A DNA stretch of 48,100 nucleotides from NCBI GenBank assembly GCA_902794005.1, contig CADBFO010000014.1, positions 1 to 48,100 on the forward strand. Reading direction: 5' to 3'. A program made the translations under genes and the position numbers. Source of the DNA: an uncultured Bacteroidia bacterium. Its GTDB lineage: Bacteria > Bacteroidota > Bacteroidia > Bacteroidales > UBA932. A model generated the notes under the pieces. The model ran no database searches. It saw only the letters and a program-made list of their open reading frames with translations, and had not been told where the DNA came from. Shown in pieces: positions 1 through 48,100 of the stretch. Numbering within the stretch: the stretch's first letter is position 1; every line of letters begins with the position of its first letter.

Positions 1-1
1 A

Positions 2-466
2 AAAGTTTACTTTGAATCGCTTCCGGCCATCACCGTGGCCAGCCATCGTACCATCATCCCTTCCTTCGAAGACCTCGGCCGCCTCTGCTGCGAGGTGATC
101 GGCCCTGAAATGGCCCGTCTGGGCTGCGAATGCCCGGAACCCGGCTACTGCTACACCATCGAGCACGGCGGCTACAAGCCGAAGGACATCGACATCGAGT
201 ACTGCGAGAAGGTCACAAAGAAATGCGCTGACTCCGCGCTCATCAAGTTCAAGGATATTCCGGCTGTTCCGCAAGCTGCCTGTCTGAGGGTCTTCGGCCC
301 GTATGAGAAACTCTATGACAACTATGTCGAGCTCTTCGCCTATCTGGAAAAGGAGGGCTACAAGATCGTCGGTGCTCCCCGCGCCGTTTACATCGATGGC
401 ATCTGGAACCAGGAGGACTCTGCCAAATGGCTCACCATTATCCAGGTGCCGATGGAAAAGGCATAA
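2..466 (+). CDS. GyrI-like/AraC effector-binding domain protein (5' end outside window)
   Basis: The frame is open to the left edge, so the gene is truncated by the window. The visible part is a complete small-molecule-binding domain of the GyrI-like/AraC C-terminal type: it opens with PAITVASHR, matching the usual 'ipa..va..r' first strand, and ends in a strand TIIQVPMEKA. A GTG at 35 is in frame but lies inside the first conserved strand, so it is not a credible start. This domain occurs either alone or fused behind an AraC/MerR DNA-binding region. Which applies here cannot be seen. Ligand unknown. The sequence is cysteine-rich for the family (for example CCEVIG, GCECPEPGYC), which could hint at metal or thiol chemistry, but that is only inference. 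Confidence 0.8.
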   Translation, partial: KVYFESLPAITVASHRTIIPSFEDLGRLCCEVIGPEMARLGCECPEPGYCYTIEHGGYKPKDIDIEYCEKVTKKCADSALIKFKDIPAVPQAACLRVFGPYEKLYDNYVELFAYLEKEGYKIVGAPRAVYIDGIWNQEDSAKWLTIIQVPMEKA

Positions 467-650
467 CTTCCAATTTATCGGTCTCCCGGTTCTTCAGCCG
501 GGGAGAAAAAAAGGTGACCAAAAGTGACCAAATTTTTGGGAAACAAAAAACAAGACTCTGTAAAGAGTTTGTAATGAAGATTCGGAGGCCGAAGGCCGAC
601 CCAGGGGGTCTGGGGGATTAGGCCCCCAGTGAGTCGAAGACTATAGGCGC
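467..650. other. Intergenic stretch with G+C-rich stem-loops, no gene
   Basis: I see no coding region here. It contains an imperfect hairpin (TCTCCCGG/CCGGGGAGA, about 481-505), a near-tandem GTGACCAAA pair about 512-531, and a perfect 7-bp G+C-rich stem CTGGGGG/CCCCCAG (610-616 with 623-629). None is followed by a convincing U-tract on either strand. Function unknown. Confidence 0.4.
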
Positions 651-681
651 AAAAAGAGCTGCGGGTCTCGCAGCTCTTTTT
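651..681. terminator. Bidirectional intrinsic terminator after tRNA-Leu
   Basis: Perfect stem AGAGCTGCG (655-663) / CGCAGCTCT (669-677), loop of five, flanked by A-tract on the left and T-tract on the right, so it has a U-tract on both strands. It starts two bases past the tRNA discriminator base and should end the tRNA-Leu transcript on the minus strand. It could also stop read-through from the left. Confidence 0.85.
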
Positions 682-733
682 GTGCCTCGGGCGGGAATCG
701 AACCCGCACGGCCGTTTCGGGCCAAGGGATTTT

Positions 734-1133
734 CTTGCCACTATGGCTTTCGCCACCGGAAGTGCCATGCGGCACTGAGTTTGTGGTCCGGACTATTCCT
801 TCACCATGGAGCGTAGCTCTTTAGGTGTGTCGTGTCTAGTCTCTGCACCTTCCTCTTTTCGGAGGCTTGGCTCAAGATTACCATCGGCATTACCCGTGAA
901 GGCTTCCTTGAATTTACGACATTCTACATCTCTCTTTTCAGGGAGTGCACTCAAATTTGCCACGTTGACAAGCAGAAGCGTCTCTGGGGCCGATTTTGTG
1001 TCGAAGCGGCAGCAAAATCGAAGGAAAAGGGCATTTTCTTTGCCACGTTGACAAGAAAACGGCCATGGAGGCCATTCTGCTTGTCGAAGCGGCAAACCCC
1101 CTTCGGCGTTCCCGTTTGTCAATGAGCTTGTCT
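734..1133 (-). ncRNA. Group I intron (IC3-like) in tRNA-Leu(UAA)
   Basis: The 400-nt insert ends in the expected terminal guanosine (734). Read on the minus strand it has the full catalytic core. P3 is TGTCGT/ACGACA and P4 is TCAAG/CTTGA. The Q-like tract AATCTTGAGCCAAGCC is followed by a P6a hairpin CCTC/GAGG, then the R-like tract GGTGCAGAGACTAGACACG. P7 is GACTA/TAGTC with an S-like GGAATAGTCC. P8 is CACC/GGTG around GAGC/GCTC, and a P9 hairpin is AGTGCC/GGCACT. These tracts closely resemble cyanobacterial tRNA-Leu introns. I saw no homing endonuclease frame. The intron should self-splice. P1 is the least certain helix: the 5' boundary was fixed by restoring the 7-base anticodon loop. The 5' third is enlarged by two related hairpins. 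Confidence 0.9.
956..1094 (-). repeat. Two tandem 83-nt-spaced hairpin modules inside the intron
   Basis: A 17-base block (TTTGCCACGTTGACAAG, plus strand) occurs at 956-972 and 1039-1055, and a 13-base block (TGTCGAAGCGGCA) at 999-1011 and 1082-1094. Both pairs are 83 bases apart and both copies have exactly 26 bases between blocks. In the RNA each module folds as TGCC/GGCA and GACA/TGTC stems around the same internal loop (GCTTC against AACGT), while the distal stem sequences differ. They sit in the P2 region, before P3. Confidence 0.8.
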
Positions 1134-1180
1134 AAGTCCCTCGTGTCTACCATTCCACCACCAAGGCAAAATGTGGGATG

Positions 1181-1212
1181 CAAAGATAGGGATTTTATAG
1201 CTTTTCTGCAAA
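1181..1212 (-). promoter_or_regulatory. Bacteroidota promoter for tRNA-Leu
   Basis: On the minus strand TTTG (1212-1209), 20 bases, then TATCTTTG (1188-1181): a full match to the Bacteroidota -33/-7 consensus. The -33 box lies inside the last codons of the dehydrogenase gene. Transcription would begin a few bases before the tRNA 5' end at 1167. Confidence 0.8.
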
Positions 1213-2031
1213 CCGGGCCAGCCAGGGGGAGGCCAGCTGCCGGACGATGCCGTCCCACCAGCGGTCCGGAAGGACGGCGTGCCAGAATACCATCGAGTCG
1301 GATCCGGTGGATACCCGGTAACGGGTGCGGGGATGGCGCGAACACACGCCCTTGACAATGGCGCGCGTAACAACCGAAGGGGCCGACAGAAACTTCACAT
1401 CCGGGGAAAAGCCCTTCTTCATGACAAACGCCTGCCGGAGGGCGGGCTCTTCGTAGGCCGTGCCCTTGGAGGATGCTTCCAGATGCCTGGCGGCAATCTG
1501 CCCCCACTCGGTGCGGGTGGCGCCGGGCTCAATCAGGACCACATCTATGCCAAACGGCTTCATTTCCATGCGCAGGCAGTCGCTGAAAGCCTCTACCGCA
1601 TACTTGGAAATATGGTACCAGCCGCCGAAGTACAAACACCCCTTTCCCGCCACGGAACCGATGTTCACGATGCGCCCGCGGCCGCGTTTGCGCATGCCGG
1701 GCAAAACCAGCTGGCAAAGCCGGGCCAGGCCGAAGAGGTTCACTTCCAATTGCCGTCGGGCTTCCTCCAGCGGGACATTCTCGATCGCGCCGAACGATCC
1801 GTATCCGGCACAGTTGACCAGGGCATCCACATCTCCCACCTGCGCCAGGCAAGACTGAATGGACTGCTCGTCGGTGACATCCAAAAACAAAGGGGTGGCG
1901 CCAAAGGGGCGCAGAGTCTCCATCTGGGAGACCCTCCGGGCAGCGGCAAAAACCGTATGCCCTTTCTGAGCCAGTGTCTTGGCCGCGTCATAGCCAATAC
2001 CGCTGCTGGCTCCGGTAATGAGAATTTTCAT
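1195..2031 (-). CDS. Short-chain dehydrogenase/reductase (SDR family)
   Basis: The 278-residue protein is a classical SDR: NAD(P)-binding TGASSGIG at residues 6-13, an NNAG-equivalent NCAG, the catalytic serine region GSVAGKG, and the YxxxK pair as YHISK. The arginine pair in AAARR after strand 2 suggests NADP preference (inference). Its size and C-terminal region resemble SDRs acting on lipids, steroids or retinol-like substrates, but the substrate cannot be read from sequence. I chose the ATG at 2031 because the Rossmann motif begins immediately after it; a longer frame upstream overlaps the peptidase gene. It starts four bases after the S41 peptidase stop, as the last gene of the mre operon, perhaps only as a passenger. 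The tRNA-Leu promoter is embedded in its 3' end. Confidence 0.9.
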   Translation of the reverse strand: MKILITGASSGIGYDAAKTLAQKGHTVFAAARRVSQMETLRPFGATPLFLDVTDEQSIQSCLAQVGDVDALVNCAGYGSFGAIENVPLEEARRQLEVNLFGLARLCQLVLPGMRKRGRGRIVNIGSVAGKGCLYFGGWYHISKYAVEAFSDCLRMEMKPFGIDVVLIEPGATRTEWGQIAARHLEASSKGTAYEEPALRQAFVMKKGFSPDVKFLSAPSVVTRAIVKGVCSRHPRTRYRVSTGSDSMVFWHAVLPDRWWDGIVRQLASPWLARFAEKL

Positions 2032-2035
2032 AGGA

Positions 2036-3460
2036 CTAATGAAGATAGGATCCGGCCCCCGGCTTTTCGAAGGGCAGTGGTTCCGGCTGGGCCGATTTGC
2101 TAGGTTTGGCACTCTCTATATAGTTGCCGGAAATATGGTTCAGGACCGAAGACAGCATGGTTTCAGAAGGATCCCCCAGCGGATGTCCGTCACGGGGAGT
2201 ATCCCAGGCCTCGATATGGGGATTGATTCCGTCGGGCATGCTCAGGGTGGTGCCGTTGCAGTCGGCATAACGGGAAGCAATCACGTAAAGGCCCCATCCT
2301 GCGGTGGCTTTCTTGCCGGCAGAGGCGTCCACTTCCGTTTTCTGTGTGGCCAGGTAATTGTAGAAATCATCGGCCTTGAGCAGAAAACCGCCGCAGAATT
2401 TTCCGAGGGTCCTGGATCCGACGAGCGTTACGCCCATATAGGGCGCCAGGCCGCAGATGAGGGCTTCCGAGGCCGATGCCGTCTGCCCGGTGACAATGAA
2501 CCACACGCGTTTGAGGTCCGGATTCACCTCCAGGGTGTTCAACGTCTTTTTGCCGCTGGAGAGGGTGAGCGTGAAACTTTCGGCGAAACGGGTTTCCGCG
2601 TTGTCGCCCACGGTGGAGCCAAAGCGGGAATTGTAAACGTCCTTGTTGAAAACGGCCTCGGAGGAAACCACGGAAACCGGAGCAATCAGCGACCCCAGCA
2701 CCGTGCTCGTAGCAACAAATCCGCCGGAGTTGTAGCGCAGGTCCACCACCAGTTCTTCAATGCCGTCCGACTTGAACTGGCGGAAGGCCTCCACCAGGTC
2801 TTCGCAGGCGTCCAGGGTGAAATTGCTGAAGTGAAGATAGCCTAGCTTTTTGCCGCCGACGTCCAGTGTCCGGACCACGTTCACGGGGTTGGAGTAGAGC
2901 TGGGTGGCCGTCATGGTCACGCTGCTGCCGTCCAGCATCCCCATCTGCAGGGTGCCGGGGAAATGGTAGATTTTCTCCGTGAGCACAGCGCTGTAATTCT
3001 CCCGGGTCAGTTCCGTCCCGTCAAAGCTGTTGGCCACGTCCCCCCGTTTGAGACCGGCTTTGGACGCCGGAGAATCGGCATAAACGAAGGTAATCACCAT
3101 GTTAACATGGTCTCCGACGGCGGTAAGGATAAAATCGAAGCCGAAACTTTTCCCGTTGCCCGTGACCGTGCTCTCAAAGGAGGAGCAGTCCTCCATCAAC
3201 ATTGTCCACCTGTCCATCTCGTGCCGGCAGTCGGCCACCTTCTCGACGGGCTTGTCTCCATACTTCCAATTGTCTATCCGGGCGGCCATCTCGTCGGCCC
3301 AGAGATAATAGGTTTTCATGTTGTTGAAGGCGAACAGGTTGGCGTAATAGGTGGTGGGGTCCACGCCGCCCAGCTTGTCGTCGGGGTCCGGCTGTTCCGC
3401 CGCCGGCTTGTTGCAGGCGAGGGGAAGCAATATCAGCAGGAGAGGAAGAATTCGATTCAT
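2036..3460 (-). CDS. S41-family (C-terminal processing) peptidase, lipoprotein
   Basis: A 474-residue secreted serine peptidase. The N-terminus is a lipoprotein signal with lipobox LPLAC (Cys16), so it is probably anchored in the envelope. A PDZ-like region follows around residues 100-170 (DSPASKAGLKRGD), then the S41 catalytic domain: DLRYNSGG, the nucleophile Ser in TASASEAL, and the general-base Lys in LGKFCGG. S41 enzymes cut C-terminal ends of envelope proteins; the natural substrate here is unknown. It begins three bases after rodA, so it is co-transcribed with the cell-shape genes, which would fit trimming of a cell-wall enzyme (inference). The C-terminal tail beyond the catalytic domain is proline- and serine-rich. 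Confidence 0.93.
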   Translation of the reverse strand: MNRILPLLLILLPLACNKPAAEQPDPDDKLGGVDPTTYYANLFAFNNMKTYYLWADEMAARIDNWKYGDKPVEKVADCRHEMDRWTMLMEDCSSFESTVTGNGKSFGFDFILTAVGDHVNMVITFVYADSPASKAGLKRGDVANSFDGTELTRENYSAVLTEKIYHFPGTLQMGMLDGSSVTMTATQLYSNPVNVVRTLDVGGKKLGYLHFSNFTLDACEDLVEAFRQFKSDGIEELVVDLRYNSGGFVATSTVLGSLIAPVSVVSSEAVFNKDVYNSRFGSTVGDNAETRFAESFTLTLSSGKKTLNTLEVNPDLKRVWFIVTGQTASASEALICGLAPYMGVTLVGSRTLGKFCGGFLLKADDFYNYLATQKTEVDASAGKKATAGWGLYVIASRYADCNGTTLSMPDGINPHIEAWDTPRDGHPLGDPSETMLSSVLNHISGNYIESAKPSKSAQPEPLPFEKPGAGSYLH

Positions 3461-3463
3461 AGC

Positions 3464-4987
3464 CTAAAAATATTTCTTTTCGTCCCGATACAAAGATAGG
3501 AAAATAAAAATCAGGATGGTAAAAGCCCAGAGCGAAGATCCGCCGTAAGAAAGAAGCGGCAGGGGAATGCCGATGACGGGCATAAGGCCCACCGTCATGC
3601 CTACGTTGATGAAAAGATGCATGAAAATGCAGGCCGCCACGCAGTAGCCATAGGTCCGGGTAAACTTGTCCCGGCACGACTCCGCATCAATCAAGAGCCG
3701 GGCAATCAGAAAAACATACAGGCCGATGACGACCAGGCAGCCCAGGAAGCCCCACTCCTCGCCCACGGTGCAGAAAATAAAGTCCGTGGCCTGTTCCGGG
3801 ACAAAGCCGAAAGTGGTCTGCGTCCCCTGCAGGAAGCCTTTGCCCACAAGCCCGCCGGAGCCGATGGCAATCTTGGACTGGTTCACATTGTAACCCATGC
3901 CGGAGGGGTCTTCCCGCATGCCCAGGAGCACTTCGATACGGCCCCGCTGATGCGGCTGGAGCACATTCTCGAAAAGATAGTCCGTGGAAAACACGAGCCC
4001 CACGCCGGCCAGGAAAACCGCCAGAGAGATGGCAAGGAACGTGTCTTTGTCTTTGTAGGCACGCCAAGCCAGCCAGGGAAGCGCCAGAAGACACAGGCCC
4101 AGAAAAACATACAGGAGGTTCACCTTCGGGAGGAAACTCCAGAAATAATGGTAGTCCTCATCCATGGCGGGCACCCATACCCGGGCCGACAGCCAGTCCA
4201 TCCGGGCGTTCACCAGGGAGGAGAGCTGGCGGTGAAGCAGCGGAAGGAGGCCCATCAGCAGCACGAAGCCGCCGCCGGTGAGCAGACGTTTCCAGCGTCG
4301 GGAGGGAGGTGCGTTGGCGATGTTGCACAGAATCAGAAAGCCCACAAAAATCAGGATAGCCCAGTAAGGTCCCATGGTGAGCGTGCTGATGAACAGGACA
4401 ATAATAAGGCCGATGCCTCCCAGCCACCAGCCGGAAAGTCCTTCCCGGTACAGCACAAAGATGAATCCGGCATACACCAGGGCGCTGCCGGTCTCGCTTT
4501 CGGCAACAATGACCAGCATGGGCAGGACAATCACAAAGACGGCGGTCCAGAAGTTCTTCCATCGGGTGATTCTGAAATTCTGCTGGCTCAGCACATAGGA
4601 GAGCAGCAGGGACGTGGATATCTTGGATATCTCGGCCGGCTGGAAGCGGATGGGCCCCAGGTCGAACCACGAATGGGAGCCCTTCACGTCGTTGGAAACG
4701 AAGATGACCAGCACCAGAAGCCCCACGACAAAGGCATAGAAGGGAATGCAGGCCGCTTCCCACAGGCGCGGGGGAATCAGGTACAGGATGGCGGCGGCGA
4801 GGCCCACGGAAGTGAGAATCCAGACGAACTGTTTGCCCGCCCGGGAACTCCAGTCCAGGAGCGAGCCCGGTTCGGAGGTGTGCGTGGCGGCAAAGATGTT
4901 CACCCAACCGATGAGCACCAGCAACAGATAGGTGCCGATCAGCCACCAGTCCACGGACTGTCTGGTATGAGCCTTGCCGTCAGTCAT
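3464..4987 (-). CDS. rodA: RodA, SEDS peptidoglycan glycosyltransferase
   Basis: A 507-residue polytopic membrane protein of the SEDS family, which polymerises lipid II into glycan strands during side-wall growth together with a class B PBP. Conserved pieces include RFQPAEISK in the loop after TM4, and the C-terminal signature VGMTVGLMPVIGIPLPLLSYGGSS. About ten or more hydrophobic segments are spread along the chain. The length exceeds the roughly 370-430 of proteobacterial RodA because of larger loops in the middle (about residues 230-330), common in Bacteroidota. It overlaps the end of mrdA by eight bases, so the polymerase and its transpeptidase partner are translationally coupled. Confidence 0.96.
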   Translation of the reverse strand: MTDGKAHTRQSVDWWLIGTYLLLVLIGWVNIFAATHTSEPGSLLDWSSRAGKQFVWILTSVGLAAAILYLIPPRLWEAACIPFYAFVVGLLVLVIFVSNDVKGSHSWFDLGPIRFQPAEISKISTSLLLSYVLSQQNFRITRWKNFWTAVFVIVLPMLVIVAESETGSALVYAGFIFVLYREGLSGWWLGGIGLIIVLFISTLTMGPYWAILIFVGFLILCNIANAPPSRRWKRLLTGGGFVLLMGLLPLLHRQLSSLVNARMDWLSARVWVPAMDEDYHYFWSFLPKVNLLYVFLGLCLLALPWLAWRAYKDKDTFLAISLAVFLAGVGLVFSTDYLFENVLQPHQRGRIEVLLGMREDPSGMGYNVNQSKIAIGSGGLVGKGFLQGTQTTFGFVPEQATDFIFCTVGEEWGFLGCLVVIGLYVFLIARLLIDAESCRDKFTRTYGYCVAACIFMHLFINVGMTVGLMPVIGIPLPLLSYGGSSLWAFTILIFIFLSLYRDEKKYF

Positions 4988-6821
4988 GTTTCACGCGGGC
5001 CATCAGATCGGCCTTTTTCATTCTTTCTTCCAGCTCGGTGCGCTTCACCTCCCCCTTGAGGTATTTTTCCACCATCAGGGAGGCGATGGGGGCGGCAAAC
5101 TGGGCCCCGAACCCGCCGTTTTCCACATAGGCCGCGATGGCAATCTTGGGCTTGTCCATGGGGGCGAAGCAGATGAAGACGGAGTTGTCGGCCCCCCGGG
5201 GGTTCTGTGCCGTCCCGGTCTTGCCGCAGATGTCCAGGGAGTCCACGTGCGCAATCCAGGCCGTCCCGCCCATCCCGGGGCCGGAGTTCACGGCGCGCCA
5301 CATCCCTTTGATGAGTTTCGGGAAGTGGATGGGATCCACTTTGGTGTACTGGGGTTCGTAGAAGCGTTCCTCTATCTCAATCCCCTCCGACGCCTTGATG
5401 ATGTGCGGAATGAAGTAATGCCCGCGGTTGGCGATGGTGGCACAGAGATTCGCAAGGTGCATGGGCGTGGCCAGAATCTCCCCCTGGCCGATGGAAATCG
5501 AAATCACGGTGGTGGAATTCCACCTTCCGCGGCCATAGGCGCGGTTGTAGGTTTTTGAGCTGGGGATGCTGCCGGAGAGTTCGGCCGGGAAATCGCTGCC
5601 CAGCTTGCGGCCGAAGCCGAAACTCTCCACGTACTCGTGCCAGGCGTCCAGCCCCTCGGCCACCGAGCCGTATTTGCGGTTGTCCAGGATATTCTTGAGC
5701 ACGTAGCAGTAATAGGCGTTGCAGGACATCATGATGCTCTCTTCCATGTTCAGCGGGCTTTTGTGCCCGTGACAGCCCAGCTTGTGCCCGGCTCCGAAGT
5801 GGTAGCCGTGCGAACAGGGATACATCGTCTCCGGCCGCAAAACGCCTTCCTGCAGGCCGATGAGCCCGTTGACCAGCTTGAAGACCGAACCGGGGGGATA
5901 CGACGCCTGGACCGCGCGGTTGTACATGGGCTTGTAGGGGTTCTGGGCAATCTCCGCATAATGCTTGCCGATATCGGCCAGCTGCTCCACGTCGATGCCG
6001 GGAGAGGAAACCAGGGCCAGGATTTCTCCGGTGGAGGGTTCGATGGCCACCACGCTGCCCACCTTGTTGTGCATGAGTTCCTGCCCGTACTGCTGGAGGG
6101 CGGCGTCGATGGTGGTGGTGATATTCTTGCCGGGGATGGCTTCCTTGTCCTGTTCCCCGTTCTGGTAGGGCTGCTCAATCTGGTTGCGGGAATTCCTCAG
6201 GTAGATGTGATAGCCTTTCTCTCCCCGGAGGTCGGCTTCGCGGGCGGCTTCGATGCCGGTCATGCCGGCGTAGTCTCCGCTCCGGTATTCCCCGGGATGC
6301 CGGTTGATATAGTCCTGGTCCACCTCCGAGACGTAGCCCAGAAGGTTTCCGCCGGCGTTCACGGGGTAGTAGCGGATGCCACGGACCTGCCCCCGGAAGC
6401 CGGGAAAACGGTATTTTACCTCGTCGAAACGCATGTAGGTTTCGGCCGGAACCATGCGGAGCATCGTGACGCCCTGCGAGCCGATGGTGGAGCGGCGCTT
6501 GCGGTATTCCTGCAGACGGCCGCGGATGAATTCCGGCGTCACGCCCAGTACGGTGGCCAGGGACAGCGTGTCGAAGGCCTGTACCTCGCGGGGATTCACC
6601 AGGATGTCGTAGGCCACCTTGTTTCCCACCAGAATTTCCCCGTTGCGGTCGTAGATGACGCCCCGGGTGGGGTAGATGGTTTCGTAGATGGTGGAATTGC
6701 GGTCGGCGTCTTCCTTGTACTGGTTGTCCAGCAGCTGAAGCGAAAAAATCTTGCCCAGGAGAAGAAGCGCCGCCCCTCCCAGGCCGATCAGAAGACGGAT
6801 ATGACGCCCGTCCGCGCTCAT
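4980..6821 (-). CDS. mrdA: Penicillin-binding protein 2 (elongation transpeptidase)
   Basis: A 613-residue class B PBP that cross-links peptidoglycan in the elongasome. An N-terminal membrane anchor (about residues 8-27) is followed by the pedestal domain with YPTRGVIYDRNG, then the transpeptidase domain: SVFK (Ser312 nucleophile, Lys315), SCN, and KTG (Lys534). I start at the ATG at 6821 because it gives a proper anchor and overlaps the mreD stop in an ATGA; the frame stays open about 130 codons further upstream but that part merely shadows mreD. It overlaps rodA by eight bases. Family and neighbours make the assignment as the RodA partner secure. Confidence 0.96.
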   Translation of the reverse strand: MSADGRHIRLLIGLGGAALLLLGKIFSLQLLDNQYKEDADRNSTIYETIYPTRGVIYDRNGEILVGNKVAYDILVNPREVQAFDTLSLATVLGVTPEFIRGRLQEYRKRRSTIGSQGVTMLRMVPAETYMRFDEVKYRFPGFRGQVRGIRYYPVNAGGNLLGYVSEVDQDYINRHPGEYRSGDYAGMTGIEAAREADLRGEKGYHIYLRNSRNQIEQPYQNGEQDKEAIPGKNITTTIDAALQQYGQELMHNKVGSVVAIEPSTGEILALVSSPGIDVEQLADIGKHYAEIAQNPYKPMYNRAVQASYPPGSVFKLVNGLIGLQEGVLRPETMYPCSHGYHFGAGHKLGCHGHKSPLNMEESIMMSCNAYYCYVLKNILDNRKYGSVAEGLDAWHEYVESFGFGRKLGSDFPAELSGSIPSSKTYNRAYGRGRWNSTTVISISIGQGEILATPMHLANLCATIANRGHYFIPHIIKASEGIEIEERFYEPQYTKVDPIHFPKLIKGMWRAVNSGPGMGGTAWIAHVDSLDICGKTGTAQNPRGADNSVFICFAPMDKPKIAIAAYVENGGFGAQFAAPIASLMVEKYLKGEVKRTELEERMKKADLMARVKHD

Positions 6822-7330
6822 TGTCTGGATTCTGAGGCCAGAACGTTCAGGGGAATGAGAGACACCAGCACGCCGGCTCCCAGCGAGGCAAGGAAACGGT
6901 ACAGGTTGAACGGCAGCGGGCGTGTGCCGGCCCCGTCGGCCCAGATATAGATTGCCAGGAACAGTGCCTGAACCAGCAGGAGGGCCAGGCCCACCTGGGC
7001 GAAACCGCTGCTGCGGAGCGTGAAGTCTTCTTTGCGGGCAAAGAGCTCTTCCCCGAAGATGAGGTGGATGACGGCGTTTCTCAGGAAGGCAACGGGAACG
7101 AGGGCCAGGGCATTGAGCCCCAGCACTCCTTCTGAAAGCAGGTCCACCGTGGAACCGGTCGCAAAAGCGATGAGCATGGTCCACAATGTGTTTACCCGGG
7201 TAGGGATGCACAGGACCATCACGGGGAGAATGCTGAGCATGATATAGGGCGTAACCCGGAAGAAGTTACTGATAATCAGCTGTGCCACAAGCAGCAGGAG
7301 GTATGCGATCCAGAACGTTTTGTTTCTCAT
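6818..7330 (-). CDS. mreD: MreD, rod-shape membrane protein
   Basis: A 170-residue integral membrane protein with five or six hydrophobic segments and little else, in the position expected for MreD. MreD is part of the MreBCD complex linking the cytoskeleton to wall synthases. Sequence identity of MreD is always low, so the call rests on size, membrane profile and placement: 4-base overlaps with mreC before it and mrdA after it. The fragment STVDLLSEGVLGLNALAL resembles the family pattern G...D..s....G..al. Confidence 0.92.
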   Translation of the reverse strand: MRNKTFWIAYLLLLVAQLIISNFFRVTPYIMLSILPVMVLCIPTRVNTLWTMLIAFATGSTVDLLSEGVLGLNALALVPVAFLRNAVIHLIFGEELFARKEDFTLRSSGFAQVGLALLLVQALFLAIYIWADGAGTRPLPFNLYRFLASLGAGVLVSLIPLNVLASESRQ

Positions 7331-8136
7331 TGTTCAAACCCTTCAATTTCATCGAATGCGTTGTTGTGGACGACGCTGACATAGCGGAGGGCGCTGAAAT
7401 CCTGAAACAGGCGTACGGCAATCTCGTTGGTGGCGCCGTTTACCACTTTGGCGTCCCCGGCAATGCCCAGCGGGATGTCCGGCGGAAACAGCAGGGAGTG
7501 GCCGCTGGTGTACACCGTATCCCCTTTCTGGAAGCGGAACTGCAGGGGGATTTCCTTGAGGATGGCCCCGTTGGAGCGGATTCCGTCCCAGACCAGCAGG
7601 CCGCTGCCTCCTTCGCTGCCCAGCCGGGCGCTGATGGAGATGTCGCTGTTCTGGAAGGAGAAGGCGAAGGCGTGATGTTCGCTCACGGCATCCACGATGC
7701 CCACGACTCCGTTCGGGGTAATGATGCCGGATTTCTCCTGGATGCCGTCTTCGTATCCTCGGTTGAGGATGAGATAGTTATGCTGTTTGTTGCGGCTCAC
7801 TTTCACCACCTCTGCGGCCACCATGGAAAAACCGGGCCGATACAGGGTGTCCAGGCTGTCGAGACGAGCATTCCGCAGGCGTTCCCGGGCCTGCTCCAGT
7901 TCCTGCAGAAGCCGGAAGTTCTCCTCCGAGAGTTCCCGGTTGGCACCGGAAAGCGAAAAATAGGACTGGATGCTTTGCGAGGCTCCCCACACTTTCCCCA
8001 TGAACAGATGGGCTCCCCTGGCTACCCACACCCGCTGCAGGGCGGCATTGTGGGTGACCATTTGCAACGCCGCGATCTCCAGGAAAATGAAGACCGCGAA
8101 GTTGAATAGTCTGAAGAGAAGCCGCTGCTGCTTCAT
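7327..8136 (-). CDS. mreC: MreC, rod-shape periplasmic protein
   Basis: A 269-residue protein with one N-terminal membrane anchor (about residues 9-27), a coiled-coil stretch about residues 65-95 (ELSEENFRLLQELEQARERL), then the two beta-barrel MreC domain with VVKVSRNKQHNYLILNRG and GIITPNGVVGIVDAV. MreC bridges MreB inside and PBP2 in the periplasm, activating the latter. Length and domain order match the family. Its end overlaps mreD by four bases and it begins four bases after the mreB stop. Confidence 0.95.
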   Translation of the reverse strand: MKQQRLLFRLFNFAVFIFLEIAALQMVTHNAALQRVWVARGAHLFMGKVWGASQSIQSYFSLSGANRELSEENFRLLQELEQARERLRNARLDSLDTLYRPGFSMVAAEVVKVSRNKQHNYLILNRGYEDGIQEKSGIITPNGVVGIVDAVSEHHAFAFSFQNSDISISARLGSEGGSGLLVWDGIRSNGAILKEIPLQFRFQKGDTVYTSGHSLLFPPDIPLGIAGDAKVVNGATNEIAVRLFQDFSALRYVSVVHNNAFDEIEGFEQ

Positions 8137-8140
8137 GGGC

Positions 8141-9163
8141 CTAGCGCATGAGGAAGGAGTAGTTCTCCGTGTTCTTGAGGGCGATGCAGGTGCCGCGGGC
8201 CACGGCGCGAAGCGGATCTTCGGCCACGTGGAACGGGATGTTCACTTTTTCGGAGAGACGCTTGTCCAGACCGCGGAGAAGGGCTCCGCCGCCGCTCAGG
8301 AAAATACCGTTTTCCACGATATCCGAATACAGTTCCGGAGGGGTCTGTTCCAACACTTGCTGGATGGAGGCCTCCAGGCGGGCGATGGACTTGTCCAGGC
8401 AATGGGCAATCTCCTGATAGGGGATGAGGGCCTCCACCGGGTGGCCGGTCATCAGGTTGGGGCCGCGTACGAGGAACGCTTCGGGTTCTTCGTCCAGGTT
8501 GGGGATGACGGCGCCTACGGCAATCTTGATTCTCTCGGCGGTGGTTTCACCCACTTTGATCACATGCTGCTGGCGGAGGTAGTTCTGAATGTCGGCCGTG
8601 AAGACGTCACCGGCCACGCGGATGGACTCCTGCTGGACGATGCCGCCCAGCGAAATGACGGCGATTTCCGTGGTGCCGCCTCCGATGTCCACCACCATGT
8701 TGCCCCGGGGAGCTTCCACATCCAGGCCGATACCCAGGGCGGCCGCCATGGGCTCATAGATGAGATAGACGTCCCGGCCGCCGGCATGCTCGGAGGAGTC
8801 GCGGACGGCGCGGATTTCCACTTCCGTGGAGCCGGAAGGAATGCCGACCACCAGCTTGAGGTTGGGGGCGAAGAGGCTGCGGTGACGGGAATTCACCTGC
8901 TTGATGAAACCGCGGATCATCATTTCCGCGGCGTTGAAGTCGGCAATGACGCCGTCCCGGAGCGGACGCACCGTCTTGATGCCAGGATTGGTCTTTTCGT
9001 GCATCAGTTTGGCCTTCTGGCCCAGGGCGATGCACTTGCCGGAATGGTTGTCGATGGCTACGATGGACGGTTCGTCAAGGGCAATCTGGTCATTCTGGAA
9101 AATGACGGTGTTGGCCGTGCCCAAATCGATAGCCAGTTCTTGATTGAGAAAGCGAAAAGCCAT
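8141..9163 (-). CDS. mreB: MreB, actin-like cytoskeletal protein
   Basis: A 340-residue actin-fold ATPase forming the filaments that guide elongation. The phosphate-1 motif is DLGTANT, phosphate-2 DIGGGTTE, and the adenosine region SGGGALLRG. An MAF-like start at 9163 puts the usual short amphipathic N-terminus FRFLNQELAIDLGT in place; an upstream in-frame ATG (9196) would add eleven non-conserved residues. First gene of the seven-gene mreB-to-SDR operon, divergent from ispD with a 75-base gap that holds the promoter. Confidence 0.97.
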   Translation of the reverse strand: MAFRFLNQELAIDLGTANTVIFQNDQIALDEPSIVAIDNHSGKCIALGQKAKLMHEKTNPGIKTVRPLRDGVIADFNAAEMMIRGFIKQVNSRHRSLFAPNLKLVVGIPSGSTEVEIRAVRDSSEHAGGRDVYLIYEPMAAALGIGLDVEAPRGNMVVDIGGGTTEIAVISLGGIVQQESIRVAGDVFTADIQNYLRQQHVIKVGETTAERIKIAVGAVIPNLDEEPEAFLVRGPNLMTGHPVEALIPYQEIAHCLDKSIARLEASIQQVLEQTPPELYSDIVENGIFLSGGGALLRGLDKRLSEKVNIPFHVAEDPLRAVARGTCIALKNTENYSFLMR

Positions 9164-9193
9164 TATGCTGATTTGTTTTTTTCTAATAATTCC

Positions 9194-9201
9194 CAAAAAT
9201 A
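9194..9201 (-). promoter_or_regulatory. -7 box of the mre operon promoter
   Basis: TATTTTTG on the minus strand matches TAnnTTTG and lies about 30 bases upstream of the mreB start. The -33 region is weak, with no clear TTTG at the right distance. A one-mismatch box for ispD (TATATTCG, about 9213-9220) faces the other way. Confidence 0.55.
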
Positions 9202-9238
9202 CAAAAAATTATTATATTCGCGAAAAGAAGTTTTCAGG

Positions 9239-9943
9239 ATGAACGGAAAAAAATACTTGCTTGTCACGGCGGGAGGAAGCGGAACCCGTATGGGGTCGGC
9301 CCTTCCCAAACAGTTCATGCTCCTCGGCGGTGTCCCCATCCTGCGCCGGACCATTGAGATTTTCTTGCGGGCAGTTCCTGATATTCAGGTGATTACCGTT
9401 CTTCCGGAAGCGCATGTGAATGACTGGAGAGAGTATTGCGTGAAAGAGAATTTCCTTTGCCCTCAGCGGCTGGTCAAAGGAGGCTTCACCCGCTTCCATT
9501 CCGTGAAGAATGCCCTGAAATATGTTCCGGACGATGCCGTGGTGGCGGTTCATGACGGAGTCCGTCCGCTCATAACAGCCGGGAAAATCCGGGAACTTTT
9601 TGATGCGGCCCTTGACGCACCGGCCGTCATTCCGGTGCTTCCCGTTACGGATACGCTCAAGCTGATAGACCGGAAGGAAGGACAGCTGGTCAGCGCCGGC
9701 GAGCCGATAGACCGCAGCCGCGTTTTCGGCGCCCAGACGCCGCAGGTTTTCCAGGCGGCAGCCCTCAAGGCCGCCTACGGACAGCAGTTTGACATGCTGT
9801 TTACCGATGACGCTTCGGTGGCGGAGCGGTACGGCATACCGCTCACCTTCAGGGAAGGAGAGCGGTACAATCTCAAGATTACTACGCCGGAAGATCTGGT
9901 TCTGGCGAACGCCATCATAGATTCTTCGCTGCGCTCAGAATGA
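9239..9943 (+). CDS. ispD: IspD, 2-C-methyl-D-erythritol 4-phosphate cytidylyltransferase
   Basis: A 234-residue nucleotidyltransferase converting MEP and CTP to CDP-ME, the third step of the non-mevalonate isoprenoid pathway, in the cytoplasm. It shows the CTP-binding AGGSGTRMGSALPKQF, the VHDGVRPL strand, and TDDASVAE near the C-terminus, all typical of IspD. ATG at 9239 precedes the first beta strand directly; the frame is open far upstream but that is antisense to mreB. Its last seven codons and stop come from a dispersed 26-base repeat. Divergent from mreB, convergent with the Lrp gene six bases away. Confidence 0.96.
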   Translation: MNGKKYLLVTAGGSGTRMGSALPKQFMLLGGVPILRRTIEIFLRAVPDIQVITVLPEAHVNDWREYCVKENFLCPQRLVKGGFTRFHSVKNALKYVPDDAVVAVHDGVRPLITAGKIRELFDAALDAPAVIPVLPVTDTLKLIDRKEGQLVSAGEPIDRSRVFGAQTPQVFQAAALKAAYGQQFDMLFTDDASVAERYGIPLTFREGERYNLKITTPEDLVLANAIIDSSLRSE

Positions 9944-9945
9944 CA
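9920..9945 (-). repeat. Dispersed 26-base repeat, copy 1
   Basis: On the minus strand it begins TGTCATTCTGAGC and ends CGAAGAATC. It encodes the DSSLRSE tail and TGA stop of ispD. Related copies are at 30355, 34990 and 42687, and a half copy at 42451. Confidence 0.8.
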
Positions 9946-9949
9946 TGCG

Positions 9950-10444
9950 CTAGTCTCTGCCGGTGTAGGTGGTGGATTTGAAATCCTTCACCCAGACCTG
10001 ACGCTCGATGGGTTCGTCCAGGGAAATCATGGTGTCCGTGGACTGGATGTAGGGGATTTTCTGGATGGTGTTCAGAAGCACTTCCATGAGGTGGTCATTG
10101 TCTAGGCAGTAAAGCTTGGCCAGGATGGCATATTTTCCGGTTACAAAATGACACTCCACGATTTCCGGAATCTTCTTCAGGTTGGCAATCACTTCCGGAT
10201 ATTTGGTGGACTCGGAGAGGGAAATGCTTACGTAGGCGCATACATTGAGCCCCAGGGCCTGCGGCTTTACCTGCAGACGGGACCCCGTAATGACGCCATT
10301 GGCCTCCAGTCTTTTATACCGCTGATGAATTGCGGCACCGGACACGCCGCATTCCCTGGCAATTTCCAGGAACGGCATGCGGGCATTCTTTACCAGAAAA
10401 GAGAGAATCTTCTGGTCGATCTGGTCGATGTGATAGGTTGCCAT
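9950..10444 (-). CDS. Lrp/AsnC-family transcriptional regulator
   Basis: A 164-residue regulator with an N-terminal winged helix-turn-helix (about residues 5-60: IDQKILSFLVKNARMPFLEIA) followed by a RAM/AsnC ligand-binding domain (about 65-150), where CHFVTGKYAILAKL holds the typical G-x-xD/Y turn. Such proteins sense amino acids and form octamers. Ligand and targets are unknown. A TACATTTG box lies 28 bases upstream, so it probably has its own promoter downstream of topA, whose stop is only 45 bases before its start. Confidence 0.93.
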   Translation of the reverse strand: MATYHIDQIDQKILSFLVKNARMPFLEIARECGVSGAAIHQRYKRLEANGVITGSRLQVKPQALGLNVCAYVSISLSESTKYPEVIANLKKIPEIVECHFVTGKYAILAKLYCLDNDHLMEVLLNTIQKIPYIQSTDTMISLDEPIERQVWVKDFKSTTYTGRD

Positions 10445-10471
10445 TTGCTTTCAGTTTTTAACTAACCAATG

Positions 10472-10479
10472 CAAATGTA
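10472..10479 (-). promoter_or_regulatory. -7 box for the Lrp/AsnC gene
   Basis: TACATTTG on the minus strand, an exact TAnnTTTG match, in the 45-base gap between topA and the regulator. The -33 position would lie in the last codons of topA and is not a clear match. Confidence 0.5.
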
Positions 10480-10489
10480 CAACTTTTTT

Positions 10490-12799
10490 TTAATTTTTAT
10501 GCTTTCCCCTGAATTTTTTTGTAGGAGAGGAGGCGGCTATAATTGCCTGACAATCAGCCTCGGTCAATTTGTCGGCCGGCGTTCCTTTGGGAATCTTATA
10601 ATTAGAAACACCTTGTTTGATATAAGGCCCGAACCGCCCGTTGATTACCTTGATGTCCCCGAATTCGGCGATGTACTCCGGACCGGCAGCTTCCTGCGCA
10701 GCCGTCTCCCGGATGAGCGAGGTGCATTCCTCGAGGCTCACCTTGAGCGGATCCATCCCCTTGGGAAGTTTCACATTCTTGTCACCGTACTTCAGGTAGG
10801 GGCCGAATCGACCGCGCGTGGCGATGATGTCAATCCCTTCGAGCTGTCCCACGGTGCGGGGCAGTTCCAGCAGTTTCAGGGCCTCTTCCAGGGTGAGCGT
10901 CTCAATCAGCTGTCCCTTCCCCAGGGAAGCGCTCTGCCGGTTTTCGCCCTCTCCCTTCTGCACATACGGGCCGAACTTGCCGAAGGCGGCCACCACTTTC
11001 TGCCCGTCCGGAGCAATGCCGATATCCCGGCTTATCTTGCTGTAATTATGGTCTGCAAGGACTTGCTCCACATGGGCGTGGAAGGGTTTGTAGAAGGAAG
11101 CGATGGTTTCGCTCCAGACCTTCTTCCCCTCGGCCACTTCGTCGAAATCGGCCTCTACGTTGGCGGTGAAGTCATAGTCCAGGATGGCGGTGAAATTCTC
11201 CACCAGGTAGTCGGTGACGATCAGGCCGATTTCCTGTGGAAGAAGCTTGCCTTTTTCGGCCCCGCTGACTTCCGTCTTCTGGCTGGATTTGATGACGCCG
11301 TTTTTGAGGGTCAGGTTGGTGACCTTGAAGGATTTGCCTTCTTTGTCTCCCTTGACGGCATAGCCCCTTCCGCGGGTGAGCGTATCCACGGTGGCCGCAT
11401 AGGTGGAGGGCCGGCCGATGCCCAGCTCTTCCAGTTTCTTCACCAGCGAGGCTTCCGAATAGCGGGCCGGCGGCGCGGTGTATTTGCATTGGGCCGACAG
11501 GCCGTTTTCCTGCATCAGACTGCCCTTGGGAAGGTCCGGAAGCAGGATTTCCTCTCCTTCCGCCTCTTCTTCGTCGCGGCCTTCCAGATACACTTTCATG
11601 AAGCCGTCGAAAAGCAGCTGGACCGACTGCAGGCCATAGCGTTCGGGCCTTTTGTCGGACTCGATGGTGAGGTGGGTGTTCATCACCCGGCTTTCGGCCA
11701 TCTGGGACGCGACGGTGCGCTTCCAGATCAGTTCGTAAAGCTTTTTCTCCTGGGCTGTGCCTTCAATCTCCACATTGTCGATATAAGTGGGCCGGATGGC
11801 TTCGTGGGCTTCCTGTGCGCCCTTGGACTTGGTGCGGTACTGGCGCGGATGGGAATAGACTTCTCCGAAGTTCTCCAGAATGTATTTCTTGGCACTCCCC
11901 AGGGCCAGGGCGGACAGGTTGGTGGAGTCGGTTCTCATGTAGGTGATGAGGCCGCGCTCATAAAGGCTCTGTGCCACCCGCATCGTGGACGAAACCGGGA
12001 AGTGGAGCTTCCGGGCGGCTTCCTGCTGCAGGGTGGAGGTGGTGAAGGGGGCGGCCGGGACGCGGACGCCTTCTTTCTTTTCTACGGAACCGACCCGGTA
12101 AGTGGCGCCGATGCTGTCCTGCAGGAAGGCGCGCACCTCATCTTCGGAGGAGAAACGGGTGTCCAGCGTGGCCTTCACTTTTGTGTCGGTGCCTTCCGGC
12201 TGGAAGATGCCTTCTACCCGGTAGTAAGGCTCCGGTCGGAAGGCCATGATTTCTTTCTCGCGGTCCACAATCAGGCGGAGGGCGACGCTCTGTACCCGGC
12301 CGGCGCTCAATTTGGGCTGGATTTTTCTCCAGAGGATGGGAGAAAGTTCAAAGCCGACCAGACGGTCCAGTACGCGGCGGGCCTGCTGGGCATTCACCAG
12401 GTTCATGTTGATGCTGCGGGGATGCTCGATGGCCTCCAGGATGGCGTTCCTGGTAATCTCATGGAAGACGATGCGGCGGGTTTTTGCCTCGGGAAGTTCC
12501 AGCGTCTGGAGCAGATGCCAGGAAATGGCTTCTCCTTCCCGGTCTTCATCGGAAGCCAGCCAGACGGTGGAGGCGGAGTCGGCCAGTTTTTTCAGTTCGG
12601 CGACCACCTTTTTCTTTTCTGCGGGAATGACATACTCGGGCGTGAAACCGTGTTCCACGTCCACGCTCAGTTTATGTTCTTCCAGATCCCGGATGTGGCC
12701 GATGGATGCCTTGACCAGATACTCTTTTCCCAAATATTGCTGAATGGTTCTCACCTTTCCGGGAGACTCCACGATCACTAAATTTTTATTTCCCTCCAT
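10490..12799 (-). CDS. topA: DNA topoisomerase I
   Basis: A 769-residue type IA topoisomerase that relaxes negative supercoils. The N-terminal TOPRIM domain has VIVESPGKVRTI and the acidic DEDREGEA; the active-site tyrosine is in GLITYMRTDSTN. The C-terminus carries repeats of the type GRFGPYLKYG (three recognisable, about residues 590-740) instead of four-cysteine zinc ribbons, as usual in Bacteroidota. Monocistronic or co-transcribed with the Lrp gene downstream. An approximate -7 box (TTACTTTG, one mismatch, 12847-12840) sits about 40 bases upstream. Confidence 0.97.
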   Translation of the reverse strand: MEGNKNLVIVESPGKVRTIQQYLGKEYLVKASIGHIRDLEEHKLSVDVEHGFTPEYVIPAEKKKVVAELKKLADSASTVWLASDEDREGEAISWHLLQTLELPEAKTRRIVFHEITRNAILEAIEHPRSINMNLVNAQQARRVLDRLVGFELSPILWRKIQPKLSAGRVQSVALRLIVDREKEIMAFRPEPYYRVEGIFQPEGTDTKVKATLDTRFSSEDEVRAFLQDSIGATYRVGSVEKKEGVRVPAAPFTTSTLQQEAARKLHFPVSSTMRVAQSLYERGLITYMRTDSTNLSALALGSAKKYILENFGEVYSHPRQYRTKSKGAQEAHEAIRPTYIDNVEIEGTAQEKKLYELIWKRTVASQMAESRVMNTHLTIESDKRPERYGLQSVQLLFDGFMKVYLEGRDEEEAEGEEILLPDLPKGSLMQENGLSAQCKYTAPPARYSEASLVKKLEELGIGRPSTYAATVDTLTRGRGYAVKGDKEGKSFKVTNLTLKNGVIKSSQKTEVSGAEKGKLLPQEIGLIVTDYLVENFTAILDYDFTANVEADFDEVAEGKKVWSETIASFYKPFHAHVEQVLADHNYSKISRDIGIAPDGQKVVAAFGKFGPYVQKGEGENRQSASLGKGQLIETLTLEEALKLLELPRTVGQLEGIDIIATRGRFGPYLKYGDKNVKLPKGMDPLKVSLEECTSLIRETAAQEAAGPEYIAEFGDIKVINGRFGPYIKQGVSNYKIPKGTPADKLTEADCQAIIAASSPTKKFRGKHKN

Positions 12800-12880
12800 C
12801 TCTGTGCTGTTTTAGGCCCCATGGACCGTATTTTTCTGCAAAGTAAAGCAGAATCCGGGGAATTTTCCAAATTTTCTGCT

Positions 12881-12888
12881 TATTTTTG
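12881..12888 (+). promoter_or_regulatory. -7 box for the PBP1A-ddl-prmC operon
   Basis: TATTTTTG, exact TAnnTTTG match, 57 bases before the PBP1A start codon. Back to back with the topA promoter region. No strong -33 element is visible. Confidence 0.55.
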
Positions 12889-12904
12889 TAAACTGAACTT
12901 TGGC

Positions 12905-12921
12905 CAAGACCTAAGGTCTTG
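12905..12921. repeat. Inverted repeat in the PBP1A leader
   Basis: CAAGACC-TAA-GGTCTTG: seven-base perfect arms around a 3-base centre, between the -7 box and the start codon. It could be a repressor or two-component operator, or a small leader hairpin. The short, symmetric form favours a protein-binding site (inference). Confidence 0.45.
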
Positions 12922-12945
12922 TACGCATGTGAAAAAAATGTAGTC

Positions 12946-15270
12946 ATGACGGAAAATACAAAGAAAACGATAACCAAGTGGTTCTGGATTCTGCTCGTCG
13001 CTCCGGTGCTCCTTGTGGGCTTGCTGCTTTGTCTCGTATGGGCTTTCGCAGACATCCCTTCCATCGAGGAACTGGAAAATCCGGAGTCCAAACTGGCCAC
13101 CCAGGTCATTGCGGAGGAAGGGGAGATCCTTACCACTTATCATATAGAGAACCGGACGTTCGTCACTTACGAGGAACTGGCCCCTTCGCTCATCCAGGCT
13201 GCCGTGGCAACGGAAGACAAACGCTTTTACAAGCATTCCGGCGTGGATATCCAGTCCCTGGGCCGTGTGCTTTTCCGCACCCTTCTCTCCCACGACTCCT
13301 CGCAGGGCGGCGGCTCCACCATCACCCAGCAGCTGGCCAAGACCCTTTATCCCCGTGCGTCCCACCTGAACAAGCTGGAAATGGTGTGGATCAAGCTCAA
13401 GGAGTGGATTACCGCCGTCAAGCTGGAACGCAATTACACCAAGGACGAGATTATGGTCATGTACCTCAATGCGGTGTTCTTCGGGTCCAATTCCTATGGT
13501 ATCTCATCGGCCTCCAACCAGTTCTTCGGGAAGCGTCCGTCAGAGCTGCTGACGGAAGAAAGCGCCGTGCTGGTGGGCATGGTGAACAAACCGACCCGCT
13601 ACAATCCGTCCCTGAACCCCGAGCATGCCCTCCGCCGCCGCAATGTGGTGCTGGAGCGAATGGAATCCATGGATTACCTCACGCGTGCGGAATGCGATTC
13701 GCTCAAGGCCCTTCCCATCACCCTGCACACCCGCCAGGGAGACCGCACCACCGGCGTGGGACCGTATTTCCGCGATATGCTCCGCCGCATCATGAATGCG
13801 GAAAAGCCCAGGAAATCGGCCTATCCCATCATGGAAGATTACCGGGCCGACTCCCTTCTTTGGGCCGACGACCCCCTCTACGGCTGGCTCAACAAGAATA
13901 CCAAGAGTGACGGAAGCAAGTACGACCTGGACCAGGACGGCCTCCGTATCTATACCACCATCAATTACAAGATGCAGCGCTATGCCGAGGAAGCCGTCGC
14001 GGAGCATCTGGGAAAAGACCTCCAGAAGGCCTTCTTCCGGGAACTGAAGTACCGCAAGAATGCGCCATTCTCTTCCGACACGGAAGCCTCCGTCGTGGAA
14101 ACCACCCTCAAGCAGGCCCGCCGGTGGAGCGACCGCACCCGCATGATGAAAGCCTCCGGTCATTCTCAGGCAGAAATCGACAAGAGTTTCTCCGAACCCG
14201 CCAAGATGCGCGTGTTCACCTGGGAGAAGCCCGGCTACCGGGATACGGTAATGACCCCGGACGACTCCATCCGCTACTACAAGTCCTTTTTCCGCGCCGC
14301 TTTCATGGCCATCGAGCCGGGTACCGGCCATGTGAAGGCCTATGTGGGCGGCCCCGACTACCGCTATTTCAAGTATGACAACGTCCGTCAGGGACGCCGC
14401 CAGGTGGGTTCAACCGTGAAACCGTTCCTCTACACCCTGGCCATGGAGTCCGGCATGACCCCGTGCGATCCCGTCCTCAATTCCCCGGTGGTGATCGTGG
14501 TGAACGGAGACCAGACGTGGACCCCTCAGGACACACATGCCGACGGAAGCATGGTTGACCTCACCTGGGGACTGTCCCACAGTTCCAACTCCGTGGCCGC
14601 CTACCTGATGAAGCAGCTGGGGCCGGCTTCCATGGTTTCCATGATGCGCAATATGGGAATCGGCGGTTTCATAGACCCGGTCGCCTCCCTCTGCGTGGGT
14701 TCCGCCGACTTGTCTGTCTATGACATGGTTGCCGCATACAACACCTATCCTTCCGGAGGTACATATACCTATCCGCTTTTTGTCACGCGCATCGAGGACA
14801 GCGAAGGCAATATCCTGGGGCAGTTCCGGGGCCGCAAGCGTGAAGCCCTTTCGCAGCGGGCCACCGGTGCCATGATTCAGATGATGCGTGCGGTGGTGGA
14901 CGGCGGTACCGGTATCCGCCTGCGCTTCAAATACGGCATCAAGGGTGAAGTGGCGGGAAAGACCGGCACCACCAACGACAACTCCGACGGATGGTTCATC
15001 GGCTACACGCCCACCATCACGGCCGGTGTCTGGGTAGGGGCCGAAGACCGCTACGTCCATTTTGCCAACAACAGCCTGGGCCAGGGCGCCAATATGGCTC
15101 TTCCCATCTTCGGCCTCTGGATGCAGAAGGTGGTGAAGGACGGAACGCTGGGGATATCGGCCTCGGACGTGTTCCCGGAATCCCTCAAGGGCAATTACTG
15201 CGCGCCGGGCGCCTCCGGGGAAAACGCCGCTCCGGAAAAGACAGATTTGGAAAACTATTATTTCGAATAA
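12946..15270 (+). CDS. Penicillin-binding protein 1A (bifunctional transglycosylase/transpeptidase)
   Basis: A 774-residue class A PBP that polymerises lipid II and cross-links the strands. N-terminal membrane anchor about residues 10-33; GT51 domain with the catalytic Glu90 in ATEDKRFYKHSG and QGGGSTITQQLAK; transpeptidase domain with STVK (Ser489, Lys492), SSNS, and KTGTT (Lys672). ATG at 12946 gives the anchor directly; a TTG nine codons upstream is the only alternative and lies in the leader inverted repeat. Followed after one base by ddl and then prmC in the same operon, so wall precursor synthesis and polymerisation are co-expressed. Confidence 0.96.
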   Translation: MTENTKKTITKWFWILLVAPVLLVGLLLCLVWAFADIPSIEELENPESKLATQVIAEEGEILTTYHIENRTFVTYEELAPSLIQAAVATEDKRFYKHSGVDIQSLGRVLFRTLLSHDSSQGGGSTITQQLAKTLYPRASHLNKLEMVWIKLKEWITAVKLERNYTKDEIMVMYLNAVFFGSNSYGISSASNQFFGKRPSELLTEESAVLVGMVNKPTRYNPSLNPEHALRRRNVVLERMESMDYLTRAECDSLKALPITLHTRQGDRTTGVGPYFRDMLRRIMNAEKPRKSAYPIMEDYRADSLLWADDPLYGWLNKNTKSDGSKYDLDQDGLRIYTTINYKMQRYAEEAVAEHLGKDLQKAFFRELKYRKNAPFSSDTEASVVETTLKQARRWSDRTRMMKASGHSQAEIDKSFSEPAKMRVFTWEKPGYRDTVMTPDDSIRYYKSFFRAAFMAIEPGTGHVKAYVGGPDYRYFKYDNVRQGRRQVGSTVKPFLYTLAMESGMTPCDPVLNSPVVIVVNGDQTWTPQDTHADGSMVDLTWGLSHSSNSVAAYLMKQLGPASMVSMMRNMGIGGFIDPVASLCVGSADLSVYDMVAAYNTYPSGGTYTYPLFVTRIEDSEGNILGQFRGRKREALSQRATGAMIQMMRAVVDGGTGIRLRFKYGIKGEVAGKTGTTNDNSDGWFIGYTPTITAGVWVGAEDRYVHFANNSLGQGANMALPIFGLWMQKVVKDGTLGISASDVFPESLKGNYCAPGASGENAAPEKTDLENYYFE

Positions 15271-15271
15271 G

Positions 15272-16291
15272 ATGGCCAAGTATCAATCCGTCGCCGTCAT
15301 TTACGGCAGTGATTCATCCGAATGGGAGGTGGCATGTCGCAGCGGTGAATTCACCGCGGCCCGCATTGACGAGTTCCAGTACGATGTCTATGAACTTTTC
15401 GCCCGTTTCGGCCAATGGAAACTGGTGGCTATGCGAAAAGCCAACTCCATGCGCCAGACCTTCCCGGAAGGCGCCCAGCCGGAGGTGGACAAGAGTGACT
15501 TTTCCGTCATGGTGCTCGGGGAAAAAATCAAGTTCGACTTCGCCTACATCATGCAGCACGGCGCCCCCGGGGAAACCGGTCTCCTGCAGGGCTATCTGGA
15601 AATGCTGGGCGTCCCGCATTCCAGTTGCAGCGCTTTCGTGACCACGGTGGCTTTCGACAAGTATTCCTGCAAGAGCTACCTTCGCACGGCAGATTATATC
15701 AAACTGGCCCCGGACGCCTTCATCCGGGAAGGCGATGATGTGGAAGCCTTCTGCCAAAAGGCCGTGGAGAAACTGGGCCTGCCCGTTTTCGTGAAACCGA
15801 CTAGCGCCGGTTCCAGTTTCGGCATATCCAAGGTGTACAATCCGGAAGACCTCCCGGCTGCTATCCGCTATGCTTTCACGGAGGGCCCCACCGTCATCGT
15901 GGAATCGGCCATCCCGTGTGAGCATGAGCTCACGTGCGCCGTTTATTTTGACGGCAAGGAGGTCCGTACCCTTCCGGTCATCGAAATCCTCTCCGATACG
16001 GGCTGGTTCGACTACGATGCCAAGTACAACGGATGCAGCCGCGAGGTGTGCCCGGCGGAGATTCCGGACGAACTCCGGGACAAAATTCAGGAGATTTCCA
16101 GGCGCATCTATCACCAACTGGGCTGCAAAGGCCTGGTGAGAATGGACTACATCTCCTCTCCGGAAGGCATCTATTTCCTGGAAGTGAACATCATTCCGGG
16201 CATGACCAACGCATCGCTGGTGCCCAAGATGATCCGCGCCGCCGGAATCGGCATTACGGACTTCCTGACCACCATCATCGAGAATTCGTAA
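15272..16291 (+). CDS. ddl: D-alanine--D-alanine ligase
   Basis: A 339-residue ATP-grasp enzyme joining two D-Ala for the peptidoglycan stem peptide. It has VAVIYGSDSSEWEVA at the N-terminal substrate domain, HGAPGETGLLQGYLEMLGVP (the family HGxxGEdG), KPTSAGSSFGISKV in the ATP-binding lobe, and the metal-binding C-terminal FLEVNIIPGMT. Length is normal. ATG one base after the PBP1A stop indicates translational coupling. The downstream gene prmC begins three bases after its stop. Confidence 0.96.
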   Translation: MAKYQSVAVIYGSDSSEWEVACRSGEFTAARIDEFQYDVYELFARFGQWKLVAMRKANSMRQTFPEGAQPEVDKSDFSVMVLGEKIKFDFAYIMQHGAPGETGLLQGYLEMLGVPHSSCSAFVTTVAFDKYSCKSYLRTADYIKLAPDAFIREGDDVEAFCQKAVEKLGLPVFVKPTSAGSSFGISKVYNPEDLPAAIRYAFTEGPTVIVESAIPCEHELTCAVYFDGKEVRTLPVIEILSDTGWFDYDAKYNGCSREVCPAEIPDELRDKIQEISRRIYHQLGCKGLVRMDYISSPEGIYFLEVNIIPGMTNASLVPKMIRAAGIGITDFLTTIIENS

Positions 16292-16294
16292 AGG

Positions 16295-17197
16295 ATGCTG
16301 CTGATAGATTTTCTGAAGAAGGGGATAACGGCTTTGGAACCTTTGTATCCCACGGCAGAGGCACGGAACATCGTGCTCATGCTGTGCGAGGAGATTATCG
16401 GCACCAGGAATTACACCCATATCGTCGAACCGGGTTATCAGATTGACAAGAAAGGCGAAAAACCCCTGGCCGAAGCCCTGGTGCGCCTGCAGGCGGGCGA
16501 GCCCATCCAATATGTGATCGGCAGCACGGAATTCTGCGGCCGGCGTTTCCATGTCAACTCCGATGTCCTCATCCCGCGTCCGGAAACGGAACTGCTGGTA
16601 CGGGAAGCCATCAAGCTGGCCGGTCGCGTGAAGCGGATGCGGGCAGCCTACGGAAAAACAGCCGACCCCGTTCGCATTCTGGACCTCTGCACCGGTTCCG
16701 GCAACATCGCCTGGTCGGTGGCCCTGTCGGTCCCCGGTGCCCGTGTCGTGGGGGTGGATATCTCCGAGGGGGCTCTCCAGGTGGCCCGGAGTCAGAATTT
16801 TTCGGCCGAACTCAAGCAGACCGGCGCCCTGGCCCCTACGTTTGTGGCTGCCGATGTCCTGGACCCCGAACAGGAATTCAACTACGGCCCCTTCGACCTC
16901 ATCCTCTCCAATCCGCCCTATATCATGGAGAAGGAAAAGGGGCTGCTTCGCCGGAATGTCCTGGACTACGAACCGCCCGGAGCGCTTTTTGTCAGCGATG
17001 AGGATCCGCTCGTCTATTACCGGGCCATTGCCCGCTGGTCTCACCGCTTTCTTTCGCCGGAAGGGAAGGGCCTGACGGAGATAAACGAGGTGCTGGGAAA
17101 GGAAACGGAAGCCGTTTTTCGCGATTCGGGCTTTTCGGAGACATCGCTCGTAACGGATTTTTACGACAAAAACCGCTTTGTCTTTTACATGGAATAG
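16295..17197 (+). CDS. prmC: PrmC, release factor glutamine N5-methyltransferase
   Basis: A 300-residue SAM-dependent methyltransferase that modifies the GGQ glutamine of RF1/RF2. N-terminal helical substrate-binding domain (about 1-80, with GEPIQYVIGSTEFCG), then the Rossmann domain with RILDLCTGSGNIA for SAM and the catalytic NPPY. The insertion LKQTGALAPTF is slightly longer than in enterobacteria. Third gene of the PBP1A operon and followed by a terminator-like hairpin that begins in the stop codon. Confidence 0.95.
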   Translation: MLLIDFLKKGITALEPLYPTAEARNIVLMLCEEIIGTRNYTHIVEPGYQIDKKGEKPLAEALVRLQAGEPIQYVIGSTEFCGRRFHVNSDVLIPRPETELLVREAIKLAGRVKRMRAAYGKTADPVRILDLCTGSGNIAWSVALSVPGARVVGVDISEGALQVARSQNFSAELKQTGALAPTFVAADVLDPEQEFNYGPFDLILSNPPYIMEKEKGLLRRNVLDYEPPGALFVSDEDPLVYYRAIARWSHRFLSPEGKGLTEINEVLGKETEAVFRDSGFSETSLVTDFYDKNRFVFYME

Positions 17198-17227
17198 GCT
17201 TCTCACCCTCGTGAGAGGCCTGTTTTG
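17197..17227 (+). terminator. Hairpin terminator after prmC
   Basis: Stem GGCTTCTCAC (17197-17206) / GTGAGAGGCC (17211-17220), ten pairs with one G-U, four-base loop, followed by TGTTTTG. The U-tract is short, so efficiency may be partial. The stem includes the last base of the prmC stop codon. Confidence 0.65.
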
Positions 17228-17253
17228 AAAATAAACGTTTAAACCTTTTTTAC

Positions 17254-17276
17254 ACGGAACCGTTTTCCGTACTTTG
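17254..17276 (+). promoter_or_regulatory. Promoter-like region with inverted repeat before the 17.3-kb lipoprotein
   Basis: ACGGAA/TTCCGT (17254-17259 and 17265-17270) abuts TACTTTGC (17270-17277), which resembles the -7 box but is one base shorter than TAnnTTTG. Transcription would begin only a few bases before the ATG at 17281, giving an almost leaderless mRNA. Confidence 0.4.
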
Positions 17277-17280
17277 CACC

Positions 17281-18465
17281 ATGAAGTACGGAATTATTAT
17301 TTGGGGTGCCTTCGGGGCCCTTGTCGCCCTGTCGGTGACGGGTTGTGACAAAATGGTGGAGGAAAGGGAGGAAGTGCCGGGCCGGCACATTTCCCTGGAT
17401 GAAGTGGCGGCGGTGCTTTCGGGCCTTCCGCTGGGGCCGGAGCAGATGGCGGAAGTGCGGGAAGCCACGGGAACATCGGCCGGCAACGGCTATGATGAGG
17501 AATACCGGATGAGGGATCTTTTCTCCGCGCCGGGCTGCGGTGTGGGGGAAGACCCTTCCACCAAGGCCGATGCGTACCCGCGTCCCCTGAGAGATCTTTT
17601 CCGGGAGGGGCTTCTTTCCGGGCGCACCAAGGCCGGAAGCCTGGACCCAGAGGCCTGGCTGGATTCGCTGGCGGCCTCCGACGTGCAGATATACTGGCCG
17701 TATTCCGATTCCTGGGACGGAGAAACCCTGCCGGTCGTCACCTATGACACCGGAGACAATGCAGCGCAGAACGAAGGGTATCTCCTGCAGGTGGACGGAA
17801 GCGTAAAAAAGGTTCTGGTGGACGAGGAAATGGCCCGGGAACGCCCTGTATGGGTGGTGAACCGGAACTCCGACGCCGACTACAAAACCCTGGAAATGCT
17901 CAGGCGCGAAGACCCTTCATGGGGAAGCGGCGGGGGAGATATCATCGTCCGTCCCCAGACCAAGGCGGGCGATGCCGCCAATACCCTCATCATGCGCTCG
18001 TTCAAGGCCAAGCGGCAGTTCGACAGTTGGCTGGCCGGCGGATCCGAGTTCTGGATCCGTTGTGCCGGCGTGGATGACTATACCGTTTCCACAGAAGCCG
18101 AAATGCGCATTTACGAACCGCAGATTACCGATTTCATGCTGGTTGTCCGCAGAAACCAGGTGGGGGAGGAACTGCCCGTCAACACAGTCCTGATATCGAA
18201 ATGGGTGGAGGAAATGGAGAGCTGTGCGTACATGATGGTTGAGGACGACGGCGGAACCCGCACGACCTGGAAGGCAAGCGCGGTTGTGAAATACAATTCC
18301 AAAGCCTATGGCGTGGAAGTGGAATTTCCCATCAACTCGCGCGACGACATTGTCTGGAGAGGCGCTCTTTCGTACAACTTCATCGAAAAGGCTGTCAGGA
18401 AAGAAAAAGTCGCAGACCGGTGGATCGGGCTTGGCGAAGTGGAGATTTTGCTGGAATTTATTTAG
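17281..18465 (+). CDS. Hypothetical lipoprotein, unknown function
   Basis: A 394-residue protein I do not recognise. The N-terminus is a lipoprotein signal: a hydrophobic stretch ending VTGC with Cys22, so it is probably membrane-anchored and faces the periplasm or surface. The mature part is acidic and mixed alpha/beta, with no membrane segments, no repeats and no familiar catalytic motif. The C-terminal 130 residues (from about YEPQITDFML) look beta-rich with alternating hydrophobic residues and may be a small beta-sandwich (inference). It has its own promoter-like region and a terminator separating it from prmC. Its stop overlaps the convergent U32 gene by eight bases. Confidence 0.8.
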   Translation: MKYGIIIWGAFGALVALSVTGCDKMVEEREEVPGRHISLDEVAAVLSGLPLGPEQMAEVREATGTSAGNGYDEEYRMRDLFSAPGCGVGEDPSTKADAYPRPLRDLFREGLLSGRTKAGSLDPEAWLDSLAASDVQIYWPYSDSWDGETLPVVTYDTGDNAAQNEGYLLQVDGSVKKVLVDEEMARERPVWVVNRNSDADYKTLEMLRREDPSWGSGGGDIIVRPQTKAGDAANTLIMRSFKAKRQFDSWLAGGSEFWIRCAGVDDYTVSTEAEMRIYEPQITDFMLVVRRNQVGEELPVNTVLISKWVEEMESCAYMMVEDDGGTRTTWKASAVVKYNSKAYGVEVEFPINSRDDIVWRGALSYNFIEKAVRKEKVADRWIGLGEVEILLEFI

Positions 18466-20179
18466 GGAGCACCGTCATTTCACAGACGGCGCAGTCAAAC
18501 GCCAGCCGGAGCCGTTGCCGGCCGTTGATCAGGAAAAGAGGCTCGGCCTTTTTTGCCCTCCCCTGTTTGGGGCACAGCCCAAGTTCGTGACGGATACAGT
18601 ATTTGCTGCGCATCAGCTGCCCGTCGGAGGAATAGCTTAGTTGGAAAGTGCTGTCTTGGGAAGGCGTTCCCCGGTACAGGGGGAGCGCTTTCACGGGCAG
18701 CCGGTCCATTTGTTCCGCCACTTGCCGCCGGATGCCGTTGAGGGCCGATGTGGGGAAGAAGGGGACCGCGCCTTCCAGCTTTACGGAAGGTGCCCGGAAG
18801 GCATAGTGACCGGTCTTTTTGGCCAGCTGTTCCTGTAGGGACAGCAGCATGCGCTCAGGGTCTCTGGCTTTGTCTGCGGGGAGGGGCTGGCGCAGGCAGA
18901 CTTCGCGTCCGTCTTCCGAGACGGCCACGGCCGTGAGAACGTCTTCCCCGAGGACGACATTCAGGTTCACGGCTATCTCCCGCTGCGGTTTGGCGGCTTC
19001 CAGCTGGCGCTCAAAGGCGGCGCTGATGTTGCGGTACAGTCGCATCCCTTCGCGCAGGCCGTCCGGACGGCGGCAGCGGACGGAGAGGCCTTCACAGACA
19101 TCGGCCCTGAAACCGGTGATGCCCCCTTCGGCGTTTACGAAGGCAAAACCGTCCCCGTTGGAGAGCTGCAGGTCCGGCGTTGCCGCCCGGAGGGTGAGCC
19201 CGTCGGGGCGGAGGCTTCTCACGGTTCCCACGTATTCCCCCATGGATTTGGGGGCGTCCAGGGAGGCCCATTCGCCACGTTTCCCATCCAGGAACAATTG
19301 GGTGTAGCCGCGGTTGAAGGTTTTGGAAAGGTTGGGCGTGAAGCCGCCCCGCACTTTCCCGAAAGAAGAACGGCCGTAGCGGTCCGGATATTTCTCCACC
19401 AGGGCGTCCAGGGCCTCGGAATACGCTTTTACCACGTTGCGCACGTAGGATTCGCTCTTGAGCCGGCCCTCAATCTTGAAGGAGCAGACTCCGGCTTCGG
19501 CCAGCTCTTCCAGGCGGGACAGGAGATTGAAGTCCTTGAGCGAAAGGAGGGCTTTGTTTCTGGCCAGCACATTGCCGGAAGCGTCTTCCAGGTCATAGAG
19601 GCTGCGGCAGGGCTGGGCGCATTCTCCCCGGTTGGCGCTTCGGCCGGTAAGGTATTCGGAAAGATAACACTGGCCGCTGTAACAAACGCACAGGGCTCCG
19701 TGTACGAAACATTCGATTTCCGTGTGGACAGACTGCGCGATGGTGCGGATCTGCTCCAGGGACAGTTCCCTTTCCAACACCAGGCGGCCAAATCCCAGGC
19801 TCTCCAGCCCACGGGCCTTTTCTGCCGTCCGGATGGCGCATTGGGTGGAGGCGTGCATCACAAGCTTCCTGCTCATGGAAAGCACGGCCGGGTCCTGTAC
19901 GATGAGGGCATCGACGCCGGCCTGTTCCAGGGCGGCTACCATTTCCCGGGCCCTGGGGCGCTCCTCTTCCTCTAGGAGTGTGTTCACCGTCGCGAAGATG
20001 CGCACCCCGAAGCGGTGGGCGTATTCGCAGAGCTGCCGGATGTCTTCGATGCTGTTGCCGGCGGCGTGCCGGGCGCCGAAGGCCGGGCCGGCTATATAAA
20101 CGGCATCGGCCCCGCAGTCAATGGCTGCCAGGCCGATGTCTTTACTTCTGGCTGGAGCCAGCAGTTCCAGCGCTTTCAA
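18458..20179 (-). CDS. U32-family peptidase / RlhA-like RNA hydroxylation protein
   Basis: A 573-residue U32 protein. The family signature is complete: LELLAPARSKD at the N-terminus, FVHGALCVCYSGQCYLSEYLTGRSANRGECAQPCR in two halves with its conserved cysteines, and KIEGRLKS. The region after about residue 350 fits the DUF3656 extension of the RlhA/YdcP branch, linked in E. coli to C2501 hydroxylation of 23S rRNA; that function is inferred. I place the start at a TTG (20179), four bases after the TPR gene stop and directly before LELLAPA, where family members begin. The alternative is an ATG at 20221, which adds 14 residues overlapping the TPR gene. Confidence 0.88.
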   Translation of the reverse strand: MKALELLAPARSKDIGLAAIDCGADAVYIAGPAFGARHAAGNSIEDIRQLCEYAHRFGVRIFATVNTLLEEEERPRAREMVAALEQAGVDALIVQDPAVLSMSRKLVMHASTQCAIRTAEKARGLESLGFGRLVLERELSLEQIRTIAQSVHTEIECFVHGALCVCYSGQCYLSEYLTGRSANRGECAQPCRSLYDLEDASGNVLARNKALLSLKDFNLLSRLEELAEAGVCSFKIEGRLKSESYVRNVVKAYSEALDALVEKYPDRYGRSSFGKVRGGFTPNLSKTFNRGYTQLFLDGKRGEWASLDAPKSMGEYVGTVRSLRPDGLTLRAATPDLQLSNGDGFAFVNAEGGITGFRADVCEGLSVRCRRPDGLREGMRLYRNISAAFERQLEAAKPQREIAVNLNVVLGEDVLTAVAVSEDGREVCLRQPLPADKARDPERMLLSLQEQLAKKTGHYAFRAPSVKLEGAVPFFPTSALNGIRRQVAEQMDRLPVKALPLYRGTPSQDSTFQLSYSSDGQLMRSKYCIRHELGLCPKQGRAKKAEPLFLINGRQRLRLAFDCAVCEMTVLPK

Positions 20180-20183
20180 CGGA

Positions 20184-21107
20184 TTACAGATTCTTGAGTT
20201 GGGCTTCTGCCTGGGCGGCATACTTGCTGCCGGCGAGCTTCTTGTAATATTCCTTGGCCGTGGCTTTGTCTCCGGCCTTCTGGGCGGTAGCGGCGATGGT
20301 GAACTGGATGTCAGCGGCGTCCTTGGCGTTGGGGGAGATTTCCAGATACTTCTTGTAGGCTTCGATGGCCTTGGCGCTCTTGCCGCTCTTGGTGTAGGCG
20401 CTGGCGATGAGCTTGTAGGCGTTGGCGTTTTCTACATAGCTGTTGGATTTCTCCAGGGCTTCGATGGCATCGGCGTTCTTGCCGGCCTTTCCGAGGGCCA
20501 TGCCTTTCTTGAGGTAGGTGTTGGAGAGAATCTTGCCGGCCTGCTCTTCACCCAGTTCGTGAGCCTTGGTGAAGGCGGTGATGGCGTCGTCGGTCTTGTC
20601 GCCCTGGAGGAGGGCCTGACCCAGCAGGAGATAGGCCTGACCGTCTTCGGGGGTGAGTTTGACCGCTTCAGCGAAGGCGAGGACGGCTCCGTCGAAATTC
20701 TTTTCCTTGAGAAGGGTGGAACCCTTGCGCATATAGGTATTGGGGATGAGACTGTCGGCTTCTTCGATGGCTTCTGCTACGCCATATTCGGTGGCGACGG
20801 ATTTGGCCTCGGCGAGGGTTACGAGGGCTTCGTCATAGGCGGCATCGTTGATCTGCTCCTTGGCGATGGAAAGGAGGGTGTTCGGAATGATTTCCTTGCA
20901 CTTGGCAACAAGGTCTGCGGCCTCTTCGCCTTCGCAGGCCGAAGCCTCCGTGAGAGCGGCGCGGAACTTGGCCAGGGCCTCGGTCTTATTGGTTTCCAGG
21001 ACCTGGGCCCCGGCGTTGAATGCGTCAACAGCTGCGTTGAAATCTTGTGCGGTGGCCACAGTGGCGGCGAGCCCGAGGGCGGCGATGGCTACAAAAAATC
21101 TTTTCAT
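20184..21107 (-). CDS. Secreted tetratricopeptide-repeat protein
   Basis: A 307-residue periplasmic protein: a signal peptide (MKRFFVAIAALGLAATVATAQ, cleavage near residue 21), then about seven TPR-like helical pairs, for example AYLLLGQALLQGDKTDDAI and ALEKSNSYVENANAYKLIA. It ends with a clear TPR pair, AIEAYKKYLEISPNA. Strongly alanine/lysine-rich. TPR domains bind protein partners, but the partner is unknown. ATG 21107 is chosen because it creates the signal peptide. It has two stacked TATTTTTG boxes upstream and is followed after four bases by the U32 gene. Confidence 0.9.
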   Translation of the reverse strand: MKRFFVAIAALGLAATVATAQDFNAAVDAFNAGAQVLETNKTEALAKFRAALTEASACEGEEAADLVAKCKEIIPNTLLSIAKEQINDAAYDEALVTLAEAKSVATEYGVAEAIEEADSLIPNTYMRKGSTLLKEKNFDGAVLAFAEAVKLTPEDGQAYLLLGQALLQGDKTDDAITAFTKAHELGEEQAGKILSNTYLKKGMALGKAGKNADAIEALEKSNSYVENANAYKLIASAYTKSGKSAKAIEAYKKYLEISPNAKDAADIQFTIAATAQKAGDKATAKEYYKKLAGSKYAAQAEAQLKNL

Positions 21108-21154
21108 TGTCTTTTCCTTTATTGTTAAGTTATACATTCTTGGCTCACGAATTG

Positions 21155-21171
21155 CAAAAATAGCAAAAATA
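21155..21171 (-). promoter_or_regulatory. Two stacked -7 boxes for the TPR-U32 operon
   Basis: TATTTTTG occurs on the minus strand at 21171-21164 and again at 21162-21155, nine bases apart. This gives two possible start sites about 40-50 bases upstream of the TPR gene. Confidence 0.55.
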
Positions 21172-21175
21172 GTTG

Positions 21176-21183
21176 TAATTTTG
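21176..21183 (+). promoter_or_regulatory. -7 box for the M16-DUF3109 operon
   Basis: TAATTTTG, exact TAnnTTTG match, ends 17 bases before the ATG at 21201. It lies back to back with the divergent TPR promoter boxes. Confidence 0.55.
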
Positions 21184-21200
21184 CACGAAATAGGGTTAAA

Positions 21201-23723
21201 ATGAACTTTCACAGGCTCAAATATCTGCTTCTGACGGTATCGGCCCTCTGTTTCTTTTCAAGAATAGTGCCAGCCCGGACACAACTGCCGTCCCTTCCCG
21301 TGGATTCGCGTATCCGGAAGGGGACGCTGGGCTGCGGTGTAACCTATTATATGGTCACAAATCCTGCCGCGAAAGGCTATGCCGATATTGCCATCGTCCA
21401 GCGGGATGAACCCCTTTCCGCCGCCAAACGGGATGGGCTGCTGTCGTCTTTCCTGGGCCGGATGGAGGTTTCTCCGGGCCGGGAGGGTTTCATTTCGGAT
21501 GTGGACGGCTCCACGGTTTACCGTTTCAGCCGGGTGCCCTTCTATCGCCCCGAGGTGCTGGATTCCACCATGCTGTACACTTTTTCCCTTGTGGCGCTGT
21601 CCAAGGCCCAGCAGGCCGTTATCGTGAGCGGGGACATCGACGCTCCGGAGCTCAAGAAGAAGATGGACATTTTTTCCATGATGGTTCCCCGCATGCTGGT
21701 GAAAGAAAATCATCGGCCGGACTATGTGTGGGAGCCTTCACCCGCGCCGTCCGTCCAGTTCTACGAAGGCAGGAAAGCGGAAGTTTCCGTCACCTATTCC
21801 AGTTCCCGCATCCCTTTCCCCTATATGAATACGGCGCAGGCGCTGGTAACCGAGCTTTTCGGCCAGGAGTTCAAAGTCTTGTTGCAGCACCGCCTGGAAC
21901 GCGCCTTGCGGGAAGCCGGCATCGCATACGGAGACATCTTTTTCGAGGCCCTTCGCAGCGAAGACTACGGCGGCGACGAGCGTTACACGGTGCGGGTCAC
22001 GGTGGCCCCGGACCAGCACAATGCCGCCATGCGTGTGATTGCCTCCACCCTGGCGGAGATGGATTCCTATGGCGTGACCACAGATGAATTCGTGGAGGCC
22101 AAGAAAGTGCTCCTTCCCGCCATTCACAAGAAATCGGAGGAGATTCCCTCCCCCTCGGAATATGTTTCCCGCTGCATTGCCAATTTCCTGTACGGGGCCA
22201 ATCTGGCACCCTATTCGGAGACCCTTCGCTTGTTTGCCCGCAAGAATGTGGCCGACAGCACGGAAACCCGCCTGTTCAACAATTTCTCCAGTGCCCTGCT
22301 GGACCAGCTTGGGAATCTCTCCCTGGAATACACGGCGGCTCCGGATTCCCTGGACAAGGACCAGGAGCTCTTTTATTACAATCTCTCATATCTGTACGGC
22401 TCGGTGATTCCCACCAGGAACGACTACAGCTGGCGCGGGGGGGACACGCTGGGTTTCAGGGCCGATGCCCCCAGAGTCAAGATCCGAAACGAAAAGAAAG
22501 AACCCGTCACCGGCGCCACCCTCTGGACCTTCTCCAACGGCATGAGGGTCTGCTACAAGGAGGTGCGCGGCAGCGGCATCTTCCATTATGCCCTCCAGCT
22601 CAACGGCGGCCTGGCGCAGATTGAAGGCCTCAGGGAAGGGGAGGGCGGCTATATCGGAGAAATGCTTCCCCTGTACGATGCGGCCGGTCTTCGTGCCTGG
22701 CATTTCCGGGAGGTACTGGAGGCTTCCGGCATCAGCATGGATGCCCAGGTGGACCTTAACGGCATGTCCATCCGGGGAGCGGCGCCTTCCCCGCAGTTCC
22801 CGCTGCTTTTGAAGGGGCTGCTGGAACTGGCCAACAGCCGGACTCTCAACAAGGGAGAATTCGAGACCTACCGTCGCCGCGAAAACGTACGCGGGGTGAG
22901 CCTGCAGGCCGAACTCGAAAAACGCCTCACGCCGGATTACGCTTTCGCCACCCGGAAAGACCCTTCGGTTCTGAGCGAGGAAACCTGGGAAAGGGCAGAG
23001 AAGTATTTTGCCGCCCGTTTCTCCCGGATGAACGACGGCATCCTGATCATCTCCGGAGACCTGGAGACAGGCGTGGTCAAGAAAATGCTCTGCCGCTATC
23101 TGGGCGGTTTCCGGGTTCTCAAGGGGAACACGCCCAGAAAGCCCGTGGATTACCGTCCCCGCAGCGGAACGGTCACCTTCATGGAAGAGGGAAATTCCCA
23201 TCAGGGCATCCATATTCTCATGGATGCGGGATATGCCGTCACCTCCGATCATTTCTACACCGCCCGTATCGGAGTAGAAGCGCTCCGCCAGGAACTGATC
23301 CGCCAACTGTCCGGGTATGGCTTCACCTGTGATGTCCGCGTCTCCCAGCAGCCCCAGCCGCAGGAGCGTTTCCAATTGTGGGTAACCTGTCTGCCCGCCC
23401 CGCTGCAGGGGCTTCCGGCAGATGTGGAGGAAGTATCGGCCGAAAGAGCCCTTTCCGCCGTGCGGAAGGCCATCCGGGAGGTGTCCAAGCGGGAAATCGC
23501 CCCGGCCGACCTGAGCCTCTGGAAGACCAGGCTGGAAGGCGAAGTGCGCGGTCAGATGGCCAGTCCTGCCGGTTTTGTCCAGACGCTCTTCAACCGTTAT
23601 GCCCTGAACAAGGACGTGACCGGCCGGTTCCAGGAAAGCATTAGCGGGATTACGCAGGAGAAGGTGAGGGAATTCCTCGCAACCATGGCATCCGGCGGAT
23701 GCGTAGAGTACGTCATCCTATGA
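21201..23723 (+). CDS. M16-type peptidase homologue lacking the zinc-binding motif
   Basis: An 840-residue secreted protein with a hydrophobic N-terminal signal (about residues 7-25). Its architecture is that of an M16 (insulinase/pitrilysin) periplasmic protein: an opening strand RIRKGTLGCGVTYYMV like the usual 'l.NGl.yyi', and a later half with LWTFSNGMRVCYKEV that restarts the M16 fold near residue 435. No HxxEH is visible in either half. Where the first would be expected, after the opening strands, there is DEPLSAAKRDGLLS. It is therefore probably non-catalytic, like the second half of many M16 dimers, and may act as a scaffold or chaperone (inference). It overlaps the next gene by four bases. 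Confidence 0.8.
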   Translation: MNFHRLKYLLLTVSALCFFSRIVPARTQLPSLPVDSRIRKGTLGCGVTYYMVTNPAAKGYADIAIVQRDEPLSAAKRDGLLSSFLGRMEVSPGREGFISDVDGSTVYRFSRVPFYRPEVLDSTMLYTFSLVALSKAQQAVIVSGDIDAPELKKKMDIFSMMVPRMLVKENHRPDYVWEPSPAPSVQFYEGRKAEVSVTYSSSRIPFPYMNTAQALVTELFGQEFKVLLQHRLERALREAGIAYGDIFFEALRSEDYGGDERYTVRVTVAPDQHNAAMRVIASTLAEMDSYGVTTDEFVEAKKVLLPAIHKKSEEIPSPSEYVSRCIANFLYGANLAPYSETLRLFARKNVADSTETRLFNNFSSALLDQLGNLSLEYTAAPDSLDKDQELFYYNLSYLYGSVIPTRNDYSWRGGDTLGFRADAPRVKIRNEKKEPVTGATLWTFSNGMRVCYKEVRGSGIFHYALQLNGGLAQIEGLREGEGGYIGEMLPLYDAAGLRAWHFREVLEASGISMDAQVDLNGMSIRGAAPSPQFPLLLKGLLELANSRTLNKGEFETYRRRENVRGVSLQAELEKRLTPDYAFATRKDPSVLSEETWERAEKYFAARFSRMNDGILIISGDLETGVVKKMLCRYLGGFRVLKGNTPRKPVDYRPRSGTVTFMEEGNSHQGIHILMDAGYAVTSDHFYTARIGVEALRQELIRQLSGYGFTCDVRVSQQPQPQERFQLWVTCLPAPLQGLPADVEEVSAERALSAVRKAIREVSKREIAPADLSLWKTRLEGEVRGQMASPAGFVQTLFNRYALNKDVTGRFQESISGITQEKVREFLATMASGGCVEYVIL

Positions 23724-24325
23724 GCAGGAAATCTTCTTTCGGAACCCTCATCGAGATAGGCGACATCCTGATTTCCGAGGACGTGGTCCTGGAGTTCTTT
23801 GCCTGTGACTATGATCTCTGCAAGGGGAAATGCTGCATCATCGGAGACAGCGGCGCCCCTCTCAAAGAAGAAGAGCTGGAGCCCATCGAGGCCAATTACG
23901 ACGTGTTCAGCCCGCTCATGCGGCCCGAGGGCCGGGCTGCGGTGGAGGCCAAGGGCTTCTTCGAGATAGACCGCGAAGGAGACCTTGTGACCCCGCTGGT
24001 GCCCGGAAGCGAAGAATGCGCCTACTGCCTTTTCGAGGGCGACAACTGTTTCTGCTCCATCGAGCGCCAGTTCTGTAAGGGCCTTTCCACGTTCAAAAAG
24101 CCCGTTTCCTGCTCGCTGTATCCCATCCGCGCAGTGGAATTGGGCGGGGGCCGATGGGGGCTCAACCTCCATCGCTGGGACATCTGCAAGGAGGCCTATG
24201 AAAAAGGGCGCCGCGAAGGAATCCGTGTGTACGAATTCCTCCGCGGGCCACTGACAGAGGCTTTCGGCGAGGAGTTTTACTCGGCCTTGTCGGCCGCGGC
24301 CAGAATGCTCATAGCCGCCTCGTAA
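23720..24325 (+). CDS. DUF3109 family cysteine-rich protein
   Basis: A 201-residue cytoplasmic protein with a conserved cysteine array: CDYDLCKGKCC near residue 30, CAYC near 105, then CFCSIERQFC and SCSLYPIR. This matches DUF3109, a relative of the YkgJ-type proteins thought to bind a metal or Fe-S centre; the biochemical role is not known. ATG at 23720 sits in the ATGA overlap with the M16-like gene, so both are translated from one message. Its 3' end overlaps the convergent DUF2007 gene by 49 bases, a long overlap for two real genes. Confidence 0.9.
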   Translation: MSRKSSFGTLIEIGDILISEDVVLEFFACDYDLCKGKCCIIGDSGAPLKEEELEPIEANYDVFSPLMRPEGRAAVEAKGFFEIDREGDLVTPLVPGSEECAYCLFEGDNCFCSIERQFCKGLSTFKKPVSCSLYPIRAVELGGGRWGLNLHRWDICKEAYEKGRREGIRVYEFLRGPLTEAFGEEFYSALSAAARMLIAAS

Positions 24326-24504
24326 TCATTTTCGTTCACTTTCACCTCGATGGGCTTGGCAAAACCCAGGGATGGATAGGAAGAGTCGGCGCCGAAGACG
24401 CCGGCCGGGATACCGTTGTCTCCCAGGAGGGCGGCGACGATATCGGCCTGGACCTTCTCGTTGAAGGTGGCCACGGTTTTGAATTTCTGGGTATCAGTTG
24501 TCAT
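24277..24504 (-). CDS. DUF2007-domain small protein
   Basis: A 75-residue soluble protein matching DUF2007 (putative signal-transducing domain): VATFNEKVQADIVAALLGDNGIPAGVFG is followed by the typical I.V.V.e.d...A..iL pattern. Proposed ligand-binding ferredoxin-like fold; ligand unknown. It overlaps the upstream membrane-protein gene by eleven bases, so it is the last gene of the coiled-coil/hemW/membrane-protein operon, and it overlaps DUF3109 tail to tail. Confidence 0.85.
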   Translation of the reverse strand: MTTDTQKFKTVATFNEKVQADIVAALLGDNGIPAGVFGADSSYPSLGFAKPIEVKVNENDYEAAMSILAAADKAE

Positions 24505-24964
24505 AGTCGTTGATTTTATGGTTGATTGCCATGACGATGCGGGACAAATCCCGTACCAAACCTTCGGCCTGGAAGCCGCCCAGCACGGGCTGGAGGGTGA
24601 TGGTGTCCTCCCAAAGCCGCATGGCGCGCGCGAAGGAGGATGTCAGGTGGTACTTGCGCCCTCCGTCTTCCGTCTGCCCGGCCTTTTCGTAGCCCCGGGA
24701 CGCCATGGCCGCGTCGATGGCGCTCCAACGCTCCGCGGGGTCTCCCTTCGCCTGGATGTTGCGCTTGCCATATCCGAAGAAGGGGTAGGCGAAACTCATC
24801 ACCAGAAAGAGGCCGAAAATGTAGGCGATGGATGTCCAGCCTTGCTGGAAAGCCACCGTCACGTCCTTGGAGACGAAGCCCGTCAGCATGAGGGCCCCGA
24901 TGATGAGCACGAAAAGGAGGGTGATCTGAAGGAAATATTTGAGGGATCTTCTAAGGTGGGTCAT
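24494..24964 (-). CDS. Small two-pass membrane protein, unknown function
   Basis: A 156-residue protein with two membrane segments (about residues 11-30 and 44-65) and a cytoplasmic C-terminal domain of about 90 residues beginning GKRNIQAKGD. The tail (WSAIDAAMASRGYEKAGQTEDGGRKYHL) has an alternating pattern like a small alpha/beta domain, reminiscent of PH-like membrane proteins, but I cannot name the family. It overlaps hemW by four bases upstream (ATGA) and DUF2007 by eleven downstream, so expression is coupled. Confidence 0.8.
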   Translation of the reverse strand: MTHLRRSLKYFLQITLLFVLIIGALMLTGFVSKDVTVAFQQGWTSIAYIFGLFLVMSFAYPFFGYGKRNIQAKGDPAERWSAIDAAMASRGYEKAGQTEDGGRKYHLTSSFARAMRLWEDTITLQPVLGGFQAEGLVRDLSRIVMAINHKINDYDN

Positions 24965-26037
24965 ACAAGTTCTCTAATGATTTCGTCGGAAACAAAGAAA
25001 TGGTCTTCCGGGATGCGGTAATGCCGGCCCACCTGGCAAAGGGCTCCTTCGCCCACAAGCCGGTGCACATCCTCTTCCCGGCAGCAAGCCATGAGAAATT
25101 CCCCGTCGATGCCTTTGGCCGTGCGGAGGGCCAGCATGAGGGTTTCCACTTTCTCGTCCTCCACGCTCAGGGACTCGCCGGTCTGTACGTAGCCTTCCAG
25201 GACGGCGCTGTTCCAGCTGCGGCCGCGGCCGCTGAAAGAGTGGGCCGAAGGTCCCAGCCCCACATAAGGCCTGCGGGCCCAGTAGCCTCCGTTGTGTATG
25301 GCCTCGAAGCCGGGCCGGGCGAAGTTGGAAATCTCGTAGTGATGGAATCCCGCGGCGGCCATCTTGCGGCAAAGTACGTCGTACTGGTGGCGGCATAGCT
25401 CTTCGGAGGCTTCCTCGTATTCTCCATTCTCCAGCTGCATGGCCAGGATGTTGTCTCCCTCCACGGTGAGCTGGTAGCAGGAAACGTGCTCGGGCCCAAG
25501 CGCAAGGGCCTGGTCGATGGTATCTTCCCAGACTTTGTCCGACAGATTGGACAGGCCGAAAATCAGGTCGATGCTCACATTCTCGAAGCCGGCCCGGCGC
25601 ACCAGTCGGAAGGCTTCCCTGGCGCCCTCCGCACTGTGGCGGCGGTTCATCCAGCGTAGCAGGGTGTCGTCGAAAGACTGGACGCCCATGCTGAGCCGGT
25701 TCACGCCCAGCTGACGGAGACTTTCCGCATAGTGAAGGCCTTTTTCCACGATGTCTTCCGGATTGGCTTCCAGGGTGAACTCCGTGTAGGGGCCGCCGTG
25801 GCCGCATTCTTCCAGCGTAAGAAGGATGCGGGTAAGATGAGACAGGGGCAGCACGGAAGGAGTGCCACCCCCGAAATACAGGGTCTTGAGTTCATCGTCC
25901 ATTTCTGCCGCCCGGCGCCGGATTTCCGCACATACCTGATCGGTATAGCTTTCGAACATGCCAGCCCCCGGGATTTCGGAGTAGAAATCGCAATAGGTGC
26001 AAAAACTCTTGCAGAACGGGACGTGAATGTAAATCAT
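24961..26037 (-). CDS. hemW: HemW-like radical SAM heme chaperone
   Basis: A 358-residue radical SAM protein. The cluster motif is CKSFCTYC (Cys9, Cys13, Cys16) immediately after a start MIYIHVPF typical of HemW. GGGTPS, LEANPE and RLSMGVQSFDD follow in the family order, and a HemN C-terminal domain holds the conserved NGGYW. It resembles oxygen-independent coproporphyrinogen oxidase but the short N-terminus before the cluster points to HemW, a heme-transfer chaperone. ATG 26037 is two bases after the coiled-coil gene stop; an upstream ATG would add eight residues inside that gene. Confidence 0.93.
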   Translation of the reverse strand: MIYIHVPFCKSFCTYCDFYSEIPGAGMFESYTDQVCAEIRRRAAEMDDELKTLYFGGGTPSVLPLSHLTRILLTLEECGHGGPYTEFTLEANPEDIVEKGLHYAESLRQLGVNRLSMGVQSFDDTLLRWMNRRHSAEGAREAFRLVRRAGFENVSIDLIFGLSNLSDKVWEDTIDQALALGPEHVSCYQLTVEGDNILAMQLENGEYEEASEELCRHQYDVLCRKMAAAGFHHYEISNFARPGFEAIHNGGYWARRPYVGLGPSAHSFSGRGRSWNSAVLEGYVQTGESLSVEDEKVETLMLALRTAKGIDGEFLMACCREEDVHRLVGEGALCQVGRHYRIPEDHFFVSDEIIRELV

Positions 26038-26038
26038 A

Positions 26039-26950
26039 TTATCTGAGCATGCATTCCGCACGGCCCAGCAGGCCTTTCTCCGTGTACACTTCCAGCGAAT
26101 AAACGCCCTTGGAGAAATCTCCGGTGTCGTTGATGTAGATGGAAAGGTCCACTTCGCTGCCTTCGTAGTCCACCTCGCGGGAGGCGGTAGCCTGCAGCGG
26201 GACGCCGTTGACCATGAAGTCCACGGACTCGTTGTTGATCAGAAGGAGCCCTTCCGGGTCTTTTACTCTCACGTAAACACGCACGGGGCCGCGGTCTGCC
26301 AGGGAATTCTCCACCAGCGACAGGTTGGCCACCATATAGCGTACGCGGCTGTGGCGGTCTCCGGCCTTGTCGTTGCTGTAGTGGCCTACCAGTGAGATGG
26401 CACGGGCCTTGAGCACCTTGCCGGCATTCACCTGGGAAGAGAGGTTCTCCACCTGGGCGGTGAGCTCTTCGTTGGCACGGCGGCTTTCGGCCGCTTCCTT
26501 GCGGGCGGCGGCCGCGTCGGCGGTGAGGCGTTTGTTGAGGGTGTTCAGGGAATCAATCTGGACAATGTAGCCCTTCATGATGGCGCGCAGGGTCCCCAGT
26601 TCTTTCTCGTACTGGCGGATTTTGCTGCGGTTGGTGGCCTCCGTCTTCGACAGTTTCTCGATGAGCATGGCCACTTGTTCACGGGAGGTGTCCAGCTGGT
26701 GGTTGATGCTCTCATAATCCGAGTTCAGGGTGTTGAAATCGTTTTGGAGTTCTACCATCTGCCGGGCCAGTTCGGCCTTTTCACCTTCCAGGTCCTTGAC
26801 CAGGGCGCTGCGCTGGTAAAGCATGTAGCCCAGGACACCGGCCAGCACCAGGGCGATGGCGGCCAGGACGGCCATCAGGGTACGGGGACCTTTCTTCTCT
26901 TTACGCTCGCGTTCTTCACGCTCTATTCTCTCGAGGGGATCTTCTACCAT
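26039..26950 (-). CDS. Membrane-anchored coiled-coil protein
   Basis: A 303-residue protein: a charged cytoplasmic N-terminus (about 1-23), one membrane segment (about 24-45), a long coiled coil (about 50-170, with heptad-like LVKDLEGEKAELARQMVEL), and a beta-rich periplasmic C-terminal domain (about 185-303). Such proteins are widespread in Bacteroidota without a described function. The architecture suggests a periplasmic sensor or tether. First gene of the four-gene operon ending in DUF2007. Confidence 0.85.
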   Translation of the reverse strand: MVEDPLERIEREERERKEKKGPRTLMAVLAAIALVLAGVLGYMLYQRSALVKDLEGEKAELARQMVELQNDFNTLNSDYESINHQLDTSREQVAMLIEKLSKTEATNRSKIRQYEKELGTLRAIMKGYIVQIDSLNTLNKRLTADAAAARKEAAESRRANEELTAQVENLSSQVNAGKVLKARAISLVGHYSNDKAGDRHSRVRYMVANLSLVENSLADRGPVRVYVRVKDPEGLLLINNESVDFMVNGVPLQATASREVDYEGSEVDLSIYINDTGDFSKGVYSLEVYTEKGLLGRAECMLR

Positions 26951-26974
26951 AATGCTTTCAATTTATTATTTTGA

Positions 26975-26992
26975 CAAATATAACTATATTTG
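26975..26992. promoter_or_regulatory. Palindromic divergent promoter (two back-to-back -7 boxes)
   Basis: CAAATATA-AC-TATATTTG is a perfect palindrome around a 2-base centre. Read rightward, TATATTTG (26985-26992) serves the M24 peptidase. Read leftward, TATATTTG (26982-26975) serves the coiled-coil operon. Each start codon lies about 25 bases away from its own box. Confidence 0.65.
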
Positions 26993-27015
26993 TGCAAATA
27001 ACATGCTAATCGGCC

Positions 27016-28812
27016 ATGGAAAATGTCAATTGCGCCCGTGTGGAAGCCCTCCGCACCCTCATGCAGGAAAACGGATGGGATATCGTTATCCTGACCGGCA
27101 GCGATCCGCATGCCAGTGAATACCCGGCCGCCCGCTGGAAACAGGTGGAATGGCTTTCCGGTTTTACGGGAGAGGCGGGAGACATCGTCGTCACCCGGGA
27201 CCATGCCGGCCTGTGGACGGACACCCGGTATTTCATCCAGGCCCAAAGGCAGCTGGAAGGCACCGGAATCGTACTCCACAAGATGCGTGTGCCGGAGCAG
27301 GTCCCCATTCCGGAGTGGATTGCCTCGCTGGAGATGGACGAACCCGTCATCGCCGTGGACGGCCTGTGCCAGACCGTCGGCGCCATCGATGTGCTCCGGG
27401 CGGCAGTTCCTTCGGCGGTGATTGTGGCGGTGCCGGATTTGCTGTCGGTCCTTTGGCCGGACCGCCCGGCCATTCCCTCCACCCCCATCATCACCCTTGG
27501 GGAAGACCTCGCCGGCGAAAGCCGGGAGGCGCGCCTCCGCTGGCTCCGCAAGTGGCTCATCCGGCAGGGGGCCGATGCCATCCTTCTCACGGCCCTGGAC
27601 CAGATTGCCTGGCTCCTGAACGTCCGTGGACAGGATATCGACTACAATCCGCTGGTCATCTCCTATCTGCTGGTCACCCTGGACGAGGCTTATTGGTTCG
27701 TGCGCAAGGACGCCTACCAGGATCCGGATTCCGAGACGGCCGACAGTTTCCGCGAACTCCGGGCCGACGGAATCACCATCTGCGACTATACGGACATCCA
27801 CTTCAATCTCTCCTCGCTCAGGGACAGCGGCGTGGACCGTATCTGCGTAGATGCTTCCACGCTCAACAGCACGGTGCGCGGAGCGCTTGACGACGGCCCG
27901 GAAGTGGTGACCGTCCCCTCGCCCGTTCCACTCCGGAAAGCCGTGAAAAACGGCGTGGAAATCGAAGGAATGCGGGAAGCGCATCTGGAAGACGGGCTGG
28001 TGATGGAACAGTTCCTGTATTGGGTTTCCACCCATGCGGGTATGGTGAATGAGTGGGATGCCGCCGTGTATCTTGGCAGCCTGCGGGCGCAGGTTGCCGG
28101 TTATCGGGGAGACAGTTTCGAGACGATATCGGCCTATGGCCCTTCGGCGGCCCTGCCGCATTATGTGACCCCGCGGTGCGGGTCGGCCCTGCTGGAGACG
28201 CGCGGGCTTTATCTCTGTGATTCCGGCGGGCAGTATCTTTTTGGTACGACGGACATTACGCGCACCGTTCCGCTGGGGCCCTGCACTCCCTTGGAGCGGG
28301 AAGACTATACGCTGGCCTTGAAAGGCCATATAGACCTTTCCATGGCCGTTTTCCCGCGCGGGACGGCCGGGTGCCAGATAGACGCCCTGGCCCGCGAACC
28401 CCTTTGGCGGGCAAAACGCAATTACGGACATGGAACGGGCCACGGGGTGGGCTTTTTCCTGGGCGTGCACGAAGGCCCGCAGGATATCCGCCAGAACTTC
28501 AATTCCGTGGCTTTGGAGCCCGGAATGATCTGCTCCGACGAACCCGGTATCTACCGGGAAGGGATGCACGGAATCCGGCACGAAAATCTGCTTCTGTGCC
28601 GTTCCGTGGGGGATAATGAATTCGGTTCCTGGCTGGGTTTTGAACCGTTGACCCTGTGCCACTTCGACACATCCTGCCTGGAGGTTTCGCTCCTGACGGC
28701 CGATGAACGCGAGTGGCTCAACGCCTACAACGAGCGCGTTTACAGGACGCTCACCCCCCGCCTCCCGGCCGAGGTGGCCGCCTGGCTGCGCACGAAGACC
28801 CTTCCGGTCTGA
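27016..28812 (+). CDS. M24 aminopeptidase P (Xaa-Pro aminopeptidase)
   Basis: A 598-residue three-domain metallopeptidase that removes an N-terminal residue preceding proline. Two N-terminal creatinase-type domains (about 1-300) carry ARWKQVEWLSGFTG and AGLWTDTRYFIQA. The C-terminal pita-bread domain supplies all five metal ligands: Asp in LCDSGGQY, Asp in GTTDITR, His in GTGHGVG, Glu in SDEPGIY and Glu in RHENLL. The size is that of the long eukaryote-like (XPNPEP1) branch common in Bacteroidota. No signal peptide, so cytoplasmic. Own promoter; followed by a long palindromic hairpin. Confidence 0.95.
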   Translation: MENVNCARVEALRTLMQENGWDIVILTGSDPHASEYPAARWKQVEWLSGFTGEAGDIVVTRDHAGLWTDTRYFIQAQRQLEGTGIVLHKMRVPEQVPIPEWIASLEMDEPVIAVDGLCQTVGAIDVLRAAVPSAVIVAVPDLLSVLWPDRPAIPSTPIITLGEDLAGESREARLRWLRKWLIRQGADAILLTALDQIAWLLNVRGQDIDYNPLVISYLLVTLDEAYWFVRKDAYQDPDSETADSFRELRADGITICDYTDIHFNLSSLRDSGVDRICVDASTLNSTVRGALDDGPEVVTVPSPVPLRKAVKNGVEIEGMREAHLEDGLVMEQFLYWVSTHAGMVNEWDAAVYLGSLRAQVAGYRGDSFETISAYGPSAALPHYVTPRCGSALLETRGLYLCDSGGQYLFGTTDITRTVPLGPCTPLEREDYTLALKGHIDLSMAVFPRGTAGCQIDALAREPLWRAKRNYGHGTGHGVGFFLGVHEGPQDIRQNFNSVALEPGMICSDEPGIYREGMHGIRHENLLLCRSVGDNEFGSWLGFEPLTLCHFDTSCLEVSLLTADEREWLNAYNERVYRTLTPRLPAEVAAWLRTKTLPV

Positions 28813-28846
28813 TTCCCCTGGCCGACAAGCTCCTGATACACAGTTA

Positions 28847-28893
28847 GATACGTATAATCCTCTGCGCAAAAAGCGCAGAGGATTATACGTATC
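28847..28893. repeat. Long perfect hairpin between convergent genes, element copy 1
   Basis: A 21-bp perfect stem (28847-28867 with 28873-28893) around an AAAAA loop. Its inner core AATCCTCTGCGC/GCGCAGAGGATT is identical to that of a hairpin at 41766. There is no clear U-tract, so it may block transcription or exonucleases, or be a repeat of the REP kind. A second, weaker hairpin (CTGATA/TATCAG, 28897-28918) follows before the trpB2 stop. Confidence 0.8.
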
Positions 28894-28932
28894 ATGCTGA
28901 TAGGCAATTACTTATCAGCCACCGGGTTATGG

Positions 28933-30297
28933 CTACTGATTCAGGGCATCGGCACTTTTGATGAATTGGGCCAGTTCCTCGTCGGAGATTTTGTAATCCT
29001 GCAGTTCGCCGGAGATATACTGGTCGTAGGCGGCCATGTCCACGAAACCGTGGCCGGAGAGGTTGAAGAGAATGGTCTTCTGCTCGCCGGTTTCCTTGCA
29101 TTTGAGCGCCTCGCGGATGGTGGCGGCGATGGCATGGCAGCTTTCCGGAGCGGGGATGATGCCTTCGGTCTGCGCAAAGAGGATACCGGCCTTGAAGGTT
29201 TCGCTCTGGTGCAGGTCAACCGCCTCCATGAAGCCGTCTTTCATAAGCTGGGACAGGATGACGCCGGCACCGTGATACCGAAGGCCGCCGGCATGGATGG
29301 TGGCGGGTTTGAACGTATGGCCCAGCGTGTACATGGGAAGAAGCGGGGTCATCCCGGCCTCATCGGCAAAATCATATTCGAACCTGCCGCGGGTGAGCTT
29401 GGGGCAGCTGGCCGGCTCGGCAGCGATGTAGCGGGTCTTTTTCCCGTCCTGGATGTTGTGGCGCATGAAGGGGAAGGCGATGCCGGAGAAATTGGAGCCG
29501 CCGCCGAAGCAGCCGATCACGATGTCCGGATACTCGCCGGTGAGGGCCATCTGCTTCTCTGCCTCCAGGCCGATTACGGTCTGGTGCATGCACACATGGT
29601 TGAGCACGGAACCCAGGGTGTATTTGCAGTTGGGCGTCGTCAGAGCCAGTTCCATGGCTTCCGAAATGGCGCATCCCAGGGAACCCTGGTCGTTGGGATT
29701 CCGGGTAAGGATGTCTTTGCCGGCGCGGGTGCTCATGGACGGGGACGGGGTGATGGCGGCACCGAAGGTCTGCATGATGCTGCGACGGTACGGCTTCTGG
29801 TTGTAACTTACCTTTACCATATAAACGGCACAGTCCAGGCCGAATTTCTTGGCCGCATAGCTGAGGGCGCCTCCCCACTGGCCGGCTCCGGTTTCGGTGG
29901 TGATGTTGGTGATGCCCTGCTCCTTGGCATAGTAGGCCTGGGCCAGGGCCGAATTGAGCTTGTGGCTGCCGGCCGGGCTCACGCTCTCGTTCTTGAAATA
30001 GATATGGGCGGGCGTTCCCAGGGCCTCCTCCAGTTCGTAGGCCCGCACGAGCGGGGTACAGCGGTAGGCGGCATACTGCTCGCGCACGGCTTCCGGGATG
30101 GGGATCCACTCATCGGTCTGGTTGAGTTCCTGGCGGGCGCACTCTTCCACGAAAACGGGATAAAGGTCTTCCGGCTTGAGGGGCTCTTTGGTGGCCGGAT
30201 TCAGGAAAGGAAGGGGCTTGTTGGGCATCACGGCCTGGATGTTGAAATAATGGGTGGGAATCTCGGATTCCGGGAGGAGGTACTTTTTCTGTTTCAT
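28933..30297 (-). CDS. trpB: TrpB2-type tryptophan synthase beta chain
   Basis: A 454-residue PLP enzyme of the TrpB2 branch, about 50 residues longer than TrpB1. The PLP lysine is in GSHKLNSAL, the phosphate-binding loop is CFGGGSNFSG, and TETGAGQWGGAL is the family strand. The N-terminus (LPESEIPTHYFNIQAVMP) is typical of TrpB2. It makes tryptophan from indole and serine. TrpB2 does not pair with TrpA in the usual way, and no trp genes are nearby, so it may act as a stand-alone indole salvage enzyme or serine deaminase (inference). Convergent with the M24 gene. Confidence 0.93.
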   Translation of the reverse strand: MKQKKYLLPESEIPTHYFNIQAVMPNKPLPFLNPATKEPLKPEDLYPVFVEECARQELNQTDEWIPIPEAVREQYAAYRCTPLVRAYELEEALGTPAHIYFKNESVSPAGSHKLNSALAQAYYAKEQGITNITTETGAGQWGGALSYAAKKFGLDCAVYMVKVSYNQKPYRRSIMQTFGAAITPSPSMSTRAGKDILTRNPNDQGSLGCAISEAMELALTTPNCKYTLGSVLNHVCMHQTVIGLEAEKQMALTGEYPDIVIGCFGGGSNFSGIAFPFMRHNIQDGKKTRYIAAEPASCPKLTRGRFEYDFADEAGMTPLLPMYTLGHTFKPATIHAGGLRYHGAGVILSQLMKDGFMEAVDLHQSETFKAGILFAQTEGIIPAPESCHAIAATIREALKCKETGEQKTILFNLSGHGFVDMAAYDQYISGELQDYKISDEELAQFIKSADALNQ

Positions 30298-30354
30298 ACT
30301 GTTTTCGTTTTATATAAATCAATATATCTTGTCATTCCGGGCGTAAATATATCT

Positions 30355-30380
30355 TGTCATTCTGAGCAGAGCGAAGAATC
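30355..30380 (+). repeat. Dispersed 26-base repeat, copy 2
   Basis: A full copy beginning TGTCATTCTGAGC and ending GCGAAGAATC, in the gap between sdhC and trpB2. A 17-base direct repeat (AATATATCTTGTCATTC) starting about 30320 and 30345 overlaps its left end. Confidence 0.75.
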
Positions 30381-30381
30381 C

Positions 30382-30417
30382 AAAAAAACAGCACACTGTA
30401 AGTCAGCGTGCTGTTTT
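30382..30417 (-). terminator. Intrinsic terminator after sdhC
   Basis: Stem AAAACAGCACACTG (30385-30398) / CAGCGTGCTGTTTT (30404-30417) with one mismatch and a 5-base loop. On the minus strand it is followed by seven U. The 145 bases between it and the sdhC stop (30418-30562) contain no gene I can recognise. Confidence 0.75.
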
Positions 30418-30562
30418 ATTGTGTTATGGTATAACTACGGCGAAGCGACTTACAGGACTGAACTGCAAGCGCGCCACCAAGCGTTATTGACCATGTTTGT
30501 TCTCATATCTGTTGCAAAGATGGAAAATCGGAATGATAAATCCAAATCTTTTTTGAGTTATT

Positions 30563-31330
30563 TTAGAATTTCATGTTGGCAAGCAAAGGCTCCGTCCACT
30601 GATGGGAGGCGGTAACGGTTGTGGCCTCCAGATATGCGTTGATGGCGGTGCAGACAAACAGCAGCACGATGAGGGTGCTCACGACAATGCCGATCACGCG
30701 CAGGCGGGGCAGCCATTTCTTGTTGTTCCAGCCGATGGTCTGGAACATGCTCCAGAAACCGTGGTTCAGGTGCAGCCAGAGGGCTACGAACCAGACGATG
30801 TACAGCGCCAGGATCCACCAATGGCCGAAGGTGGATATCAGGAGATAGTAGGGATTCTCGGCCTCTCCGCCCATGAATTCCTGCAGCTGCATCTTGGCCC
30901 AGAAATGGGCGAGATGGAAGCAGACGAAGCCCAGGATTACGACGCCCAGGACGGCCATGTTCTTGGCGCTCCAGCTGTCGTTCTTGGCCTTGGAAGCCAC
31001 CTCGTAACGCTTGAGGCCGCCACGACGGCGAAGGTTGTCAACGGACAGCCAGATACCGTAGCCGATGTGGACAAGGAAACCGAGGGCCAGGACAGGAACC
31101 ATGATGTCGATTACGGGCGAGGACATGAAGTCGCAGCCCAGCTGGAACCAACCGTCTCCATGGCTGTAGGGCATGTTATCGGGCGCAACCTTGCCGAAAA
31201 TGCCGCGCATGGAATCGATGACGGAGAAAAAGTTGATGGTCCCGTGAAGAAGCAGGAAGATGATGAGGAATGCGCCAGAAACACTCTGGATGAACTTCTT
31301 GCCGATGGATGAGGTTAAGAAATTAGCCAT
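30563..31330 (-). CDS. sdhC: Succinate dehydrogenase/fumarate reductase cytochrome b subunit
   Basis: A 255-residue integral membrane protein of the di-heme cytochrome b558 family (B. subtilis/Wolinella/Bacteroides type). About five membrane segments are visible (near 13-35, 77-98, 124-145, 165-190 and 210-232). Candidate heme-ligand histidines lie in LLLHGTINF, LGFLVHIGYG, VCFHLAHFW and LHLNHGFW. It anchors SdhA/SdhB (FrdA/FrdB) and passes electrons to or from menaquinone. The genes for those subunits normally follow directly but here a terminator and trpB2 do, so this copy stands alone in the window. A TATATTTG box lies about 30 bases upstream. Confidence 0.92.
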   Translation of the reverse strand: MANFLTSSIGKKFIQSVSGAFLIIFLLLHGTINFFSVIDSMRGIFGKVAPDNMPYSHGDGWFQLGCDFMSSPVIDIMVPVLALGFLVHIGYGIWLSVDNLRRRGGLKRYEVASKAKNDSWSAKNMAVLGVVILGFVCFHLAHFWAKMQLQEFMGGEAENPYYLLISTFGHWWILALYIVWFVALWLHLNHGFWSMFQTIGWNNKKWLPRLRVIGIVVSTLIVLLFVCTAINAYLEATTVTASHQWTEPLLANMKF

Positions 31331-31359
31331 TATCTTTGTTCAATTGTTGTTCAAGTATG

Positions 31360-31367
31360 CAAATATA
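31360..31367 (-). promoter_or_regulatory. -7 box for sdhC
   Basis: TATATTTG on the minus strand, exact consensus, about 30 bases before the sdhC ATG at 31330. Confidence 0.6.
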
Positions 31368-31377
31368 GGAATCTTTC

Positions 31378-31408
31378 TTGGATTTTTCCCACTATTTGGG
31401 TACTTTTG
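31378..31408 (+). promoter_or_regulatory. Promoter for pyrH
   Basis: TTG (31378-31380), 20 bases, TACTTTTG (31401-31408), then the ATG at 31428. Both boxes match the Bacteroidota consensus spacing. Confidence 0.65.
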
Positions 31409-31427
31409 TTACAAATCTGAAGACAAT

Positions 31428-32132
31428 ATGTATAAACGCGTACTACTGAAACTGTCGGGCGAGAGCCTGGGCGGCCCTGCCGGAAAAGGACTGGACACGG
31501 CATGGCTGGAAAAATATGCCAAGGAAATCGCGGCGGCGGCGAAAGCCGGCCTGCAGATTGCCATCGTCAACGGCGGCGGCAACATCTTCCGCGGCCTGCA
31601 GGGCGTGGGCAAAGGTTTCGACCGGGTTGACGGAGACAAGATGGGCATGCTGGCCACCGTCATCAATTCCCTGGCCCTGAGCATGTTCATCAAGGCCGAA
31701 GGCGTAGATGCCGTGGTCTTTACCTCCACTCCCATGGAGCCGCACGCCAAATATTATATGAGAGACGATGCGGTAGCCGTGCTGGAGCGCGGGGGCGTGG
31801 CCCTCATCGCCGGCGGCACCGGCAACCCTTTCTTCACCACCGACAGCGGCGCCGCCTTGCGCGCCCTGGAAATCGGCGCTGACGCCCTTCTCAAAGGCAC
31901 CCGCGTGGATGGCGTCTATACGGCCGATCCGGAAAAGGACCCTGCGGCCGTCAAGTACGAAGAACTCACCTTTGACGAAGCCATTTCCAAACACCTCAAA
32001 GTGATGGACCAGACGGCCTATGCCCTGTGCAGTGACGGCGGCATGCCCATCATCGTGTTTGACATGAACACCACCGGAAACCTTACCAAACTCCTCAACG
32101 GAGAAAAAGTGGGCACATTGGTCCATCCCTGA
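31428..32132 (+). CDS. pyrH: PyrH, UMP kinase
   Basis: A 234-residue amino-acid-kinase-fold enzyme phosphorylating UMP to UDP for RNA, UDP-sugars and CTP. It shows VLLKLSGESL at the N-terminus, NGGGNIFRG, DKMGMLATVINSLAL, GGTGNPFFTTD and the C-terminal MNTTGNL, all PyrH signatures. ATG 31428 starts the first strand; the upstream in-frame extension is antisense to sdhC. Its promoter lies within that gap. The radical SAM/lipoprotein pair follows 34 bases after its stop and may share its transcript. Confidence 0.96.
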   Translation: MYKRVLLKLSGESLGGPAGKGLDTAWLEKYAKEIAAAAKAGLQIAIVNGGGNIFRGLQGVGKGFDRVDGDKMGMLATVINSLALSMFIKAEGVDAVVFTSTPMEPHAKYYMRDDAVAVLERGGVALIAGGTGNPFFTTDSGAALRALEIGADALLKGTRVDGVYTADPEKDPAAVKYEELTFDEAISKHLKVMDQTAYALCSDGGMPIIVFDMNTTGNLTKLLNGEKVGTLVHP

Positions 32133-32166
32133 TGCAAGATTCCGCTCCATCCAGGATTTATAGGGT

Positions 32167-32622
32167 ATGAAAACGAAGATTGCACATCTTTTCGAACTCA
32201 TCGCCGGGTTCCTTCTGTCGCTGCTGGGCTTTTCCGGCTGCGAAATTTTCAATCTGAGGGCCGAATACGGGCAGCCGCATGCAACGTATAAAGTCATCGG
32301 CCAGGTTACGGACGAGGGCGGAAAGCCCATTCCGGGCATCGAGGTGAAGGGGAATCTGAATTACGTAAAAGACGGCCCCCTCCAACTCATGGATAAAACC
32401 GTTACAACGGACAGTGACGGGAAATACATCCTGGACAGTTCCAATTGGCCCGGCAGCACGTCGGCCACGTTGGAGTTCACCGACATAGACGGTGAAGCCA
32501 ACGGCGGCGAATTTGAGAGCGCCACCCTGAGTACTTCCTTGCAAAAAGTGGCAGAAGGCGACGGCCACTGGTATGAAGGAAGTTATACCGGCACCGGCAA
32601 TATCCGGCTGAAAAAGAAATAA
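32167..32622 (+). CDS. Radical SAM-associated small lipoprotein
   Basis: A 151-residue lipoprotein: signal with lipobox GFSGC (Cys25), short linker EIFNLRAEYGQPHATYK, then a single beta-sandwich-like domain (VIGQVTDEGGKPIPGIEV), resembling a carboxypeptidase regulatory-like domain. The EYGxPHATY segment matches what I recall of the radical SAM-associated putative lipoprotein family TIGR04134. Its stop overlaps the ATG of the radical SAM gene (TAATG), so the two are made together. It is the likely substrate or partner of that enzyme. Charged residues at the C-terminus (RLKKK) and the conserved linker are candidate modification sites (inference). No other function can be read. Confidence 0.85.
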   Translation: MKTKIAHLFELIAGFLLSLLGFSGCEIFNLRAEYGQPHATYKVIGQVTDEGGKPIPGIEVKGNLNYVKDGPLQLMDKTVTTDSDGKYILDSSNWPGSTSATLEFTDIDGEANGGEFESATLSTSLQKVAEGDGHWYEGSYTGTGNIRLKKK

Positions 32623-33689
32623 TGCTTTCGCTCCGGCACAGACTGGGACTGGAATTGGCCCGTCCCCTGTACGACCGCGCCATCAGGGAACATCCCCTGA
32701 CCGCGGTTTTTTGGGAATGCACGCTGCGCTGCAACCTCCGCTGCCGGCATTGCGGAAGTGACTGCCGGGTGGAATCGGCCGTGAAAGACATGCCGCTGGA
32801 AGATTTCCTGCCGGCGCTGCGCAGTATCGCCCGTGAGACGGATCCCCATCGGGTCATGATTAATGTCACCGGCGGAGAACCCCTGGTCCGGAACGACCTG
32901 GAACGCTGCGGAAGGGCGTTTTACGAACTGGGCTTCCCCTGGGGCATGGTTACCAACGGGCAACTGCTCACACCGGAGCGTTACGGCCGGCTGCTGCAAA
33001 GCGGCCTGAGGGCTGTCACCGTAAGCCTGGACGGAATCGGGGAAACGCATGAGTGGATGCGCGGCCTGCCCGGCAGTTACGGAAAGGCCCTGTCGGCCAT
33101 CCGCCTCATCGCCGCCTCCGGTGCGGTGGAATACGATGTGGTGACATGCGTCAACAAACTCAGTATCAAGGAATTAAATGCCATCAAAGAGACGCTGATA
33201 CAAAGCGGCGTAAAGGAATGGAGGCTGTTCACGGTGTTCCCGGTGGGCCGGGCTGCCGAAGACCCGGAACTCAGGCTCTCCGGCGCGGAATTCCGGACAC
33301 TCATGGATTTCATCAAACGCACTCGCCGGGAAGGCCGGATCATGGCCTCCTATGGCTGTGAGGGTTTCCTGGGTAACTGGGAAGGCGATGTCCGGGACAA
33401 TTTTTTCCTGTGCAGTGCCGGCATCACCATCGCTTCGGTGATGGCCGACGGCTCCATCGCCGCCTGCCCCAGCATCCGGGCCGACTACAGCCAGGGCAAC
33501 ATCTACCGGGACGATTTCATGGACGTGTGGAACAATCGATACCAGGTGTACCGGGACCGTTCCTGGATGCGGACGGACGAATGCGCCTCATGCAAATACT
33601 GGCGCTACTGCCGCGGCAACGGCATGCACCTCCGTGACGGCGAGGGCAAACTGCTGTTTTGTCACCTTCACCGCCTGCAGGAACCATAA
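32622..33689 (+). CDS. Radical SAM/SPASM protein paired with a lipoprotein
   Basis: A 355-residue radical SAM enzyme. The first Fe-S cluster motif is CNLRCRHC (Cys37, Cys41, Cys44), with extra cysteines at 33 and 48. The SAM-binding GGEP is present as VTGGEPL. The C-terminal half holds a SPASM-like cluster region: LCSAG, AACPSI, then CASCKYWRYC and a final CHLHRL. SPASM enzymes usually modify peptides or proteins. The gene overlaps the small lipoprotein by one base, matching the TIGR04133/TIGR04134 pairing I recall from Bacteroides. Reaction unknown. No peptide-export or peptidase gene is adjacent, which argues against a classical secreted RiPP. Confidence 0.9.
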   Translation: MLSLRHRLGLELARPLYDRAIREHPLTAVFWECTLRCNLRCRHCGSDCRVESAVKDMPLEDFLPALRSIARETDPHRVMINVTGGEPLVRNDLERCGRAFYELGFPWGMVTNGQLLTPERYGRLLQSGLRAVTVSLDGIGETHEWMRGLPGSYGKALSAIRLIAASGAVEYDVVTCVNKLSIKELNAIKETLIQSGVKEWRLFTVFPVGRAAEDPELRLSGAEFRTLMDFIKRTRREGRIMASYGCEGFLGNWEGDVRDNFFLCSAGITIASVMADGSIAACPSIRADYSQGNIYRDDFMDVWNNRYQVYRDRSWMRTDECASCKYWRYCRGNGMHLRDGEGKLLFCHLHRLQEP

Positions 33690-33693
33690 AGCC

Positions 33694-34041
33694 CTATGCC
33701 TGCTCTTCGGCCAGGGTTTCCTCTGCCTCTTCCTTGGCGAGGGCGGCCTCCAGTTTTTCAATCTGGGCCAGGAGGGCCTTGCGGGCGTCTTCCTTGAGTT
33801 CTCCGCCCTGCTCCATCAACTGTTTCTTGAGTTTGCCTGCCTCGATGCGTGCATAGCGATAGCGCACATGGGCGTCGTGTGTGAGTTCGTCGAAGTCCTC
33901 CTTGACCTCTTCATAGCCTTCGGCGGCGGCTTCCATCAGTTTTTTACGGGTTTCTTCGCCTTTGGCGGGGGCGAAAAGGACGCCGGCGACGGCACCGACG
34001 GCGGCTCCGAAAATAAAGCCCAGCAAAGATTCTGTTTTCAT
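33694..34041 (-). CDS. YtxH-domain protein
   Basis: A 115-residue protein: an N-terminal glycine-rich membrane segment (LLGFIFGAAVGAVAGVLFAPAKGEETRKKL) which is the YtxH signature, then a charged helical tail with coiled-coil character rich in Glu and Lys. YtxH proteins are associated with general stress in Firmicutes and are common in Bacteroidota; role unproven. It has its own well-formed promoter and ends four bases from the convergent radical SAM gene. Confidence 0.88.
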   Translation of the reverse strand: MKTESLLGFIFGAAVGAVAGVLFAPAKGEETRKKLMEAAAEGYEEVKEDFDELTHDAHVRYRYARIEAGKLKKQLMEQGGELKEDARKALLAQIEKLEAALAKEEAEETLAEEQA

Positions 34042-34060
34042 GGTCAGCTGTGTTTTTTTT

Positions 34061-34090
34061 CAAAGATAAGCATTATTCGTGGAATAACAA
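34061..34090 (-). promoter_or_regulatory. Promoter for the YtxH gene
   Basis: On the minus strand TTG (34090-34088), 19 bases, TATCTTTG (34068-34061): a good Bacteroidota promoter abutting the stop codon of the thiamine pyrophosphokinase gene. Confidence 0.65.
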
Positions 34091-34732
34091 TCAGTCCACC
34101 ATGACCAGGGCGGCCGAAGGGTGGTTGAAGTGCAGGGAGACCACGGGCTCGGTGGTGCGGTTGAGGCTGGCTTTCCACCAGGCGTCAAAAACCACATCGT
34201 CCAGGGGCCACTGCAGGCCGGTGGAGGTCACTTTCAGTGAATTGTCCGCCGTGAAGAACGAGAATCGGCGGCCTTCGCCCAGGTGGAGGTCGCAGCTGCC
34301 GGTGATGGCAAATGCTGTCCCGAAGTCGGAAACGAGGGAGACCTTCCGTTCTCCCAGGGGGAAAAGGCGGGTGTATTCCATCAGAAGGCCCAGGTTGCCG
34401 ACGGTGTGGTCTTCCCGGAGCCCGGTGGCGCCCAGAATTACGATATCCTGTACCTCGGGATGCTCCCGAAGCACCCAGCTCATGGCTTTGGTAAGATCGT
34501 TGTCGTCCTGCTCGGCCACGGCGACCAGAATGTCGCGGAAGGCATTCTGCTGCTCAGGAGGCAGGGAATCCATGTCGCCTACCACCGCCAACGGCCGGGC
34601 CGACGGGTTATGCGCCAACAGTTTGTTCAACGCCCCGTCGCAGCACACCACCCCTTCGGCGCTGTCCAGCAGATACAGGGGATACGGCTCCGAGGGAAAC
34701 AGTCCGTTGCACAGAATGACGATGCTATTCAT
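34091..34732 (-). CDS. Thiamine pyrophosphokinase
   Basis: A 213-residue enzyme transferring pyrophosphate from ATP to thiamine to give TPP. The catalytic domain has VVCCDGALNKL, AVVGDMDSL and the DDNDLTKAM motif typical of bacterial TPKs, followed by GATGLREDHTVGNL; the C-terminal beta domain binds thiamine. Start at ATG 34732 (MNSIVILCNG), which overlaps the end of the lptG-fmt frame by eight bases; the in-frame ATG 24 bases upstream lies deeper inside that gene. Last gene of the alaS-lptG/fmt-TPK operon. Confidence 0.92.
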   Translation of the reverse strand: MNSIVILCNGLFPSEPYPLYLLDSAEGVVCCDGALNKLLAHNPSARPLAVVGDMDSLPPEQQNAFRDILVAVAEQDDNDLTKAMSWVLREHPEVQDIVILGATGLREDHTVGNLGLLMEYTRLFPLGERKVSLVSDFGTAFAITGSCDLHLGEGRRFSFFTADNSLKVTSTGLQWPLDDVVFDAWWKASLNRTTEPVVSLHFNHPSAALVMVD

Positions 34733-37181
34733 CTTCCTTGGGGGCGGCTTTGGCAATCTCTTCCTTGGATGTGCCGATGGTCACGGTGTAGGACTCCGGG
34801 TTGCGGAAGCCCAGCAGGAAGGCTTTTACGTTCATCCGTTTCTTTCCGCTGAGCTGCAAGTCCGTGATGGCGATGGCGCCGTCCTGCGTGGCTACGGCGA
34901 AGTAGGTCTTGCCGTCACTGAGCACCGTTCCGGGCTCTCCGTGCAGGTCTGTGCGCATTTCCCCGAAGAAGATTTTGAGCTGAACGGGAGATTCTTCGCT
35001 TTGCTCGGAATGACAGAGTTCCGTATAAGCCCCCGGGTAGGGGGACAGGCCGCGGATCAGGTTATAGACGTGCCGGGTGGTATCCCTCCAGTCGATGTGC
35101 TGGAGCTCGCGGGTAATCTTGGGGGCGGGCTTCAGGAGCTCGGAGCCCTGGATGAAGCTACGCTGGACGCGCAGTTCCACGTTTTTCTGCACCAGGCCTT
35201 CCACCGTTTCCACCACCAGCCCGGAACCCAGTTCCATCAGTTTGTCGTGCAGGGTGCCGGCCGTGTCCGTGGGTTCTACCCGGCACTCGGAACGCAGGAT
35301 GATGCCGCCGGTGTCAATCTTCTTGTCAATCATGAAGGTGGTGACACCGGTGATGTTTTCCCCGTTGATGACGGCCCAGTTGATGGGCGCGGCACCGCGG
35401 TACTGCGGCAACAGGGCGGCATGCAGGTTGAAGGTGCCCAGGCGGGGCATGGTCCACACGGCCTCGGGAAGCATGCGGAAGCCCACCACGACAAACAGGT
35501 CGGCCTTCCAGGCGGCGAGGTCTTTGAGGAATTCCTCGTCCTTGAGTTTTTCCGGCTGAAGCAGGGGAAGACCATGCTCCACGGCATATTTCTTGACGGC
35601 GCTCTCATTCATCTTGAGGCCGCGTCCCGACGGTTTGTCGGGAACCGTCACCACGCCCACGATTTGATAACCGTTCCTGATGAGGGCATCCAGCGGGCCC
35701 ACGGAGAATTCCGGCGTGCCCATATAGACAATACGGGTTTTTCTGAACATTCGGAAGAATTTGCTTTTGATTTTTCTGAACCAGCTCTTTACCAGGTCCA
35801 TGTTGAAGATGCTGGCATCCTTGACGGCCTTGACGGTGAGCCAGACACCTATCGGAGTCAGGACAAAGGAAGAAATGAACTTGCCCACGAAGGCGGTGGT
35901 GCTGCCGTTGTTGGCCAGGCGCTCGCCCGTAATGTCCACCACCCAGTACAGCACGAACATGAGCAGCGAGATGATGGCGGGCGTTCCAAGACCGCCCTTT
36001 TTGATAAGCGCGCCCACGGGCGCCCCGATGAAAAAGAGCAGGAAACACACCAGCGCTTTGGTGAATTTGTTCCAGATTTCCACGTCGGTACGGTGGATGA
36101 GACGGGTGTAGTCGGCCGAATCGATAATCTGTCCGTTGGCCATGCTTTCATACTGCTGGGCGTTTCGGCGGGCCTGCTCCAATCCCCGTTTTTTGTCGGC
36201 CGGCGACAGCCAGCGGTCTTCCGAGGGCGGCGGCATTTTGGCGGTTTTGTCCAGCGAACGCCAGGTGGTATCCAGTTGCTGCCGATATCCCACGGAGGTT
36301 TGGCGATGGAATTCCTGCACATGCTTCATCGTGCCTTCATGCACCAGTTTGGACAGCGAATCGTGACCGTGGCGAAGGTCCTTGAGGCCCATGGAGCGCA
36401 CCTGCTCGGAAAAACGCGCGCTGTCGGAATGCTGGAACTTGTAGTTCTCCAGCGGAATCACCATCTCCTGGTTGTGGAAGTGGATGCGTTGCAGGGCAAG
36501 GGTGGTGTCGCGGTACTTCCGGGTGTTGTCCTCCTGGTAGTTGATTCCCTCGAAAAGCTGGAAGGTGAGATAGTCCTTGGCCTTGGACATCTTGATGATG
36601 CCGCTGTCGGCCACGGTGATGCGGGTGTTCCCTTTTCCGGTGGTGTGGTCGTACACCTGGATGTTGTACATCATGCCGGTCTTCTTGTCCCGGCGTTCCA
36701 CCCGGAGGACATACCCTTCGATGCCGTCGTAAAACGTTCCGGTGGGGATTTTGATTTCACTCTTGGTGCGGCCGATGTCGTCACGCATGGTGTAAATCTG
36801 GTTAATGGAGTAGGGAACCAGCCGGTCGCCGATGTAAAAAGCGCCGATGCTGATCAGGACGCTCACCACAATCATGGGCGCCAGGATGCGCATGAGCGAG
36901 ATGCCGGACGCCTTCATGGCGGTGAGTTCGAACTTTTCGCCCATGTCGCCCAGCGTCATCATGGAACTGAGGAGGGTGGCCAGCGGAATGGCCAGCGGCA
37001 GCGTCTGGCAGCTGCCCCACATCAGGAATTCCATGATTACTTTGAACTCAAGGCCTTTCCCCACCAGCTCGTCGATGTACAGCCACAGGAACTGCATGAC
37101 CAGTATGAACGTGACAATCGCGAGGATCGCAAAGAACGGTCCTACAAACGATTTCAGCAAAAACCGGTCGAGTTTTTTCAC
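34725..37181 (-). CDS. fmt: LptG-type permease fused in frame to methionyl-tRNA formyltransferase
   Basis: One uninterrupted 818-codon frame. Residues 1-477 are a YjgP/YjgQ (LptF/LptG) permease of the LPS transporter: N-terminal membrane segments (near 10-35, 55-75 and 100-120), a periplasmic domain, and C-terminal membrane segments (about 385-460). Residues 478-818 are a complete Fmt: TRIVYMGTPEF, PDKPSGRG, the catalytic FNLHAALLPQYRG (Asn/His) with the downstream IDTGG aspartate, and a C-terminal OB-like domain. Fmt formylates Met-tRNA for initiation. No stop separates them. An ATG at 35750 (MFRKTRIV) could start a free Fmt, so the message may yield a fusion, free Fmt, or both. Residues about 722-731 derive from a dispersed repeat. 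Three bases after alaS. Confidence 0.9.
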   Translation of the reverse strand: MKKLDRFLLKSFVGPFFAILAIVTFILVMQFLWLYIDELVGKGLEFKVIMEFLMWGSCQTLPLAIPLATLLSSMMTLGDMGEKFELTAMKASGISLMRILAPMIVVSVLISIGAFYIGDRLVPYSINQIYTMRDDIGRTKSEIKIPTGTFYDGIEGYVLRVERRDKKTGMMYNIQVYDHTTGKGNTRITVADSGIIKMSKAKDYLTFQLFEGINYQEDNTRKYRDTTLALQRIHFHNQEMVIPLENYKFQHSDSARFSEQVRSMGLKDLRHGHDSLSKLVHEGTMKHVQEFHRQTSVGYRQQLDTTWRSLDKTAKMPPPSEDRWLSPADKKRGLEQARRNAQQYESMANGQIIDSADYTRLIHRTDVEIWNKFTKALVCFLLFFIGAPVGALIKKGGLGTPAIISLLMFVLYWVVDITGERLANNGSTTAFVGKFISSFVLTPIGVWLTVKAVKDASIFNMDLVKSWFRKIKSKFFRMFRKTRIVYMGTPEFSVGPLDALIRNGYQIVGVVTVPDKPSGRGLKMNESAVKKYAVEHGLPLLQPEKLKDEEFLKDLAAWKADLFVVVGFRMLPEAVWTMPRLGTFNLHAALLPQYRGAAPINWAVINGENITGVTTFMIDKKIDTGGIILRSECRVEPTDTAGTLHDKLMELGSGLVVETVEGLVQKNVELRVQRSFIQGSELLKPAPKITRELQHIDWRDTTRHVYNLIRGLSPYPGAYTELCHSEQSEESPVQLKIFFGEMRTDLHGEPGTVLSDGKTYFAVATQDGAIAITDLQLSGKKRMNVKAFLLGFRNPESYTVTIGTSKEEIAKAAPKEDE
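34990..35015 (-). repeat. Dispersed 26-base repeat, copy 3, inside the fmt coding region
   Basis: On the minus strand it reads TGTCATTCCGAGC... ending CGAAGAATC and encodes CHSEQSEES in frame, in a variable loop of the Fmt C-terminal domain between YTEL and VQLKIFF. Confidence 0.8.
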
Positions 37182-37184
37182 AGG

Positions 37185-39803
37185 CTATGCAGTTGCTGTT
37201 TCAACAAGTTTGTTCAGGGCATCGGGCAGGCCTTCCACCACGCGGCCGCCGGCCGTTGCCAGGCCGGGCTGTCCGCCGCCGCCGCCCTGGATGAACTTGG
37301 CGGCCTCGCGGATGTCCTTTCCGGCATTCTTGCCTTTGGCCACGAGGTCGTTCGAGTACATCAGCACCAGATTGGGCTTCCCGTCAAAGGCGAAGGCGCC
37401 GGCGAGCACCAGGCTCTGCGCTTTCTTCTGCAAAAGAAGGGCCATGTTGCGGGCGACGGCCGGATTGATGGAACTGTCGAAGCGGGCCACCCGGATGCCG
37501 TTCACCTCCTCTGCGTCGGCAAGGATTTTCTCGGCGAGGGCGGCGGCTTTCTCTTCGGCGACGGCTTCCAGCTGCTTGCGCGCGTCGGCATTCTCGCCAA
37601 TCATCTTTTCGATGGCGCCGGTGAGGTCCGGCACGTTGTTGAACAGGCCGCGCACCGTCCGTAGCAGGTCTTCCACGATGTGGATGGTCTCTTCGGCGGC
37701 GGCGCCGGTCACGGCCTCGATGCGGCGGACACCGGCGGCGACGGCGCTTTCGGCCCTCACTTTGAACAGGCCGATGGTGCCGGTGTTGCGGGTGTGCGTG
37801 CCGCCGCACAGCTCCACGGAGTCTCCGAAGCGGACCACACGGACCACGTCTCCGTATTTTTCGCCGAACAGGGCCATGGCGCCCATCGCGCGGGCTTCAT
37901 CCATCGTGGCGTCGCGTTTCTCGCAGAGCGGTTCGCAGGCGCGGATGAGGGCGTTGACGCGGTTTTCGACGGCGCGAAGCTCCTCGTCCGTCACTTTCTG
38001 GAAGTGGGAGAAGTCGAAGCGGAAGTAATCCGGCCCCACGAAAGAGCCCTTCTGCTCCACGTGGGTGCCCAGGATTTCGCGCAGGGCCTGGTGCAGCAGA
38101 TGGGTGGCCGTGTGGTTGTTCATGATGCGCTGGCGACGCTCGCCGTCCACCGTGAGGGTGTAGGTGCAGCTGCCGTCTTCCGGCAGCTTGGCGGCCAGAT
38201 GGATGGTGAGGTTGTTTTCCTTCACCGTATTGAGGATGGCAATTCTCTCACCGCTTTCGCTCTCGATGCAGCCGCTGTCTCCCACCTGGCCGCCCATTTC
38301 GGCATAGAAGGGCGTGTGGTCGAACACCAGCTGGAAGTATTCCTTGTTTTTCTGCTTCACGGTGCGCTGGCGCAGCAGCCGGGCCCCCTTCACCTGAAGG
38401 GTGTCATACCCCTCGAAGGACACTTCCTCGTCACCGTCGGCGAAGACCGTCCAGTCTCCGAACTCGTTGGCGGTGGCGTTACGGGCGCGCTCTTTCTGTT
38501 TCTGAAGCTCCGCATTGAAACCTTCCAGGTCCACCTTGTAGCCTTTTTCGGAAGCGATGAGCTCCGTAAGGTCGATGGGGAAGCCATAGGTGTCATAGAG
38601 CACGAAGGCGTCGGTGCCGGAGACCATCCTGGCGTCGGCATTTTTGGCCATGTTGTCTTCCAGCATGCGGATGCCGCGGTCCAGGGTGCGCAGGAAGGCG
38701 TTTTCCTCCTCGCGGATGACATTCTCGATGAGTTTCTGCTGGGCGGCGAGCTCCGGATAGGCCTCGCCCATATCGGCCACCAGCTGCGGGATGAGGCGGC
38801 AGAGGAAAGGCTCGGTAAAGCCCAGGAAAGTGTAACCGTAGCGGACGGCGCGGCGCAGGATGCGGCGGATGACGTAGCCGGCCTTCACGTTGGAAGGGAG
38901 CTGCCCGTCGGCGATGGAGAAGGCGATGGCGCGGATGTGGTCGGCAATCACGCGCATGGCCACCTCCACATTGCCGCCCTCGGCATATTTGTGGCCGGAG
39001 AAGGCCTCCACCCGGCCGATGAGGCCGGAGAAGACGTCGGTCTCGTAATTGCTCTTCTTGTTCTGGAGAATCATGCACAGGCGCTCGAAGCCCATGCCGG
39101 TGTCGATGTTTTTGGCGGGCAGCGGCACCAGGTGGCCGTCGGCCATGCGGTTGTACTGCATGAACACGAGGTTCCAGATTTCGATGACGTCGTCGTTGTC
39201 CGTGTTCACGAGGTCGCGGCCGGGAATGCGGGCGATTTCCTCATCGGGCCGGAGGTCGATGTGGATCTCGCTGCAGGGGCCGCAGGGGCCGGTGTCGCCC
39301 ATTTCCCAGAAATTGTCGTGCTTGTTGCCGGTGAGCACGTGGTCTTCCGGCAGATGCTTGAGCCATGCCTTGCGGGCTTCGGTGTCCAGCTCGGTGCCGT
39401 CTTCTTCGGAGCCTTCGAAAACGGTGGCGTACAGTTTGGAGGCGTCAATCTTATAGACCTCTGTGAGAAGTTCCCAGGCCCAGTCGATGGCTTCGGTCTT
39501 GAAATAGTCTCCGAAGCTCCAGTTTCCCAGCATCTCGAACATGGTATGGTGGCGTCCGTCGTGGCCCACGGCCTCCAGGTCGTTGTGCTTGCCGCTTACG
39601 CGGAGGCACTTCTGGCTGTCGGCGGCACGGGGGAACTTGGGTGCGCTGTTCCCGAGGAAAATGTCTTTGAACTGGTTCATGCCCGCGTTGGTGAACATGA
39701 GGGTAGGGTCATTTTTGATGACCATGGGGGCCGAGGGGACCACCGTGTGTCCCTTGGAGGCGAAGAAGTCCAGATATTTCTGGCGGATTTCCTTGGATGT
39801 CAT
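37185..39803 (-). CDS. alaS: Alanyl-tRNA synthetase
   Basis: An 872-residue class II synthetase. Catalytic domain with [16 protein letters not shown] and the [22 protein letters not shown] region, tRNA-recognition middle, editing domain with HTATHLLH and CGGTH zinc ligands, and the C-terminal DHHA1 domain ending with the glycine-rich [14 protein letters not shown]. Length is standard. First gene of an operon continuing into lptG-fmt and thiamine pyrophosphokinase. A TACCTTTG box lies about 27 bases upstream, divergent from the M23 pair. Confidence 0.98.
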
Positions 39804-39829
39804 ATATTAGTTGTCTGTCTAATAACCTA

Positions 39830-39837
39830 CAAAGGTA
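39830..39837 (-). promoter_or_regulatory. -7 box for the alaS operon
   Basis: TACCTTTG on the minus strand, exact consensus, about 27 bases before the alaS ATG. Confidence 0.6.
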
Positions 39838-39861
39838 CGTTTTTTCCCGTAAATATCCTAT

Positions 39862-39894
39862 TTTGGCGATTGGGCAGGATTTTTGCTATCTTTG
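39862..39894 (+). promoter_or_regulatory. Promoter of the M23 pair, very short leader
   Basis: TTTG (39862-39865), 21 bases, TATCTTTG (39887-39894). The ATG begins at 39901, so transcription would start within a base or so of the start codon: the mRNA is leaderless or nearly so. Confidence 0.65.
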
Positions 39895-39900
39895 CAGAAT

Positions 39901-40818
39901 ATGGCTTTCTTTGAAAAGTACATAGGAGAAATCCGGTACGGGGGCTGGAAACTGCTGCTGATAGTGGTCTCCGCCGTGTCCATGTTCCTTTTCTATATGT
40001 GGTTCTATGTCCGCGTCCTGGGCCTGGACCTTCCCAAAACGGCCATTCTGAAGCGCCAGAACGCCGCTTGGAACACCCGTATCGACCAAATGTCCACCCG
40101 CCTGGACCGCTATGATGAGCTCCTTTCCATGCTGGAAGTGCGGGATGAACGGATCTACCGCAGCGTCTATGGCCTGGATGCCATTCCGGAGGCCGTGCGG
40201 CAAAGCGGATTCGGCGGGGAGAACCGTTATGCCGCCCTGGAGGGAACCGCTCTCCGGGATGCCGTTCACCGGCTGGACGTGCTGGAGAAACGGGCCTATG
40301 TTCAGTCCCGGTCGTTCGAAGACGTGCGGGCCCTTCAGCTGACGGCGGGCGACCTGGCCGCCCATATCCCGGCCATCCCGCCCATGAATACGGATCCTTC
40401 CACTTACAGGCTTTCCAGTCCGTTCGGTTTACGGTCAGACCCGATTCTCGGTATCGGCAAGAGCCATACGGGCATGGACTTCGCCTGCCCGCCGGGCAAC
40501 CCCATCTACGTTACGGGAGACGGTACGGTTGTGGCGGTCAAGCACGACCGCGGCGGCTATGGCAACCACGTGGAGGTGGACCATGGCTTCGGTTACGTGA
40601 CCCGTTATGCGCACATGTCCCGGATCGATGTGGAGGAGGGACAGAAGCTGTCCCGCGGCGACTGCGTGGGCCTGAGCGGAAAGAGCGGCCGCATCACGGG
40701 ACCGCACCTTCACTATGAGGTGATTTACAGGAAGGAGTACGTGAATCCGGCCCTGTATATGGACCTCACCATCGAACCCAAGGATTATTTTGAGATGGTC
40801 CGCAGACCGCTTCACTGA
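39901..40818 (+). CDS. M23 peptidoglycan endopeptidase, membrane-anchored (1)
   Basis: A 305-residue LytM/M23 metallopeptidase. One N-terminal membrane anchor (about 18-38), a helical/coiled region (about 50-100), then the M23 domain (about 180-290) with intact zinc ligands: HTGMDF (His and Asp) and HLHYE. The front of the domain has the usual SPFGLRSDPI. It probably cuts peptide cross-links during growth. It overlaps the second M23 gene by one base (TGATG), so both are translated from one mRNA. Confidence 0.92.
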   Translation: MAFFEKYIGEIRYGGWKLLLIVVSAVSMFLFYMWFYVRVLGLDLPKTAILKRQNAAWNTRIDQMSTRLDRYDELLSMLEVRDERIYRSVYGLDAIPEAVRQSGFGGENRYAALEGTALRDAVHRLDVLEKRAYVQSRSFEDVRALQLTAGDLAAHIPAIPPMNTDPSTYRLSSPFGLRSDPILGIGKSHTGMDFACPPGNPIYVTGDGTVVAVKHDRGGYGNHVEVDHGFGYVTRYAHMSRIDVEEGQKLSRGDCVGLSGKSGRITGPHLHYEVIYRKEYVNPALYMDLTIEPKDYFEMVRRPLH

Positions 40819-41726
40819 TGAGAAAGGAAACCCGCATACAACGTATCCTGCGCAGCATTGTCCGCTACGCGGTGGCATCGGCATCCCTTTCCATCGTTTT
40901 CTATATCCTCTTCGCGCTCATTTTTTCCACGAAGGAAGAGCATCGGCTGCAGCGGGAGAACAACCTGTACCGCGAGCGGTATTCCCGCATGAAGGAGAAG
41001 GAGAAGCTCATCGGCGACGTGGTGGAGTTCCTGCTGGACAAGGACGATGCCATCTACGAGGAGCTTTTCGAGACGCCGGCGCCTCCGCTGGATGCGCTCA
41101 CGGCGGCAGACCTGATTGCGGAGAGCGATTCGCTTTCGGAGAGCTTCTACCTGTCATCGGCCGCCTCCAAGGCCGAGAGCATGATGGTGATGGCCCTGAA
41201 TGTGGATGGGAATTTTTCGGAGATTTTCCGCTTGCTGGAAGCCCGCCGCGACAGCATCCCGCCGCTGACCCTGCCTTTGAAGGGGATGTCGTACGTGCAG
41301 GCCGGCGCTTCGGTGGGGGAGAAGCACAATCCGGTGTATAAGCTGCCCATGCAGCACAACGGACTGGACCTGATTGCCTCCCAGGGCACCGATGTGTATG
41401 CCGCGGCCGGCGGAACGGTTTCTGCGGTGGTCCGCTCCCGCCGGGGACTGGGGAACATCATCGAAATCAACCACGGAAACGGATACGCCACCCGCTATTG
41501 TCTGCTGGCCGATATGAAAGTCTCCCAGGGACAGCGCGTCCGGGGCGGGCAGAAGATTGGCACGGTGGGCATCTCTACGTCCAATCCGGCCCCGCACCTG
41601 CATTTTGAGGTGCGCTACAAGGGAGAGGTGAAAGACCCTGTGAACTATCTGTTCGCTTCCCTGACGCCGGAAGAGTATTCACGCATGCTGTACATGGCTA
41701 CCGCTACCGTGCAGTCCATGGATTAA
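40818..41726 (+). CDS. M23 peptidoglycan endopeptidase, membrane-anchored (2)
   Basis: A 302-residue relative of the preceding gene: membrane anchor about 18-37, a charged helical stretch (about 40-75), a linker, and an M23 domain (about 185-285) with intact HNGLD and HLHFE zinc motifs. The region before the domain differs strongly from its neighbour, so they are diverged paralogues with distinct partners rather than a recent duplication. Followed by the 41766 palindromic hairpin. Confidence 0.91.
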   Translation: MRKETRIQRILRSIVRYAVASASLSIVFYILFALIFSTKEEHRLQRENNLYRERYSRMKEKEKLIGDVVEFLLDKDDAIYEELFETPAPPLDALTAADLIAESDSLSESFYLSSAASKAESMMVMALNVDGNFSEIFRLLEARRDSIPPLTLPLKGMSYVQAGASVGEKHNPVYKLPMQHNGLDLIASQGTDVYAAAGGTVSAVVRSRRGLGNIIEINHGNGYATRYCLLADMKVSQGQRVRGGQKIGTVGISTSNPAPHLHFEVRYKGEVKDPVNYLFASLTPEEYSRMLYMATATVQSMD

Positions 41727-41765
41727 GGTGGTAAGTATTCGCTTGATTTTCAATGCTTTACGTAC

Positions 41766-41794
41766 AATCCTCTGCGCTTTTTGCGCAGAGGATT
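41766..41794. repeat. Palindromic hairpin between convergent genes, element copy 2
   Basis: AATCCTCTGCGC (41766-41777), TTTTT, GCGCAGAGGATT (41783-41794): a perfect 12-bp stem identical to the core at 28848-28892 but with a T5 instead of A5 loop, i.e. in inverted orientation. It sits between the M23 pair and the miaA stop. Confidence 0.8.
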
Positions 41795-41821
41795 TTGCGC
41801 AAACGACTCACAATCAACATA

Positions 41822-42667
41822 TTACATGCCACCACCCGCTTGCACCCAGTGGATGGTGATGCCGTCGCGTTCCATGCCGCGGAACCAGGTCATCTGCCGC
41901 TTGGCAAACTGGTGGATGGCATTGCCCAGGGCCACCACCATGTCGTCGTAGGAGAGTTCTCCCAGCAGGTACTGCGTAACAAACTTGTACTCAAGGCCAT
42001 AATAGATGAGGTCGGGTGCCGGGACCGTTTCCAGGAGGCCCTTCACCTCTTCCACCAGTCCTTCCTGCAGACGCTCCTCCAAGCGACGGTCGATGCGCGC
42101 CACCCGTTCCTCGCGGGAGACCAGTGTCCCGATATAATAAACCTTCTGCGGAAGTTCCGTCGCTGGAAGTCCGTTCTCCTTCTCAAACTTGTATGCCCGC
42201 GTAACCGCCTCGATATACAGGCCCGACCCGCCGCAGAGGATGGGAACGGCCCCGCGGGAACGTACATCGGCATAAGCGGCCGCAAAATCTTTCTGGTACT
42301 GATAGATATTGTACTTGCTTCCAGCCGGCACCAGGTCGATCAGGTGATACGGCACCTCCCCGTATTCGCACAGGTCTTTCCCCGTGCCGATATCCATGCC
42401 CCGGTACACCTGCCGGCTGTCGGCCGACAGAATCTCAGCGGGTTTTCCGTTGCGCTCAGAATGAAGGGAAAGTGTCTTTGCAAGCTCCACGGCATAGCGG
42501 GTTTTCCCGGAGGCCGTGGGGCCCAGGACGCAGAACAGGTCAATTTCCCCCCGGCGGTATGCATCGGCCAGGGCCGGCACATCCGGCATCTCCGGCTGCG
42601 GCATCTTGGCCATGGGCGGAATGCCGGGACGGTCCGGCAGCAACTGGGTTCGGTTCAGCTTGTTCAT
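41822..42667 (-). CDS. miaA: MiaA, tRNA dimethylallyltransferase
   Basis: A 281-residue enzyme adding the isopentenyl group to A37 of tRNAs reading U-starting codons, including tRNA-Leu(UAA). The P-loop GPTASGKT, the DSRQVYRGMDIGTGK substrate motif, and the C-terminal QTW-like QMTWFRG are present. The chain has about 45 extra residues before the P-loop and a short insert (SLHSERNGK) after it that holds half of the dispersed repeat. The true start is uncertain: the ATG at 42682 is inside the -7 box, the ATG at 42667 would make a leaderless message, and an ATG at 42613 gives a shorter N-terminus. Confidence 0.88.
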   Translation of the reverse strand: MNKLNRTQLLPDRPGIPPMAKMPQPEMPDVPALADAYRRGEIDLFCVLGPTASGKTRYAVELAKTLSLHSERNGKPAEILSADSRQVYRGMDIGTGKDLCEYGEVPYHLIDLVPAGSKYNIYQYQKDFAAAYADVRSRGAVPILCGGSGLYIEAVTRAYKFEKENGLPATELPQKVYYIGTLVSREERVARIDRRLEERLQEGLVEEVKGLLETVPAPDLIYYGLEYKFVTQYLLGELSYDDMVVALGNAIHQFAKRQMTWFRGMERDGITIHWVQAGGGM

Positions 42668-42671
42668 GTTG

Positions 42672-42679
42672 CAAAAATA
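42672..42679 (-). promoter_or_regulatory. -7 box for miaA
   Basis: TATTTTTG on the minus strand, exact consensus, only five bases before the ATG at 42667. It therefore excludes the upstream ATG as a start. Confidence 0.55.
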
Positions 42680-42686
42680 CACATTT

Positions 42687-42712
42687 TGTCATTCTGAACG
42701 AAGTGAAGAATC
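42687..42712 (+). repeat. Dispersed 26-base repeat, copy 4
   Basis: TGTCATTCTGAACG... ending GAAGAATC, between the divergent miaA and smpB promoters. It occupies the place where a -33 element of smpB would be. Confidence 0.75.
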
Positions 42713-42719
42713 TTTTTAT

Positions 42720-42727
42720 TAACTTTG
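42720..42727 (+). promoter_or_regulatory. -7 box for smpB
   Basis: TAACTTTG, exact consensus, nine bases before the ATG at 42737, giving a very short leader. Confidence 0.6.
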
Positions 42728-42736
42728 CAGTCCATT

Positions 42737-43192
42737 ATGCCAAAAGCAAAGAGCACCATACAAATCAAAAACCGCCGGGCCTCGTTCGATTACGAGTTTC
42801 TGGAAACCTATACGGCGGGCATCCAGCTGGTGGGGACGGAAATCAAATCCATCCGCGCTGGCAAGGTATCCCTGCAGGATGCCTATTGCTTCTTTGTGGG
42901 GAACGAACTCTTCGTGCGCGGCATGAATATCGCCCTGTACCACTGGGGCAGCTGGGGGCAGCACGAACCCGTAAGAGACCGTCGCCTCCTTCTCAATCGC
43001 AAGGAACTCAGGCACTTGCAACAGGCCGACAAGCAGAAAGGCCTCACCATCGTAGCTGTCAAGCTCTTCATCTCGGAGAACGGTTTCGCCAAACTGGTCA
43101 TCGCCCTTGCCAAGGGAAAGAAAGAGTACGACAAGCGGGAATCCATCAAAACCAAGGACCTCCGCCGGGAAATGGAGAGAAACGGGTATTAA
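42737..43192 (+). CDS. smpB: SmpB, tmRNA-binding protein
   Basis: A 151-residue trans-translation factor that carries tmRNA to stalled ribosomes. Signatures: [53 protein letters not shown] in shorter pieces, and the basic tail [22 protein letters not shown] 42737 is chosen as it gives the canonical start; a TTG four codons upstream is inside the -7 box. tmRNA itself is not in the window. Confidence 0.96.
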
Positions 43193-43219
43193 ATATTTTG
43201 CGGATTCAAAATATTATAC

Positions 43220-43227
43220 TACCTTTG
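43220..43227 (+). promoter_or_regulatory. -7 box for the metK riboswitch transcript
   Basis: TACCTTTG, exact consensus. Predicted transcription start about 43233-43235, just before the aptamer, leaving a 5' leader of about 200 nt before metK. Confidence 0.65.
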
Positions 43228-43240
43228 CCGTCCCAAAAAT

Positions 43241-43290
43241 ATGTGGATAGATTTGGATTGCTTGCAACCACGTTAAAAAATGCTAAAATT
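43241..43290 (+). promoter_or_regulatory. SAM-II-type riboswitch aptamer upstream of metK
   Basis: P1 forms from ATGTGG (43241-43246) and CCACGT (43268-43273). Its 21-base loop holds GATTT and TTGCAA, and the 3' strand is followed by A-rich TTAAAAAA and GCTAAAA (43282-43288). This matches the SAM-II layout as I recall it: P1, loop with GAUUU...UUGCAA, P1', AUAAAUG-like, GCUAAAA. SAM binding would form an H-type pseudoknot holding GCTAAAA. The downstream gene makes SAM, so feedback repression is expected. Confidence 0.8.
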
Positions 43291-43315
43291 ACATTTCATA
43301 TCAGTGTTTTGTGTT

Positions 43316-43350
43316 TTAGCCTCCGCATATAGTCCGGGGCTAATTTTTTT
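43316..43350 (+). terminator. Riboswitch-controlled terminator in the metK leader
   Basis: Stem TTAGCCTC (43316-43323) / GGGGCTAA (43336-43343) followed by seven T. The 5' arm region TTTTAGC (43314-43320) is exactly complementary to GCTAAAA (43282-43288) in the aptamer, giving a mutually exclusive antiterminator. Two further G+C-rich hairpins lie downstream (about 43351-43417). Confidence 0.8.
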
Positions 43351-43435
43351 ACTGCCTTCCCCTGGTTCGCGGCAGGCCCTCGTGCACGAAAGCGGTGTAC
43401 GGGACAGGAGAAGACGCAAAAATGATACAAACAAA

Positions 43436-44740
43436 ATGAAGAATTATTTATTCACATCCGAATCTGTCAGCGAAGGCCATCCGGACAAAGTGGCCGACCA
43501 GATCAGCGACGCCATCCTGGACCAGTTCCTGATGCAGGATCCCGAGTCCAAGGTGGCCTGCGAGAGTTTCTGCTCCACCGGTATGGTGGTGGTCATGGGT
43601 GAGGTAAAGGCCGAAGCCTATGTCGATATCCAGACCACCGTCCGCGACACCATCCGCAAAATCGGCTATACCAAGGCCGACTATATGTTCGACGCTTCCA
43701 GCTGCGGCGTTTTAAGCGCCCTCCACGAGCAGAGCGCCGACATCAACCGCGGCGTGGAGCGGGCCCGGGAAGAAGAGCAGGGTGCCGGCGACCAGGGCAT
43801 GATGTTCGGCTATGCCTGCCGCGACACCGAGGACTATATGCCCCTCCCGCTGTATCTGAGCCACAAGCTCCTGGAGATTCTGGCCGATATCCGGCACAAC
43901 CAGCTGCATCTGATGCCCTACCTTCGGCCCGATGCCAAGAGCCAGTTCACCATCGAGTACGACGGAGAGACCCACCAGCCCGTGAAGGTGCATACCATTG
44001 TCCTGAGCACCCAGCACGACGAATTCGTCCCGGAAAGCCTGGGCCGCATGCGTTATGCCGATGCCGTGGCCCAGTTCGGCCAGGACAAGGTGGACCGGGC
44101 CATGCAGGAAAAAATCCGCTTCGATGTGGAGACAATTCTTATCCCGCGTCTCAAGGAATCCCTGAGCCCGGAAACAGCCCGGCTCATCCACAGTTTTGTG
44201 CTACACGTGAATCCCACGGGCAAGTTCGTGATTGGCGGCCCCCACGGAGACACCGGCCTCACGGGCCGTAAGATCATCGTGGACACCTATGGCGGCAAGG
44301 GCGCCCACGGCGGCGGAGCCTTCTCCGGAAAAGACCCTTCCAAGGTGGACCGCAGCGCGGCCTATGCCGCCCGCTACATCGCCAAAAACCTGGTGGCGGC
44401 CGGCGTGGCCGACGAGTGCCTGGTACAGCTGGCCTATGCCATTGGTGTAGCCCAGCCCGTGAGCGTGTTCGTGGATACGTACGGATCGGCCAAAAACGGC
44501 CTTTCCGACGCGGAGATCGCCCGGAAGATCAAGTCTCTGTTCGACCTCACCCCCGCCGGCATCATTCGCAAGTTCGGTCTCAAGAACCCCATCTACGCCC
44601 CTACCGCCGCCTACGGCCACATGGGCCGCAAGCCCTACACCAAGGCGGTGACGGTTCAGGGAAAAAGCAAGATTGTGCAGTTCTTCGGCTGGGAGCTGCT
44701 GGACAGCGTCCCGGCGGTGAAGGCCGCGTTCGGGTTGTAA
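43436..44740 (+). CDS. metK: MetK, S-adenosylmethionine synthetase
   Basis: A 434-residue enzyme making SAM from methionine and ATP. N-terminal [22 protein letters not shown], the [13 protein letters not shown] motif and [15 protein letters not shown] are diagnostic. Start ATG 43436 follows from the conserved N-terminus; the frame is open 52 codons upstream but that sequence is the riboswitch and terminator. Single gene under SAM-II-type control, ending at a shared terminator with the TonB receptor. Confidence 0.98.
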
Positions 44741-44754
44741 CTTTTTCTGAAAAA

Positions 44755-44790
44755 AAGAAGGCTGGTTCAAGTCATTGAGCCAGCCTTCTT
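44755..44790. terminator. Bidirectional terminator between metK and the TonB receptor gene
   Basis: Stem AAGAAGGCTGGTTCA (44755-44769) / TGAGCCAGCCTTCTT (44776-44790), 15 pairs with one G-U, six-base loop, A-tract on the left and T-rich right side. It can serve both converging transcripts. Confidence 0.85.
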
Positions 44791-44806
44791 TAAGAAAGTA
44801 GTTCTG

Positions 44807-47800
44807 TTAGAAGAACAGACGGGCGCTGAGAAGCATCTGCCAAGTGTTGAAGGTGCTTCTGTAGGTCTGCACGGTAGGAGCCGTGAAGGTATAGGTGCTG
44901 TTTTTGTACTCGAGGATTTCCTGGGCGCTGACCTGCTTGCAAAGACCCCAGTTGGAATTGAGTAGATTCGCGAAATTATTGATATCAAGACCAATCTGCA
45001 GGGTGGTAGGCTTGTTGGCCACGTAGAAGATGAAATCCTGGGCAACTTTGACGTTGATACGATTCTGCCAAGGAGCGACGAGCGCACCACGCTCAGAGTA
45101 CTGGCCGCGATGGGAAGACAGATACTTGTCGTTCTCAATGAAGGTCTTGAATTCGGCCTTGTTCTCTTCGCTGGTGAAAGGCATTTCAGTCAACTGGGCA
45201 TCCGTAGGGATATATACGAGGTTATAAGCTCCGCCTACGCCGGTCACATCGCTCTTGAAGGTATAGGAGTAGCGGGTATAGGAATAGCCGCCAACATAGC
45301 AGTGGTTGTAGCCCTCATAGAACAGACCCAGCGTGGTGGCAAAGTGCTTGCCTTCCTGAATCTTGTAGCTCACGTTCGCAATGACACGGTTGGGGGAGAC
45401 ATAAGCGGAGTGTCCCAGTTCAGGTACATTAGAGCCATTTACACTGTAGTTGCCGCCGGAGAAGAGGGAAGAAACCTGGTCACCATAGCCTTCCTGAATG
45501 GACTTGGATCCGGAACGGGTGTAGGCCGCCATGAGGGACAGACCGAAGTTGAAGTCCTTCTGGAGACTGGCCGTGATGGAGTAGTACGTGCCATGAAGAT
45601 TGGAATTGGTAATGTAATAAGGAGCCACGGTGCTGCCGAGGGAGTTCTTGATGCCCTCACTCTTCCAGTTGGTACGCTTGGAAGGTTCTCCCGGCAGGGA
45701 GACACCATCGCCTTCTACATACCCCAGTCTCTTGGCATAGACAGTGTTGAGGTCATAATTGAAGATTCCTTCCAGAGAAGCCTTGATTCCACCGGGCAGA
45801 CGACCGTCGATGGCGAGGGAACTCTTCCAAGTGGTAGGCATCTGCAGGTTCTTGTCCAGAATGGTGGAAGCAGTTGCCGCATACAGATCCTGAGCCTTGA
45901 AAGCGCCGCCATAGAGGTCCTTGAGAATTTCTTCCGTAGTAGTGTGGAAATTGGGCGTATTGGCACCCGTTCCGTCAGCATCAATATACTGAGCCTGGAG
46001 GTTGTTGCTGTTTCCGGCTACGGAAACAATCCACACAAAGGGGATACGGCCGGTGTAGAGGCCGGTTCCGCCACGTACTACAAGATTGCGGTTCTTCAAA
46101 ACATCCCAGTTGAAACCAATACGGGGAGAGAGGTTGATACGCATCTTAGGCATATCGGCCGTGCTCATGCCTTTCATAGTCTGGCTGCTGTTGGCCAGAG
46201 TGAGGAATTCCTTGTTCTCGTTTCCGGCGATGGAAGGATAGATGGGGAGTTCGGCGCGTAGACCGAAGGTGAGTTTGAAGTAGTCGGAGAAATCAATCTC
46301 GTCTTGCACGTAGGCAGAGAGCTGATGATAATTGAAGGACGGGAATACCTGTGCAAGGTCGTCACGGTTGGAGTGAGTGATGGCGAAGGCGCTGGGCTTA
46401 CCACCTGCCTTGAAAGCTTCCCAGGATTCGTATACATAGTATCCCAGGCCACCCTGCATATAACCGTTCTTGGTATTGTCAAATTCATATTGCAATCCGC
46501 CAACTATATTGTGTTTTCCAGCGGTGTAGGAAAGTTCGTCAGTAGCAACGACGGTCTGGACGTCGCGGAGGTTGCCATAGGTGAAGGGGTCCGGGCCGAA
46601 GGAAGTGATGACGGCTTTGTTTACGTTACCCTTTTCATCAGTATAGTTTTCCAGGATATCAACCGTGGGGAAGTTGCCTCCTACAAAGGAACGGGGCTCA
46701 TTCTGGTGAGACCAGGTGACACGCAGCATGTTGGCACCCTTGCCGTCGAACAGACGGGAGTTAAGTTCGGCGGCAAGGGACATGAAGTTCATGTCGGTGG
46801 TGTAGCGGTTGGATTCGAAGAACTGGGCATAAGTGGAGGTACGGCCGTAGGTGTTGCGGTTGTACGGGTTGGGTACAATCGGGTTCACCGAGTTGGAAGG
46901 GCTCGACGCAGAGGAATTGTGCGTATAGCTGGCTCTCAGGTTCAGACGATTGTTGGAGTTGATAATCCAGTCCAGTCGTCCCATAATTTTGTAGTCCGGA
47001 GTGCTGAGGGAATAACCCTGATAGCGGCCGGGATTGTAATTGTAGGTTTTTTCCAGATAGTCGGCAACCTCATTCATGAAGCTTTCCGTGGGGCGGACGA
47101 CATCTTTGTTGGGAACGAAGTTGGGGTCGACGCGACCGCTAGCGGTGCTGACTGTTTTGCTGGAGCCGGGAACAACGTCGGAGGAGTATTCGGCATTCAC
47201 GAAGAAGAAGAGTTTGTTCTTCACGATGGGGCCGCCTACGGTGAAACCGACAGTGTTATCTAGGAAGGAGGTCTTATTCAGGTTCTCTCCTTCAATCTTA
47301 TATCCACGGACCTTGTCAGAAGTATAATAATCGTATACGGAGGCATGCCACTCGTTGGAACCGCTCTTGGTGACGGCGTTGATTGCACCACCGGTGAAGC
47401 CGGAGTGACGAACGTCGAAAGGAGTAATGTTCACACTCATCTGCTCAAGGGCGTCCATGGAAATGGGCGTACCGCCGGCAGGGAGGTTGGAGCCGATACC
47501 GAATGCGTTGTTGAATGCGGCACCGTCCACGGTCACGTAGGAAGAACGGTAGTTACCACCACCGACTGCCAGACCATTGGACGTAGTGGAGGACTGAGGA
47601 GTGAGTTTCATCACATCGTTCAGGCTGCGGCTGGTGGTAGGGAGAGCCTGCATGGTGCGGAGGCTCACGGATGTGCCGGCGCCGCTGCGGTCGATGTTCA
47701 TGTTGGACTCAGTTCCGTCTGCCACAAAAACGACGGCGTCCAAAGAGAGGGATTCGTCCTCCAGGGTGGCGTTCACGATGAGCGTTTCACCCAGGGGGGC

Positions 47801-48088
47801 ATAAAGGTTCTGGTTCTCGACCTTGCGGTAACCCAGCATTTCTACGCTGACGGTGTAAGGACCACCAGGGGTAACACCATTGATACGGTAGTTGCCATTG
47901 GCGTCCGTAACGGCGTAGAATGTAGAAGCCGTGGGCTGGTAAACAGCGATAACGGCTGCTCCGTTCACATTGCCGTCTGCGGCGGTAATACGTCCTCCGA
48001 TGGAGGATGTGGTCACCTGGGCATAGGCGACAGTGCCCGCAATCAACGTAGTGAATGCGAGCAGAAGGCTTTTAAAAGCTTTTCTCAT
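44807..48088 (-). CDS. Oar-like TonB-dependent outer-membrane receptor
   Basis: A 1093-residue outer-membrane protein, complete in the window. Signal peptide to about residue 24 (AYAQ), an N-terminal carboxypeptidase-regulatory-like beta domain (about 28-112: GGRITAADGNVNGAAVIA), the TonB plug (about 130-235, with ALPTTSRSLNDVMKLTP and GGAINAVTKSGSNEWH), then a large barrel ending in aromatic ARLFF. This is the Oar type known from Myxococcus and common in Bacteroidota; it takes up or exports large substrates using TonB energy. No SusD lipoprotein or glycan enzymes are adjacent, so it is not a polysaccharide-utilisation pair. Substrate unknown. Confidence 0.94.
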   Translation of the reverse strand: MRKAFKSLLLAFTTLIAGTVAYAQVTTSSIGGRITAADGNVNGAAVIAVYQPTASTFYAVTDANGNYRINGVTPGGPYTVSVEMLGYRKVENQNLYAPLGETLIVNATLEDESLSLDAVVFVADGTESNMNIDRSGAGTSVSLRTMQALPTTSRSLNDVMKLTPQSSTTSNGLAVGGGNYRSSYVTVDGAAFNNAFGIGSNLPAGGTPISMDALEQMSVNITPFDVRHSGFTGGAINAVTKSGSNEWHASVYDYYTSDKVRGYKIEGENLNKTSFLDNTVGFTVGGPIVKNKLFFFVNAEYSSDVVPGSSKTVSTASGRVDPNFVPNKDVVRPTESFMNEVADYLEKTYNYNPGRYQGYSLSTPDYKIMGRLDWIINSNNRLNLRASYTHNSSASSPSNSVNPIVPNPYNRNTYGRTSTYAQFFESNRYTTDMNFMSLAAELNSRLFDGKGANMLRVTWSHQNEPRSFVGGNFPTVDILENYTDEKGNVNKAVITSFGPDPFTYGNLRDVQTVVATDELSYTAGKHNIVGGLQYEFDNTKNGYMQGGLGYYVYESWEAFKAGGKPSAFAITHSNRDDLAQVFPSFNYHQLSAYVQDEIDFSDYFKLTFGLRAELPIYPSIAGNENKEFLTLANSSQTMKGMSTADMPKMRINLSPRIGFNWDVLKNRNLVVRGGTGLYTGRIPFVWIVSVAGNSNNLQAQYIDADGTGANTPNFHTTTEEILKDLYGGAFKAQDLYAATASTILDKNLQMPTTWKSSLAIDGRLPGGIKASLEGIFNYDLNTVYAKRLGYVEGDGVSLPGEPSKRTNWKSEGIKNSLGSTVAPYYITNSNLHGTYYSITASLQKDFNFGLSLMAAYTRSGSKSIQEGYGDQVSSLFSGGNYSVNGSNVPELGHSAYVSPNRVIANVSYKIQEGKHFATTLGLFYEGYNHCYVGGYSYTRYSYTFKSDVTGVGGAYNLVYIPTDAQLTEMPFTSEENKAEFKTFIENDKYLSSHRGQYSERGALVAPWQNRINVKVAQDFIFYVANKPTTLQIGLDINNFANLLNSNWGLCKQVSAQEILEYKNSTYTFTAPTVQTYRSTFNTWQMLLSARLFF

Positions 48089-48100
48089 AAGGATTAAACG

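Follow-up and report, generated by a model that had tools for sequence, protein, structure and literature searches.

The intron of the cyanobacterial tRNA-Leu(UAA) gene is the standard example of an old, inherited, non-moving intron, and it is usually taken to be free of an endonuclease. It is inserted, as we take it, between U34 and A35. The endonuclease of the Synechocystis tRNA-fMet intron has another fold than HNH, and the phage endonuclease SegB is a GIY-YIG enzyme, not an HNH enzyme.

Group I introns in tRNA genes have been catalogued in cyanobacteria, in alpha- and beta-proteobacteria and in plastids (PMC4033280), and they have been noted in circularised metagenomic genomes, most of which were CPR (PMC8172020). 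SegB is described as a free-standing endonuclease beside phage tRNA genes (PMC13096335). According to a 2014 review, every phage intron observed by then lay in a protein-coding gene (PMC3984707). The first reported phage tRNA introns came from the Lak megaphages of Prevotella and were called enigmatic (Devoto 2019, PMC6784885). The interrupted tRNAs named were Tyr and Thr, and the accessible text of that article gives no intron class. According to its own description, the detection of group I introns in tRNAs was not a design aim of tRNAscan-SE 2.0 (PMC8450103). Our literature search, which mostly left subscription journals aside, found no report of group I introns in tRNA-Leu genes of Bacteroidota.

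We analyzed a stretch of 48,100 nucleotides (the window) from a Bacteroidota genome whose genus we took to be Candidatus Cryptobacteroides. Comparative analysis of the sequences suggested that its tRNA-Leu(UAA) gene very probably contains a splicing-competent group I intron of a mobile HNH lineage that has lost its endonuclease, with phages as the likely carriers.

An interrupted tRNA-Leu(UAA) gene

With introns allowed, ARAGORN called a tRNA-Leu (taa) at c[682,1167] on the minus strand with an intron of 400 nt. Without introns, it called no tRNA in the window. A preliminary description of this DNA had warned that automatic annotation might miss the gene, and plain tRNA calling did miss it. 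The gene is a class II tRNA-Leu(UAA) that runs from 1167 to 683 on the minus strand and is split between U34 and A35. Its parts and neighboring signals, in window coordinates, are as follows.

1181..1212, minus strand: promoter-like element TTTG-N20-TATCTTTG upstream of the tRNA (sequence motif)
1134..1167, minus strand: 5' exon of tRNA-Leu(UAA), position 1 to U34 (ARAGORN, sequence reading and uninterrupted alleles)
734..1133, minus strand: group I intron of 400 nt, first base A, last base G (sub-threshold but significant RF00028 match at 773-971, R1 score and covariation in relatives)
683..733, minus strand: 3' exon of tRNA-Leu(UAA), from A35 through the discriminator base, with no encoded CCA (ARAGORN and sequence)
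650..681, minus strand: terminator-like hairpin and T run directly after the tRNA (by eye)

The rejoined exons gave GGACTTAAAATCC, a tRNA-Leu with anticodon UAA. This is the exact sequence of the uninterrupted alleles in five congeners, and it was also present in each of the 17 loci, out of 20 retrieved stretches, for which ARAGORN gave an uninterrupted call. The ARAGORN call and these intronless alleles, together with the covarying fold described below, upheld the original proposal of a group I intron at U34|A35 of a Bacteroidota tRNA-Leu(UAA). The TTTG-N20-TATCTTTG type is presumably the Bacteroidota promoter consensus.

The preliminary description had allowed for an uninterrupted tRNA-Leu(UAA) elsewhere in the genome, in which case the interrupted one would be a pseudogene. 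No second tRNA-Leu(UAA) was present among 39 above-cutoff tRNA matches from this genome, a 2.06-Mb MAG of 88.96% completeness that has the window as its contig 14 and may have an unassembled second copy. Besides the window gene, the Leu anticodons found were CAA, UAG, GAG and CAG. As there is no other UAA tRNA among them, UUA codons should need the window gene. These codons were very rare (1 TTA among the 3,553 codons of six window genes).

Several genomes had contigs ending within a few hundred bases of the tRNA-Leu(UAA) 3' end (positions 1-683 in the window, and relatives). Such ends perhaps mark a repeat or an integration site.

Fold of the intron

RF00028 matched 773-971 of the window on the minus strand at 43.1 bits, with an E-value of 1.6e-9 for the 851 bp searched and 9.1e-10 for the whole genome. 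A search of the insert with this model had been proposed as a check. The match was significant, and it stayed below the Rfam gathering score of 50. A minimal relative (L037) scored 53.0 with RF00028, above the gathering score. Because the E-value was significant and the minimal relative reached 53.0, we read the sub-threshold score as a sensitivity limit. With 43.1 bits being below 50, a standard Rfam scan omits the intron, and the scan of the window at the gathering threshold listed a SAM-II riboswitch and nothing else. We also used R1, a covariance model of the intron core built from 27 rows; the window intron, which was itself among these training rows, scored 168.7 bits.

The SAM-II riboswitch (43237-43296, 60.5 bits) was located at the start of a metK frame (43280-44740), as expected of a metK leader. 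Elsewhere in the window, a single frame of 818 aa (34725-37181) matched LptF/LptG permease and formyltransferase domains and is a possible fusion.

The window sequence formed P1, P3, P4, P5a, P6, P6a, P7, P8 and four P9 pairs, with one C.A mismatch in P2 and one U.U mismatch in P5. Every pairing initially seen (P3, P4, P6a, P7, P8 and P9) was among them. The elements of the fold are located as follows.

949..952, minus strand: internal guide GAGU, pairing with exon ACUU (1137-1134) as P1 with a U34.G wobble
791..921, minus strand: ribozyme core, P3 to P8 (sequence and covariation in relatives)
921-916/833-828, minus strand: P3 of the core
912-907/876-871, minus strand: P4 of the core
841-837/795-791, minus strand: P7 of the core
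827-824/805-802, minus strand: P8 of the core
738..786, minus strand: P9 with a GAAA-capped inner hairpin (sequence and covariation in relatives)

The fold was assessed in an alignment of 54 minimal pre-tRNAs of relatives, with the window left out. For this alignment, 68 distinct minimal introns were thinned to 58 and then to the 54 having full exons. The P1-P9 structure with the P3/P7 pseudoknot contained 51 pairs, and 98.0% of the 2,754 cells were paired. Changes on both sides occurred in 15 of the 51 pairs (111 cells). None of 500 shuffles reached any of the five fold measures, and sliding the partner strands by 1-3 columns lowered the pairing to 33.5-39.6%. A pair in P3 was exchanged between U-A and C-G (37 and 17 of the 54 relatives), and one in P5a between A-U and G-C (29 and 23 of 54). 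P1, P6 and P7 were invariant and P4 varied just by mismatches at one end pair, so the covariation support came from P2, P3, P5/P5a, P6a, P8 and P9.

The core helices P3, P4, P6, P7 and P8 were all present, with compensatory support in relatives. P1 was ACUU/GAGU in all 54 relatives, with the U34.G pair at the 5' splice site. With the 3' end defined by AAAATCCC, every one of the 144 complete introns had G as its last base. Folded freely, the entire pre-tRNA was more stable than shuffles (z -3.14, 1 of 100 as stable). We conclude that the insert is a group I intron, presumably of subgroup IC3, and predict that it is self-splicing.

HNH endonucleases in the L1 loop of relatives

We read 162 intron loci, of which 130 were distinct, contig-cut ones included. 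There were 144 complete introns, 114 of them distinct, and the lengths of the latter were 211-234 nt (68 introns), 245-641 nt (18) and 722-752 nt (28). In the long form (722-752 nt), a frame was located between the 5' splice site and the guide sequence, that is, in L1, and extended into the core. It encodes an HNH endonuclease (PF01844, E 1.4e-5; PHROG 10822, E 4e-47), mostly of 183-207 aa. The gene was full length in 26 of the 28 distinct long introns; the copy in L041 is frameshifted and that in L133 starts late. Among all 162 loci, 32 genes were full length (29 distinct) and 17 were broken, remnants or cut by a contig end.

The residues of the Cys4/HNH site (C101, C104, H120, N132, C137, C140 and H141) were kept in all 47 full-length HNH proteins, 18 of which belong to viral contigs, to a phage record or to the distant L227. 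The dN/dS was 0.07-0.09 in 5 of 406 pairs, those having a dS of 0.1-1.2; as judged from these comparisons, the HNH genes are under purifying selection where measurable. Among solved structures, the best match to the HNH protein had an E-value of 0.14. A strict promoter motif was found in 9 of the 28 long introns (mononucleotide shuffles gave a mean of 0.03 and a maximum of 2).

In the window copy, the corresponding region has a different content.

953..1133, minus strand: L1 loop, where relatives have the HNH gene; no endonuclease in this copy (comparison with relatives)
955..1097, minus strand: dispersed hairpin repeat in L1 (genome search)

At E<=0.01, the repeat matched elsewhere in the genome in 16 additional rows, all on other contigs. 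The first ~20 nt of the window intron resembled, by eye, the conserved start of HNH-bearing introns. A tblastn search of the window's own intron (L032) gave no HNH match at E<=1e-5. The endonuclease gene of a homing intron is found in the relatives and not in the window copy, which is of the decayed kind: its endonuclease is gone, and L1 is filled by the dispersed repeat. The 400-nt insert with a group I core, as initially described, was confirmed, with the amendment that its first ~180 nt are an L1 stretch holding a repeat where relatives have the endonuclease gene.

Patchy presence and transfer in Candidatus Cryptobacteroides

The genus was sampled with 400 genomes. With a minimal pre-tRNA as query, the main-lineage intron core was found in at least 124 of them. 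This minimum was hand-counted from rows of at least 133 bits that reached into the core; it leaves out G175, whose 138-bit match is to a 3' remnant, as well as genomes in which the sequence is cut within the HNH gene (G004 and G181, for example). Some pre-tRNA match, often to the exons alone, was present in 351 of the 400 genomes. A core pattern was present in at least 119 stretches of named genomes, titled Bacteroidales, Bacteroidia or families therein and in one case just Bacterium. Among the matches listed, the source was ruminant or horse gut wherever the title gave one.

To relate the intron to its hosts, an alaS tree was used with 60 genus genomes that had been selected for their intron state instead of randomly (36 carry the intron, 20 have an empty site and 4 a divergent intron). 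The intron label changed 15 times, at least 11 of them forced by starred branches, on a tree from one gene and a quick method in which 25 of 57 inner branches were open and label changes count gain and loss alike. Shuffled labels changed 19.2 times on average, and 12 of 500 shuffles were as low as 15; intron presence is thus only weakly tied to host kinship. The window genome's relative G385, with 93% identical AlaRS, had an empty site. Core and host distances correlated with a Spearman coefficient of 0.29 (2 of 2000 shuffles as high; n=32, which omits three genomes whose alaS was partial and a fourth for which no intron had been retrieved), indicating that part of the intron history is vertical.

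G089 and G313 had identical cores, and their AlaRS proteins were 26.4% apart. The identity spanned both exons and the core, whereas three bases at the start of L1 and the adjoining flanks differed. The shared stretch returned ~75 nt downstream, so the flanks are not wholly unrelated. Such a pattern is what co-conversion in homing would leave; alternatively, the tRNA gene could have been exchanged through another kind of recombination. Two records that have Candidatus Cacconaster in their titles contained the same intron within a tRNA-Leu of different backbone, as did a third locus (L161) with the tRNA type of the Cacconaster records.

Some genomes contained more than one form. G169 and G237 had both interrupted and intact tRNA-Leu(UAA), on different contigs. 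On contig 7 of G175 (L267 and L268), an uninterrupted tRNA-Leu(UAA) and a decayed intron-bearing half were ~7 kb apart; judging from these two genes, intron loss may go via replacement. Four Cryptobacteroides genomes (G021, G178, G241 and G140) had a divergent second intron lineage at the same site (L047, L272, L273 and L274). A second match in L218 was rejected as a chance hit of a loose pattern.

Errors in MAG binning could inflate the patchiness. The preliminary description had asked whether the intron was inherited or horizontally acquired. Within the genus, its sequences lean clearly to mobile, with a patchy presence, endonuclease-bearing siblings, a core common to distant hosts and phage relatives, next to the vertical part seen in the distance correlation.

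Introns in other Bacteroidota and plasmids

R1 matched 3 of 393 genomes in an order sample and 29 of 395 in a phylum sample, each count including the own genome and each search using stricter filters that lose weak matches. In other Bacteroidota (L221-L251), group I cores were observed in several tRNAs, and some genomes had two. ARAGORN with introns suggested Leu, Arg, Ser, Gln, Ile and Thr tRNAs around the phylum cores, with anticodons that depend on the guessed splice site. By eye, L224 and L227 look split at U33|U34. L227 also contained an HNH gene of the same family within its tRNA-Leu intron. In plasmids, an HNH was present in one record, and 1,267 records matched parts of the intron at 60-80%.

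Relatives in phages

The core motif was found in 12 IMG/VR contigs, and ARAGORN called an interrupted tRNA-Leu(taa) in five (L279, L280, L282, L283 and L285). L279 and L280 had the same sequence at the intron, and likewise L282 and L283. L278 and L286 exceeded the RF00028 cutoff and, by eye, look like introns in protein genes.

HNH relatives were present in 32 viral contigs, representing 22 non-redundant loci. At five of these 22 (L290, L291, L293, L294 and L302), the HNH gene was inside an interrupted tRNA-Leu(taa), and all five had an R1 core. The core was also present in L295, where no interrupted tRNA was called, and in L310, where a Ser tRNA was called. No core was detected with R1 at E 0.01 in the remaining 15 loci, so their HNH genes look free-standing. 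The nearest uninterrupted tRNA was a tRNA-Leu of any anticodon in 13 of the 17 loci without an interrupted tRNA-Leu, with 6.6 expected (P 4.5e-5). L295, L299, L310 and L321 were the exceptions. Of the 13 loci, four have Leu as their sole kind of tRNA and carry no weight. A terminase was found in five of nine intron or HNH viral records and was absent from L279, L280, L283 and L290, which may be fragments. In L310 (2818-3694), a viral HNH gene and a group I core were inside an interrupted tRNA-Ser(tga) called by ARAGORN; judging from this locus, the HNH/intron family may also have reached tRNA-Ser.

Among GenBank phages, 80 of 50,697 records matched. By their listed features, the 44 Staphylococcus matches and the annotated matches of Pseudoalteromonas resemble introns of protein-coding genes. 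LR756501 (735 kb) and LR756511 (595 kb) had an interrupted tRNA-Leu(taa). In LR756511 (L323, 2368-3154), an HNH gene of the same family was observed in the tRNA-Leu(taa) intron, where its location points to the P6 loop and not to L1. The Prevotella phages Lak-B1 and Lak-C1 (L324, 1315-2085, and L326, 1325-2085) had a tRNA-Leu seemingly holding two introns. R1 matched one core in it, in the D-loop part; the anticodon core was seen by eye alone, and Rfam reported neither core in these stretches. No interrupted tRNA was called in the crAss-like matches L325 and L327. A cyanobacterial-type intron pattern had 0 matches in viral contigs.

In a tree of the cores (139 columns), which has many open forks and an unsettled bootstrap, the phage introns L282, L285 and L288 were placed among the Cryptobacteroides cores (98/95); no tRNA was called around L288 despite its tree label, phage_tRNA. 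The HNH tree placed the proteins of Cryptobacteroides and Cacconaster in a single clade (100*) separate from the viral proteins, and L227 was among the latter. With relatives of the endonuclease at phage tRNA-Leu genes, we infer that phages are likely carriers of the intron.

Discussion

The following course of events would fit the anatomy of the locus. In the transcript, the intron would fold, with the guide GAGU pairing with exon ACUU as P1. Guanosine would be used for the cut after U34, and the joining of U34 to A35 would leave a normal tRNA. In full-length members, the HNH enzyme from L1 most likely cuts the intronless tRNA-Leu(UAA) gene, and the intron would then be copied in by gene conversion together with part of the exon, as the transfer pattern also suggests. 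Phages would serve as its vehicles. The window copy should splice, and it should not home by itself because the endonuclease gene is gone and L1 contains a dispersed repeat.

The same site could also have been occupied since ancient times, by an intron inherited vertically as in cyanobacteria and plastids and repeatedly lost in Cryptobacteroides. We consider this unlikely. It would account for the shared U34|A35 position, for the weak but real correlation between core and host distances and for the tRNA introns in other Bacteroidota (28 of 394 genomes besides the own one). However, within the order, just 2 of the 392 genomes sampled besides the own one matched (a search with stricter filters that lose weak matches), and the core and 3' exon are identical in distant hosts whose adjoining flanks differ. 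The purifying selection on HNH genes, where measurable, and the occurrence of the same intron under another genus name in another tRNA backbone also argue against this history and are consistent with a mobile intron.

A quite improbable alternative is that the interrupted gene is a pseudogene that yields no tRNA and that UUA is read by a copy absent from the assembly. The exons, P1 and the core are conserved, a promoter-like element and a terminator-like hairpin are present, and no other UAA tRNA was found in the genome. These points outweigh, in our judgment, the completeness of 89%, the rarity of UUA, the presence of both forms in G237 and G169 and the decayed half gene of G175. It is hardly credible that the insert is a chance or repeat-derived insertion instead of a group I intron. 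A dispersed repeat does sit in L1, but minimal relatives without the repeat retain the core, the RF00028 match is significant, and the compensatory changes in relatives already contradict such an origin.

Under the favored reading of a mobile intron, the tRNA site best known for the old cyanobacterial intron would here be home to a mobile element. Introns at the same site with selected endonucleases, empty sites, decayed forms and phage relatives, mostly in one genus, make the life cycle of a tRNA intron directly testable. The system offers a route for intron entry into a tRNA gene, explains how carrier genomes can seem to be without tRNA-Leu(UAA), and may give a class to some of the "enigmatic" phage tRNA introns. 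Because HNH genes are inside interrupted tRNA-Leu(UAA) at five of the 22 viral loci and tRNA-Leu is nearest at 13 of the other 17, a phage-borne homing intron can be tentatively envisaged. In that case, the textbook tRNA-Leu intron of cyanobacteria could be a relic of such an element that became fixed, a possibility that we put somewhat below even.

The intron is a known kind of element with a mobile life style, in a host group for which we found no report; it is not a new class. The Synechocystis tRNA-fMet intron also has its own endonuclease and is in a different tRNA. The SegB gene resembles the phage HNH genes in adjoining tRNA genes, as far as its description goes, and differs in not being intron-borne. 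The Lak phages share the feature of interrupted tRNAs with the published account in its accessible part; the difference is that the tRNA here is the tRNA-Leu of Lak-B1 and Lak-C1, with one R1-matched core. The cyanobacterial tRNA-Leu intron has the same tRNA, the same U34|A35 site and a small group I core, a likeness of position, whereas the Cryptobacteroides intron has a patchy distribution, and its L1 either contains an HNH gene or no longer does.
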